Source: Panopea generosa (lineage: Eukaryota; Mollusca; Bivalvia; Adapedonta; Hiatellidae). From it: a stretch of DNA of 64,000 nucleotides. Below the pieces are notes generated by a model. That model saw nothing but the letters and a program-made list of their open reading frames with translations, did no database searches and was not told the origin of the DNA. Location of the stretch: positions 46,512,750 to 46,576,749 of the forward strand of contig CM055895.1 in assembly GCA_029582155.1 (NCBI GenBank), given 5' to 3'. Below, piece after piece: positions 1-64,000 of the stretch (position 1 is the stretch's first letter; the number at the start of each line of letters is the position of its first letter). A program made the translations under genes and the position numbers.

Positions 1-1027
1 CACAAGACAATGCTGTTGTCTGTATTAAAGAAACACACGACAATATTGTTTTCTACATTAAACGGACACACGGCAATATTGTTGTCTACATTAAAGGAAC
101 ACACGATAGTGTTGTTTTCTACATTAGAGGGACATATGACAAGTGCTGTTATCTTCATTAAAGGGACACAAGACAATGCTGTTGTCTGTATTAAATAAAC
201 ACAAGACAATGTTGTTTTTCTACATTAAAGGAACACAGCGGCAATGTTGTCTGTATCAAAGGGACACACGATAGTGTTATTTTCTATATTAAAGGAACAC
301 ACGACAGTGTTGTTTTCTACATTAATGGGACACAGGATAGTGTTTTTTTTCATTAAAGGAAAACACGACAATGCTGTTTTCAATATTAAAGGAACACACG
401 ACAGTGTTGTTTTCTACTTGAAAGGAACACACGTCAGTATTGTTTTCTACATTAAAGGAACACACGGCAATGTTGTCTGTATTAAAGAGACACATACCAA
501 TGTTGTTTTGTACATGAAAAGGGACACACGACAGTGTTGTTTTCTACATTAAACGGACACAAGACAGTGTTGTTTTCTACATGTAAGGGACACACGACAA
601 TGTTGTTGTCTGTATTAAAGAGACACACGACAATGTTGTTTTCTACATAAAAGAGACATACGGCAATGTTGTCTGTATTAAAAAGACACACGACTGTGTT
701 GTTGTCTGTTTTAAAGGGGAACACGACAGTGTTGTTTTCTACATTAAAGGAAAACACAACAATGTTGTTTTCAGTATTAAAGAGACACACGACAGTGTTG
801 TTTTTTACAATAAAGTGACATACGGCAATGTTGTCTGTATTAAATTGATACACGACAGTGTTGTTTTCTACATTAAAGGAACACACCACGATGTTGTTTT
901 CTGTATTAAAGGGACACATGACAATGTTGTTCTCTACATTAAAGGAACACAAGACAATGCTGTTGTCTGTATTAAAGGGACACACGGCAATGCTGTTTTC
1001 TACATTAAAGGGGCACATGGCAAGGCT
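1..1027. repeat. 33-bp minisatellite (left edge truncated)
   Basis: About 31 tandem units are seen, core ATTAAAGGGACACACGACA followed by ATGTTGTTTTCTAC. Most are 33 bp and some are 30 bp where TTT is missing. The period is a multiple of three, so short ORFs stay open on both strands with 11-residue repeats (GTHDNVVFYIK-like on plus, NTENNIVVCPF-like on minus). No start context, splice sites or non-repeat coding sequence is attached. The array continues beyond the window start. Confidence 0.93.
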
Positions 1028-2384
1028 TATTTTGCCTTCATTTGATATACCGCAAGGAATGTCTTTGCCAAACATTATTAACGTGTACTATTAAAGAAGG
1101 GTCGAGTTAGCAACCATGCACCAACGATCGGACACCCGGCATTGCATAACATCATTATAATTCATTGAACTGTCATTTATGATAAATATCAAGTATGCTA
1201 CAGGTTTTTTCGACCCAAGCTGGCTAGCTTGACAAAAGATATTTGCTATGTAGTTCAATATATCAAAACACCGACAAACGAAAAATAAACATATGCAAAT
1301 ATTTACCTGTACGTGTTATCTATATCTGCTACGGCAATAAATAAGTTATTAACCATCCCCCACTGTCAACACCCCACACATCCAACTCGAATAATGAAGC
1401 ACAGCCCAGTACGAACGCGTAGGAGTAAATACACCACAAAAATCAATATCACATCTTCTCTCACATCTATATCGAGAGTTTATCCGAATTGGAGATATGT
1501 TCCGCCTTAACCCAACCCTGTCAATCCGATTACATCCAAACACTGGTCAATATTCGCTATTCTATCCTGCTTTTATTACCTCGCACCAGCTAAAAGCATT
1601 TAAGCAGACGACACTTCTGTATTTTTTCTCTCTTTGACCAACAAAACAGCTTCATTTCAGGTAACATCAATACGGAACGATTTTTATCGATGTAAATCGA
1701 TATTGTTAATGTAGTGACAAAAAATTTAGACGCCCAAAGGGTTTTTAAAATGTGTAAAATTCTGCCATTGATGAGGTCAAACTCAGATTGTCAAGATATG
1801 TTTACTTTGGAGCCTACCGGAACATCAATTAATTAAATACCATGACAGGAATATGAGGTGAAATTTCAGATAAAATACGATTTTTATTGATTATTTGATG
1901 GATCGATATAGCGTAATTTATTTATCCCGATTTTATCACGGCATGTCTAATGTGTCTTTATTGATTTAATCAAGCACTCGTGACACGCGGTATCAGAATA
2001 TGTTCTAAATACCACATAGACATGACAACAAATGAAAGCAAAGACTTTAAACATTAATGAACTGCCTAGGAAACGGACACATGTTTTCAATCAATGGTCG
2101 CTCAGTCAATATTTGTATTTGGGATGACCTATTATTACGTACTGAAGTTGTACACTTCGATATTCAATACGTAAAGCCATAACTTTAGCGAATAGGGACA
2201 TGCTCGACAGGCAATATTACAAGAGACGAGAAAACAAGGACATTTATAGGAAAACGTCCTTTAAACCACAACCAAAGGTATATGAAGGTACCGATGTGAC
2301 CACCTTTAACGCTTGATAAATTGTTGTGACAAAGTCCAATCTGCCACGAGGTTCTCAAAAACAAATCTTAAACAAATGTTGTTG
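1028..2384. other. No recognisable feature
   Basis: AT-rich sequence. Two overlapping 64-65 codon ORFs near 1313-1543 have no recognisable motif. Nothing else can be supported. Confidence 0.5.
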
Positions 2385-2692
2385 TATGGTGTTTAGCGTC
2401 GCTTTCAACAATTTTTCAGTCATATAGCGACGGTGTCTACTTGAGACAGTATTCTAAGCGCTGTCACACTGGAGTATCATGCCGCAGACACATGGTATGA
2501 TACCCCACCCAGTCACATTATACTGACACCGGGCCAACCAGACCTAGAACTCTCCTCTAAATGCTGAGCGTCAAGCGAGGAAGCTTCTAGTACCATTTTA
2601 AAAGTCTTTGGTATGACCCGGCCGGGGATTGAACCCACGACCTTCCTCGTGCGAGGTGGACGCTCACGCTTCGGTCCATCTTTAACATAAAA
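2385..2692 (-). mobile_element. tRNA-derived SINE, family B copy 1
   Basis: The tRNA-like head lies at the right end on the minus strand, with box B GGGTTCAATCCCC near 2624-2636. It is followed by a body shared with copies at 11640, 12303, 49070 and 57835. Body hallmarks on the plus strand are TTTAGCGTCGCTTTCAAC, the GCCGCAGACACATGGTA motif, CAGTCACATTATACTGACAC and GGAAGCTTCTAGTACC. The family has not been named with certainty. Confidence 0.78.
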
Positions 2693-2987
2693 CGACACAT
2701 GACCGGCTCTCCTTGACCCCGGCTCCTACGCGTATGTTGAATGCTTTCAATCACCAAAGTAAAACGAATAACAGCCGACAGAGTGACACGAAGGCTAAGA
2801 TAGTTTAAGGAAATTTTGATTTGCTTATAATTACAGATCAAAATGTGTTTTAAATTTATAACTTTTTTTTTTAAATTGTTATAGCCAGGATTCCCCGTGG
2901 AAAAGAAATATATTTAAGACGATGTATCCATATCATGTACAGCCAGCCGCCGATGTCGTGAGTACGAACATAGCTCTGAACAACACT

Positions 2988-3279
2988 GGGCCCTATAAGC
3001 TCAGTCGGTAGCGCGTCTTACTATCATTCACGGGTCGCGGGGTCGAATCCCCGTTCGGTCATAGACTCCGTGATAAGTAACATACGACAGTGTGTATCAT
3101 CATTCGTCTCTCACCGCTGATTTAAGTGAAAAAAATATCAGTTACTTGCGGAGATGGGGTGTGCTAAAGTAATGGTTAACCTTCCAGGCTACCAAGAAAA
3201 AGTGTTTAGGTAAACGGATCGTCTGTTCGCCCTCAATGGCATAATACCGACGTTAAATGTTCAATCAATCAATCGATCG

Positions 3280-3324
<45 letters not shown>

Positions 3325-3325
3325 C
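2988..3325 (+). mobile_element. tRNA-derived SINE, family A copy 1, with (CAAT)n tail
   Basis: A tRNA-like head (about 2988-3061) carries box A AAGCTCAGTCGG and box B GGGTCGAATCCCC. The body contains ATTCGTCTCTCACCGCTGAT and ATCAGTTACTTGCGGAGA, and the element ends in a pure (ATCA)n run at about 3263-3322. The same head, body and tail recur at 26599-26884 (plus) and 24703-24962 (minus), which shows a dispersed family and not a tRNA gene. Confidence 0.85.
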
Positions 3326-6300
3326 TGTCCAACACTTCATGTGAAATGTTCACCAGTTTCTTGTGGAAGCTCCGATTCATCCCACCTCTGGATGTCACAC
3401 TACATAACCTGTAATGTGCTAAAAATGGCGTTATGCCCATTCGTTCAATGTTGTTATTAGTCATGCTTTTGGTGTGTCACCGAGCCTACCATCATCACAT
3501 AGCAAATCTTGTGTTCACCATAACTGTACGATTTTTGAGCACATAGCTCCAGAAATCACCGAGGTGCTCCGAATCTTCTTGCGGCTCGTTACAAAGAAGA
3601 CCCTTTATCACGCGACACACTCGGATATTTAATTACTGCCCTATTTACCCGGATATTGCGTGACAACAATTAAAACTGTTTTTAAAAAAGACAAAACTGA
3701 ACTTGAATGTTGAGAGAGTTAAAGTGGGTTAGAACAACCGTAGAAACTTGGGTAGAAATTCTACATCAAAGTAGGCTACATACACATTGGCCACTTGCCA
3801 TTCAGTAAAGATTCCAGGCCTGCGTTCATCACCGTTAAACAGCAAACACGTTTAATACCTGGTTCCCTTAAATTGTTGCGTACTGTGTGCTAACATGAGG
3901 TTTAGCCAGGGTCCAGGAAAATGTGTTAGCTAACGTTATCAAACGTTTAACCCAACTGAACGCAGCCCAGACTGGGTTCGGTTCGGTTAAAACGTCTATT
4001 TTCTTGGACACTCGACCAACAGACTGGCTCTGATTCAACAAAATAAAGAGTTCTGATACATAGTATATATAATACAGAAATATCCATGGAGAATTTGTTG
4101 TGTCATTTGTCCATTCTAACTACATGCCTGGTGGTAACTGGACGTTAGTATAGATGATGTTAAAGGTAGCGAGACTGATTTTTGTGGGGCGGGGGAGAGG
4201 GTTGAGGTGGTGGGTTGTACTATTATCTATATAGCAAATCAAGTCTTTGACTAAGTACCCTCTGAAAAGTAACGATTTTTTTCAACGCATATATGATGCG
4301 AACTTGTTACGATATATATAATCCACGATATATTTCATATGTAGTCGTTTCGATAACAAATAGCAGGAGCAGTCTAAACCAGACAGGGACGTAGTAGGCC
4401 TAAGTTGGTTGTGTAGGCACGGGCAGCGTAGAGGGTCTGGGGTCATATTTACAGCTATTACTCATGTGCAATATGATGATTGAATATAAATTCACACACA
4501 CGTTTTTACAGCATCACCAAACACAAGAAATGCAGCCCCTCGCCTTATTCAACCCTTAGACGTATACCTCATTCACTTTAAATTGCATTTTTTTTGCGTT
4601 TTTATTTTTTTTATTTGTCGGAGAAAGGTGAAGGCCCTTTAGGCAACTACACTTCTGTCAGACCACCAATAGTGAGACACACGCACAGAATGAATGATAT
4701 CAGAAACAAAACAAAATAATTCTCTTATATGCAGAACGAACCATTAACCGTTACAAGAATGCAACTTGAAGCACTAGTGAATAAAAAACATCACTTTTCT
4801 TACCTGTAAAATATTCCCCGTGTTAATTATACCATCACCGGCTGTCGTCTGACACAGCTGTTCCCAAACGGTAATTTGGGATTGATCCAAAAGCTGCACA
4901 GAATCTGAAACATATATGTTAGAAGATGCAATAAATTAAATGAAATCAATATTTCTAAAACTGCAGCAACAATATGGAGGCCAAGCCAAACAACAATATT
5001 GGATAAGTAACTGGGCAAACAAGTTGTCGTCTGCCGCATCTCACTCAATATCTTTAATTTCAGTTTTATGAAAGTAGTCATGTATCCTCTGTTGTAATAA
5101 ATGACCCCCACTATCATTATACAAGTTTATTACACGGTAACTGAATGTATGCCTACAGAACAGAATTATTGCACACCTAGTAAAAATGGCGATGTAAAGT
5201 TTAATATTGTTTGATACAGATGATAATTTCAAAACCGTTTATATAATCATCCTTATGTATATCACACACTCACTCTCAAAATAAAATCATTTGATGTTGT
5301 TATTATTTGTGTATACGTTTTATATCCAAATGTCGTCTGCTCTGTGTTCACCAGCGTGTTGCGCATTGATATTTATAAGAACGCATATATTAGTCAGTTT
5401 TTTTTTATATTTATGGTTTTGCACTATCTGCGTCACAATCATAGATAAAAATTATATACCTATATCAAATGTTATATTCCCATATCAGCGATTTTTTTAA
5501 CTCCACACTACGCGCTGAATATAAATCAATCCACCCACACCTGTACTACGCCGGGCGTTTCCCGAAATGAGACGAATGACTGTAAACAACACAGGTAACG
5601 CGTTACCTAAGCCGTATATCGAGGTAATAATGCAACTGGGTCAAATGTTTGAACGGGGAAATATAAAATTGCACACAAGGAGAATCTCAATTTTATGCAG
5701 TAAAATTTAAGTAAATGGTCATTCGATGGTCGTAGTAAAATGATGGTTGGTGGCCGGTGAGCGTATGACGCTTGAGTAAGCTCGTGTGTAAATACTGACA
5801 CATTCCGCACATAGTTGAATGTTTATATGCGTGTGCGTGTGTTATGCTGGTAACATTTAACGCTATTAGACCATACGGTTACTTGAAATGGCTTTGAATT
5901 TCAGATAGCACACAATTGTCCAGGAAATATCAAGTATTCATTTCAAATCATTAAACAACGGGGTGATCCGATTACTACTTCTAGCCATACCAGAAACAAT
6001 GACTACACAGTTTCGTTTTTTGCTTACTGCAGTTAAAATACCATGTAAACATGTATATGGATGTATGTATGTGTTCATGTAATATTGTTGTATACATCAA
6101 CGAAGATGAAACATTCACGCCACGATGAGAATGCATAACGAGTGACTGTAGCAGTTTTCGTTTATGCATTCAAGCGGTGTAGTTAACGAAATATCAGAAT
6201 TATTTTGATGATTTTTCCCACTGGGCTTTTCTTATTAACATTAATATGTTTTGTGGGTGTGCCGGCAGTGTGCCAAATCATGATCATAACTCTACGTGCA

Positions 6301-6723
6301 TATGGGTAAACTTCTTTGAATTATTCATGTGAATAGTCAGTCAGTGATAACTTTTTATAGAAAAATCCATACTAACTTTATAAATGCAGTTTTGAAAAGA
6401 TAATTCATACCAGTTCATGTATATACATGGTAAGATTTTGTAAATTATCTTAATTTTCAGAATCATTTCTTGAGCTTGATAGAACCACAAATGGACGAAA
6501 GTGTCCACCATACTCACATCCCTGGAGGATTTGTAGAAAATTTATCAAATTATATTTTAGATAGTACATTATTATTAAACTTACAATTATACGCCTGTTG
6601 AGTGAACTTCATTAATACTTTATCATATTTAATCTAACATCGGAAATGTATAATACACGTGTGTATCAAAACGGGTTTCATTTGGATAAAAATATGCGTG
6701 TGAGAATGAGATTGAGCGGATGT

Positions 6724-6725
<2 letters not shown>
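3326..6725. other. No recognisable gene
   Basis: Unique-looking AT-rich sequence. ORFs are all below 100 codons, low in complexity and without family motifs. A few pyrimidine tracts near 4590-4615 are the only structure noted. Confidence 0.5.

Positions 6726-6810
<85 letters not shown>
6726..6810. repeat. Compound microsatellite (TG)n(GA)n
   Basis: (TG)n spans about 6726-6770 and is followed directly by (GA)n at 6771-6810. ORFs reading through it on both strands (poly VC/RE and poly LS/HT) are artefacts of the dinucleotide repeat. Confidence 0.97.
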
Positions 6811-6814
<4 letters not shown>

Positions 6815-7299
6815 TGGTGCAGGAAGCGGACGACCATGAGAAACCCAACCAGGAAGAATGGCAGGTAAGTAGATAATGCTTTGAAATACCCTACAAATTT
6901 TATCAGATATACTCTATAAGCCATTATCTAATCCAGGAAGAAGGAAGAACCTACGAACAATGACTTGTGATACACGGGTATTTTCACCGTGCTGTAAATT
7001 CACGTCTTCTGCAACACTTAATGCGTAATATGGTAGCAAAAAAATCACAATGTCATAATTAAGCCAACAAGTATGTTCCTAATTATTCTACCAATACATG
7101 ACAATGCTTTGATCTTAAAGACCCACTTTCCGATCCATAGGATCGGGTGAATTTGATACTCCAGAGAGGTGTGTGTATATTTGACAGACAGCAGTACTGT
7201 GTTAAAAATAGAACTAGCACAGCTAGATGTAAACAGAGAGCCACAGTTATATACCACTGCCTTATAATAAACACATTCTGGTGTTTTATATCTTTTTTA
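6811..7299. other. No recognisable feature
   Basis: No motif, repeat or convincing ORF was seen. Confidence 0.5.
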
Positions 7300-8020
7300 C
7301 ACTATTAAAGTATAGAAAGACAGATTTATTCGTGATTATATATGTCATGAAATACAAACAATTATCACAGACAAATATCACAAAAATACAAATATTAAAT
7401 CACAGTATTAAATATAGTACATTACTGTTACACTTAGGTACATAAAATATCTATAAAAAAAGTAATAACTGCTTGTTCTGTACATTTCATCTGCTCAATG
7501 AGTTGCACTTTTACTTCTTTTTTAAAAGCAATTTTGTTTTTCACTTTTTTTATGTGTCTTGGAAAACTGTTCCAGTCCCGAATAGCTTGGTAAAAGAAGG
7601 TATTTGACAAAACTATCTACCTGAGGTACATGAAAACTTCCAAAACTATGATGACTATTATAAGAATGCTTCTGAGACTTTTAAAGAAGTTCTACAACCA
7701 TAACCATAAGTGAATCTGACAACTGAGTAATTTGTAATCTATTTCGCAACTGTTTTGAGATGTCACTGTACCAGGATGAGGATGCATAATCTAAATGACG
7801 TTGTATTAAAGATTTGCAGTAGATGTGGCAGAATGGTCAATATCCAAAACACTTCCAAGATACCTAACAGATCTTTGAGACTCTATAGTGTGTCCATTAC
7901 AATGTACATTGAATCTTTCAACACTCGCTAACTCATTCTTAGAACCAAATACTATGCATTCAATTTTACCAAGATGCAACGATAATTTGTTGTCAACTAA
8001 ACATTTACTACAATTTTTCT
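7300..8020 (-). pseudogene. Non-LTR retrotransposon relic: RT C-terminus and 3' UTR
   Basis: Minus-strand translation in several frames gives typical post-RT text of CR1/Jockey-type elements: DNKLSLHLGKIECIVFGSKN (about 7995-7935), then GHTIESQRSVRYLGSVLD, and later AIRDWNSFPRHIKK (about 7590-7545). These correspond to the region after the FADD box and to the C-terminal 'WNSLP' motif of such polyproteins. Frame changes and stops between the blocks show it is dead. The sequence after the last coding block is AT-rich with an AATAAA near 7320, consistent with a 3' UTR. The RT core and endonuclease are absent, so it is a 5'-truncated copy or was cut by whatever lies upstream (an inverted repeat at 8030-8107). 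The clade was judged only from motifs. Confidence 0.75.
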
Positions 8021-8029
8021 AAGTACATT

Positions 8030-8107
8030 TTGTCCCATTAGTGCAATAGGTACCAAGTGTATATGTAACAAGAAGGCATTTGGTATCTTATTGCACTAAT
8101 GGGGCAA
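8030..8107. repeat. Short inverted repeat (hairpin, possible MITE or TIR relic)
   Basis: The arms 8030-8056 and 8080-8107 are near-perfect reverse complements sharing CCCATTAGTGCAATA and TACCAA, separated by 23 bp. The repeat sits exactly between the retrotransposon relic and the transposase ORF. No second copy of the arm was seen downstream of 10967, so it cannot be assigned as the end of the neighbouring transposon. Confidence 0.7.
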
Positions 8108-8209
8108 TTTCTAATAACATCTGTATAAAATTAAACCAAAAATGTCTAATTATACAGACTCATTGAAATCAGATGCTATTTTCTTAATGTATGCAGCGTA
8201 AGCAATTAT

Positions 8210-9817
8210 CTATTCAAAACATGTCTCTACATAGTTCATCCATAATTCTTTTGTCCAGTTGCGTGTTTTTTTCTTTAAAACTTTATATACTTTATTTTTT
8301 CGCGTGCAAGCATCTCCACAAGTTCTTACTGATGTTGTCTGTCTATTTACAGTTTCATTCCAATCTAATATCGCCAGGTGAGTTCGAAAAAGGTATGATT
8401 CGTCTGAAAAGTTTATTCGTTTGTCATGAAATTGTAATAAAGCATTATTAAAACTTTCAACATAAAATGTGTCCATACAATATATATAATCCTCTGCATT
8501 TTTGTAGACTTGTAATTTTTTTAATGCGTCATTTAAAAGTTGTTCAGCCTTTGGATCTGAAATATGGTATTTACTTCCTTCGTAATTAAAATCAGTTTTG
8601 CATCTTGATGTTGCATGACAGTGTTGGTGGTTGTGTTTGTAGTGCTCTGTAATGTTCATTATACTGCTTCTAAGACATTCTGCATTTTCATCACAATTTT
8701 TCATGCACCGGTAAATATGTGTTTTGATGCTTGCTGCTTTATCAGACAACTGGACATGCCATGTTGATCCTTCTTTATACTTTGGACCGGAGCACACAGA
8801 TTTGATCTCTTTTGTAATGTTTTTAGCTGCATGCCAAGTATCATTGGTTGAAATTGTTTCGTTTCTTTCAGTTCTGATAAATTTATTAACACTAGCATTC
8901 CTGTCATGACAATGTAGTTTTATTTTAAGCCCACTATCTCCATAAGTATCAAAGAATTCATACATTTTTTTAGTTCCAATTAGTTCATGTTTTTGACTGG
9001 ATGAACTGTCTTTTTTTGTGATGTGTTCATTTCGAATCACTTTGTGTGTATTTGCACCTATGCAAATGACATCAGTATGGTAGGAATTTTTTCGAGTTCC
9101 ATGGCGGGCATCAGTCAGTTTATTAATTTCTGTTATATCTGTGGTCAACTCAAGTTCTGACTGAATGGCAAAGTTGCATGAATCTTGACACACTTCTGAT
9201 ACCACACTCTTGTATCCTCGAAACATTTCGCCAATGTAGGTATCATGTAAACTACCAATCTGTGATGCTTCACAAAACCTCTGAAATTGATTTGGTAACA
9301 TACCGGATACAAAGTAACCATGTAAAAGGCGTTGATTACCAAGAATTTTTTTCCCAAGGTAGGGAGTGCTTGTCCATGATATCTCATGGTTATTTAAACA
9401 CTTTGTCTTGAGTATAGCTACATGACCTTTATACACAATAGATGTAGTAGACAGATGTTCCCCACAAATTTGATCATGATGCATTAATTTCTTTATCATA
9501 TTTTCAATAGATGATAAACATGTCACAAATAATTGTTCTTCATGGTCATCCAAAGAACTGTTGATGCATGTAAAACCACTGTCTTGGAACCTGATGACAG
9601 TGGTGTCATCTGCACACATCCTTTCATGCACGCTGTCAGTTACATTGACATTATTTCTTACATAAGAATTAAGAACTTCTTTCAGCATTCGTTTAGAAGA
9701 AACAGTATTTGGATTTCCTTCCCCTAAAAATGTTTTAATTTCTGTAGCTAAACCCAATATTTCCTGTTTTTTCCATTTCATTTTCACACTGGAACGATAT
9801 ATTCCCTTGCACTGCAC
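8210..9817 (-). CDS. DDE-like transposase of a DNA transposon (5' end frameshifted)
   Basis: A 535-codon open frame on the minus strand. It belongs to a protein family I recall as highly repeated in invertebrate genomes, but I cannot name its transposon superfamily. Conserved blocks in order: TDARHGTRKNSYHTDV (D236), LHCHDRNASVNK (D305), NDTWHAAKNITKE (325-337), a Cys/His cluster HCHATSRC (399-406) and YVESFNN (E454), then HDKRI and LDWNETVNR. D236, D305 and E454 are the likely RNase H-fold catalytic triad, with the Cys/His cluster between the second D and E as in Mutator/hAT-like enzymes; this assignment is inference. The frame opens with GTG. An upstream ATG at 9914 starts a Lys/Arg-rich stretch (QKRKYHKDKTESVKRRNNKR) in a different frame that runs into this region, so one indel near 9780-9830 probably broke the gene. 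The partner ORF at 10378 is divergent. Confidence 0.72.
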   Translation of the reverse strand: MQCKGIYRSSVKMKWKKQEILGLATEIKTFLGEGNPNTVSSKRMLKEVLNSYVRNNVNVTDSVHERMCADDTTVIRFQDSGFTCINSSLDDHEEQLFVTCLSSIENMIKKLMHHDQICGEHLSTTSIVYKGHVAILKTKCLNNHEISWTSTPYLGKKILGNQRLLHGYFVSGMLPNQFQRFCEASQIGSLHDTYIGEMFRGYKSVVSEVCQDSCNFAIQSELELTTDITEINKLTDARHGTRKNSYHTDVICIGANTHKVIRNEHITKKDSSSSQKHELIGTKKMYEFFDTYGDSGLKIKLHCHDRNASVNKFIRTERNETISTNDTWHAAKNITKEIKSVCSGPKYKEGSTWHVQLSDKAASIKTHIYRCMKNCDENAECLRSSIMNITEHYKHNHQHCHATSRCKTDFNYEGSKYHISDPKAEQLLNDALKKLQVYKNAEDYIYCMDTFYVESFNNALLQFHDKRINFSDESYLFRTHLAILDWNETVNRQTTSVRTCGDACTRKNKVYKVLKKKTRNWTKELWMNYVETCFE

Positions 9818-9914
9818 GTGGTTTTTCTTTTCTTTTATTGTTTCTCCTTTTAACCGATTCTGTCTTGTCTTTATGATATTTTCTCTTCTGACCAGTATTT
9901 ACTGATAATTCCAT

Positions 9915-10377
9915 TGTTAAATTATTGCTAGAGTGATTCAGAAAGTGTAACGTACATCTGTAACTGACACAGACTTAGAGAGAGTATGGTAAAACAATGC
10001 AGCAAAATGGAATTCCATTGTAATTGATACATACATTTTGATCCTGGGGTCAGTATCACACAGGCATGATCCCATTTTATAATAAGGGACTGCAGGTTCA
10101 TTAATTTATTTTAATCTGGAAATAACACCAGATTTATTAGCATTTGTACTTGTTTCTATATATCATTAATTATGTTGAAATTAACAAAAACATATGAATA
10201 CCATGTTTATTTCATTTTATAAATAATTCAAGTATTTTAATTATTTTTTTAAAAAAGGAATCAAAGGTATACTACCCCTTCTAAAAGCAAGTGTTTTTAA
10301 TAATTTGGTTTCACCCATATGAGTCATTTTCCACATTCTGGAGGGAAATACTTATCACAACAAAATCATTAACAAAA
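9915..10377. promoter_or_regulatory. Intergenic region between divergent transposon ORFs
   Basis: About 460 bp of AT-rich sequence separates the upstream ATG of the minus-strand transposase (9914) from the start of the plus-strand partner (10378). By position it should hold both promoters, but no specific promoter element could be identified. Role inferred only from layout. Confidence 0.3.
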
Positions 10378-10967
10378 ATGAGTGAACAGAAAATTATTTT
10401 GTCACTTTTAGTGACAGAAGATCAAAAACTAGCAATTGAAGCATTTTTTAATCATTCAAACTGGGACTTTATGGAAGTAAAATCAAATGAAAATCAACAT
10501 TTTGATGAGCAGAATATTAGAAATTATGATATGATGGCGGATAAACAACTGGAATTTAATGATACTGATATATCTAATGGTCAGTGGATGGACATGTTGT
10601 AAATGAGGAAGATGTTGAAACTGATAATGAATCAAACTGTGAAAGTGATAGGTGTAACGAATGCCTTTGTTCACCTTGTGTGACAACAAATGAACAATCG
10701 TGGTTGGGACCAATGTCAAGGCCACACTTGAAAAACAGAAATTGCAGGAGAATAAGATACAAAAAGTTTTGGGCTATGTTAGTACGGCGAAATGCATGGA
10801 GGGAGAACAAATATTTAGCTAAGAAAGCTAGTATGATGAAGAGATCAGGTGTAGATGTACATATTGTGAGAATTCAAAGAGAGATAATGCCAAAATGTGT
10901 AATCGATTTAGTGAGGGGACGCTATCCAAATCCTCCAGGGGTACCATACTCGGGACATTGCTGGTGA
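10378..10967 (+). pseudogene. Small Cys/Trp-motif partner protein of the transposon, frameshifted once
   Basis: Two overlapping frames read as one protein. The first starts at ATG 10378 (MSEQKIILSLLVTEDQKLAI), is acidic and stops at 10602. The second is open from 10584 to 10967 and continues the acidic stretch (NEEDVETDNESNCESD), then gives CNECLCSPCV, a Trp-containing block (QSWLGPMSRP), KYKKFW-like RYKKFWAMLVRRNAW, REIMPKCVIDLVRGRYPN and a terminal PPGVPYSGHCW. A one-base indel near 10585-10600 would join them, giving about 195 residues. The Cys-rich, Trp-rich C-terminal half resembles small proteins I recall beside transposases of the type encoded at 8210-9817, and is loosely reminiscent of P2X7-like C-terminal zinc-binding domains. 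A nucleic-acid binding accessory role is inference. A sequencing error could equally explain the break. Confidence 0.6.
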
Positions 10968-11639
10968 AAGCATTATTTTAATATACATTCTGATGGCTAA
11001 ATTCAATTTTGAGATCAGCTACATATCTCGTGATAAAAATATAAATATACAGATACTGTTAAAAAAAATAAACAAATAACAAAAAATTGACATACTAAGT
11101 AATCTAATTGAATGAAGACATCCAGATAATATTGTGTGTATTACTATACTAGTGCATACAAGTATGGATATATTAAAAGAAAATTATTTTAAAAGACTGG
11201 TAAGTCAATGCATGGTTTGTAGTTTGCATTCCTATTTTTGCATAGTACATTGTAGTGCATGCTTCTTTGTTTGTAAACAATGGTCACCTGACAACTCATG
11301 AATAAAATGCTCCTCCTTAAAAATTCAAATTTAACTGTTACTGCCTTTAGATTAAATATAATAAGTAACAAATTATTTCATGTTTTATTCTGAAAATTTC
11401 AGGAATCATCAGTAATATCAAGACCATGTTACATGACAAATTTCAAATTTTTAAGATCACTAAATTATTTTAAATTTGAAAAATACTCTCCCTGACCTGA
11501 ATGTGATTTGAAAAGTAAGGGAAAACACTCCCACCACCATTACCTCCCTTTTATACCCAAGGTGGGTCTTTAACTGTGTGTTGTGTTAAATGTATAATAA
11601 TTGTGGATCTGGTGGCGCCGTTTTTGCAGCTTTGTTGTT
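10968..11639. other. No recognisable feature (candidate right flank of transposon)
   Basis: Very AT-rich sequence with no convincing ORF. If the divergent ORF pair is one transposon its right terminus should lie here, but no inverted copy of left-flank sequence was found by eye. Confidence 0.45.
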
Positions 11640-11944
11640 TTTTGTTTTATGATGTTTGATGTCGCTTTCCGCAATTTCCAGTCATATCATGACGGTGTCT
11701 GCTTGAGTGTTATAAGCTCTGTCACGCTGAAATACCATGTCGCAGACACGTGTTAAAATACCGCAACCAGTCACGTTATACTGACACCGGGTCGACCAGA
11801 CCTAGAACTATCCTTGAATGCTGAGGTTCAAGAGGCGAAGCTTCTGGTACCATTTTCAAGACTCTGGTATGACCCGGTCGGGGATCGAACCCACAGCCTT
11901 CCGCATGTAAGACAGACGCTTTACCACTAGACCACCGCTACGGG
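11640..11944 (-). mobile_element. tRNA-derived SINE, family B copy 2 (best head)
   Basis: The tRNA-like head is complete on the minus strand at about 11872-11944, with box A TGGTCTAGTGG and box B GGGTTCGATCCCC, and looks like a pol III internal promoter. The body matches the family B copies (GACGGTGTCTGCTTGAG, CAGTCACGTTATACTGACAC, AGACCTAGAACTATCC). It is the best-preserved head among the five family B copies. Confidence 0.85.
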
Positions 11945-12054
11945 TTTTCAGAAGTTTTTATCAGTAGAATGATCAATCCAGTTATTTGTATAGATAAACG
12001 CCTAGGGCGCTGCCTGTAGACTGTGATAATACAATAAACTTATTTTTTGCATCG

Positions 12055-12235
12055 ATTGCGAAACAAGTTCTTACAACTTAGACAAAGCACGTCCGAAGTC
12101 TTCCTGGGTAGAACCAGTACTAATCATATATGGATAAAGCGTCTTGCTAAAGAAAATCACACATAGCCGTGGCGGAAGATCGAACCTTCGACCCCCGATC
12201 TCGGGTCCGATGGTCTATCACTGGACCACGCCCTT
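12055..12235 (-). mobile_element. tRNA-derived SINE, family C copy 1
   Basis: The minus-strand head at 12165-12232 has box A-like TGGTCCAGTGATAG and box B GGTTCGATCTTCC. The body begins CGATTGCGAAACAAGTT on the plus strand and recurs, without its head, at about 50450-50570 (CGATTGTGAAACAAGTT). It lies in tandem with family B copies on either side, all in the same orientation. Confidence 0.65.
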
Positions 12236-12302
12236 CACGCTGCGAAACTGACATCACTGATTCTATGTTGGAAAATAACACACCTGTTTTATTTATGCTG
12301 TT

Positions 12303-12480
12303 GTTGTTGCTGTATGGTGTCAAGCGTCTAGTGACATTTTCACTCATATCGCAGCAATATGTGTTAACTTGAGAAAGTATTCTAAAAGCTGCCACACTGT
12401 AGTCACATGTCGCAGACACATGGTATCGAACCGACGACCTTTCCGTATGCGAGGCGGACACTCTACCACTAGTATAGACC
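12303..12480 (-). mobile_element. tRNA-derived SINE, family B copy 3 (internally deleted)
   Basis: It starts with the same TTGTATGGTGTCAAGCG-type body end as other family B copies and includes ATGTCGCAGACACATGGTAT. It then jumps directly to the tRNA head region (TCGAACCGACGACC, GAGGCGGACACTCTACCAC). About 120 bp present in full copies is missing between these points. Confidence 0.75.
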
Positions 12481-12944
12481 ACATTTTTATGCTCAAATAT
12501 GCCATATTGCTGTTCAAAATGACAACTGTGCAAGACACACCATTTGTTAGACTTACGTTCTTAGTACATTGTTTCGTAAGCAATATGTTTACTCTAACGG
12601 CAGACCGGTCTCAAAGTCTAGTGGCAATGTTTAACGATTCCACTGTCGCCATAATTATGTTTACCATCAAACTTTCGTATTAGACCCACATGGTGGGGAT
12701 AATTTGTAAAATTTAACACAATTTGTATTTTCTACTTGTCAGTTACATTAATCTAGTACTTAAGCATGCGGAAGTAATGCATACACAGAGATTAGTGTTT
12801 TGTTTACAATTTCGAGTGCACTATCGCATAACATCGACATAGAATTCCCATTTTTTAAAAATTAAAGATAAGCTGCATTTTTCAAATGACTTTTGAAAAC
12901 ATAAATCAACGTAGTGGTAATTTTGAGGCCCTATAGGTAGATTG
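12481..12944. other. No recognisable feature
   Basis: Nothing was found apart from short ORFs that overlap SINE ends. Confidence 0.5.
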
Positions 12945-12996
12945 AATATTACCACTACTACTGCTACTGCTGCTTCTGTTACTGCTACTGCTAATG

Positions 12997-13029
<33 letters not shown>

Positions 13030-13053
13030 TTACTACTACTACTACTTCTATTG

Positions 13054-13088
<35 letters not shown>

Positions 13089-13185
13089 GCTACTGCTACT
13101 GCTACTGCTACTACTGCTACTGCTACTGCTACTGTTACTGCTACTACTACTACTACTACTGCTACTGCTACTACTACTACTACTT

Positions 13186-13270
<85 letters not shown>

Positions 13271-13271
13271 A

Positions 13272-13349
<78 letters not shown>

Positions 13350-13350
13350 T
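12945..13350. repeat. (CTA)n trinucleotide microsatellite, left part
   Basis: About 400 bp of (CTA)n interspersed with CTG and TTC variants. All six frames stay open (poly-Leu, poly-Thr, poly-Val, poly-Tyr), which produces long but meaningless ORFs. The repeat resumes at 14269 after an inserted element. Confidence 0.97.
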
Positions 13351-14268
13351 GTATGTCCCAAAAGTAATAGGACGACCCTGTCATTTTTGTATTTAGGGCG
13401 TTACATGCAAACCAATGATATCTATGGATAGCTCGACACATCTTCTATTGTCATAAAACATCAAATCAACTTTCAGTCATCATTAAGTTCATGCAAAAGT
13501 CACCATAGTAACGCGAGTTTAGAACGTATTTTCAGATCATGTGCGAATGTCGTTGAAATAGTCTACGTTATCGATAAACATTTGAATAGTTTGCGCACTT
13601 TCGAAATAACAAGTGCGAATTTGAATATTAAAAAAATTGGACGACGTCACGCCTAGAATGGAAATTTAGAGTTTGGTAAACATGTGTGTTGGGTGTACGA
13701 TGACCATACAGGATACTCTGAAATTTATTTTGCAGAACTCTTTAACAGAAGGCATATCCTAGATTATTATCTATTGCTGGTACAAACAGGTTTCCAGTGT
13801 TGAGACGAAAGTAACTGACCATCAGCGATCTGGACGACTGAAATCTTGTATTGTTTTCCTGGGATTCCAGTCAAATCTTCGTGAAAAGTCCTTTCAGTAC
13901 CTCCGGCCCATGTGCCTGAGTGTACATTCTGTGTAGGATCTATGAGTGATCAAAGTATCGTAACATGTACCAGAAGAGGGTGCAGTACCACAAAAATTGT
14001 GTTTTGCACAGCAGTTCATACTTCGAAAAAAAAAGACTTTCATTTGAATGTGAACTTGACGTCGCACAAATAACGTCAAACTCCTCCGTACTTTGTTACA
14101 TATACATTTTGACTTGTTAAAATTAATGTTAAATGATGGAGTACGATATTGCAATTTCGCATGCTTATAGATTAAATATGGAAATTTATTCATGCCAAAT
14201 TTTGTTTGGATTAAAGCATTAAAAGGCATATTTCTAAATGCGTCCTATTACTTTTGGAACATACCTCG
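13351..14268 (+). mobile_element. Decayed mariner/Tc1-like element inserted in the microsatellite
   Basis: Terminal inverted repeats are visible: 13351-13374 and 14241-14264 share CCAAAAGTAATAGGACG and differ at one position over 24 bp. CTA repeat resumes immediately outside the right end (TA then CTACTAC), so the insertion went into a TA-rich target. Internal translation yields WYKQVSSVETKVTDHQRSGR, similar to the mariner N-terminal helix-turn-helix region (consensus like 'DRPRSGRP'), but no intact transposase frame remains. At about 0.9 kb it is shorter than a full 1.3-kb mariner, so internal deletion is likely. Confidence 0.75.
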
Positions 14269-14302
14269 TACTACTACTACTTCTGTACTACTACTACTAC
14301 TA
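14269..14302. repeat. (CTA)n microsatellite, right part
   Basis: Short continuation of the CTA repeat after the mariner-like insertion, ending in (TAA)n-like sequence. Confidence 0.9.
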
Positions 14303-15099
14303 ATAATTATAATAATAATCATTATTTTTTATTTAGTTATTCATTTAAAAAAACAGCTCTTTCTTTGAACATTGTATATAATTATACTCCCCCACCCCCG
14401 CTCTAGACCTCATGTGACCTAAGGCTTCAAATATTTCCTGAGAATACGACGACTGGATGGATCTCATTTGTAAATATATGCCATTGACACAGTCATCATT
14501 TCTATAAAAACACAAAATGATAAAATGTTTATAACATTTTTATACTGTTTTAACACCGACTCGGTGAGATGGATCCACGGTCTGTCTGTCGAGTGATGAC
14601 AAATGTTATAAAATTGCATGGGTGTAAATACAAGTTTTGATATTGATGGCTGTTTACTATTCACGCACCCCTTCAGGCAAACACTTGTCACATTCACGCA
14701 TATTTAAACGACAATTCAGCATCTGTGATTTAAACGTTATGGCTCATAAATAAATTTGATTAAGGGTTATATAGACGCTCTGGTCTCAGGTAACTGACCT
14801 CTCATCACCACAGTCGTGAGTTAGAGTCTGTGCCAACTTGTGAATTCCAGATAAATTAAAAGCAAGCTACACACATGTTTCACCAAGGTTACTGGCTCCA
14901 TTTTTTTTAAATTTCAACCACCAAATTAATGTTGATCCATCTATTCACCTATTCATAGGTTTGTGAGGGTCGGGGTGGACCATCCCTCCCACAATCCTAA
15001 CAGATGAGTAAATAACAAATGATATGCATATCTGTAGCAAAAGTCTGATGTATTTACTATTTAGTATGAGATAAATGATACATAGTATTTGGGGTGTAT
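14303..15099. other. No clear feature; degenerate tRNA-like fragment
   Basis: Around 14770-14890 there is a weak tRNA-like pattern (GTCGTGAGTTAGAGTCTGT resembling an eroded box B) that could be an old SINE. Evidence is too weak for a family assignment. Confidence 0.35.
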
Positions 15100-15712
15100 T
15101 TTGATGGCAGTGGTGAGAATCAAAAACAGCAAAAAATGGGACAATTGATGGCAACGGCGGGATTCGAATACAGCAAAAATGGAACAATTGATGGCAGCGC
15201 CGGGATTCAAATACAGCAAAAATGGGACAATTGATGGCAGCGGTGGGATTCGAATACAGCAAAAATTGGACTATTGATGGCAGTGGTGAGAATCAAATAC
15301 AGCAAAAATGGGACAATTGATGGCAACGGCGGGATTCAAATACAGCAAAAATGTGACAATTGACGGCAGTGGTGGAATATGAAACTAGCAAAAATTGAAC
15401 AATAATGACAGATGTGGGATTCGAACCCAGCAAAAATGGAATAATTGACTGCAGCGGTTGGATTTGAACCTAGCAAATATCGGAATAATTGATGGTAGCG
15501 GTGGGATTCGGACCAGACAAAAACGAACAATTGATGGCAGCGGTGGGATTCAAATACAGCAAAAAAGGAACAGTTGATGGCAGCGTCGGGATTCAAATAC
15601 AGTAAAAATGGAACAATTGATTGCAGCGTCGGGATTCAAATACAGCAAAAACCGGAACAATTAATGACAGCGGTGGAATTCGAGCTTAGCAAATATTGAG
15701 CAATTGATGGCA
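15100..15712. repeat. 43-bp minisatellite with tRNA box-B-like core
   Basis: About 14 tandem units of about 43 bp, core ATTGATGGCAGCGGTGGG followed by ATTCGAATACAGCAAAAATGG. On the minus strand each unit carries TTCGAATCCCACC. In the unit near 15418-15432 this becomes a perfect box-B match, GGTTCGAATCC. Minus-strand ORFs of 86-105 codons are repeat artefacts. Confidence 0.92.
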
Positions 15713-16369
15713 TTCCATGTGTGTTAAAACTATCCAGACAAAAACGATTTCATACAAAGTGTTGAATTGTTGTTACAACATGCAAACAAAGACATTGACA
15801 AAAGACATTGACAAACAGTCTCATATTTTAATGTTTAATATATGCGGAGGTATTGAAAACTAAAGCAATCTGACATATTTTTGCATATTTAAAAAATATC
15901 AAACGACATTCTCAACTATGTACATAGTAAACTATCTAGTATAATTTAGTGTCTGTCAAAAACTAATTATGACCTATGTTTTTATAAATAACTAAGTGGG
16001 CGAGTTAGTAATGAGAAAAAACGAATGAATGTTTCATTTGTTCGGTGATGATTCAATGGACGATTTATTATACGTGTCTCTACAAGACAACTAGTAGTTT
16101 GTGCTCCCGGGACACTGTATCTTGCTATGCTAGATTAACTTTTGTACACGCCCTGTATCGGTCCGGTCAGTAATTCAGTATTGTATTATACGCAGTTAGG
16201 TGTTGCTTTCAACGGTGTTTCCATTACGACTACGCGAGACATCATGATTCAATTGAGACTCATGAGACTGTGTCCTTTATATTGTCCTCTTGGCATTGAT
16301 TTCCAAAACAATGAAACTACACGTTTATATCTTTGGTATGATCCGCCGGATTTCGAATACACTGACGAA
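15713..16369. other. No recognisable gene
   Basis: A 99-codon plus ORF starts at 16142 and runs into the next array. Its first 80 residues are not repetitive but match no family I know. Confidence 0.4.
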
Positions 16370-16765
16370 TGTAACGCTATCGAAATAGCCACCGCTATCG
16401 AGATAGTATACCGATATCATAATAGTACACCGATATCATGATAGTACACCGATATCATGATAGCACAACGCTATCGTGATATTATACCGCTTTCGTGATA
16501 GTATATCGCTATCGTGATAGTATACCGATATCATGATAGTACACCGATATCGTGATATGTACCGCTATCGTGATAGCATATCGCTATCGTGATAGTATAC
16601 GCTATCGTGATAGTTTACCGCTAGCGTAACAGTATGCCGCTATCTTGATGGTATGCCGCCATCGTGATGGTATGCCACTATCGTGATAGTATGCCGCCAT
16701 CATAATGGTATGCCGCTATCAAGATAGATTGCTGCCATCGTGATGACATGCCGCTATCGTGATAA
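16370..16765. repeat. 20-bp array of short palindromes
   Basis: About 19 units of about 20 bp with core CTATCGTGATAG plus TATACCG. The core is an imperfect inverted repeat (CTATC...GATAG), so the array is a string of small potential hairpins. Variants include GATATCATGATAG and CCATCGTGATGG, in which compensating changes on both arms keep the palindrome. Confidence 0.9.
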
Positions 16766-17199
16766 CTGATGAATGACTATCAGTAAATACGTTTTAAAAA
16801 GTTTACCTGTTGACATATAAACATTGTAATTAAGTCTAAATGGCCGCCAGATAATTGATATTTTTAGAATACTTCCATAATTATTGCTTTTAAAATATAG
16901 TCAAATATAACTCGATTTAATATACTTTAAAAAATGCCTATGACTACATAACGTCGTTATGTGGTTATATTTTGTGTTTTAGAGTAGTTGGATATGCATA
17001 TTTGACGTCTTATTATATATAATTATATATTCACTGAGTGTTAATTAAAATCACTACGTTTGATGTTATGTTATTTGTTGTCATATAATGGGGAGTTTCT
17101 TGTGGTTGCAATGAATAATGTAATTTGATAGTGTCACAGGGTCTCTTGTTATAAGTTATGATGTTTTTGTCGTTTGACTCGCCTAATTTTATAATTTTA
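16766..17199. other. No recognisable feature
   Basis: AT-rich, with no ORF or repeat of note. Confidence 0.5.
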
Positions 17200-17390
17200 C
17201 AACAACAACAACAACAATAGAACGAAAATTACAAAAGCAACAACATTATCAGCAACAGCAACAACATACATAGCCAGTAACAACCAGCAACAGCAGCAGC
17301 AGCAGCTGCAGCAGCAACAACAACAACATAATTTGCCAGCAACAACCACCACAACAAATAACAAAAAAAAGTCAGTAGCAAGCAGCAGTA
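17200..17390. repeat. CAA/CAG-rich simple sequence
   Basis: Interrupted (CAA)n and (CAG)n runs, densest at 17200-17216 and 17285-17330. No reading frame around it is supported. Confidence 0.85.
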
Positions 17391-17810
17391 ATTCCTAGAG
17401 CAGAACTGATAACTACTAACATAAACTGTAAATCGCCCGTTATGTGGAGTTATGGATGTTCGATCCCTGACCGCGTCTTTTCATTTTAACCATGATATAT
17501 TTTATTTTATTATGTATCCTCTTGACAAACATCAAATCAATTAGTCTGCTAACGTTTAAGAACCTTTTAGTGATATAACTTTTGGTTCATTGGGAAGTTA
17601 GACTGCCTCCCCGTTATGGACCGTCACAGCCGTGACATACGTGCATTCTTATTGGCCAGTTGCTCCAGCGGAAGTGACATTCAAATTTGGTAAACGTAAT
17701 GCAATTAATTGCTATGAAAATTTAGACAGGAAAGGAATTCCATGCTTTTTAAAGACTAAATATATATAATAAATTATTAATGTGTATACGTAGCTTCAGT
17801 TAGTTTTACG
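17391..17810. other. No recognisable feature
   Basis: Nothing supported. Confidence 0.5.
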
Positions 17811-19990
17811 TATGTATGTGTAGAAGCTACGAGTAGTTTATATATGTATGTGTACTAGCAACAAGTAGTTTATATATGTATGTATGCTAGCTACAAGTAG
17901 TTTACATATATGTATGTATACTAGCTACAAGTAGTTTATATATGTATGTATACTAGCTACAAGTAGTTTACATATATGCATATATACTAGCTACAAGTAG
18001 TTTACATATGTGTGTATACTAGCTACAAGTAGTTTATATATGTATGTGTAGAAGCTACGAGTAGTTTATATATGTATGTGTACTAGCTACAAGTAGTTTA
18101 TATATGTATGTATGCTAGCTACGAGTAGTTTAAAAATGTATGTATGCTAGCTACGAGTAGTTTACATATATGTATGTATACTAGCTACAAGTAGTTTATA
18201 TATGTATGTATACTAGCTACAAGTAGTTTACATATATGCATATATACTAGCTACAAGTAGTTTACATATGTGTGTATACTAGCTACAAGTAGTTTATATA
18301 TGTATGTGTAGAAGCTACGAGTAGTTTATATATGTATGTGTACTAGCTACAAGTAGTTTATATATGTATGTATGCTAGCTACGAGTAGTTTAAAAATGTG
18401 TGTATGCTAGATACGAGTAGTTTATATATGTATGTATGCTAACTACGAGTAGTTTATATATGTATGTATGCTAGCTACAAGTAGTTCATATCTGTATGGA
18501 TGCTAGCTACACGTAGTTTATATATGTATGTATACTAGCTACGAGTACTTTCTATATGTATGCATACTAGCTACAAGTAGTTTCTATATGTATGTATGCT
18601 AGCTACGAGTTGTTTCTATATGTATGTATGCTAGCTACGAGTAGTTTCTATATGTATGCATGCTAGCTAAGAGTAGTTAATATATGTATGCATACTAGCT
18701 ACGAGTAGTTTATATATGTATGTTTGCTAGCTACAAGTAGTCTATATATGTATGCTACTAGCTACAAGTAGTTTCTATGTGTATGTATGCTAGCTACAAG
18801 TAGTTTAAATGTGTATGTATGCTAGCTACGAGTAGTTTATATATGTATGTATACTAGCTACGAGTAGTTTCTATATGTATGTATGCTAGCTACGAGTAGT
18901 TTCTATGTGTATGTATGCTAGCTACAAGTAGTTTCTATATGTATGTAAACTAGCTACAAGTAGAGTATATATGTATGCTTGCTAGCTACGAGTAGTTTAT
19001 ATATGTATGTATACTAGCTACAAGTAGTTTCTATGTGTATGTATGCTAGCTACGAGTAGTTTATATGTGTATGTATGCTAGCTACGATTAGTTTATATAT
19101 GTATGTGTACTAGCTACGAGTAGTTTCTATATGTATGTGTACTAGCTACGAGTAGTTTTTATATGTATTTATAATAGCTACCAAGTAGTTTCTATATGTA
19201 TGTATGCTAGCTACGAATAGTTTCTATATGTATATATGATAGCTACGAGTAGTTTATATATGTATGTATACTAGCTACGAGTAGTTTCTATATGTATGTA
19301 TACTAGCTACAAGTAGTTTATATATGTATGTATGCTAGCTACAAGTAGTTTATATATGTATGCTAGCTACGAGTAGTTTATATATGTATGTATGCCAGCT
19401 ACGAGTAGTTTATATATGTATGTATGCCAGCTACAAGTAGTTTCTATATGTATGTATACTAGTTACGAGTAGTTTATATATGTATGTATGCTAGCTACGA
19501 GTAGTTGCTATATGTATGTATGCTAGCTACGAGTACTTTCTATATGTAGGTATACTAGCTACAAGTAGTTTATATATGTATGTTAACTAGCTACAAGTAG
19601 TTTATATATGTATGTATTCTAGCTACAAGTAGTTTATATATGTATGTATACTAGTTACGAGTAGTTTCTATATGTATGTATGCTAGCTACGAGTACTTTC
19701 TATATGTATGTATACTAGCTACAAGTAGTTTATATATGTATGTTTACTAGCTACGAGTAGTTTCTATATGTATGCATACTAGCTACAAGTAGTTTATATA
19801 TGTATGTTTACTAGCTACGAGTAGTTTTCTATATGTATGCATACTAGCTACGAGTAGTTTCTATATGTATGTATGCTAGCTACGAGTAGTTTATATATGT
19901 ATGTATACAAGCTACGAGTAGTTTATATATATGTGCATACTAGCTATGAGTTGTTTCTATATATATGTATACTAGCTATGAGTAGTAAGT
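17811..19990. repeat. 32-bp satellite-like array with higher-order structure
   Basis: About 68 units, core CTAGCTACGAGTAGTTT followed by ATATATGTATGTATG. Units differ by ACGAG/ACAAG and by TTTATATA/TTTCTATA. Units beginning TAGAAGCTACGAG occur at 17821, 18049 and 18309, spacings of 228 and 260 bp (seven and eight units), and the intervening variants recur in the same order. This shows block duplication at the left end, while the right part is a mixed monomer array. No long ORF. Confidence 0.95.
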
Positions 19991-20564
19991 AAATATAAGA
20001 AGTTATTAGTTATAAGTACGCTTGTATGTATAGGTGACATCCGTAGCTTATGCTACACCTAACTGACATAAAACAAAGTAGTCCACAACACACGCTTTTG
20101 TTTGATTTGATGCATATACAAAACACATGAAGAAAATATAAAATTCTACTAATAAAATGTAGTTCTTTTCGTGTATTATCATTTTGGCGGTGATTAAAAC
20201 TGCAAAACTTGATCACGCCGACATGAGCAGAGCTGTGTACTTAGCATAAAGCCCGGCTTAAGCTCACAGTTCCACATTTACCAAAGTGATTGGTCAGAAA
20301 TGATGAAATGAACGAGCGATCATTCCACTGCTTGCTGGGGCTAACTTATGTTGTAGACTATAAATATGCCGATTTCAGACATTATACACTAGTTTGTATC
20401 TCAGCAAGACATGCCAAATGACAGTCAGTAGGCCTAATATTGGCATCATTCAAAGGTAGTTCTTTTCCCGCTTAATGGATGTAGCAGAATTTAAAAAAAT
20501 CTAACAACAGACATTCCCGAAGAGAACGATGAACATTGTTATGGTTTATATAATTAGAACTACA
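19991..20564. other. No recognisable feature
   Basis: Only short unsupported ORFs. Confidence 0.5.
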
Positions 20565-20890
20565 CTCAAGATATATGGAAACGCAACACATGAATATATA
20601 TATATAAAAACGCAACGCAGGGAGAGCTATGAAAACGTAACACAGGAAGAAATGTGAAAAAGCAACACAAGAAGAGATGTAAAAACGCAACGCAGGAAGA
20701 GATATGAAAACGCAACACAGGGTTTAGAGAGGTTTTATTTGGAAATTACATCTCAAATAGACAACCAGTAATATTAACAGACATTATCACTTTACGGTAT
20801 GGGTATGCTTAATAGGTTACGTTTTCATATCACAATCTGTGTTGCGTTGTCATATTTTTCCTCTGTTGCGTTTTAATATATATAAAAAAA
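20565..20890. repeat. Foldback structure: tandem left arm, inverted right arm
   Basis: The left arm (20575-20720) has about six units of about 25 bp with AAAACGCAACACAGGAAGAG. The right arm (20812-20885) carries the reverse complement (CTGTGTTGCGTTGTCATA and CCTCTGTTGCGTTTTAATAT). Outer ends pair through TATATATA-AAAACGCAAC versus GTTGCGTTTTAATATATA. About 95 bp of unrelated sequence forms the loop. This shape is typical of foldback elements or some MITEs; no coding sequence is inside. Confidence 0.75.
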
Positions 20891-23800
20891 ATTACATGTT
20901 CTTTGCGCTTTAGTAAAATCAAGATTAGCGTGGCACAATTCTATAATGACAAATCAATATGCACGGTTTGCACGCGATTCGCGTGATGTTATGTGTGCAT
21001 TTTTAGATGAGAAATACAGATACTCTATTGCATTTACAGAGAGGCAACCTTGTTCCAAAATATGTGAAAGTTATTAGATATGATATTTACTCCAGAATAG
21101 CTGTCCTTTTTTGGATAACACTCCACAACAACAAACGTGAACGTAGTAAATATTTGATATGGTGTAGTGTGGGAAACATATTTTACTAGGACGTCAATCC
21201 CTTGTGGAATATAACCATTCTATGAAAAATGTTTTATTGATATTTGCATTTTCATAGAGATGAAGGTGCTGTAGTATGATCAGTGACGTTTAGATAGTAG
21301 TTAGTGTTTACTGTTCCTGTATATAAAACACATTCATCGTCATGGCCGGAGTCATGGAAATAGCTCTCCCGGACATATGTCCAAGCGAGTTAACAAAACA
21401 CATACAAATACAAGATCGGTATCGTGTGCTGCCATCGGTAGAATGTGCACTTTGGTTATACATTAAATGGTATTAATCAGGAATTTTCAAAATCTTAAAA
21501 TCGAATAAAACAATTTTCCCCAATATATCATGCCTATATATAATCACTGACACCGTATTGTCAAATAATATCTATTTAAACATGCCAAAATAATACTGAT
21601 ATTAAAAAGAGAGTTCCCAACATAGGCTACGCATATTTGATGAGTCACGTGATTTCAGTTTTATTTAAATTTGATCCGTTATACAGGTTTATAAGCAGTA
21701 AAAATTGCTTTATCTTAGAAAGAGTCCAAATGACGATGCGAATGTCGTCATTCAGTATTTATGTACTGTCTATTTTCAGAATGAGGATTTCGTTTTATAT
21801 TTACCACTAAAATCTAAATATATGTGTTTTAGTGGATTTGGCATACCAAACCATTCGGATTTAATTCATTAATGATAACAAGGATTTTACTATCTATATA
21901 TGTCATTGATGATACTCAGATACTTTTTATCCATTAAGTTAACAATTATTTTATGTTTAAGACGTTTATAGCTTTTTTTCTGATATACTCCCTTTAAACA
22001 CAGGTTGTCAATTTACTTCATAATCAACAAAATAAGAAAAACACATTACTTATTAAAACATAGATTACGCAGCTTTAAAGTTGTATTTTTTTATTATACG
22101 TTTTTGTTCCATTTCAGTAAGTATCAAGCTTTGTAAAATTAACACGCATCCGCCCTGTGTGAGTGGGTGGTTGTTACGTACACACATATATTGCATTGTT
22201 CAGAAGTGTAATAAACACTTCCCCCGGCATCTGTATATACTTGACGTGACCTATCAAGTTTAAGTAATACTGTAGGATTAGGAAACGATGGTAACCTTAA
22301 TACTATATCAACACAACTGTTTTTGCCCTCAAGTGTTACACATTTTCATTAACATATTGACAACTTTATGTAAGGTTTATACAAAACGCATGAACCACGC
22401 ACACGACGTAGCTTTAAGACTAAATTGGCTTTTTATTTATAATAATTTAGTAGATAAACCTCCACGTACCAGCACTGATAGGCAAATATTTACTTTACTT
22501 AATTCAACATTCCTGATGATGCCACGCCCATTTTTATTGACAGCAAAATAAATTTACCTAATACCAGCAAGCAGACATAAGCTTAGGCTAGTAAGAAGTA
22601 GTATGCCCGAGACGGTATGTATGCATTAACCTACTTGTGTATTCCAGCTTCTCGTATTTAGATTCATGGCAGATACAACATATTTTATATCTATGTAAAA
22701 AACGTTCGCTGTGTACCGTGGTAACAAGCCAACAGCCTCTACAACTGTTTGTATACCATCAACTGCATAAATGCTGCCTTTTTTTCCCAAAAAAAAACAA
22801 AAACATAAACGAGAAAACGTGAAATATAACATAATATGTATGTAAAATAAAATATTTTCAGCAACTCACCTGTGCAGTGTCCGTGTGTATACCCAATCGA
22901 ACCAGTTACAAATCAGGTTTTGACTACTGACACACAAATATTAGTTTCCCATCCACGTAACGCTACAAAAGTGATTATTCACGCCAGATACATCCTTCGC
23001 CCATCACTAGGTAGGATAAATATTGATAGGTGTACGGTAAATACTCCTTTTCACCTACCTGTGCACGTTTATGTACAATAGAGCTCGCCGGTCTGTACAG
23101 CCTAGCGGTGTATTTATAATATTGTAAATATGAGTAGCGACCTTGAAATATTCTCCACACAATGAATAAAATCAAATGTTGACGATGTAAGTTAGCTGTG
23201 GATTATTGCACTGTGCCTTGCTAGTTTATTGTTTATTTCGCACTGAAGTGAGCATGGTTAGTTGACATAAAAGGAAAAGTTAGCTTATACAGTACGAGTG
23301 GTTGCAGCACAGATATGGATTAATAAACTAGTGGTTACATACCTAAGTGTACACTGCATAAACCTACAGCAGCGGCAGTGTTGTTTTTTTTTTAATAATT
23401 ATCCTTAGTTTTTAATTATAACTCCATGATGTATTTGGTATAAAACCATTTCCTCCAAAAATAAAAAATAAACTGTTTCACTCGGTTTAAAAATAGCGCT
23501 TTTTTTTGCAATACGCGGTTAACACGGTTGACACTGGCGTAACAAACGGCCGGATTCTGACGATTTAACATGCATTTATTAAACCATGAATTGAGGTTTC
23601 AAATAAACTGTCCCATGTTGTTCAATATACGTAGACGATAAACATTATCACCATAGTATATAAGCGAGAGTACATATAAACAAAAAGTTTCCCTCTAGCA
23701 ACTTATTTATTGTACCATAGCCATAACTGCGTCATCCCGATATTCAGATCAATGTGATAGATGTGTATGCTTAACACCAAAACATCTGTGATGATGGTGT

Positions 23801-24702
23801 AACAAATAGTTTTAAAGTCGTCTGCAGATCAATGAACATTTCTGAATGATTAACGCATTTCCAGACGTGTATGGCATCCTGCTGTGTAAAATATCGATTA
23901 AGGGCGATAACTCCATCGTCAAAACCACGTAGTTTGTTATTTTGGTGCGTACTTATAAATATTTATAAATGCATTGATCAGCATTTAGTTAGCCTTCTTT
24001 GTGGATCGCCCCCAAGACGATATTCGGAATTGGAGGCAGCATTAAATATCGGGCTGTCACTGGAAAATTCAAAGTGGTGTTGTACTGAACGGATAGTTGC
24101 ATCGCGGATGTGCAAACTTAGGTGTGATCCGCTATTGGTTTCCGTTCTTTATTATATAGAAAATAAAAAAGTTTGTATGCTTGACATTCACAGAGAGACT
24201 CAAATGAAAGAAGTAAAACTTACATTTTATATTTTGCCAACCTCCACATTAGCAAAATACGAAGAGAAAAGTAGGGACCATGTATTGTCCAAAATATTTT
24301 TTCTGTTCAGTCTGTACAATTGTTAACAAATTAAAGAGGACTTTCGAAATCTTGTATCCATACCAATTCCCAGGCATCAGTTATATCCTTTTTTCTAAAT
24401 TCACAATTCAAACATGACAATGCTTTCAAAAACACATCAATACTGTTATAAAAAAGTTCAATATCATTAACATAAGGATTTTAAATAAGAAGAAACAAGG
24501 ATAATTCATGTCCGCCATTATGTGACTACCCTATGGAAGTATTTCCTGTTTCCAATGGCGTTATAATGCCTTTAACCAACAAACTGATTCAGAACTGTTG
24601 CCCAAACAATATGAATATCGACTTATTTTTCAAAATAATCAAACCGTTTGCAATATACTATTGAAATGTATTTATCATTCAATATGGCTTCATACTGTCT
24701 TC
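20891..24702. other. No recognisable gene
   Basis: Long AT-rich stretch. The largest ORF, plus 23871-24326 (151 codons), has no recognisable domain. A short segment near 21338-21380 (GTCATGGAAATAGCTCTCCC) resembles one near 45404-45430 (GTCATGGCAATAGCTCTCC), which suggests remnants of one dispersed repeat. No RNA gene was seen. Confidence 0.45.
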
Positions 24703-24962
24703 GATTGAATATGATTGAATATTTAGCGCCATTTTATGCCATCGAGGGCTAACAGACGATCAATTAACCTAACCACTGTTTCCTGTGATCCTGAAAGATT
24801 AACCAGTACTCGTGCACACCCTCCACAAGTAACTGATAACTTTCCCACTTGAATCAGCGAGAGACGAATGATGAGACACACTGCCGTATATCAATCATCA
24901 CGGAGACTGTTGCCAGGCGGGGATTCGGACCCCTAGATTGATTGTCAGACGCGTGATCGCGC
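24703..24962 (-). mobile_element. tRNA-derived SINE, family A copy 3 (5'-truncated head)
   Basis: On the minus strand the head includes GGTCCGAATCCCCGCC (box B), and the body contains CATTCGTCTCTCGCTGATTC and ATCAGTTACTTGTGGAGG. The tail at the left end is a degenerate (ATTC)n/(CAAT)n run near 24700-24720. The first part of the tRNA head, including box A, is missing. Confidence 0.8.
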
Positions 24963-25345
24963 CTGGCTTCGAACATGTATGTTTGGCATTATTGATAAGA
25001 AATGAGTGTATGTTTGCAAATTAATGGATGTGTATGGTGTGAAGAATGTATAGTGGCAGTTATATAATAATAATTCGAGAACAACCAGACATAAATCGAC
25101 AGACCAGACTACAGTGAGCGCCAAAGACAAAAGATCATACCATCAACCAACTCAATGGAATTGGTGTCAATTATGACTTATTAATTATGGTTTTACGTGC
25201 AACACATCTAGGCTGGAGGGGAAATTTGCATACAAGAACTGATAGTTTTATTTGAATAGGATTCAGTTATTGATTCATGACTACTTACATGTTATATAAA
25301 GGACAGACATACACACCCGTTTGATCATGACGATACAGTGAAAGC

Positions 25346-25393
<48 letters not shown>

Positions 25394-26598
25394 TAAAGGG
25401 GGATAATTGAAATCACAACAACGGAATTTCAGATGCCCGTTCACAATGTACGATTATTGTGTGGAGATACGTATTTGTGGTCAGCTACCACCATTGAGAC
25501 GAGCTCTCTGATTGGCTGAAAAAAAGTATAGGGCATGTATCTTTATAGTAAGCTTAATTCTGGTTGGATGAAAATGTTAAACTGGCAAATGATCACAATA
25601 AAATATAAGTTTATTATGTTTGTGTCAATAAAAAAATAGAATTATGTTTTTGTGACTGACTCAATTCATTCTATCAAGGAAACTGCATGGAAAGTAAAAT
25701 TGGTGAAATTTACTTTTTTTCATGCTGAAAGTGGAGGTACCCAACTTCAGGGGGCAAAAAGTGGTAAAAAGTGGTACTTATGACCCCATCTTGAAGACAT
25801 TCTAATTTGAGTCTAGGACAGCACTTTAACATGATCTAGGACTTTTTGGTCCGCGGATGATAGAAATAGTGAAAATTAGGTCAAACGTTATAATGTAAGT
25901 CTATGGAGTAGCTGACCTTGTGAGCAGTCAGACATACATCTTCAGACAAGACTGCGGCGAACATATTTTAAAAGGCTTTAAAGCTGATGAGTACAAGCTA
26001 CATTCTACACTTATGTGACAGAGTGTTATATACATGTAATATATGTGAACGCTGTGGTTTGTTTCAATTGCATTTTCCTGCCACTTAATTATTAAATTCA
26101 TATGGATAACCAAATTGTTGACCTTTCCGTGAGGTCAGGTTGACATATATTTTGGAAAATATTATGTCATTTGCAAAACAATAAAAAATAATTTAAACGA
26201 TTAATCTTCCATGAGGCCTTCATATTATACACTATTTACATCAATACGCTTAATAACACAGTCATGTGAAAAAAATAATAATAACAGCTTATGAAGTTAT
26301 TTATTCTTCGATTTTATGAATCATAAATGTATATTTGATAATGCAATACTAACAGTTGTATATCAAAGAACTAATTGTTATGAACGTTTGGTCTGCAAGT
26401 TATTCAACGCCTCGTAAATACAAAGTTTTAGTGGTTCACTAAAATTGCTTTCTTTACCTTTATTGGAAGGTTATTCCATTTTTTATCGCTAGTATATAAA
26501 AGAGTTTCTAAATAATTCATGATTTGATCAGGGAATATATACATGTAGGTTAGATGAAATTTGTAATTTTCTTGAATTGTTATCAGTATGCAGAAGCC
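24963..26598. other. No gene; contains (TA)n at 25350-25391
   Basis: A pure (TA)n microsatellite lies at 25350-25391. The rest has no supported ORF or repeat. Confidence 0.55.
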
Positions 26599-26884
26599 GG
26601 GCCCGATTAGCTCAATCGGTTACGCGTCTGATTATCAATCCAGGGATCATGAGTTCGAATCCCCGCCCGGCAACAGTCTCCGTGATGATTGATATACGGC
26701 ATTGTGTCTCATTATCATTCGTCTCTCACCGCTAATTCAAGTGGGAAAGTTATCAGTTACTTGCGGAGACGGGATGTCCTCGAGTACTGGTTAATCCCAG
26801 GAAACAGTGGTTAGGTTAACTGATCGTCTGTTGGCCCTCGATTGCATAAACATGACGCTTGGTATCCAATCAATCAATCAATCA
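26599..26884 (+). mobile_element. tRNA-derived SINE, family A copy 2 (best copy)
   Basis: A full tRNA-like head (26599-26672) has box A TTAGCTCAATCGG and box B GAGTTCGAATCCCC. The body has CATTCGTCTCTCACCGCTAA and ATCAGTTACTTGCGGAGA, and the tail is (CAAT)n ending at about 26884. It is the most complete of the three family A copies. Confidence 0.87.
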
Positions 26885-28159
26885 GTATTCAGAAAAAAGT
26901 GCATCCCTTAGATACGACGGGGCAAGGCTATATACGAACTGCTTTTTTGAAATTTCTGTTCCGGAAAGTTTGAGACACTATCTGTTTTTTTCACAATATC
27001 CATAACGTTCAGATTTTGTACAAGCATAAAGAAACACCATTCTCATAATTCATAACAAAACTGTTACAGAACTTTCAGAATAGCCCTCGTACAACAAGTG
27101 CCTTTTCACTTTTACTGTGCTGATTTTTTTCACCATTAAAATGGATAGACAATGGCGATTCGTCTTGCATTGTTTCCCTATGGGCTTTTAGCCTAATGGA
27201 CTTGGAAATATATACTTCGACTTCCAACTACTACATATACGTAATGTTAACCAGTCTTTATTATCTTTACAACTCATTCCACCAGATTAGACAGACTAAG
27301 TATATATATATACAGGGTCGTCATTGGAATGTTTACATAATGATTCAGTTACTACGTTACATTATATAGCCAAATACATTCGCAACCATGCGGCACTTTT
27401 GTTGAAATACTTTACATTTGATTAGGTAAACCGACATTGTGTTTAGCGAAATCTTCCAAATTCCTGACTTACGATTCACTGACTCTGCTGTAATACTTTC
27501 TCCAATGCTTGTTTTATTTATTTTACAGTTCGCTAACTGGAATAGCTATCTCTGGAAATATACCTGTCTGAAAAAAATTTGTATCCAACAAATAACAACA
27601 ATCTATCTACTAAATCATTGTTCTATCAGGAGTAAACTATCATAGTTTATGATTAGTTTCTAAATGGATATGTACTTGATGTTAATATAACATCTGTTTT
27701 TATGCCAAATATCCGGCTGACGAAAGTGTTAATTACTCATAGGTACATGTACATGCAGATGAAAAACGTTAAAGTTGTTCGTAAGCGTTCATTGCTTGCC
27801 GTTTATTATATAATAGTGGAAACAATTCATACGTATACAATCAAACACATATCCCAAACAAATATGCTTAAAACTAGTGATGAAGCAGGAAAAATATATT
27901 GGGCCTTAAAATTAAAAATCTTTTGTTTTCAGTTGGTTTTTGGCTACTCTTGGCTTCTCTTGGCTACTGTTGGCTAAATTACTCAATGTGTACCAAAAGA
28001 TGAAAGATTTTCCCTTCTAAAAAACGGAACACTGATCTCGAATCTTCATCCTAAGCATACCATTACAAATATTTGGAAACGTTGCCAACGGACGATTGCT
28101 CTTTACCATTTGATATTTTATACGATTTTAAGAGAACGCTCTGTGAGATATCCTGACGC
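26885..28159. other. No recognisable gene
   Basis: Short ORFs (27439-27645, 27702-27977) have no motif. A short (TA)n run is at 27300-27312. Confidence 0.5.
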
Positions 28160-28258
28160 GTAGAGCTCCCCGAGGAGCTCTTTTCGTCGATTATAAAACC
28201 GCATAGAGCTCCCAACGGCGGGGAGCTCTATTCGTCATTCCACATAGAGCTCTTCGAT
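28160..28258. repeat. Outlying GAGCTC repeat units
   Basis: Four or five diverged units with TAGAGCTCCCCGAGGAGCTC and ATAGAGCTCCC sit about 600 bp before the main GAGCTC array and share its core. They look like an older or detached seed of that array. Confidence 0.7.
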
Positions 28259-28844
28259 TTGGATATATCGACTTCTAATATTAATTAAGACATCTAGAGA
28301 ACCAGTACAACATCTACCACTTCTTCCTCAACAATAACGATAACAATCATCACTGCTGTCGATTTCACTATCATTATCTTAATCTTTAACATTGTCTTCA
28401 CCATCATCATTATCATCATCATCAGTATCACAAACATCATCATTATATTCATCATCATTTTCTCCATTTAAAGTGACTTAATTCTTAAAATATACAATAT
28501 GAAATGTTACTTTATGCAGGATGAATTTCAAAACAATACCTCTTTCAATGATTAAACAATGCAACAATAGTTGCTTATTTATAAAAAAAAGTCAATGAAG
28601 TTTTCTTTCAATAATACATTGCACATTGAAACATATTTAATCTTTCTCCTCTATTTCTTAATGAGACATTCAAAATGACACTGATGTAACCGAGATGCTG
28701 AATAACAATCCGAATTTTACGATAGAGATGATCCCAATGCGGCTTTAAACAACAGTGCTGACGGACATTTAGACACTAAATAATTATAATAATGAAGGCT
28801 ATCATTTTTATTCCGGGAGTTCTATATGTCAAGACGTCAGACCC
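28259..28844. other. No gene; ATC-rich simple sequence at about 28380-28460
   Basis: An interrupted (ATC)n/(ATT)n microsatellite lies in the middle. Nothing else is supported. Confidence 0.55.
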
Positions 28845-30600
28845 GTTTTAAAGTTAATGTGTATATTTTGACGCATATAGCTCCCGGAAGCTATACGCCG
28901 AGGTTATATGCATTGGGCTCCTCGGGAGCTCTACACGACAAGGTTTAACGCATAGGGCTCCCCGGGAGCTCTATACGCCGAGGTTTAACGCATAGGGCTC
29001 CCCGAGAGCTCTATACGTCGAGGTTTAACGCATAGGGCTCCCGAGAGCTCTATACGTCGAGGTTTAACGCATAGGGCTCCCCGAGAGCTCTATACGTCGA
29101 GGTTTAACGCATAGGGCTCCCCGAGGGCTCCCCAAGAGCTCTATACGTCGAAGTTTAACGCATAGGGCTCCCCGAGAGCTCTATACGTCGAGGTTTAACG
29201 CATTAGGCTTCCCCGGAAGTCTATACATCGAGGTTTAACGCATAAGGCGGCTCCCCGAGAGCTCTACGTCGAGGTTTAACGCATTAGGCTTCCCCGGAGG
29301 TCTATACGCCGAGGTTTAACGCATAGGGCTCCCCGAGAGCTCTATACGTCGAGGTTTAACGCATTAGGCTTCCTCGGAGGTCTATACGTCGAGGTTTATT
29401 GCATAAGGCGGCTCCCCGAGAACTCTATACGTCGAAGTTTAACGCATTAGGCTTCCCCGGATGTCTATACGCCGAGGTTTAACGCATAGGGCTCCCCGAG
29501 AGCTCTATACGTCGAGGTTTAACGCATTAGGCTTCCCCGGAGGTCTATACATCGAAGTTTAACGCATAAGGCGGCTCCCCGAGAGCTCTATACGTCGAGG
29601 TTTAACACATGAGGCTCCAGGGAGCTCAATACGCCGAGGTTTAACACATAAGGCTCCCAGGGAGCTCAATACGCTGAGGTTTAACGCATAGGGCTCACCG
29701 GGAGCTGTATACGTCGAGGTTTAACGCATCAGGCTTTCCGGGAGCTCTATATGTCGAGGTTAACGCATTGGGCTCCCCGGGAAGCTCTTTACGCCGGGAG
29801 ATCTGTACATCAGGAGCTCCATAGGTTGAGGTTTAACGCACTGGGCTCCCCGGGAAGCTTTATGCGTCAGGAGCTTTATACGTCAGGAGCTCTATGCGTC
29901 GAGGTTTTACGCATTGGGCTCTCCGGAAAGCTCTATACGTCAGGAGCTCTATACCTCAGGAGCTATATACGTCGAGGTTTAACGCACTCGGCTCCACGGG
30001 AAGCTTTATGCATCAGGAGTTCTATACGTCAGGAGCTCGATACGCCAGGAGCTCTATGCGTCGAGGTTTAACGCATAGGAAAACTCTATATGTCAGGAGC
30101 TCTATACGTCAAGGTTTAACGCATTGGGCTCCACGGGAAGCTCTTTACGTCAGGAGCTCTATACGCCAGGAGCTTTATAGGTCGAGGTTTAACGCATTGG
30201 GCTCCCCAGGAAGATTTATACGTCAGGAGCTCTATACGTCAGGAGCTCTATACGTCGAGGTTAAACGCATTGGGCTCCCCGGGAAACTTTATGCGTGAAA
30301 AACTCTATACGTCGGGAGCTCTATACGTCGAGGTTTAACGCATTGGGCTCCTCGAAAAGCTCTGTACGTCAGGAGCTCTATATGCAAGGAGCTCTTTAAG
30401 CCGAGTTTTAACGCATTTGGTTCCCCGGGAAGCTCTATACGTCAGGAGCTCTATACGTCAGGAGCTCTATACGTCAAAGTTTAACGCATTCGGCTCCCCG
30501 GGAGCTTTATACGTCGAGGTTTAACACATTAGGCTCCTCGGGAGCTTTATATGTAGGGTTTAACGCATAAGGCTCCCCGGGAGCTCTATACGTCAAGGTT
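28845..30600. repeat. 40-bp GAGCTC array, with mixed 40/16-bp units on its right
   Basis: Up to about 29760 the unit is about 40 bp: GGTTTAACGCATAGGGCTCC followed by CCGAGAGCTCTATACGTCGA. Variants with CATAAGGCGGCTCC fall at 29241, 29402 and 29565, so a four-unit higher-order repeat of about 162 bp is present. From 29760 to 30600 the 40-bp unit alternates with extra 16-bp pieces (GAGCTCTATACGTCAG). ORFs of about 106-134 codons here are periodicity artefacts. Confidence 0.94.
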
Positions 30601-33600
30601 TAACGCATTGGGCTCCCCGGGAAGCTCTAGGCGTCAGGAGCTCTATACGTCAAGAGCTCTATGTATCAGGAGCTCTAAATATCAGGAGCTTTATGAGCCA
30701 AAAGCTCTATGCGTCAGGGGCTCTATATGTCAGGAGCTTTTTGCGTCAGGAGCTCAATACGTCAAGAGCTCTATGCGTCAGGAGCTCTATTTGTCAGGAG
30801 CTCAATACGTCAGGAGCTGTATACGTCAGGAGCCCTATACGTCAAGAGCTCTACATGTCAGGAGCTCTATACGTCAGGAACTATATACAGGAGCTCTATA
30901 TACATCAGGAGCTCTATGCAGGGGCTCTTTGCGTCAGGAGTTTTGTACGTCAGGAGCTCTATGCGTCAGGAGCTATATGCTTCAGGAGCTCTGTACGTCA
31001 GGAGCTCTATAAAGGAATTCTATGCACCAGGAGCTCTATGCGTCAGGAGCTCTAGGCGCCAAAAGTTCTATGCGTCAGGAGCTCTATACGTCAGGAGCTT
31101 TATGCGTCAGGAGCTCTGTACGTCAGGAGCTCTATGCATCAGGAGCTCTGTGCTTCAGGAGCGTAAACAGGAGCTCTATGCGTCAGGAGCTCCATGTGTC
31201 AGGAGCTTGTACGTAAGGAGCTCTGTACGTCAGGAGCTCTATGCATGAGTTCTATGTGTCAGGAGATTTATGCATCAGGAGCTCTATGCGTCAGGAGCTC
31301 TGTTCGTCAGGGGCTCTGTACGTCAGGAGCTCTATGCAGGGGTTTTATGCGTCAGGAGCTCTATGCAGGAGCTTTATGCGTCAGAAGCTCCATGTGTTAG
31401 GAGCTATATACGTCTGGAGCTATATGCGCCAATAGCTCTATAAGTCAGGAGCTCTATGTAGGAGCTTTATGCGTCAGGAACTCTATATGTCAGGAGCTCT
31501 ATACGTCAGGAGCTCTTTGCAGGAGTTCTATGCGTCAGGAGGTCTATGCAGGAGCTCTATGCATCAGGAGCTCTTTGCAGGAGTTCTTTGCGTCAGGAGC
31601 TCTATGCAGGAGTTCTATGCGCCAGGAGCACTATGCGTTAGGAGCTCTATGCGCCAAGAGCTCTCTGCGTAAGGAGCTCTATGCATCAGGAGATATATAC
31701 GTCAAAAGCTCTATGCGTCAGGAGCTCTATGCGTCAGGAGCTTTATGCGTCAAGAGCTTTATACGTCAATAGCCATATACGTCAGGAGCTCTGTGTAGGA
31801 GCTGTATGTGTCTGAAGCTTTATGGACCTGGAGCTCTCTACACCAAGAGCTCTATGCAGGAGCTCTATACGTCAGGAGCTCTATGCAGGAGCTCTATGCG
31901 TCAGGAGCTCTATTCGTCATAGCTCTATGCGTCAGGAGCTTGTACGTCAGGAGCTCTGTACGTCAGGACATCTATGCATGAGTTCTATGCGTTAGGAGCT
32001 TTATGCGTCAGGAGTTCTATGCGTCAGGAGCTCTGTACGCCAGGAGCTATGTACGTCAGGAGCTCTGTACGTCAGGAGTTCTATGCAGGAGTTCTATGTG
32101 TCAGGAGCTCTATGCAGGAGTTCTATGCGTCAGGAGCTCTGTGCAGGAGCTTTATACGATAGGAACTCTATGCGCCAGGAGCTCTATGAAGGATCTCTAT
32201 GCGTCAGAATATCCAAGCGTCAGGAGCTATATACGTCAGGAGCTTTATGCGCCAATAGCTCTATGGGTCAGGAGCTGTTTGCAGGAGTTCTATGCGTCAG
32301 GAGCTCTATGCAGGAACTCTATGCATCAGAAGCTCTTTGCAGGAGTTCTTTGCGTCAGGAGCTCTATGCGTCAGGAGCACTATGCGTCAAGAGCTCTATG
32401 CGTAAGGAGCTCTATGCATCAGGAGATCTATACGTCAAGAGCTCTATGCGTCAGGATCTCTATGCGTCAGGAGCTTTATACGTCAGTAGCCTATACGTCA
32501 GGAGCTCTATGCAGGAGCTCTATGTGTCAGAAGCTTGATGCGTCTGGAGCTCTATACGTCAGGAGCTCTATGCAGGAGCTCTATACGTCAGGAGCTCTAT
32601 GCAGGAGCTCTTTACGTCAGGAGCCCTATATGTCAGGAGTTCTATAAAGGAGCTATATGCGTCAGGAGCTCTATGTGTCATGAACTCTATACGTCAGGAG
32701 CTTTATACGTCAGGAGTTTATGCGTCAGGAGCTCTATACGTCAGGAGCTCTATGCAGGAGCTCTATGCTGGAGCTCTATATGTCAAGAGCTCTATACGTC
32801 AGGAGTTCTATGCGCCAGGAACTCTATTCGTCAGGAGCTCTATGCATCAGGAGCTCTGTACGTCAGGGGCTCTATGCGTCAGGAGCTTGTACGTCATGAG
32901 CTCTGTACATCAGGAGCTCTATGCATGAGTTCTATGCGTCAGGAGCTCAATGCGTCAGGAGCTCTATGCTTCAGGAGCTCTCTACGTCAGGAGCTATGTA
33001 CGTCAGGAGCTCTGTACGTCAGGAGCTCTATGTAGGAGTTCTATGCGTTAGGAGCTCTATGCAGGAGTTCTATGCGTCAGGAGCTCTATGCAGGAACTCT
33101 ATACGTCAGTAGCTCTATGCGCCAGGAGCTCTATGCAGGATATCTATGCGTCAGAAGCTCCATGCGTCAGGAGCAATATACGTCAGGATCTCTATGCGCC
33201 AAAAGCTATATGAGTCAGGAACTCTATGCGTCAGGAGCTCTATGATTCTGGAGCTCTATATGCCAGGAGCTCTATACGTCAGGAGCCCTATATGTCAGGA
33301 GCTCTATGTGTCAGGAGCTCTATACGCCAGGAGCTCTATGCAGGAGTTCTATGCGTCAGGAGCTCTATACAGGAGCTCTGTGCATCAGGAGCTCTATGCG
33401 TCAGGAGCACTATGCGTTAGGAGCTCTATGCGCCAAGAGCTCTATGCGTAAGGAGCTCTATTCATCAGAAGATCTATACGTCAAGAGCTCGATGCGTCAG
33501 GAGATCTATGCATTAGGAGCTCTATACTTCAGGAGATCTATGCGTCAGGAGCTCTATTCATCAGAAGATCTATACGTCAAGAGCTCGATGCGTCAGGAGA

Positions 33601-34790
33601 TCTATGCATTAGGAGCTCTATACTTCAGGAGATCTATGCGTCAGGAGTTATATGCGTCAGGAAGCTCTATGTGCCAGGAGTTTGCCAGAAGCTCTATACG
33701 TCAGGAGCTCTATACGTCAGGAATTCTATGCGTCATGAGCTCTATGGGTCAGGAACTCTATGCGTCAAGAGCTCTATACCTCAGGAGCTCTTTACGTCAG
33801 GAGCTCTATACGCCTGGAGCTCTATGCGCCGAGAGCTCTATACGTCAGGAACTTTATACATTAGGAACTCTATGCGTCAGCAGTTCTATGTGTCAGGAAC
33901 TCTATGCATCAGGAGCTCTATATGTCAGGAGCTCTTTAAGTCAGGAGCTCTATACGCCTGGAGCTCTTCTGCCACGAGCTCTCTACATCAGGATATCTAT
34001 GAGTCAGGAGCTTTATGCATCCGGAGCTCTATGCATCAGGAGCTATATGCGCCAGGAAGCTCTATTCGTTAGGAGCTCTATGCGTCAGGAATTCTATGCA
34101 TCAGGAGCTCTATGCATCGGGAACTATATGCGTCATTAGCTCTCTGCATCAGGAGCTTTATGCGTCAGGAGCTCTATGCATCAGGAGCTCTATGCGTCAG
34201 GAGCTATATGCGCCATGAGCTGTATGCGCCAGGAGCTCTATACATCAGGAGGAGCTATATACGTCAGGAGCTCTATGCGCCAAAAGCTCTATACGTCATG
34301 AGCTCTATGCGCCAGGAGCTATATGCGTCAGAAGCTCTATGCATTAGGAGCTCTATACGTCAGGAGCTCTTTGCGTCAGGACATCTATGCATCAGGAGCT
34401 CTATGCACCAGGAAGCTCTATGCACCAGGAAGCTTTTTGCGTTAGGAGCTCTATGTGTCAGGAGCTCTATGCGTCAGGAGCTCTATGCATCAGGAGCTCT
34501 ATGCGTCAGGAGCTCTATGCACCAGGAGCTCTATGCGTCAGGAGCTCTATGCATCAGGAGCTCTATGCGTCAGGAGCTCTATGCGTCAGGAGCTCTATGC
34601 GTCAGGAGCTCTATGCATCAGGAGCTCTATGCGTCTGGAGCTCTATGCGTCAGGAGCGTTATGCGTCAGGAGCGTTATGCGTCAGGAGCTCTATGCGTCA
34701 TGAGCTCTATGTGTCAGGAGCGTTATGCGTCAGGAGCTCTATGCGTCAGGAGCTCTATGCGTCAGGAGCGTTATGCGTCAGGACCTCTAT
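30601..34790. repeat. 16-bp GAGCTC array (about 260 units)
   Basis: The unit is GAGCTCTATGCGTCAG, with ATACGTCAG and GCATCAG variants and frequent deletions. Sixteen is not a multiple of three, so each plus frame encodes the same 16-residue repeat (RQELYASGALCVRSSM), and ORFs up to 277 codons (33306-34139) appear in all three frames. A block of six units at 33452 is repeated at 33548 (96-bp spacing). The array stops sharply at about 34790. It is not considered coding. Confidence 0.95.
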
Positions 34791-35034
34791 GGGGTCTCAC
34801 AACGCTCTCCTCAATAATCCGATGTTAAAATCATTCACTTGAATGTATCGACAAAGACTTGAGATGTTTTCCAATCTTCAAAAACACGAATATATTTATA
34901 GTAGATCTAGAGGATGACGATCAATTCTTATCTTTATTGCTCAGTTTATGATTCAGTTCGATCAACGTATTTCTAACCCCAGTCATTATATTTTGTTTTA
35001 CTCAGTTATGCCATAAAAAAAACTAGTGTAATAG

Positions 35035-35060
35035 TTTAAGGTATTCTATTGGCAAGTAAC
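35035..35060 (+). repeat. Candidate left terminal inverted repeat of the ISL2EU-like element
   Basis: TTTAAGGTATTCTATTGGCA and the next six bases agree at 21 of 26 positions with the reverse complement of 39440-39465. It was found by eye, and the exact terminus is uncertain. Confidence 0.45.
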
Positions 35061-35470
35061 ACAAACATGCTGTTAATCCAGACTTTTCCTGTATGCAGTG
35101 TGCACAAAATAATGCTTATGTATTGACGTATAACCTTTATTTACTTGAAAGTTATCAAATTAACAATAATTGAATATTGGCCAAAACTTTAATACGTCCC
35201 TCAATAACGTATTGCGCAATGTTTACATTGAACTCTGTAAGCCTCGAAAACGAGATCGGGAACGAGTCTTCACGAGGTTATCCGATGATTGATCGGAAAC
35301 CCGAACGCGGTTCGTTGAAAATGGCGAAGGTAAACAAAAACAAAAACGTGGCCTCACAAACCCGATGTTGTAATAAAGAGGTTATGCAATTCACCTCTCT
35401 CAAATTGTATGCATGCCTTAGATTCCATTATCAGAACGAGGCTGGGTGAGCAAACAAACTGACCAGAAAA

Positions 35471-37378
35471 ATGGCTACAGGTAGAAGTAGTGCTAGACAT
35501 TGTTGTGTTCCCTTATGTGTGTCTGATGACCGATATTCAGATACAATCAGTTTTCACAAATTTCCAAAGGATGAAAGTTTAAGAAAACAATGGATTGTAA
35601 AAATCAGAAGAGATGAGGGACCCTTTTTCAAGGTAATTATTACTATGTTTCATTCAGATTTATATAAACTTATATATCTATTATCATTTCTTGTTTACCC
35701 ATTTAAATGGTTCAGAAAATTAAATACCAACTGTCATTTTGTATTATACGCAGTTTTTGTAAACTGCATTAATATTGTATTTTAATTCATATTAATTAAA
35801 GTAAACATATCCCGTTGTTTATCTGCACATTCCATTACCGTATTAATGTAAAAAAAAAAAAAAAATCTTTCAGATTACTGATTCAACAGTTGTGTGTTCC
35901 AACCACTTCAAGACTGATGATTTTAAATGGACACCTCTCAAAAAGACATTAAAAAAAGGCGTTGTCCCTTCAGTTTTTAATTGGGCTGTAATCAAAACAC
36001 CAAGACGAGTATTTGAAAGGAAACAGCTTGCCCCGGATCTAGGAAACATTATGAAAGTATCAGAAAGGTAAAAAAAACTATGCTTGTGATAAAAATAAAA
36101 AAATAATAAAAAATATATATATATTTATCTATATATATTGAATAAAATGAAGATCAAATTACCAATTTCCAGTTATTCTTTATTAAAAGAGTAATATATG
36201 ACCATGTATCATGCAAATCAGTTTTAGAAATACACAAGCAAGAATGACCTTTGTAATTACAATTTATTTTCAGTGAAATATCGCCAGCAATCAATACAGA
36301 AACGGACACAGTCATGGAGGGAATATCTTTTGGACATATTGCTACAGATGAAACGCATTTCCAGGAGGAATTGAGGTTAAAGATAGCTGAATTGAAGTTA
36401 AAAACAGATGAATGTGAAAAATTACAAAACCAATTAGACATTGAACGTTTTGGTGTAAACAGATTTTCTAATGACAATAACCTGATTCTTTTTTACACTG
36501 GATTTACTTCATATATGTCATTTATTACATTCTTCAACTGTATAAAGCCAACAGCTCTTACTATGCAAAGTGCTTACTATAAAAGTAGCGAAACACTTAG
36601 TCTTGCTGGTCGAAGACGTTCAATGTTATTGATTGACGAATTGTTTATGTTTTTATGTAGGTTGAGGGCTGGTCTGTTAGAACAAGATTTGTCGGTGCGA
36701 TTTAACTGTTCATTGTCTTCTGTTAGTAGGAAAATTGTAACCTGGGTAAACCTTCTATATATCTCATTAGGTTCGATTCCTCTGTGGCTACCAAAACATG
36801 AAATACAGAGACTTATGCCAGAAGAATTCAAAACACTTCATCCAAATACACGTGTTGTAATTGATTGTACTGAAATCAGAATTCAAAAACCTTCATCTCT
36901 TGTATTTAATTCGCAATCATTTTCAAATTACAAGGGCGCCAACACATTCAAATGCTTGCTTGGTGTTGCTCCACATGGTACAATCACTTTCATTTCCTCA
37001 TTGTATACAGGATGTATGTCAGACGTCGAGATCACAAGGCTGTGTGGTTTGTTGGACCTTTTGGAACCAGGTGACGATGTTATGGCCGATAAGGGTTTTA
37101 CAATTAAAAAGTTACTGTCTGAAAAAGGTGTCACATTAAATATTCCACATTTTCTAAGCTCAAAGCATCAGTTTAACATACAAGAAGTGGAAGATATTGA
37201 AAATATTGCTAAATTAAGGATTCATATTGAAAGAATGAATAGAAGAATAAAAGAAAACCATTTATTTGATACTCCCATTCCAATCTCATTGTGCGGCAGT
37301 ATTAATCAGCTCTGGACTGTGGCATGCATACTGGCACTATTTAAAGGTCCCATTGTAGAAGCATGGGGTGCTGTGTAA
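35471..37378 (+). CDS. THAP-domain DDE transposase (three exons, 486 aa)
   Basis: The enzyme that would cut and insert the element. Exons 35471-35632, 35874-36067 and 36274-37378 have GT/AG borders and agreeing phases. The N-terminal THAP zinc finger is split by intron 1: CCVPLC (C11/C12, C16), FHKFP (29-32), W41, then CSNH (C62, H65) and a PSVF variant of the AVPTIF motif. A Leu/Glu-rich coiled coil follows (about 147-175, EELRLKIAELKLKTDECEKL), then a helix-turn-helix-like block (LSVRFNCSLSSVSRKIVTW). The DDE_Tnp_4-type core has VVIDCTEIRI (D316), GCMSDVEIT, VMADKGF (D391) and IHIERMNRRIK (E438). All three catalytic acids are present. THAP should bind the element ends; this is known for the family, not shown here. 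The ATG at 35471 was chosen because the zinc finger starts ten residues later. Its partner YqaJ gene is convergent. Confidence 0.88.
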
Positions 37379-37450
37379 CGCAAATGGTCAATAGTGGGAA
37401 TTGCATACTGCATTTTAGTGCTGTTAATAACGAGTATCATACATTGACAC

Positions 37451-39334
37451 TTACAAAAAATCGTTGAAATAAAACATGTCAACCTTTTCCTTAACACCAT
37501 CCCATATGTTTGCATTAAAATAAATTGTTTCTCTATGATAGTCAGATGGACACCATACAAAAAAGTCGCACCAGTCCAAGCCAGTTACAGCTAATTGTGT
37601 TAAGACTTGATAATAGTAGGAATGGTTTCTTTTTAGTTTTAGTTGCCCAGTTGCATCCTTTTGTAGATATTTGGCCTCTAGAACACTTGGAACCTGTGGA
37701 CATTTAATTTCCAAGAGGCCAAACGTTGGCGTCATGCTTGGATTGTAAACCTTACGGTCTGGTGTTGCTGCTAACCACGGTGCCCAGTAATTTACAACAA
37801 CTCCACACGAGTATAGGTTAACTTGGGAGTCTAAACACTTTGCGTATTCAGACGCAGCAAAAGGCTCCGACGCTATTCCTTGACGCATGGCAGCAGTAGT
37901 AACATGTCTTGTAGATTTCAGTCTTTCGACAAGTGTGTTATTCTCTTTGCGCCTTTTATAAATTTCGCCTATATTGGAGGCGGTCAGTCTGTGTTTTCTT
38001 ACTTTATACCACAGTGTACTTTGGTTTTGAAGTCTTGTTTGGGTTTCAAACTTTCCAATTTCAGTTTTTGTCAATGTTAATGATTCCAGCATAACCTGTT
38101 TGTCATTGTCTAATACTCTGTTGTAATTGTTGCACATAAAGTTCTGTTGTGGTAATTCAGGAAATGATGTTTCATCAAACAAATTGATGACACAGTTTTG
38201 TTCAAGTCTCTGCTGGTAGGATAAAACACTACCTCTGGGTACTTGGCCAAACTTACAGGAGACACTCTCAATATTCTCAAGCTTTATTGCTGGTATGATC
38301 AGCATATCCTTCACAGATGACTGTAGGTCATCAACATGGCATTTCCAGTTGACACCATCCCCACGCACTGGGTTATAAAGAGTAGATCTTACATCTCTTG
38401 GTGTTGACGATGTCGAAATTTTCGAGTGACCACTGACAGTTAAATCCTGCACAGCTTTCTTTTGTATTCGTACTCCTCTTGGGGCGTGCCAAGACTGGGG
38501 CAAAGATGTTTTTGCCACATCTTCAGGCAGGACTCGCGTTTCCAACATTTTATACTTAGCCAGCTGGTACAGTAGGCCCACAACATGTCCACAAGCTCCA
38601 GTCTGGCCTATGGGACATGAGCATGTTGCTTTTTCCACGTTTGGAATGTCAGATGATGCAAATGTTACCTGAAAATATAATGCAAACTCAATATAGCTGG
38701 TATTTGTATGTATATAAAGGTCAATATTATATAAAAAATTGTTGTAAATCAATTAAAAATAAAATAAAATGTTTAACATACCATCATTTTGTTTGGAGTT
38801 TCACTCTTTTTTTGGGAATGAAAGCATTTTCCATAAACATCAGACTTGCCATTCTTCAATTGAACTGAAACAAAAAAACAAAAAATTAGAGCAAATACGG
38901 TAATCTATACAACTTAAATGAAAATTCCAACAAGCACATTCTAAATACATGTAGCTAATTAATTTATTATCCTTTCACCAGCATTTGGAAGTGTGTATTG
39001 GAATAACAGAGGTAGGATAGATAATATAGATCTAAATGTATGCAGAGATTTCTGTTTATATGAAAAAAGAAAGTGCATATTGTGTAAGTAGTAAGTAGAA
39101 ATTTAACTCACCTGATAAATCATGAACATAGTTTTCACTAAAATATTTGAATCCTCTTCCTATTGACTTGTTTCCAGATGACTTTTTTGTTTCTTTGATA
39201 TAATCTTCAACGAATGAGAATGAAAAATCTGGAACTAATGATAAATCTCTAGCACTGTAGGCAGCCATGACTGTGAAATGTAAACAAGTAGCGTGCTCAC
39301 CAGGCCTCACTCTGAAAAATCTCTTAATATTCAT
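37451..39334 (-). CDS. SWIM zinc finger plus YqaJ-type nuclease (three exons, 485 aa)
   Basis: Second protein of the ISL2EU-like element. Exons on the minus strand are 39268-39112 (first ATG of the frame is at 39334, but MAAYSARDL at 39268 is the likelier start), 38864-38782 and 38668-37451, all with GT/AG borders and matching phases. Order: a short N-terminal region, a SWIM zinc finger CSCPIGQTGACGH (C96, C98, C106, H108), a linker, then a YqaJ/lambda-exonuclease-like PD-(D/E)XK fold with LTASNIGEI, GIASEPFAASEY (E348), PDRKV (D384), GLLEIKCP (E400, K402) and HSYYYQVLTQL. The complete PD...ExK set suggests an active nuclease. Its function in transposition is not established to my knowledge; end processing is a guess. 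The minus-strand stop lies 72 bp from that of the transposase, so the two transcripts converge and may share or overlap poly(A) regions. Confidence 0.87.
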
Positions 39335-39439
39335 GAGATAATATTAAGAGTGGTCTATTGGACACATTAGAGGCGTATATCTCTAAGTTTTAAGTGTATC
39401 TTTATGCTTGGCGTGTGTATTTAGGACGGGGAATTGACG

Positions 39440-39465
39440 GTAACATGCCAATATAATCCCTTTAA
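39440..39465 (-). repeat. Candidate right terminal inverted repeat of the ISL2EU-like element
   Basis: It reads, inverted, TTAAAGGGATTATATTGGCA and onwards, matching the left candidate at 21 of 26 positions. It lies about 105 bp beyond the most upstream ATG of the YqaJ gene. Confidence 0.45.
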
Positions 39466-39466
39466 C

Positions 39467-40119
39467 AAGTAAAGCAAAATATAACATCTGCATATTTGCC
39501 TGATCAATTCTGCTTAGTGAAAGCAACTAATTAAATAAAATAGATTAATTCTATTAGTAATACCATTTTCAACGTTTTGATCGTCTATTTCCAAATGTTC
39601 ATATGGTTCATGGAGAAAAAGTGCAAAATGAAACTTCATATGCATAAATCTAATGATCAATTGACTTTTCAATTTGATCTCGAATTTTATGTGACTAATT
39701 AGTCAATCAGCCATGTTATTCACTCCCGTTACTTCTACTATTATCACAGCATTGTTATTTGTAGTCAGTGTAGCATGTGCTTTGTTTATTTGATTATATT
39801 ACTAAGGATGAAAAGCTTTGTAATGACTTAAGTCGTTCTATTCCGAATGTTCTATTGAAGGTTTGGTGGTGAGTTTTACAACAGATACTGGGACTATGAC
39901 TAATTAGAACACTCGTACTACTAATTGCTTAATAGCTCAGTAACCCTATCATCACTGCTACTAATTACCGTTGATTTCCATTTTGAGAGCCGATAACTAT
40001 CTTTAAAGCTGAGTAGTCTATGTGGACAATTTATACAAAATATGTCTATAATACAGAAAACAGAATTTTTATCGAGACGTAAACTATAAAAAAAATTTTC
40101 TAACATAAGTTTTTATATT
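39467..40119. other. No recognisable feature
   Basis: AT-rich spacer between the ISL2EU-like element and a retrotransposon. Confidence 0.5.
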
Positions 40120-42808
40120 AAGACTGGTGGGAAATATTATAATCGTTTATCTCTTCAAATGACAAACCAGCAATCCATCCACTGAATGACAATGGAACTA
40201 TTGTTTCCGATTTTGGTTTAAAAGCCAATTTACTTAATAATTTTCTCAATCTCAGTCAATTTTAAATGACGAAGACATTGAACCACCCATTTAAATACCT
40301 AGACATAACATCCCAGGTTTACCAGATATTATTTTACTACCTACCGATGTGTGCAATATTCTTAATTTGTTATCAGCAGATAAAGTCTCCAGCCCCGATG
40401 AAATTAATAATTATGTTCTCCGTGTGCTAAGCAAGGAATTATCGTCTCCATTGTGTGATTTGTTTGACTCTTGTTTAACAAACGGTTTATATAAAGAAGT
40501 TTGGAAGGAAGCGTTAGTATGTGCTATTTACAAGAAAGGAGACCCGTCTTTAGCTAATAGTTACAGACCAATTTCACTTAATAGTGTATTGAACAAAGTG
40601 TTTGAAAGGCATATGTTCAATTACTTTCGAGATTCTAACTCATCATTTCAATCTGGTTTTGTCCCTGGTGATTGAACCATCAATCAACTTTTCAATCTTT
40701 ACAATCCGTTCTGCAAAGCGATTGATGATGGCAAAGAGGTCAGTGTTGCATTTTTTATATAAGTAAAGCCTTTGTTAGAGTTTTGCTCAACGGGTTGTTG
40801 GCTAAATTGAAAGCAGCTGGCATATATTGCCAACTTTTAAAGCTTCTAACTGACTATCTTAAAGACAGACGCCAATGTGTTGTCATTCCAGGTGCAAGGT
40901 CTAGTTGGAGACCAATTGAAGCTGGTGTTCCCCCAGGGATATTTATTAGGTCCACTTCTGTTTCTAGTTTATATAAATGACATAGTATCTGGCATTGACT
41001 CCAACATACGACTTTTTGCCGATGACACAAGTCTATACTTTATAATTAACCATAATAATGAGATTGCTAAGGCCGCTCGGAAATTAAATTCGGACATAAA
41101 TAAAACTTCTGAATGATCAAATAAATGGCTTGTTACATTTAATCCACCCAAAACAGAATCATTGCATATATCTCGCAAACGCACTCAACCCGCTCACCCC
41201 TCACTTTTTTATGCAGAACCAACAAATTTTAGAAGTGCCATCACATAGACATCTAGGAGTATATTTATCCAATAACTGCAGCTGGCACACTTATATTGGC
41301 TATATTAAGAATAAAGCTTGGACTTAAATAAATATTATGAGAAAACTAAAATTTCAATTAGATAGAAAATCACTCGAAACTATTTATATTTCATTTATTA
41401 GACCTTTATTGGAATATGCCGATGTTATTTGGGATACTTGTACAACTTATGAATAAATGAACTTGATAAAATACAGAACGAGGCTGCAAGTATAACAACT
41501 GGAGTTACAAAGCTAATATCAATTAATAACTTGAATTCTGGAGTAGAATGGGGAAGTCTTGAAACTCTCCGTTATAAATACAAACTTGCTCTTTTTTATA
41601 AAATGATCCTTGGTATGGTCCCACCATATCTATCTTCATTGGTTTTTCCTTTTACAAATGCAAATTCAACGTACAACCTCAGAAATAATAATAATATTCA
41701 AATCCCTACTTCAAGAACAGCTCTGTACTCAAATTCCTTCATTCCTTCCATTGTCCGTGAATGGAACACTCTCCCACTTGAAACAAAACAAGCTTCTTCT
41801 CTGAGTGCTTTCAAACACCAACTTGATAGTAAGGAATCAATAGTACCAACATTATTGTACATAGGTACAAGGAAATGCCAACTACTGCATGCTCGCCTTC
41901 GAACGAGCTATAGTGCTCATAAGCAACATCTATTTCTTAAACACACTGTAGATTCCCCTCTGTATATGTGGTCAAATAGAGAGCACAGCTCACTTCTTTC
42001 TATATTGCAGACTTTACAAGCTTCAACGCATACTTCTCCTGACAACTGTCAACGAGTTTAAATATACTTCTTTTTGACGAACCGAAACTCTCTTATGACA
42101 ATAATGTTAAAATATTTGAAGCAGTCCACAAATACATTATAACTACCAATCGCTTCTCCTAAAATATGTAGGTCTGAAGAACAAATACGGCTGTTTCAAT
42201 TTATGTGATGAGCTCAGCTCGTCTTTCAGTTTGTCCATGCCGCTAAGAACATGTCCATAAATGCTAATAAGTATAATTATGTGAATTTATATAATATATA
42301 CATAATTACAACTACTCTACTCTTTTTCAATTACCCGCTTCACTTATATTTTTCTTAAACATATTAGAAATATTATTCTTACAATATGTAATGATATTTT
42401 TACTAAGCATATTTTGAACTAGGTTTTATTCATAAAGTTAAGAGCATACATAAAATTGTTAATGATCTGCCAAATCTGTTTACATTTTATATATGTCATG
42501 GGGAAGAACTTTATAAGATTTTATCTTCCGTTCTAATCCATATTTATACTTTTGTACTGATTTGTATGCATGTACATTTGAATGAATAAATATGTTTAAA
42601 CAAGGAAGTTCTTGTAATAAGAAGAATACCCTTGAAAATATGATTGTTTTGCAAGATTTAAGTACATGTGATGTGTTGTAATCTGTGTAATGTTTGTTTT
42701 ATATTTTTATTACAATATGTATTGTCTTAGCCATATTTCTTTGTAAAACTTTGTAAATGGCCGAAGGCAAAATCTGCCGATTGCTGAATAAACTTGAATT
42801 GAATTGAA
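40120..42808 (+). pseudogene. 5'-truncated non-LTR retrotransposon, CR1/Jockey-like RT
   Basis: The sequence enters at the linker between endonuclease and RT (DWWEIL near 40120, then IHPLNDNGTIVSDF). RT blocks follow in shifting frames: VSSPDEINNYVLRVLSKEL (40382-40440), SYRPISLNSVLNKVFERHMF (40561-40620), FQSGFVPGD, LLGPLLFLVYINDI, then the catalytic FADDTSLY (41011-41034), and later SRTALYSNSFIPSIVREWNT and LP (41710-41775) of the C-terminal domain (41531-42061). Premature stops at 40674, 40759 and 41115 plus frameshifts near 40935 and 41430 make it inactive. The 3' UTR ends at about 42784-42808 in AATAAACTTGAATTGAATTG, a short TTGAA repeat tail in place of poly(A), as in CR1-type elements. 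No endonuclease domain is in this copy. Confidence 0.85.
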
Positions 42809-43179
42809 TTAACAATCAAAATTTCACATGAAAGATACATTATATAACACATTAAACGGAATTTATATATAACTTGTAGAACTACATCAAACATACAAAA
42901 CATGATTTAATTTAGCATTTATAAAAGTTAAATTGTTTTTTTATCAAAATGTAGCCAATTCAAACCATAAAACTTTCTACTGAGTTTAAACTTAAAATAA
43001 ATTCTTTTATGTCTATATCTATATTATATGCTGATAAAGTATTTTGTTGCGTAGAGCAAAAGATTCGTAAACATAATTACCTTAGTTTCTGAGTACACTG
43101 ACTTTATTTGTTTGCATCAATATGATATATTTATAAACACTTGCTTTCTTATTGAAAATATTTTTTTTCCGGATTTGTA
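42809..43179. other. Spacer between two opposed retrotransposon copies
   Basis: AT-rich sequence without motif. The minus-strand copy may extend into it in unrecognisable form. Confidence 0.4.
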
Positions 43180-44657
43180 TATAACCGAGGCTGACATTTT
43201 AAGAAACTTGGCACTCAGGCCGTCTGATCCTGTAGATATTGCTATGTCGAGAAGTTGTAGTTGATTTTCAACAAATGAAGGTGATATCGCTAGAATTTGG
43301 AATTGCTCAGAATTAATATTTGTCAGATGGGCTTTGTCATAGGATGTGATTGTTGGGTTAACGTTTCATAAACCGTTAAAAATAATTGTTGAAAATATTT
43401 GCTGTTTGAGTCGGACAAGTTATAGGATTTCCATCATCACCATCTAAATAGTGAGGTTAAATTCGTGATTTAAATCCAGATAACTCATGAAGACTGTTCC
43501 ACAACTGTTTTGGATTACATTTGTTCGAGTTAATAGTTTCATTGTAATAGTTTTGTTTAGCTTGAAGTATAAGAGTTTTTAACTTCTGACGCCAATATGT
43601 GTAACTATCAGGGTTTTTTTTCTTATGAAAACAATTTTGTTGTTTTATTGCATCCAGAAAATCAATATTTATCCAATTCGGTTAATTTATTTTCTTTACT
43701 CGTTTCTTTCTTTTTGGGGCATGTCTATCTAATACGGTTTGAAACATTTCATTGAACAAGTCAAATGACTCATCTGGGTTGTCGTATATGTTATTTATTG
43801 ACCACGGTTGTTCTGAGAGATCATTAATAAACTGTTCTTCATTGATGGATTTCATAGACCTGTAATTTATTGTTTTATGCACCGTACCTTTAAGATAATT
43901 ACTTACCTTGCGAGTAATGCATATAGAATAATGATCTCTTATAGAGTATATAGGGACATTAAAACTAGCTATATTTTGTGGCATGTTTGAAAACGCTTGA
44001 TCTATCAATGTAGTGGAATTACTTGTTACTCAGGTAGGTTTTGTTACCAACTGCGTAAGATTTATAGACTCAATGAGATCAAGCCAGGTTTTTGAATAGG
44101 CATCAGATCTTAATAGGTCAAAATTAAAGTCACCAAGTACTATGCATTCTTTTTCTTCTAGCAATGATTTCTCCAAAGATATTGTGATTTATTTTAGCCA
44201 TTCAACTTTTGATGAAGGTGGTCTGTATGTATAACAGACAAGCATTTTCTTAATGTTCGGTTGTTTAATTTCAAGACAAATGAACTCAATTGAATCTGTT
44301 TCAATGTCAGTTCTTTGGATACAAAGTAAATCATCTCGGACATAAATGAGAAGTCCACCACCGGTAGTTTTCTTTCCTTTCGAAATAGTTTAAAATTATC
44401 TTTTTTTGAGATCATTGTCAGAAAAAGTGTCGTTCAAAAATGTTTAACATAAACAGAATATATCAATATTATTTTGTTGTGAAAAGATAGTGAATATTTA
44501 AATGAACTATGTTCATTCCCTTTCGGTTAAAACATTTGCTAGATGTTTGGTTTACATCCAGCGATACACTGGAGCATCCCAAGTTGGTACTGGTATATAA
44601 ACCGTGTTCCTGTTGTTGCTCGTTGCCATGTAATTGTCTTTGCGAAACATAAAACAT
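43180..44657 (-). pseudogene. Non-LTR retrotransposon 5' part: endonuclease and linker, 3'-truncated
   Basis: Minus strand, several frames. GMNIVHLNIHYLF (about 44515-44475) matches the start of an APE-type endonuclease (consensus like 'LNIRSL'). It is followed by GGGLLIYVRDDLLCIQR (about 44365-44315), then an ORF 44008-43682 with MIDQAFSNMPQNI and VPIYSIRDHYSICITRK, the SDHY-like end of the endonuclease (here RDHY), YRSMKSINEEQFINDL and VLDRHAPKRKKRVK. Then PNWINIDFLDAIKQQN, YTYWRQKLKTLILQAKQNYY and GSDGLSAKFLKMS just before RT block 1. Stops and frame changes interrupt it. RT itself is missing beyond about 43180. It is close in type to the plus-strand copy but holds the complementary half. 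Confidence 0.8.
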
Positions 44658-47454
44658 AAAAAGAAATAAGAAGTATATATGTTAAACAATTTTATTCACA
44701 GATACCTAACATGTGGGAATTTTTATATCTACTTCAATCAAGAACCAGTAAAGTTTTAATGAAGTTTTACATTTTAGTAAATTTCTTTCAGAAGCATTAT
44801 GTGAAAGACATTCCATAATAAACAACCAATAAGTGTTCATCCTCCTTTGATATTGATTTTTTTTTATATTAATAATATAGAACGTGACAAAATTACCTTC
44901 TTACTCGAAAATGTGATTGAGAGCTATGTAATGTTGAACTTTTGTAATTATTTAGATTTATGCATTGATTGGTCACGTAAATATATTGTATATATGTTTT
45001 ATTTGATGAGAATCTATAATAGTTTAAAGCAATAAAATTTCTTCTTCTTCTTCTTTTTCTTATTCTTCTTCTTCTTCTTCTTCTTCTTCTTCTTCATGCT
45101 TGTGATCCATGTGTTTGTGAAGGCGTGAGTATATGTCCGTGTATACTTGTTAATCTGTCTGCGTGTTTACTTGTATCTAACCACGCTTCTGTTCATGTAT
45201 GTCTGTAAATGCGTGTATCTGTGGGTGTTAGTGCAATGCATCACAACGGGCAGAGGAAAACAAGAGTTGTCAGAAGACAACAAAGCTCGCCTATGGGATA
45301 AAACTCACCACCAATGCAAAGATTGAGATTGGAAGCTAACACCAAAACTTAAACGCAACTAAACGCAAAAGTTTAACCTGGGTGTCTATAGACGACGCCA
45401 AGGTCATGGCAATAGCTCTCCTGGATATTCGTTCTGAAGCTTAAACGTGTTTTTGCCTGTTTATAACAAGGTTATAGATATCCACCACCATTTTCCTTGT
45501 AATTTCAAAACGTATATATATATGTTTTCTCTCATATGACAACAACCTTATATATAGTTATTGTTCGATTGTCTTAATTTTTGTTTACTTTTCTACAAAA
45601 TGGGAATTTGTTATCATTTTTGCAAAGAGCCAGTATACACTTAAAAAAACATTTATTTTATTATACATACATATTATCTCCGTATATCGTAACACAGACA
45701 AAAACACACAAACAATAGAACGGTAAAAACCTAGCAGTTATAACGAAATATACAACAAAGGTGACTGCAGTAACACTTACGGCAGTAACATCAACACCTA
45801 TCAAACGAGATACATTTGTGTTAATAGTAAGAGACATTAGTTTACATTTGAATATGCTCTTAGATGTTAGTATAACAAATTACACAAGTTAACTTTAACA
45901 AATATGCGGCGTGCTTTGTAATGTTAACGTAGCTCCAGTGATTGATACACGTTTGTGTGGGCAAGAATAAGAAACGATCAAATCACTTTTCCCCCTATCA
46001 ACTTTGCGGAAAAAAAGACTGAACACGATCTTTTTACCCAATAAAAATAAGTCGAAAATCGTTTAACCGCGAACGTCTTTGAAGAAATCCATCATTGTGT
46101 GAATATTAGATACTAGTTTATTTTATTTCAACAAAATCTTTATTTCAGAAATAAACATATTTTTTTTTTCGAAATTCTTAATCACAAACATTTCTTCACC
46201 AGAGGAGAAATAAGCAGAACAGACGAGACTCATTTAACAATTATATAACTATACTGACCACCTACAGGACATAAATTGCATGACCTTTAACTTATTTTGT
46301 TGAGAATGCATTATCGTAGAATCATAAATCGCGAATTCTATATCGGGCGATAGACGGAGTTGATCGACTGATTTGCCTCCAAAATTACTAATTAAAACGT
46401 CTGTGTTTTGTGTTGTTTAAAGAAAAAAAGATGCGTGGTTTGTTTTATGTTCTTCAATAAATAGAATCTACAAAGATAATTAGGAGGATTGGATATTGGA
46501 CTGAGTTTCCATGGAGATGTGAGATCACACCTTCACTGAATACGTGGCCACGAGTAATCACATATGCAATATTAATTGTTTAATTTTGAAATTGATTAAT
46601 TAATTTTGTTTGCAAACATATCATATGTATATAAAAACAATGTAAAACTTTAAAATATTAGTATATATAGCTTGTAAGTTTAACCTTTTTTTTTTAAATT
46701 TTATATCGATTGTGATAAACTTCACGGGACTGGTTCGCTCTACTTCCGGTTCGGAAAAAGCGAACACTCTTGCATATAACAGCAATTTTGTTTATTTTGT
46801 TACGGAGTAAATGGAATGCTGGTTGTTAGTTCCGTGTCAATTTTACATTAATTGCCGGGTATAATACGCAGCCCAAAACGCTATATGTAAATCTACGAAG
46901 AATTCCGATTGATTATCAACAAGTAAAGTTGACACTCACACTCTGTCTTATCTTGGCAGGTATTTCCTGCATCAGAATTTAACATTGTTTACATATTTGG
47001 ATGGTGGCATATGCTTGACCAGGCTTCGGTTTTTATTTATGTGTGGAAAATGTTTTCGCAAGGCTGCGCTTACCTCCATCTTGAACGCCGATTGTAACCA
47101 ACGAAGATCATATGGGCTGAAATTTCGGCCTAAATATTGACATTCTTTTCAATACAATGTATACATATATATTTCTGTTTTAAGTATTTTTAAAAATAAA
47201 ATAAATATTAAAACGCACTAAAAGATTAATTCGTGCATGAATTATTATTGTATGCCCAATGGAAATTGATGCCAATTGCAGTAGGAATCATAGTCAATGC
47301 AGGTTACGACTGTGAAACAATTTCGTATGCAAAATCAGCACTAAGCATACGCGGGTCCGATAAAATGTCTTGTCTTGTTCAAGGACTCAACTTATGTCTG
47401 TGTTGAGTGATTAGATCCACGGCTGGTCGAGGTTATGCTTCACCACAAGTATTT
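44658..47454. other. No gene; CTT microsatellite and a dispersed-repeat fragment
   Basis: A (CTT)n-like tract lies at 45041-45095 directly after AATAAAATTT, which could be the 3' tail of an unrecognised retroelement. Between 45240 and 45440 a segment ending in GGTCATGGCAATAGCTCTCC shares wording with 21338-21380, suggesting an old dispersed repeat. The rest holds only short ORFs. Confidence 0.45.
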
Positions 47455-47905
47455 ACACTCAAGTGTCAATAACTTTACAAAATCAAGAATGCGTTCAAAT
47501 GTCAAAAACGAGCTCAAATGTTAATAATTCTAAAAATTCAACGACGCTCTCAAATGGCATTAACTCTAGAAGAATCAATGGCTCTCTCAAATTTCAATAA
47601 CTCTGAATTGTCAATATGTACTCAAATGTCAATAACTCTAAACTATCAATATGCACTAAAATGACAACAAATCTGAAATATTATGTCAATAACTCTGAAA
47701 TAGCAATACGCACTCAAATGTCAATAACTCTGAATTATTAGCAACGCACTGAAATGTCAATAACTCTGAAATATCAATACGCACTGAAATGTCAATAACT
47801 CTGAAATATCAAAACGCACTCAAATGTCAATAACTCTGAAATATTAGCAATGCACTCAAATGTCAACAACTCTGAAATATCAATACACACTTCAATGTCA
47901 ATAAC
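47455..47905. repeat. 35-bp minisatellite
   Basis: About 13 units, core CACTCAAATGTCAATAACTC followed by TGAAATATCAATACG. The left units are diverged (TCTAAAAATTCAACGACG) and the right ones more uniform. Confidence 0.9.
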
Positions 47906-48189
47906 AAAATAGAAAGTGAAGATAATATTGTTATCTATTCAAACATTTCTCTGTTTGGTTATGATTTTTTCGTTTTCAGTTTCACGTCTTTTCTCTTTCT
48001 TTGTGCAAATAACTACAGAGTTATCGAAAGCACAACTGTAACCAATTTATTAAAAATAAAACAGCGTTTGCATTGCACACCAGTTTAATCGTTGGCGTTT
48101 AGCGTTAGTGGCGTAGTTTCAAGGGAGAATACACTTTCGGTAAAAACATCTTTACTTGATAAGAGTTGCTTCCCATGTTTTGGCTTTTA

Positions 48190-48888
48190 TTAATACAGTG
48201 CACCGAAAGAGAAATGGTATGGCTCTAGTTCAGAACTAGGCGCAGAATGCCTTATATTCATTGGCTTTTGTAAACTATTCATTAGAACTGGATGAGAGAA
48301 ATCTACCGTCTCTACCTGTATCATTTCTTTATCGTCATGGTAACAACAGGGCAAACGAATACATAAAATGAGCAGACGATAAAACAATACCAACAAGGTA
48401 ACAATATTTTTCAAAACGAAAAACACCAAACTGTAGGTAATGAGGTTGAGGCCTATCATTATATACAGACGCAATATGAGAAAGGGACCGTCTTGCAGAC
48501 ACACATTTATTAACGTGACTACAACTTGCGTGAAGTAATCTCCGCACGCGCGTGTGATTCTCTTCATGCGCGGACTTGTAAGATGTGCGTACTTGTTTTT
48601 GTGAACAAGAACTGGTACGAACTGCATAAAACTTATAGACCATATCACCAAAATAGCATAGGTGACCTGAAGGTTACTTTTAACGACATCTTCGTCAAAT
48701 ATGGCGTAAAGTTCCATGATGTCTGACGCCATGGCCAGGAATTCTAGTAGCAGGTCGGACAGCGCTTCCCGGGAAACTGATTCACGAGGCAGAATCCATC
48801 TGCTGAAGACGAGCAGGTACACGAGTGATTCTTGTATTACAACGATCCACGTGTTTTCTTCGAATTCTAACAGACTCTCAAATGTCGA
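48190..48888 (-). CDS. TMEM26-like membrane protein, 3' terminal exon
   Basis: Last exon of a TMEM26 family gene: a 232-codon frame ending at a stop at 48190. The acceptor is a pyrimidine-rich tract with CAG at 48891-48889, so the in-frame ATG at 48918 is intronic. Family-like text: FSRWILPRESVSREALSDLL, EFLAMASDIMELYAIFDED, VIWSISFMQFVPVLV, and LQDGPFLILRLYIMIGLNLI followed by SLVFFVLKNIVTLLVLFYRL, the conserved 'QDGPF...R' and 'KN...QLYRL' region of TMEM26. At least four hydrophobic segments are visible (exon residues about 10-30, 75-95, 121-150, 153-180), then a polar cytosolic-type tail with SAPSSELEPY. Molecular function of the family is poorly known. The exon joins in phase 0 to the exon at 50674-50893. 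Confidence 0.82.
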   Translation of the reverse strand, partial: STFESLLEFEENTWIVVIQESLVYLLVFSRWILPRESVSREALSDLLLEFLAMASDIMELYAIFDEDVVKSNLQVTYAILVIWSISFMQFVPVLVHKNKYAHLTSPRMKRITRACGDYFTQVVVTLINVCLQDGPFLILRLYIMIGLNLITYSLVFFVLKNIVTLLVLFYRLLILCIRLPCCYHDDKEMIQVETVDFSHPVLMNSLQKPMNIRHSAPSSELEPYHFSFGALY

Positions 48889-49069
48889 CTGCAAGAAGAA
48901 AAAACAGCATGCTATCAAGCGGTCTTTGAAAATCTTTTTTTAAAATTTCATACAGTGAACCTATACTACACAGGCCATTGTGAGCATGGTCGATTTATAA
49001 GACAGGAAAGATAACTCTTCGAGTATTGCCCATATCTTCATGATTAAGTTTTATCTTGTATTCTTCTTG

Positions 49070-49350
49070 TATGGTCTTTAGCGTCTAGCGTCGCTCTCAA
49101 CAATTGTTCAGTCATATTGCAATGTCTACTTGAACCAGTATTCTATGAGCTGCCACAACGGAGTATAATGTCTCAGCCACATAGTATGATACCCTACCAG
49201 TCACACTATTCTGTCATTGGGCCGACCAGACCTAGAACTATCCTTTAAATGCTGAGCGGCAAGCGAGGAAGCTTCTAGTACTATTGTTTTCAAGATTTTG
49301 GTAAAGCCTGGCCGGGGATCGAACCCACGACTTTCCCCTTGTATAAGTTT
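49070..49350 (-). mobile_element. tRNA-derived SINE, family B copy 4 (head truncated)
   Basis: Body landmarks TAGCGTCGCTCTCAACAA, AGACCTAGAACTATCC and GGAAGCTTCTAGTAC are present, with box B GGGTTCGATCCCC on the minus strand at about 49316-49328. The box A half is missing because a MITE begins at 49355. Confidence 0.8.
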
Positions 49351-49354
49351 ATGA

Positions 49355-49932
49355 TATATACACCTGGAAAAAAGTTAAGCATTCCCTGAATTTCCTCCAA
49401 TTTAAATGCGACCACAGTTGGAAACTCTAAAATCCTGGGTTACAAGATACAGAAGCTGGACCAATCAGTATTCAATCTGCAAGAGTTGGCAATTTTTTTG
49501 CGCCGAGAATAGCAAAATTTACCCCAGCCCCAGATCCGACATGTTACTGGTGGCAAGAGTAGGAGCGGTGCAGCTGTCATCAGGGCACCCCGTAGCTATA
49601 CACATTACTGACGATTGCGTCATAGATTGTCATTTGAGGGTAAAACATCTTCACTTGAAAACGTAATATAAGCTCTACAGCTCCATATGTAAAACGTGTA
49701 TAACTTTGGTTATAAAACAACACTAGTGCTGGTGTTTCGATAGTTTAACTGAAATGTACTCTGAACTACTAACAAATTAAAACCGTACTTTTGATTGTTG
49801 AAATGTTCTTGCTGCAAATTCACATTATTTTTTCTTATCATCTCAATGTGTCATTCATCTCATGACAGCACTCCTGTTGTCATTCATTTGTTAATTTCAC
49901 GAGGTTGCTTAACTTTTTTCTAGGTCTATATA
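49355..49932. mobile_element. MITE-like element with 27-bp terminal inverted repeats
   Basis: TIRs 49355-49381 and 49906-49932 share TATATA, ACCT and GAAAAAAGTTAAGCA and differ at two positions. They begin in TA, as expected for Tc1/mariner insertions. The 578-bp interior has one 86-codon plus ORF (49406-49666) without transposase motifs. It interrupts the head of the adjacent SINE, so it inserted later. Confidence 0.75.
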
Positions 49933-50189
49933 ATTATGATACCAATGTTGGTGAACAGGTATTCAATAATATGTTATTAAATAAATACATCTGTGACGTA
50001 AGGTTTATGATTTATTACAATTACTAAATATACCTGTTTACTAGCTGTTTACTAGCTGTTTAAATAGTTTTTAAACCATTGGTGACGGTAAGCACTGGCT
50101 TTACCTTAATTTTCTGTAAATACTAAACATTGTAAGGCATCTAGTACATATTCCTTGTAACTTATTATTGGTTATTTTAATTTCTATTT

Positions 50190-50412
50190 TTAGAATGGGG
50201 TTTAACGCCATTTTCAACACATAACAGGATATATACTATATGGCGTATCCGGTTTTATTAGTGGAGGAAGACCTCAGAGTAGAACCGCTGTCTGTCCTCA
50301 AGTATTGGCTAACTTTCTTACATGAAGCGGTACTCGAACCTATGACCTTAGCGGTGAGTGGTTCATGATCTTCAGACGGCGCCTAAGACAACTCGACCGC
50401 AGAGGAACCCGT
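50190..50412 (-). mobile_element. tRNA-Leu-like SINE (family D)
   Basis: Minus-strand sequence 50408-50325 resembles a class II tRNA: GGTTCCTCTGCGGTCGAGT, a TTAGGCGCC stretch, a long variable-arm-like segment and box B AGGTTCGAGTACC. The body towards 50190 ends in GTTAAACCCCATTC. Only one copy is in the window, so SINE status rests on the body outside the tRNA part and on the lack of a normal CCA-side acceptor pairing. Confidence 0.55.
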
Positions 50413-50439
50413 TTAATTCATTTTTTTAAGACTAATTTA

Positions 50440-50570
50440 TTTTACTTCGATTGTGAAACAAGTTATAACAATTTAGACAAATCAGGTTCGATGTATTACT
50501 GTACTAAACATTGCGAATAAAGTGTCTTACTGCAGGGCACCAGCCATAGCCATGGTGGAGATTGACGGGA
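50440..50570 (-). mobile_element. SINE family C copy 2 (headless fragment)
   Basis: CGATTGTGAAACAAGTTATA and AATAAAGTGTCTTACTGCAG match the body of 12055-12235. The tRNA head is degraded (CATGGTGGAGATTGACGG). Confidence 0.5.
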
Positions 50571-50673
50571 ACCATTGATTTTTATGAGCCATCAAAGCAT
50601 AAACTGTGATTCTTTTTTCCAACACTATTTTATTTTTATTTGTTAAAACAAATTAACAGTACTATGTTATTAC

Positions 50674-50893
50674 CACTTGTGTCGATGTGCTGATGTTTAC
50701 TGCAGACGAGACACTGGTCGGAACAGTTGATGTAATATTCATATCTGTGGTAAAAACTATTTTGTCTGAGAAAGCTGGTTGATTTTGGATTGCAGATTCC
50801 TGTTCGGCGGTCAGAATGTCGTACTGAGACAGCTGTAGAAGCCATATGGCCGGAAGTGTTGACAAAAGGTACGTCAGAAAACATGGACACCAC
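50674..50893 (-). CDS. TMEM26-like membrane protein, internal exon (5' part of gene missing)
   Basis: Minus-strand exon with acceptor ACAG (50897-50894) and donor GTAATA (50673). Read in the frame that joins the 3' exon in phase 0 it gives a hydrophobic segment FLTYLLSTLPAIWLLQL, like the 'PAIWFLEL' stretch of TMEM26. A hydrophilic loop rich in Thr/Ser with N-glycosylation sequons (NITS, NIST) follows, suggesting an extracellular or lumenal loop. The first base completes a codon from an upstream exon, so at least one 5' exon is missing. None was recognised between 50.9 and 64 kb, where tandem arrays dominate. It may lie beyond the window. Confidence 0.7.
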
Positions 50894-50989
50894 CTGTGTA
50901 ATAAAAAATAAACAAAGATATGTTCAGAGACACTAACTGTTATACATGAAACATGGCTGGTAACGCAAATAGTTAATAATGAACCAAGA

Positions 50990-53900
50990 TATGTGTACTG
51001 TGCTAGGATACTGAGATATGTGTGCTGTGCTAGGATACTGAGATGTGTGTGCTGTGCTAGGACACTGAGATGTGTGTCTGTGCTAGAATACTGAGATGTG
51101 TGTGCTGTGCAAGGACACTGAGATGTGTGTGCTGTGCCAGGACACTGAGATGTGTGTCTGTGCTAGAACACTGAGATGTGTGTGCTGTGCTAGAATACTG
51201 AGATGTGTGTGCTGTGCCAGGACACTGAGATGTGTGTCTGTGCTAGAACACTGAGATGTGTGTGCTGTGCTAGAATACTGAGATGTGTGTGCTGTGCTAG
51301 AATACTGAGATGTGTGTCTGTGCTAGAATACTGAGATGTGTGTGCTGTGCTAGAACACTGAGATGTGTGTCTGTGCTAGAACACTAAGATGTGTGTGCTG
51401 TGCAAGGATACTGAGATGTGTGTGCTGTGCTAGGATACTGAGATGTGTGTCTGTGCTAGAATACTGAGATGTGTGTCTGTGCTAGAATACTGAGATGTGT
51501 GTGCTGTGCTAGGACACTGAGATGTGTGTCTGTGCTAGAATACTGAGATGTGTGTGCTGTGCTAGAACACTGAGATGTGTGTCTGTGCTAGGATACTGAG
51601 ATGTGTGTCTGTGCTAGGATACTGAGATGTGTGTGCTGTGCTAGGATACTGAGATGTGTGTCTGTGCTAGAATACTGAGATGTGTGTGCTGTGCTAGGAC
51701 ACTGAGATGTGTGTCTGTGCTAGAATACTGAGATGTGTGTGCTGTGCTAGGACACTGAGATGTGTGTCTGTGCTAGGATACTGAGATGTGTGTCTGTGCT
51801 AGAATACTAAGATGTGTGTGCTGTGCTAGGACACTGAGATGTGTGTCTGTGCTAGGACACTGAGATGTGTGTCTGTGCTAGGATACTGAGATGTGTGTGC
51901 TGTGCTAGGATACTGAGATGTGTGTCTGTGCTAGAACACTGAGATGTGTGTGCTGTGCTAGGACACTGAGATGTGTGTCTGTGCTAGAATACTGAGATGT
52001 GTGTGCTGTGCAAGGACACTGAGATGTGTGTGCTGTGCCAGGACACTGAGATGTGTGTGCTGTGCTAGAATACTGAGATGTGTGTGCTGTGCTAGAATAC
52101 TGAGATGTGTGTCTGTGCTAGAATACTGAGATGTGTGTGCTGTGCTAGAACACTGAGATGTGTGTCTGTGCTAGAACACTAAGATGTGTGTGCTGTGCTA
52201 GGATACTGAGATGTGTGTGCTGTGCCAGGACACTGAGATGTGTGTCTGTGCTAGAATACTGAGATGTGTGTGCTGTGCTAGAATACTGAGATGTGTGTCT
52301 GTGCTAGAATACTGAGATGTGTGTGCTGTGCTAGAACACTGAGATGTGTGTCTGTGCTAGAACACTAAGATGTGTGTGCTGTGCAAGGATACTGAGATGT
52401 GTGTGCTGTGCTAAGATACTGAGATGTGTGTGCTGTGCTAGAATACTGAGATGTGTGTCTGTGCTAGAATACTGAGATGTGTGTGCTGTGCCAGGACACT
52501 GAGATGTGTGTCTGTGCTAGGACACTGAGATGTGTGTGCTGTGCTAGGACACTGAGATGTGTGTCTGTGCTAGAATACTGATATGTGTGTGCTGTGCTAG
52601 GACACTGAGATGTGTGTCTGTGCTAGAATACTGAGATGTGTGTGCTGTGCTAGAACACTGAGATGTGTGTGCTGTGCAAGGACACTGAGATGTGTGTGCT
52701 GTGCTAGAATACTGAGATGTGTGTGCTGTGCAAGGACACTGAGATGTGTGTGCTGTGCTAGAATACTGAGATGTGTGTGCTGTGCTAGAACACTAAGATG
52801 TGTGTGCTGTGCTAGGACACTGAGATGTGTGTGCTGTGCTAGAACACTGAGATGTGTGTGCTGTGCTAGGACACTGAGATGTGTGTGCTGTGCTAGAACA
52901 CTGAGATGTGTGTGCTGTGCTAGGACACTGAGATGTGTGTGCTGTGCTAGAACACTGAGATGTGTGTGCTGTGCTAGGACACTGAGATGTGTGTGCTGTG
53001 CTAGAACACTGAGATGTGTGTGCTGTGCTAGAACGCTGATATGTGTGTGCTGTGCCAGAATACAGAGATGTGTGTGCTGTGCTAAGATACTGAGATATGT
53101 GTGTTGTGCTATGCTAGGATACTGAAATGTGCGTGCTGAGCTAGGAAACTGAGATGTAAGTGCTGTGCTAGGATACTGAGATACGTGTGCTGTGCTAGGA
53201 TACTCAGAGAAGTGTGTGCAGTGCTATGACACTGAGATACATGTGCTGTGCTAGGATACTCAGAGAAGTCTGTGCTGTGCTATGACACTGAGATATGTGT
53301 GCTGTGCTAGGATACTGAGATGTGTGTGCAGATATATGTTTGCTGTGCTAGGACACTGAATTATGTGTGCTGTGCAAAGAGATTGAGATGTGTGTGCTGT
53401 GCTAGGATAATGAGATATGAGTGCTATGCTAGGGTACTTAGAAAAGTTTGCTGTGCTAGAATACTGAGATATGTATGCTGTGCTGGGATACTCAGAGATG
53501 TGTGTTGTGCTAGGATACTGAGATATGTGTGCTGTGTTAGGGTACTAAAAAATGTGTTCTGTGCTAGGATACTGAGATATGTGTGCTGTGCTAGGATACT
53601 GAGATATGTGTGCTGTGCTAGGATACTGAGATGTGTGTGCTGTGTTAGGGTACTAAGATATGTGTGCTGTGCCAGGATACTGAGATATGTGTACTGTGTT
53701 AGGGTACTAAGAAATGTGTGCTGTGCTAGGATACTGAGATGTGTGTGCTGTGATAGGGTTCTAAGATATGTGTGCTGTGCCAGGATACTGAGATATGTGT
53801 ACTGTGTTAGGGTACTAAGAAATGTGTGCTGTGCTAGGATACTGAGATGTGTGTGCTGTGATAGGGTTCTAAGATATGTGTGCTGTGCTAGGATACTGAG

Positions 53901-54045
53901 ATGTGTTTGCTGTGTTAGGGTAGTAAGATATGTGTGCTGTGCTAGGATACTGAGATGTGTTTGCTGTGTTAGGGTAGTAAGATATGTGTGCCTTGCTAGG
54001 ATACTGAGATGTGTGTGCTGTGCCAGAATACTAAGACATGGCATG
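50990..54045. repeat. 26/27-bp minisatellite
   Basis: About 115 units, core CTGAGATGTGTGTGCTGTGC plus TAGGATA. Left of about 52600 27-bp units alternate with 26-bp units (GTGTGTCTGTG), which break frame. From 52610 to 53125 only 27-bp units occur, so a 171-codon ORF of RCVCCARTL repeats appears there. From 53440 a variant with TTAGGGTACTAAGA enters. These ORFs are not supported as genes. Confidence 0.95.
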
Positions 54046-57000
54046 TGTGTACTGTGTTAAGTTACCGGGGTACGTGTGCGTCTCTAAGATATGGCACGTG
54101 TGTACTGTGTTAGGTTACCGAGATACGTGTGCGTTTCTAAGACATGGCATGTGTGTACTGTGTTAGGTTACCGAGGTACGTGTGCATCTCTAAGACATAC
54201 ACGTGTGTACAGTGTTAGGTTACCCAGGTACGTGTGCGTCTGCAAGACATGGCACGTGTGTACTGTGTTAGGTTGCCGAGGTACGTGTGCGTCTCTAAGA
54301 CATGACATGTGTGTACTGTGTTAAGATACCGAGGTATGTGTGTGTCTGTAAGACATGGCACGTGTATACTGTGCTAGGTTACTAAGGTACGCGGTTCTGT
54401 AAGACATGCCACGTGTGTACTGTGTTAAGTTACCGAGGTACGTGTGCGTCTGTAAGACATTACATGTGTGTACTGTGTTAGGTTACCGAGGTACGTGTGC
54501 GTCTGTAAGACATGCCACGTGTGTACTGTGTTAAGATACCGAGGTACGTGTGCGTCTGTAAGACATGGCACGTGTGTGCTGTGTTAGATTACCAAGGTAC
54601 GTGTGCGTCTGCAAGACATGGCACGTGTGTACTGTGTAAAGATACCGAGGTACGTGTACATCTGTACGACATGGCACGTGTGTACTGTGTTAAGTTACCG
54701 AGGTACGTGTGCGTCTGTAAGACATGGCAAATGTGTACTCAGTTAGGTTACCGAGGTACATGTGCGTCTGTAAGACATGGTACGTGTGTACTGTGTTAAG
54801 ATACCGAGGCACGTGTGCGTCTGTAAGAAATGGCACGTGTGAACTGTGTTAGGTTACCGAGGTACGTGTGCGTCTGTAAGACATGGCACGTGTGTACTAT
54901 GTTAAGATACCGAAGTACTGTGCGTCTGTAAGACATGGCACGTGTGTACTGTGTTACGTTACCTAGGTAAGTGTGCGTCTCTAAGACATGACACGTGTAT
55001 ACTGTGTTAGGTTACCGAAGTACGTGTGCTTCTGTAAGACATGGCATGTGTGTACTGTGTTAAGATACAAAGGTATGTGTGCGTCTGTAAGACATGGCAC
55101 GTGTGTACTGTGTTAGGTTACCGAAGTATGTGTGCGTCTGTAAGACATGGCACGTGTGTACTGTGTTAGGTTACCGAGGTACGTGTGCGTCTGTAAAACG
55201 TGACATGTGTGTACTGTGTTCAGTTACCGAGGTATGTGTGCCTCTCTAAGACATGACATGTGTTTAATGTGTTAATTTACAGAGGAACGTGTGCGTCTCT
55301 GAGACGTGACACGTGTGCAATGTGTTAAGTTACCGCGGTATGTGTGCGTCTCTAAGACATTACATGTGTGTACTGTGTTAAGACACTGAGGTACGTGTGC
55401 ATCTCTAAGACGTGACACGTGAGTACTGTGTTAAGATACCGAGGTACGTGTGCGTCTCTAAGACATGGCATGTGTGTACTCTGTTAAGTTACCGAGGTAC
55501 GTGTGCGTCTCTAAGACATGACATGTTTGTATTGTGTTAAGTTACCGAGGTACGTGTGCGTCTCTGAGACATGACATGTATGTACTCTGTTGGGTTACCG
55601 AGGTACATGTGCGTCTTTAAGACATGACATGTGTGTACTATGTTAAGTTACAGAGGTACGTGTTCGTCTCTGAGACATGACACGTGTGTACTGTGTTTAT
55701 TTACCGAGGTATGTGTGCGTCTCTAAGACATGACATGTGTGTATTGTGTTAGGTTACCGAAGTACGTGAATCTCTTAGACATGACATGTGTGTACTGTGC
55801 TAAGTTACCGAAGTAGGTGTGCGTCTCTAAGATATGACATGTGTGTACTGTGTTAAGTTACAGAAGTACGTGTGCGTCTCTAAGACATGACCCATGTGTA
55901 CTGTGTTTATTTACCGAGGTACGTGTGCGTCTCTAAGACATGACACGTGTGTACTGTGTTTATTTACCGAGGTATATGTGCGTCTCTAAGGCATGACACG
56001 TGTGTACTGTGTTCATTTACCTAGGTACGTGTGCATCTCTAAGACATGACACGTGTGTACTTAGTTAGGTTACCGAGGTATGTGTGCGTCTCCAAGACAT
56101 GACATGTGTGTACTGTGTTAAGACACTGAGGTACGTGTGCATCTCTAAGACATGACACGTGAGTACTGTGTTAAGATACCGAGGTACGTGTGCGTCTCTA
56201 AGACATGAAACGTGAGTACTTTGTTAAGATACCGAGGTACGTGTGCGTCTCTAAGACATGACATGTGTGTACTGTGTTAAGTTTCCGAGGTACGTGTGCC
56301 TCTCTAAGACATGACAAGTGTGTACTCTGTTAAGTTACCGAGGTACGTGTTCGTCTCTAAGACATGACATGTTTGTACTGTGTTAAATTACCGGGGTACG
56401 TGTGCGTCTCTAAGATATGACATGTATGTCCTCTGTTAGGTTATCGAGGTACATGTGCGTCTCTAAGACATGACATGTTTGTTTTGTGTTAGGTTACAGA
56501 GGTACATGTGCGTCTCTAAAACATGACATATGTGTACTGTTCATACTTATAGAGGTACGTATGCGTCTCTAAGACATAACATGTATGTCCTATTCTAGGT
56601 TACCGAGGTACTTGTGCGTCTTTAAGACATGACATGTGTGTACTGTGTTAAGTTACAGAGGTACGTGTTCGTCTCTGAGACATGACACGTGTGTACTGTG
56701 TTTATTTACCAACGTATGTGTGCGTCTCTAAGACATGACATGTGTGTATTGTGTAAGGTTACCGAAGTACGTGAATCTCTGTGACATGACATGGGTGTAC
56801 TGTGTTAAGTTACCGAAGTAGGTGTGCGTCTCTAAGATATGACATGTGTGTACTGTGTTAAGTTACAGAAGTACGTGTGCGTCTCTAAGACATGACACAT
56901 GTGTACTGTGTTTATTTACCGAGGTACGTGTGCGTCTCTACGACATGACACGTGTGTACTGTGTTTATTTACCGAGGTATATGTGCGTCTCTAAGGCAAG

Positions 57001-57160
57001 ACACGTGTGTACTGTGTTCATTTACCGAGGCACGTGTGCATCTCTAAGACATGACACGTGTGTACTTAGTTAGGTTACCGAGGTATGTGTGCGTCTCCAA
57101 GACATGACATGTGTGTACTGTCAGTTTTAAGTTGCCGAGGTATGTGTGCTTCCTTCAATA
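54046..57160. repeat. 53-bp minisatellite with a 1-kb higher-order repeat
   Basis: About 59 units, core TGTGTACTGTGTTAGGTTAC, CGAGGTACGTGTGCG, TCTCTAAGACATGACACG. It follows the 27-bp array without spacer. A run of distinctive variants at about 55620-56115 (TACGTGAATCTC at 55762) recurs at about 56630-57120 (same motif at 56767), a spacing of 1005 bp or 19 units. Many units contain CACGTG. Confidence 0.95.
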
Positions 57161-57834
57161 ATTTTCCCAACAGATATAGTAATTTAATCAATTTACAGCA
57201 TTAGGTTTATTAATTTAATATCAACATATTACAAACATTATCCAAACTTAAATAGTATAATTGAGACGATTCAAACGCATACCTTTACAGATTGATAGTC
57301 TTAAAGGTGATTTTGACTCGATGAATGATGAGATAATATGAGAAAACCTTTTGTGTGGAAAAAAAAGTATACAAATATTGACATTTTAACAACCATAATC
57401 AAGGCTGAAACTGTCTCATTAGAAATATTTAGAAAAGTATGAAATATTTTAAAATTATTATACATAAATGCTGTGCAAGAAAGTTAATAAAAGTCATTGG
57501 AAAATTATACTATTGTGAGTGGAACAAAATTGTTATTTGTGTCAGGGCCACAACCAGAGGTAATATTACACCAAGGCATGTTTTGGTTTTGCAGAATTTG
57601 GTTTTAATACGATTTCGTAACAATGGATTTACCTTCTCCAATGTAAAAGACACTACCTTAATTCATAGACATAAAAATAGTTGCTTAGATTGCTTAACAT
57701 GAAATTTTTTTCTTTATATTTTAATAAAATGGGAGTTTACGTCGTTTTTCACAATGACTGACTCTCAGATTTCGGAAAGTGACCTAATGTACTCATGTGT
57801 AGTGAAGGGTCTGGCATATACTTCGTTATATCGG
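57161..57834. other. No recognisable gene
   Basis: An 87-codon plus ORF (57439-57702) has no motif. AT-rich spacer between arrays. Confidence 0.45.
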
Positions 57835-58100
57835 CACTGTGCTTAGCATCGCTTTCCTCAATCTTCAGTAATATCACAACGGTGTCTGCTTGAGACGGTA
57901 TTCTTAGTGCTACCATACTGTAGAATCATGCTACAGACACATGGTGTTATACTCCATCCAGTCACATTATACTGACACAGGGTCGGCAATACCTAAAACT
58001 ATCCTCTAAATTCTGAGCTACAAACGAGAACGCTTCTAGTACGATTTTCAAGTCTTTGGTATGACCCGGTCGGGGATTGAATCATCGACACCTCCGCTGC
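57835..58100 (-). mobile_element. tRNA-derived SINE, family B copy 5
   Basis: Body landmarks AACGGTGTCTGCTTGAGA, CAGTCACATTATACTGACAC and CGCTTCTAGTACGATTTTCA. Minus-strand box B is eroded (GATTCAATCCCC), and the box A half of the head is lost. Confidence 0.78.
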
Positions 58101-58365
58101 AGTTTTAGAACTTATGACAAATGTGCATATCGACTTGTTATTGAAAGGGAATGTGGGCAATGTCGATGGATCTTAATTAACGTAGCAAAAGAGCTATTTT
58201 TGTAGAAACACTATTATTTAAGAAAACAAAATGTTAGAGGGGGACATCGACCACTTTAATGCAATTTTGGATGAACTAATTAGCGGGAAGCAAAATATTA
58301 ACAAACAATTCATACATGCAAATAACATATGGCCAACTGCACGGTGGATACACATGGTGTTCACA

Positions 58366-61300
58366 ACCATAGATTGACAGACGATGGACATATGATACTC
58401 ATGATCAGAGATGGACATACGGTGAATACATGATGCCCACAAACACAGGTTGACAGACGTTGGGTTAATAATACCCACAAACATATATTGACATCCGGTG
58501 GAAACATGATGCCCACAAACACAGGTTGACAGAAGTTGGGGACATGATACCCACAAACATATATGGACATCTGGTGGATACATGAGGCCCATAAATACAG
58601 ATTGACAGACGGTGGGTATATGGTGCCCGCAAACACAGATGGATAGACGGTGGATATATGATGCCCACCAACACAGATGGATAGACAGTGGGTACATGAT
58701 GACCACAAACACAGATGGACAGACGGTGGGTACATGATGCCCACAAACACAGGTTGACAGACGTTGGGTTTATGATGCCCACAAACATATATGGACAGGC
58801 AGTGGATACATGATGCCCACAAATACAGCTTGACAGACGGTGGGTATATGATCCCAACAAACACAGATGGACAGACGGTGGATACATGATGCCCACAAAC
58901 ACAAATGAACAGACAGTGGGAACATGGTGCCCACAAACACAGATGGATAGACGATGGATACATGATGCCCCCAAACACAAATGGACAGACGGTGGATACA
59001 TGATGCCCCCAAACACAAATGGACAGACGGTGGATACATGATGCCCCCAAACACAAATGGACAGACGGTGGATACATGATGCCCCCAAACACAGATGGAC
59101 AGACGGTGGATACATGATGCCCACAAACACAAATGGACAGACAGTGGGAACATGGTGCCCACAAACACAGATGGATAGACGATGGATACATGATGCCCCC
59201 AAACACAGGTTGACAGACGGTTGATACAGAATGCCCACACAAAGATGGACAGGCGATGGATACAAAATGCCCATACACAGATGAACAGACGGTGGATACA
59301 GAATGCCTACACACAGATTGCCAATGGTGGGTATATGATGCATACAAATACAGGTTTACAGACGGTGGATACAGAATGCCCACACAGATGGACAGACGGT
59401 GGATACAGAATGCCCACACACAGATGGACAGGCGATGGATACAGAATGCCCATACACAGATGGACAGGCGATGGATACAGAATGCCAACACACAGATGGA
59501 CAGGCGATGGATACAGAATGCCCATACACAGATGGACAGGCGATGGATACAGAATGCCCACACAGATGGACAGACGGTGGATACAGAATGCCAACACACA
59601 GATGGACAGGCGATGGATACAGAATGCCCATACACAGATGAACAGACGGCGGATACAGAATGCCCACACACACAAATTACCAACGGTGGGTATATGATGC
59701 ATACAAATACAGGTTGACAAACGGTGGATACAGAATGCCAACACACAGATGGACAGACGGTGGTTATATGATGCCCACAAACACAGATTGACAGACGGTG
59801 GATACATGATGCCCACAAACACAGATTGACAGACGGTGGATACAGAATGCAAACACACAGATGGACAGGCGATGGATACAGAATTCCCACACACAGATGG
59901 ACAGACGGTGGATACAGAATGCCAACACACAGATGGACAGGCGATGGATACATAATGCCCATACACAGATGAACAGACGGTGGATATAGAATGCCCACAC
60001 ACAAATTACCAACGGTGGGTATATGATGCATATAAATACAGGTTTACAGACGGTGGATACAGAATGCCCACACAGATGGACAGACGGTGGATACAGAATG
60101 CCAACACACAGATGGACAGGCAATGGATACAGAATGCCAATACACAGATGAACTGACTGTGGATACATAATGCCCACACACAAATTACCAACGGTGGGTA
60201 TATGGTGCCTACAAATACAGGTTGACAGACGGTGGATACAGAATGCCCACACAGATGGACAGACGGTGGGTATATGATGCCAACGAACACAGATTGACAG
60301 ACGGTGGGTACATGATGCCGACAAACACAGACTGACAGACAGTGGATACATGATGTACACAGACGGTAGGTATATGATGCCCACAAATACAGAGGGACAG
60401 ACCATGGAAACATAATGCCCACAAACACAGGTTGACAGACGTTGGATACAGAATGCCCATACACAGATAGACAGACGGTGGATACAGAATGCCTACACAC
60501 AAACTGCCAACGGTGGGTTTATGATGCCTACAAATACAGATTGACAGACAGTGAATACAGAATGCCCACACACAGATGGACAGACGGTGGATATATGATG
60601 CCCACAAACACAGATTACCAACGGTGGGTATATGATGCATATAAATACAGGTTTACAGACGGTGGATACAGAATGCCCACACAGATGGACAGACGGTGGA
60701 TACAGAATGCTAACACACAGATGGACAGGCAATGGATACAGAATGCCCATACACAGATGAACTGACTGTGGATACAGAATGCCCACACACAAATTACCAA
60801 CGGTGGGTATATGATGCCTACAAATACAGGTTGACAGACGGTGGATACAGAATGCCCACACAGATGGACAGACGGTGGGTACATGATGTCCACAAAGACA
60901 GGTGGCAGACGGTGGGTACAGAATACCCACAAACACAGGTTGACAGGTGACAGGTTTACAGGTGGGTACATGATTCCCACATGCAGATGAACAGACGGTG
61001 GGTATATGATGCCCACAAACACAGATGAACAGACAGTTGGTATATGATACCCACAAACACAGGTTGACAGTTTGTGGGTACATGATGCCCACAAACACAG
61101 GTTGACAAACGGTGGATACATGATGCCCACAAACACAGGTTGACAGACGGTGAATACATGATGCCCACAAACACAGGTTGACAGACGGTGGGTAAATGAC
61201 GACCACAAACACAGATTGACAGACGGTGGATACAGAATGCCCACACAGAGATGGACAGACGGTGGAAACATGATGCCTATAAACACAGGTTGACAGACGA

Positions 61301-62392
61301 TGAATACATGATGCCAACAAACACAGGTTGATAGACGGTGGGTACATGATGCCCGAAAACACAGATGGACAAACGGTGGGTACATGGTACTCACAAACAC
61401 AGGTTGACAGACTGTGGCTACATGATGCCCACAAAAACAGATGGACAGACAGTGGCTACATGATGCCCACAAACACAGATGGACAGACGGTGGGTACATA
61501 ATGCCAACAAACACATATGGACAGACGGTGGATGTATGATGCCCACAAACACAGATGAACAGACAGTGGGTATATGATACCCACATACACAGGTTGACAG
61601 ACTGTGGGTACATGATGCCCACAAACACAGGTTAACAAACGATGGATACATGATGCCCACAAACACAGGTTGACAGACGGTGGGTAAATGACTACCACAA
61701 ACACAGATTGACAGACGGTGGATACAGAATGCCCATACAGAGATGGACAGACGGTGGAAACTTGATGCCTATAAACACAGGTTGACAGACGATGAATACA
61801 TGATGCCAACAAACACAGGTTGACAGACGGTGGTTACATGATGCCCGAAAACACAGTCGGGCAGACGGTGGATACATGATGCCCACAAACACAGATGGAC
61901 AAACGGTGGGTACATGATACTCACAAACACAGGTTGACAGACGGTGGGTACATAATACCAACAAACACATATGGACAGACGGTGGGTACATGATGCCCAC
62001 AAACACATATGGACAGACGGTGGGTACATGATGCCCACAAAAAAAGATGGACAGACGATTAATACAGAATGCAAACAATCACAGATGGAATGAAGGCAGA
62101 TACATAATTCCAACAAACACAGATGGAATGGAGGCGGATATATTATGCCAACAAACACAGATGGAATAAAGGCGGATACATAATGCCCACAAACACAGAT
62201 GGAATGAAGGCGGATGAATAATGTCCACAACCACATATAGAATGAAGGCGGATACATAATACCCACAAACACATACGGAATGAAGGCGGATACATCATGA
62301 CCACAAACACAGATAGAATGAAGGCGGATACGTAATACCCCCCCCCCCCACACACACACACACAGATGGAATGAAAGCGGATATATAATACC

Positions 62393-62423
<31 letters not shown>

Positions 62424-62600
62424 ACAACACACAGACAGATGGAATAAGGGCGTATACATAATGACCACAAACACAGATGGAATGAAGGTGGATATATAAT
62501 ACCCACAAACACAGTTGGAATGAAGGCGGATACATAATGTCCATAAACACAGATGGAAAGAAGGCGGATACATAATACCAACAAACACAGATTGACGAAC
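58366..62600. repeat. 38-bp minisatellite (about 110 units)
   Basis: The core unit is ACAGATGGACAGACGGTGGG followed by TACATGATGCCCACAAAC. Units from 59225 to 60900 are often shorter (GGATACAGAATGCCCACAC). From about 62080 the unit changes to ATGGAATGAAGGCGGATACA. Thirty-eight is not a multiple of three, so minus frames all give one 38-residue repeat (YPPSVHLCLWASCIHRLSIC...), and ORFs up to 556 codons (58361-60031) overlap in three frames. No splice, start or non-repeat coding context supports a protein. Confidence 0.95.
62337..62433. repeat. Poly-C and (CA)n expansions inside the 38-bp array
   Basis: Two neighbouring units have their CCCACAAACACA segment expanded to a C-run of about 11 (62338) and about 19 (62391), each followed by (CA)n. 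The second looks like a further expanded copy of the first. Confidence 0.9.
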
Positions 62601-63589
62601 GAAAGAAATATAGTTGTTATTAACACTTCTCTTTAACCTTCTCATGACGTACGAAACCAAACCATGAATGCTTTAATATTTTTATATATTCAATGTGAAA
62701 TTTAATCGAAACTGTTAGCAAAAAGTGTTTCCTTACATTACATCTAACACCAGAGAATGGCTTCAGACATACGATTATTCTTCTCTTAAAATGTGTTCTT
62801 TTCCCACAATAGCACCGATACCTGGTTCTTTACATTTCATTATCATTTATAAGAAAGGGTTTTTATAATTCATTTTTTTATATCTTTTACTCAAATTTCA
62901 TATTTGAATCCTCCTTCAGAAATCTCTGATGCTTATAGTTATTTAATATTCAATGTAGGCGTACTTGAAAATTAAGATTGGATCAGGTATGTTAGTTTAA
63001 TTGGTTTTTAATTGACAAAAGACCGTCTTCTCTCCACATATCGTCAATCATGACAATATGCTGTGACATGACATTGTTGGATTAAAGTGTTTTTAGACGC
63101 AGTAAAGTCTCACCGATTTTTCTGTTTGTATAGTTGTTAAATAAAGATACCGACTAATCGGTAATTGAATCGGTATAATTCGTCTCGTAAAGTGTTATAA
63201 TAAAGCATGGGCGTACTGTGCAAATAGACCCCATTTACAAATCACGCAAGATTATTGGATATTCTATTATAGATATGCACTTTATTTCAGTATTAATAAA
63301 ATAATTAGAAAGCATTGAAATATAATATAGTAAAATATAAAATTACAATATTACAAATTTCCCATATATCAGTAGTTAAGCCATGTATTTACACGTGCTG
63401 TGTGCTAAATGATTTAAATATGTGTCCTAAATACGAATTTAGAATTTAAAGCATTGCTCGTCAAACTCATCTGTTCCAAGTGCTAGGACAAACAAAAACT
63501 TAACGCTGTGTCAGCACGACACTTCCTGCTCTGATTTACGTCAACTTAACGTGAATCGTAACTTAAAGGAACAGCGTATTTAACAACTT
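62601..63589. other. No recognisable feature
   Basis: AT-rich. No ORF, repeat or TMEM26-like exon was recognised on either strand. Confidence 0.45.
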
Positions 63590-64000
63590 GACTCATCACA
63601 TTAAGTCGTAGTATATTGAACAATCGCATTGAGACGTAGCATATTGAACAACTTGTCCCATCGCATTAAGACGTAGCATATTGAACAACTTGACTCATTG
63701 CATTAAGACGTAGCATATTGAACAACTGGACTGAACAACTTGACTCATTGCATTAAGATATAGCATATTGAACAACTTGACTCATCGCATTAAGATGTAG
63801 CATATTGAACAACTTGACTCATCACGTTAAGACATAGCATATTGAACAACTTGTCTCATCATATTAAGACGTAGCATATTGAACAACTTGTCTCATCACG
63901 TTAAGACGTAGCATATTGAACAACTTGTCCCATCGCATTAAGACGTAGCATATTGAACAACTTGTCTCATCATATTAAGACGTAGCATATTGAACAACTT
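63590..64000. repeat. 37-bp minisatellite (right edge truncated)
   Basis: About 11 units, core TTAAGACGTAGCATATTGAA followed by CAACTTGTCTCATCACA. It runs off the window end, so its full size is unknown. Confidence 0.93.

Follow-up and report, generated by a model that had tools for sequence, protein, structure and literature searches.

The window, a 64,000-nucleotide stretch of the Panopea generosa genome (contig CM055895.1), carries a DNA transposon of 3966 bp in which the predicted transposase and nuclease frames are both open. It is very probably an autonomous-looking cut-and-paste element of the ISL2EU type, a kind known from animals, in the PHIS superfamily; this estimate refers to the ISL2EU reading as a whole and excludes the role of the nuclease. 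The reading draws on the convergent genes, an AT target-site duplication, copies elsewhere in the genome, empty sites, and the constraint on and co-inheritance of the two genes. The gene pair itself is not new, because a THAP-DDE transposase with a YqaJ protein is already an ISL2EU hallmark in the passages of PMC4482050 and PMC9179366 that describe the group. What is added here is an exact nested insertion with empty sites, the conservation of the SWIM finger and signs of constraint on the nuclease.

Borders and target site

The element had been placed at 35034..39466 in an initial annotation made from the letters of the window. The genome's contigs (1.47 Gb, 39 contigs) were searched with this stretch as the query, which proved to consist of two different repeats. 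At least six other places in the genome match query positions 354-360 to 4326-4327 with 95-99% identity; the match of L007 is split in two. At least 23 places match positions 1-5 to 358 at 90-93% and then 4324-4329 onward at 79-93%. The copy counts are lower bounds, with 40 of 1931 candidates scored. In all 23 copies listed of this outer repeat the two parts abut or overlap within 3 bases, and since all are uninterrupted at the insertion point, they provide the empty sites that the initial annotation had proposed to look for. One of them, L078, gives the outer repeat as 467 bp with inverted ends of about 26 bp, and reads GCAATTAGACAC where the filled site in the window reads GCAAT, the element and then ATTGGACAC. 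Thus the transposon occupies 35391-39356, inserted in the outer repeat. The earlier borders were wrong because the ends of the surrounding repeat had been taken for those of the transposon; their outer 357 and 110 bp belong to the repeat of about 470 bp that the insertion split.

35391..39356, no strand assigned: ISL2EU transposon, 3966 bp, ends TCACCTCTCTCAAATTG ... AATATTAAGAGTGGTCT, placed from six other copies and the empty sites
35389..35390, no strand assigned: left AT copy of the target-site duplication, from copy alignments and empty site L078
39357..39358, no strand assigned: right AT copy of the target-site duplication, from copy alignments and empty site L078
35035..35390, no strand assigned: left part of the outer repeat of about 470 bp, outside the transposon, 90-93% to the 23 copies listed; empty site L078
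39357..39465, no strand assigned: right part of the outer repeat, outside the transposon, 79-93% to the same 23 copies listed; empty site L078

The target duplication is AT, mostly within A/AT/T, and agrees with the A/AT/T target published for ISL2EU in PMC4482050 (as far as its text on the group extends). The alignment of copies, also proposed earlier, covered 17 loci, 13 of them with two readable ends. AT flanks both sides in 11 of the 13 (L001-L007, L009, L011, L016 and L017); the right-hand AT is missing in L014 and L015, both decayed. The left AT is preceded by A in eight of the 11 loci and the right AT is followed by T in ten. A 3 bp ATT duplication was also considered. Among L001-L007 it fits only L001 and L002 and fails in L003-L007, and AT is therefore preferred.

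The transposase and nuclease genes

The two genes lie as the initial annotation had described them: 486 and 485 residues, GT-AG intron borders, and convergent with 72 bp between the stops. Each is predicted to have three exons.

35471..35632, plus strand: transposase exon 1, where the THAP finger (residues 11-89, Pfam THAP) starts
35874..36067, plus strand: transposase exon 2, predicted gene model
36274..37378, plus strand: transposase exon 3, with HTH_Tnp_4 (238-285), DDE_Tnp_4 (315-472) and D316, D391 and E438
39112..39268, minus strand: nuclease exon 1, predicted; its border recurs in sister copy L055
38782..38864, minus strand: nuclease exon 2, predicted gene model
37451..38668, minus strand: nuclease exon 3, with the SWIM-type finger (C96/C98/C106/H108) and YqaJ (300-444; E348, D384, E400, K402, Q434)

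The ISL2EU class and the gene content were likewise borne out. Pfam found THAP (E-value 5.6e-18), HTH_Tnp_4 (2.8e-13) and DDE_Tnp_4 (1.2e-36) in the transposase and YqaJ (2.3e-19) in the nuclease. By sequence, the transposase matches the solved THAP domains of THAP1, THAP2 and THAP11. Across 23 related loci D316 is kept in 20, D391 in 19 and E438 in 16, with 2, 3 and 3 loci not covered. E438, the last catalytic residue, reads K in three of the 23; this change and the altered left terminus of the window copy (see below) were counted against the autonomous ISL2EU reading.

The best match of the nuclease among solved structures, in a sequence search, is the exonuclease 3syy (residues 296-452, E 2.1e-6). 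Relatives of its YqaJ domain occur in 55 phage records, with 24-30% identity among the 15 matches listed; by this sequence similarity the domain is related to phage recombination exonucleases. Scans of IMG/VR with the nuclease and with alignment A1 did not find relatives. An AlphaFold model of nuclease exon 3 alone had a mean pLDDT of 34 and was discarded.

Ahead of the YqaJ domain the nuclease has a CxCx7CxH pattern formed by C96, C98, C106 and H108. Unlike the other domains named in the initial annotation, the SWIM finger did not pass the profile search: the Pfam match (PF04434, E 0.012) scores 15.6 bits against a cut-off of 19.6 and is absent in the sister copies L055 and L056. However, all four ligands are kept in 18 of the 23 loci, which are related and not independent, and despite the Pfam score the finger is supported as a sequence-based assignment by this conservation. 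The word "swim" is absent from the main texts of PMC4482050, PMC9179366 and PMC12730594. A literature search naming YqaJ and SWIM together found no paper on ISL2EU within the text it covers; Repbase entries or supplementary files may record the finger.

Copies, deletion derivatives and sister families

The search for other copies, a further check proposed at the outset, gave a family composed of the window copy (L001), at least six further full-length or near-full-length copies (L002-L007) and a fragment (L008). L001-L007 differ pairwise by substitutions at 0.30-4.52% of aligned bases. The nearest copy, L002, differs from the window copy by 12 substitutions in 3946 aligned bases (99.2% in BLAST, where gaps are counted). 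Among L001-L007 both frames are open in the window copy only. In L002 the transposase is interrupted by one stop and the nuclease frame is shifted; in L003 the frame shift is in the transposase and the single stop in the nuclease. L004-L007 have both genes broken, and L008 is without the nuclease part. The broken state of both genes in the six other copies was also counted against the autonomous ISL2EU reading.

It is improbable that the window copy is a dead relic whose frames were kept by chance. The six broken copies and the altered left terminus would fit such a relic, but both frames are open and none of the four intron borders or the catalytic residues is lost, as had been noted in calling the copy apparently intact, and its nearest copy differs at only 12 of 3946 aligned bases. 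The accompanying remark that the copy looks young holds in part: the distance to L002 agrees with it, whereas TCACC is not the commonest left terminus and a sister family is of about the same age.

The more distant loci L009-L017 lack element positions of about 1483-2645, slightly more in L014. The gap removes the DDE and YqaJ halves, and the remaining frames are broken. Of the 30 loci L018-L047, 18 show this same gap, and three of the 18 coincide with L009, L011 and L016. Loci of this type are read, from their sequence, as putative non-autonomous internal-deletion derivatives. The KP form of the P element is an internal-deletion derivative that acts as a coded repressor; a coded repressor role was ruled out for L009-L017 by the broken state of their remaining frames.

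Nuclease exon 3 has 111 matches in the genome. Among these relatives, L055-L059 have about 60% amino acid identity to the window copy and are near-identical among themselves. L055, L056, L057 and L059 have open third exons in both genes, and the nuclease of L058 has one stop. The YqaJ domain is found by Pfam in the sister copies. The end of the first nuclease exon of L055 falls at the position used by the window copy, and a stretch like exon 2 is visible by eye in this locus. The left ends of L056 and L058 (L079 and L080) read AT followed by AGACC; at the right, GGGTCT is followed by AT in L055 and L057-L059, and GGATGT by AT in L056.

Constraint and co-inheritance

Between the window and sister copies synonymous differences are saturated (pS 0.77-0.78). 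With dS out of range, dN/dS is not computable, and the comparison sets pN (0.28-0.29 in nuclease exon 3, 0.25-0.26 in transposase exon 3) beside the saturated pS. This within-genome comparison suggests that the nuclease is under about the same constraint as the transposase. The active-site residues of the nuclease are also well kept among the 23 related loci, many of which are broken and several near-identical to one another: E348 and D384 in 21, and E400, K402 and Q434 in 20, with 2 loci not covered.

Binding of DNA or protein is common among SWIM fingers. Such a finger would suit a second protein that is mainly a DNA-binding or transport partner, with catalysis secondary, comparable to the Myb-like protein of Harbinger, which binds the ends and aids nuclear import according to the account in PMC9179366. 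This role is rather unlikely for the nuclease. Amino acid identity to L055 is 73% in YqaJ, 57% in the SWIM stretch (40 codons) and 49% in the linker; the catalytic domain is thus the best conserved of the three parts, and its active-site residues are kept.

The distances between loci in one gene correlate with those in the other (r 0.89 over 21 of 25 loci, a value inflated by near-identical copies; 0 of 2000 permutations gave one as high). L072, L073, L076 and L077, in which coverage of a gene was at most 60%, were dropped from this comparison. The trees of the two genes agree in their three main groups but not in the branches within them, which have weak support. From the correlated distances and the shared groups, the gene pair seems to travel together. 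Both genes look constrained and co-inherited, and the sequences suggest that selection kept both enzymes, the small zinc finger of the nuclease included.

Terminal sequences and the role of the nuclease

The inverted ends are short and imperfect, and of the AGACC type in the commonest relatives. In the window copy the right end begins with AG and the left with TC. Its left terminus is TCACC, against the commonest AGACC (14 of the 30 loci L018-L047, which include L001-L007), and L002 shares TCACC at a different site. The right terminus is constant across L001-L007, and of the 3747 gap-free columns in the alignment of these seven only 284 are variable. The first four bases after the left AT read, in order, TCAC, TCAC, ACAC, ACAT, ACTT, AGAC and ACAC in the search alignments; the MAFFT alignment shifts L004 and L005 by two bases there. 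A left-end pattern had 258 matches at three or fewer mismatches and its reversed control 1. Twenty further ends picked from the 258 were of two types, with AGACC in six of eight and AGGCC in nine of 12. The shifting left terminus of L001-L007 may be a weak hint of 5' processing, one drawn post hoc from seven copies and weakened by the variation of left ends in other families too.

The function of the extra ORF of ISL2EU is given as unknown in the section of PMC4482050 that covers it. The favoured and most likely reading of the sequence is that the nuclease would process 5' strands, either at the ends of the element or at donor breaks. Going by their families, the THAP and HTH part would bind the element ends and the DDE domain would cut and join the 3' strands, staggered by 2 bp. 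With less assurance, the second protein would be a lambda-exonuclease-like (YqaJ) nuclease, its N-terminal SWIM finger might bring it to the ends or to the transposase, and it might then trim or cut 5' strands, whether those of the element ends or those of the donor break. Because its active site is kept, the nuclease probably acts as an active enzyme; a role of this kind at the 5' ends of the element carries about half that likelihood.

TnsA of Tn7 is a PD-(D/E)xK-type nuclease paired with a DDE enzyme. A nuclease working as TnsA does, with 5' cleavage at the element ends left to it and 3' cleavage to the DDE transposase, is conceivable here and somewhat unlikely. Both nucleases are of the PD-(D/E)xK type with a DDE partner, the YqaJ active site is kept in 20-21 of the 23 loci, and the first four left-end bases vary among L001-L007. 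However, relatives of YqaJ and lambda exonuclease are processive exonucleases and not end-specific cutters, the right terminus is constant in L001-L007, and other families have variable left ends as well. In addition, the one paper found to name both TnsA and YqaJ appears to be a bacterial genome study.

Exonucleases of the lambda type generate 3' overhangs that serve annealing and recombination. This property would fit a nuclease that repairs or enlarges the donor break, with the gap healed from the sister copy, copy number raised, and excision independent of the nuclease; the case is put no higher than that for the TnsA-like role. Among other transposons, KolobokE carries a lambda-exonuclease-like nuclease and KolobokD a DEDDh exonuclease, as described for these elements in PMC9587614. 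To return to the favoured processing of 5' strands, in its furthest form ISL2EU would be a transposon with two nucleases: a YqaJ enzyme, guided by its SWIM finger, would deal with the 5' strands during transposition, and the four-base shifts at the left would be the scar of this processing. This is a long shot.

Relation to known transposons

The AT duplication, the ORF with DDE, HTH and THAP, and the second ORF with YqaJ were all observed. In these features, including the A/AT/T setting, the element resembles ISL2EU as characterized in PMC4482050, and its 3966 bp is comparable to the published average of about 4840 bp. It differs in its termini, which are usually GG in the published elements but AG at the right and TC at the left in the window copy, and in the SWIM-type finger ahead of YqaJ, a term the main text of that paper does not contain. 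According to its comparison of the groups, PIF/Harbinger has a related DDE domain and a two-gene layout, but its second protein is Myb/SANT and its duplication TWA. Spy, of the same superfamily, differs by a single ORF and no duplication. Pangu, also of this superfamily, has ends that are usually AG or GG but an ANT duplication and a Myb/SANT second ORF (PMC4482050). Membership in Pangu was ruled out by the 2 bp AT duplication and the YqaJ second ORF. KolobokE is similar as a transposon with a PD-(D/E)xK lambda-exonuclease-like nuclease, but in the description of PMC9587614 that nuclease lies downstream of another transposase domain and the Kolobok duplication is TTAA.

As of 2022, the authors of PMC9179366 knew, in their passage on ISL2EU, of no reported proof of its activity. 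The window copy, with both genes open and its ends and empty sites defined, could be used to assay the need for the nuclease, for its active site and for its SWIM finger.

Repeats around the element

The element lies within an outer repeat; this repeat and other features in or near the element are:
31019-34791, 16 bp tandem repeat array, unit TCTATGCGTCAGGAGC, 3.8 kb
35035-35390 and 39357-39465, outer repeat in two parts, ~470 bp in total
39321-39350, right subterminal palindrome, CTCTTAATATT...AATATTAAGAG
40295-41116, open frames, non-LTR reverse transcriptase-like, judged by eye

The outer repeat, of which at least 23 other copies were found, has inverted ends of ~26 bp, the left one reading TTAAAGGGATTATATTGGC in the uninterrupted copy at the empty site (L078), and TTAA is present at each end. 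It looks like a TTAA-type MITE of a piggyBac- or Kolobok-like kind. The tandem array lies a short way to the left of the element and consists of 242 copies with 76% matches; long open frames run within it. The open frames at 40295-41116 resemble a decayed non-LTR reverse transcriptase.

Termini of the element

Among the seven full-length or nearly full-length copies (L001-L007), the four bases directly after the duplication at the left terminus (window 35391-35394) vary from copy to copy. Outside these bases the copies are 95-99.7% alike and, unlike the left, the right terminus is invariant. Variation of the left ends is also seen in other families, though it is less striking. The terminal-repeat core recurs, inverted, in the right subterminal palindrome. 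The palindrome is a possible site for transposase binding.

A second kind of YqaJ gene

A YqaJ gene of a second, distant kind is found elsewhere in the genome:
G000:C10:54917750-54919050, locus L099, about 34% identity

Genes of this kind have open frames at several sites, on contigs C10, C2, C12 and C15. For L099, Pfam also gave a match to viral alkaline exonuclease. At the start of the L099 frame, which probably follows an intron, stands a C-x-H, possibly one half of a SWIM motif.
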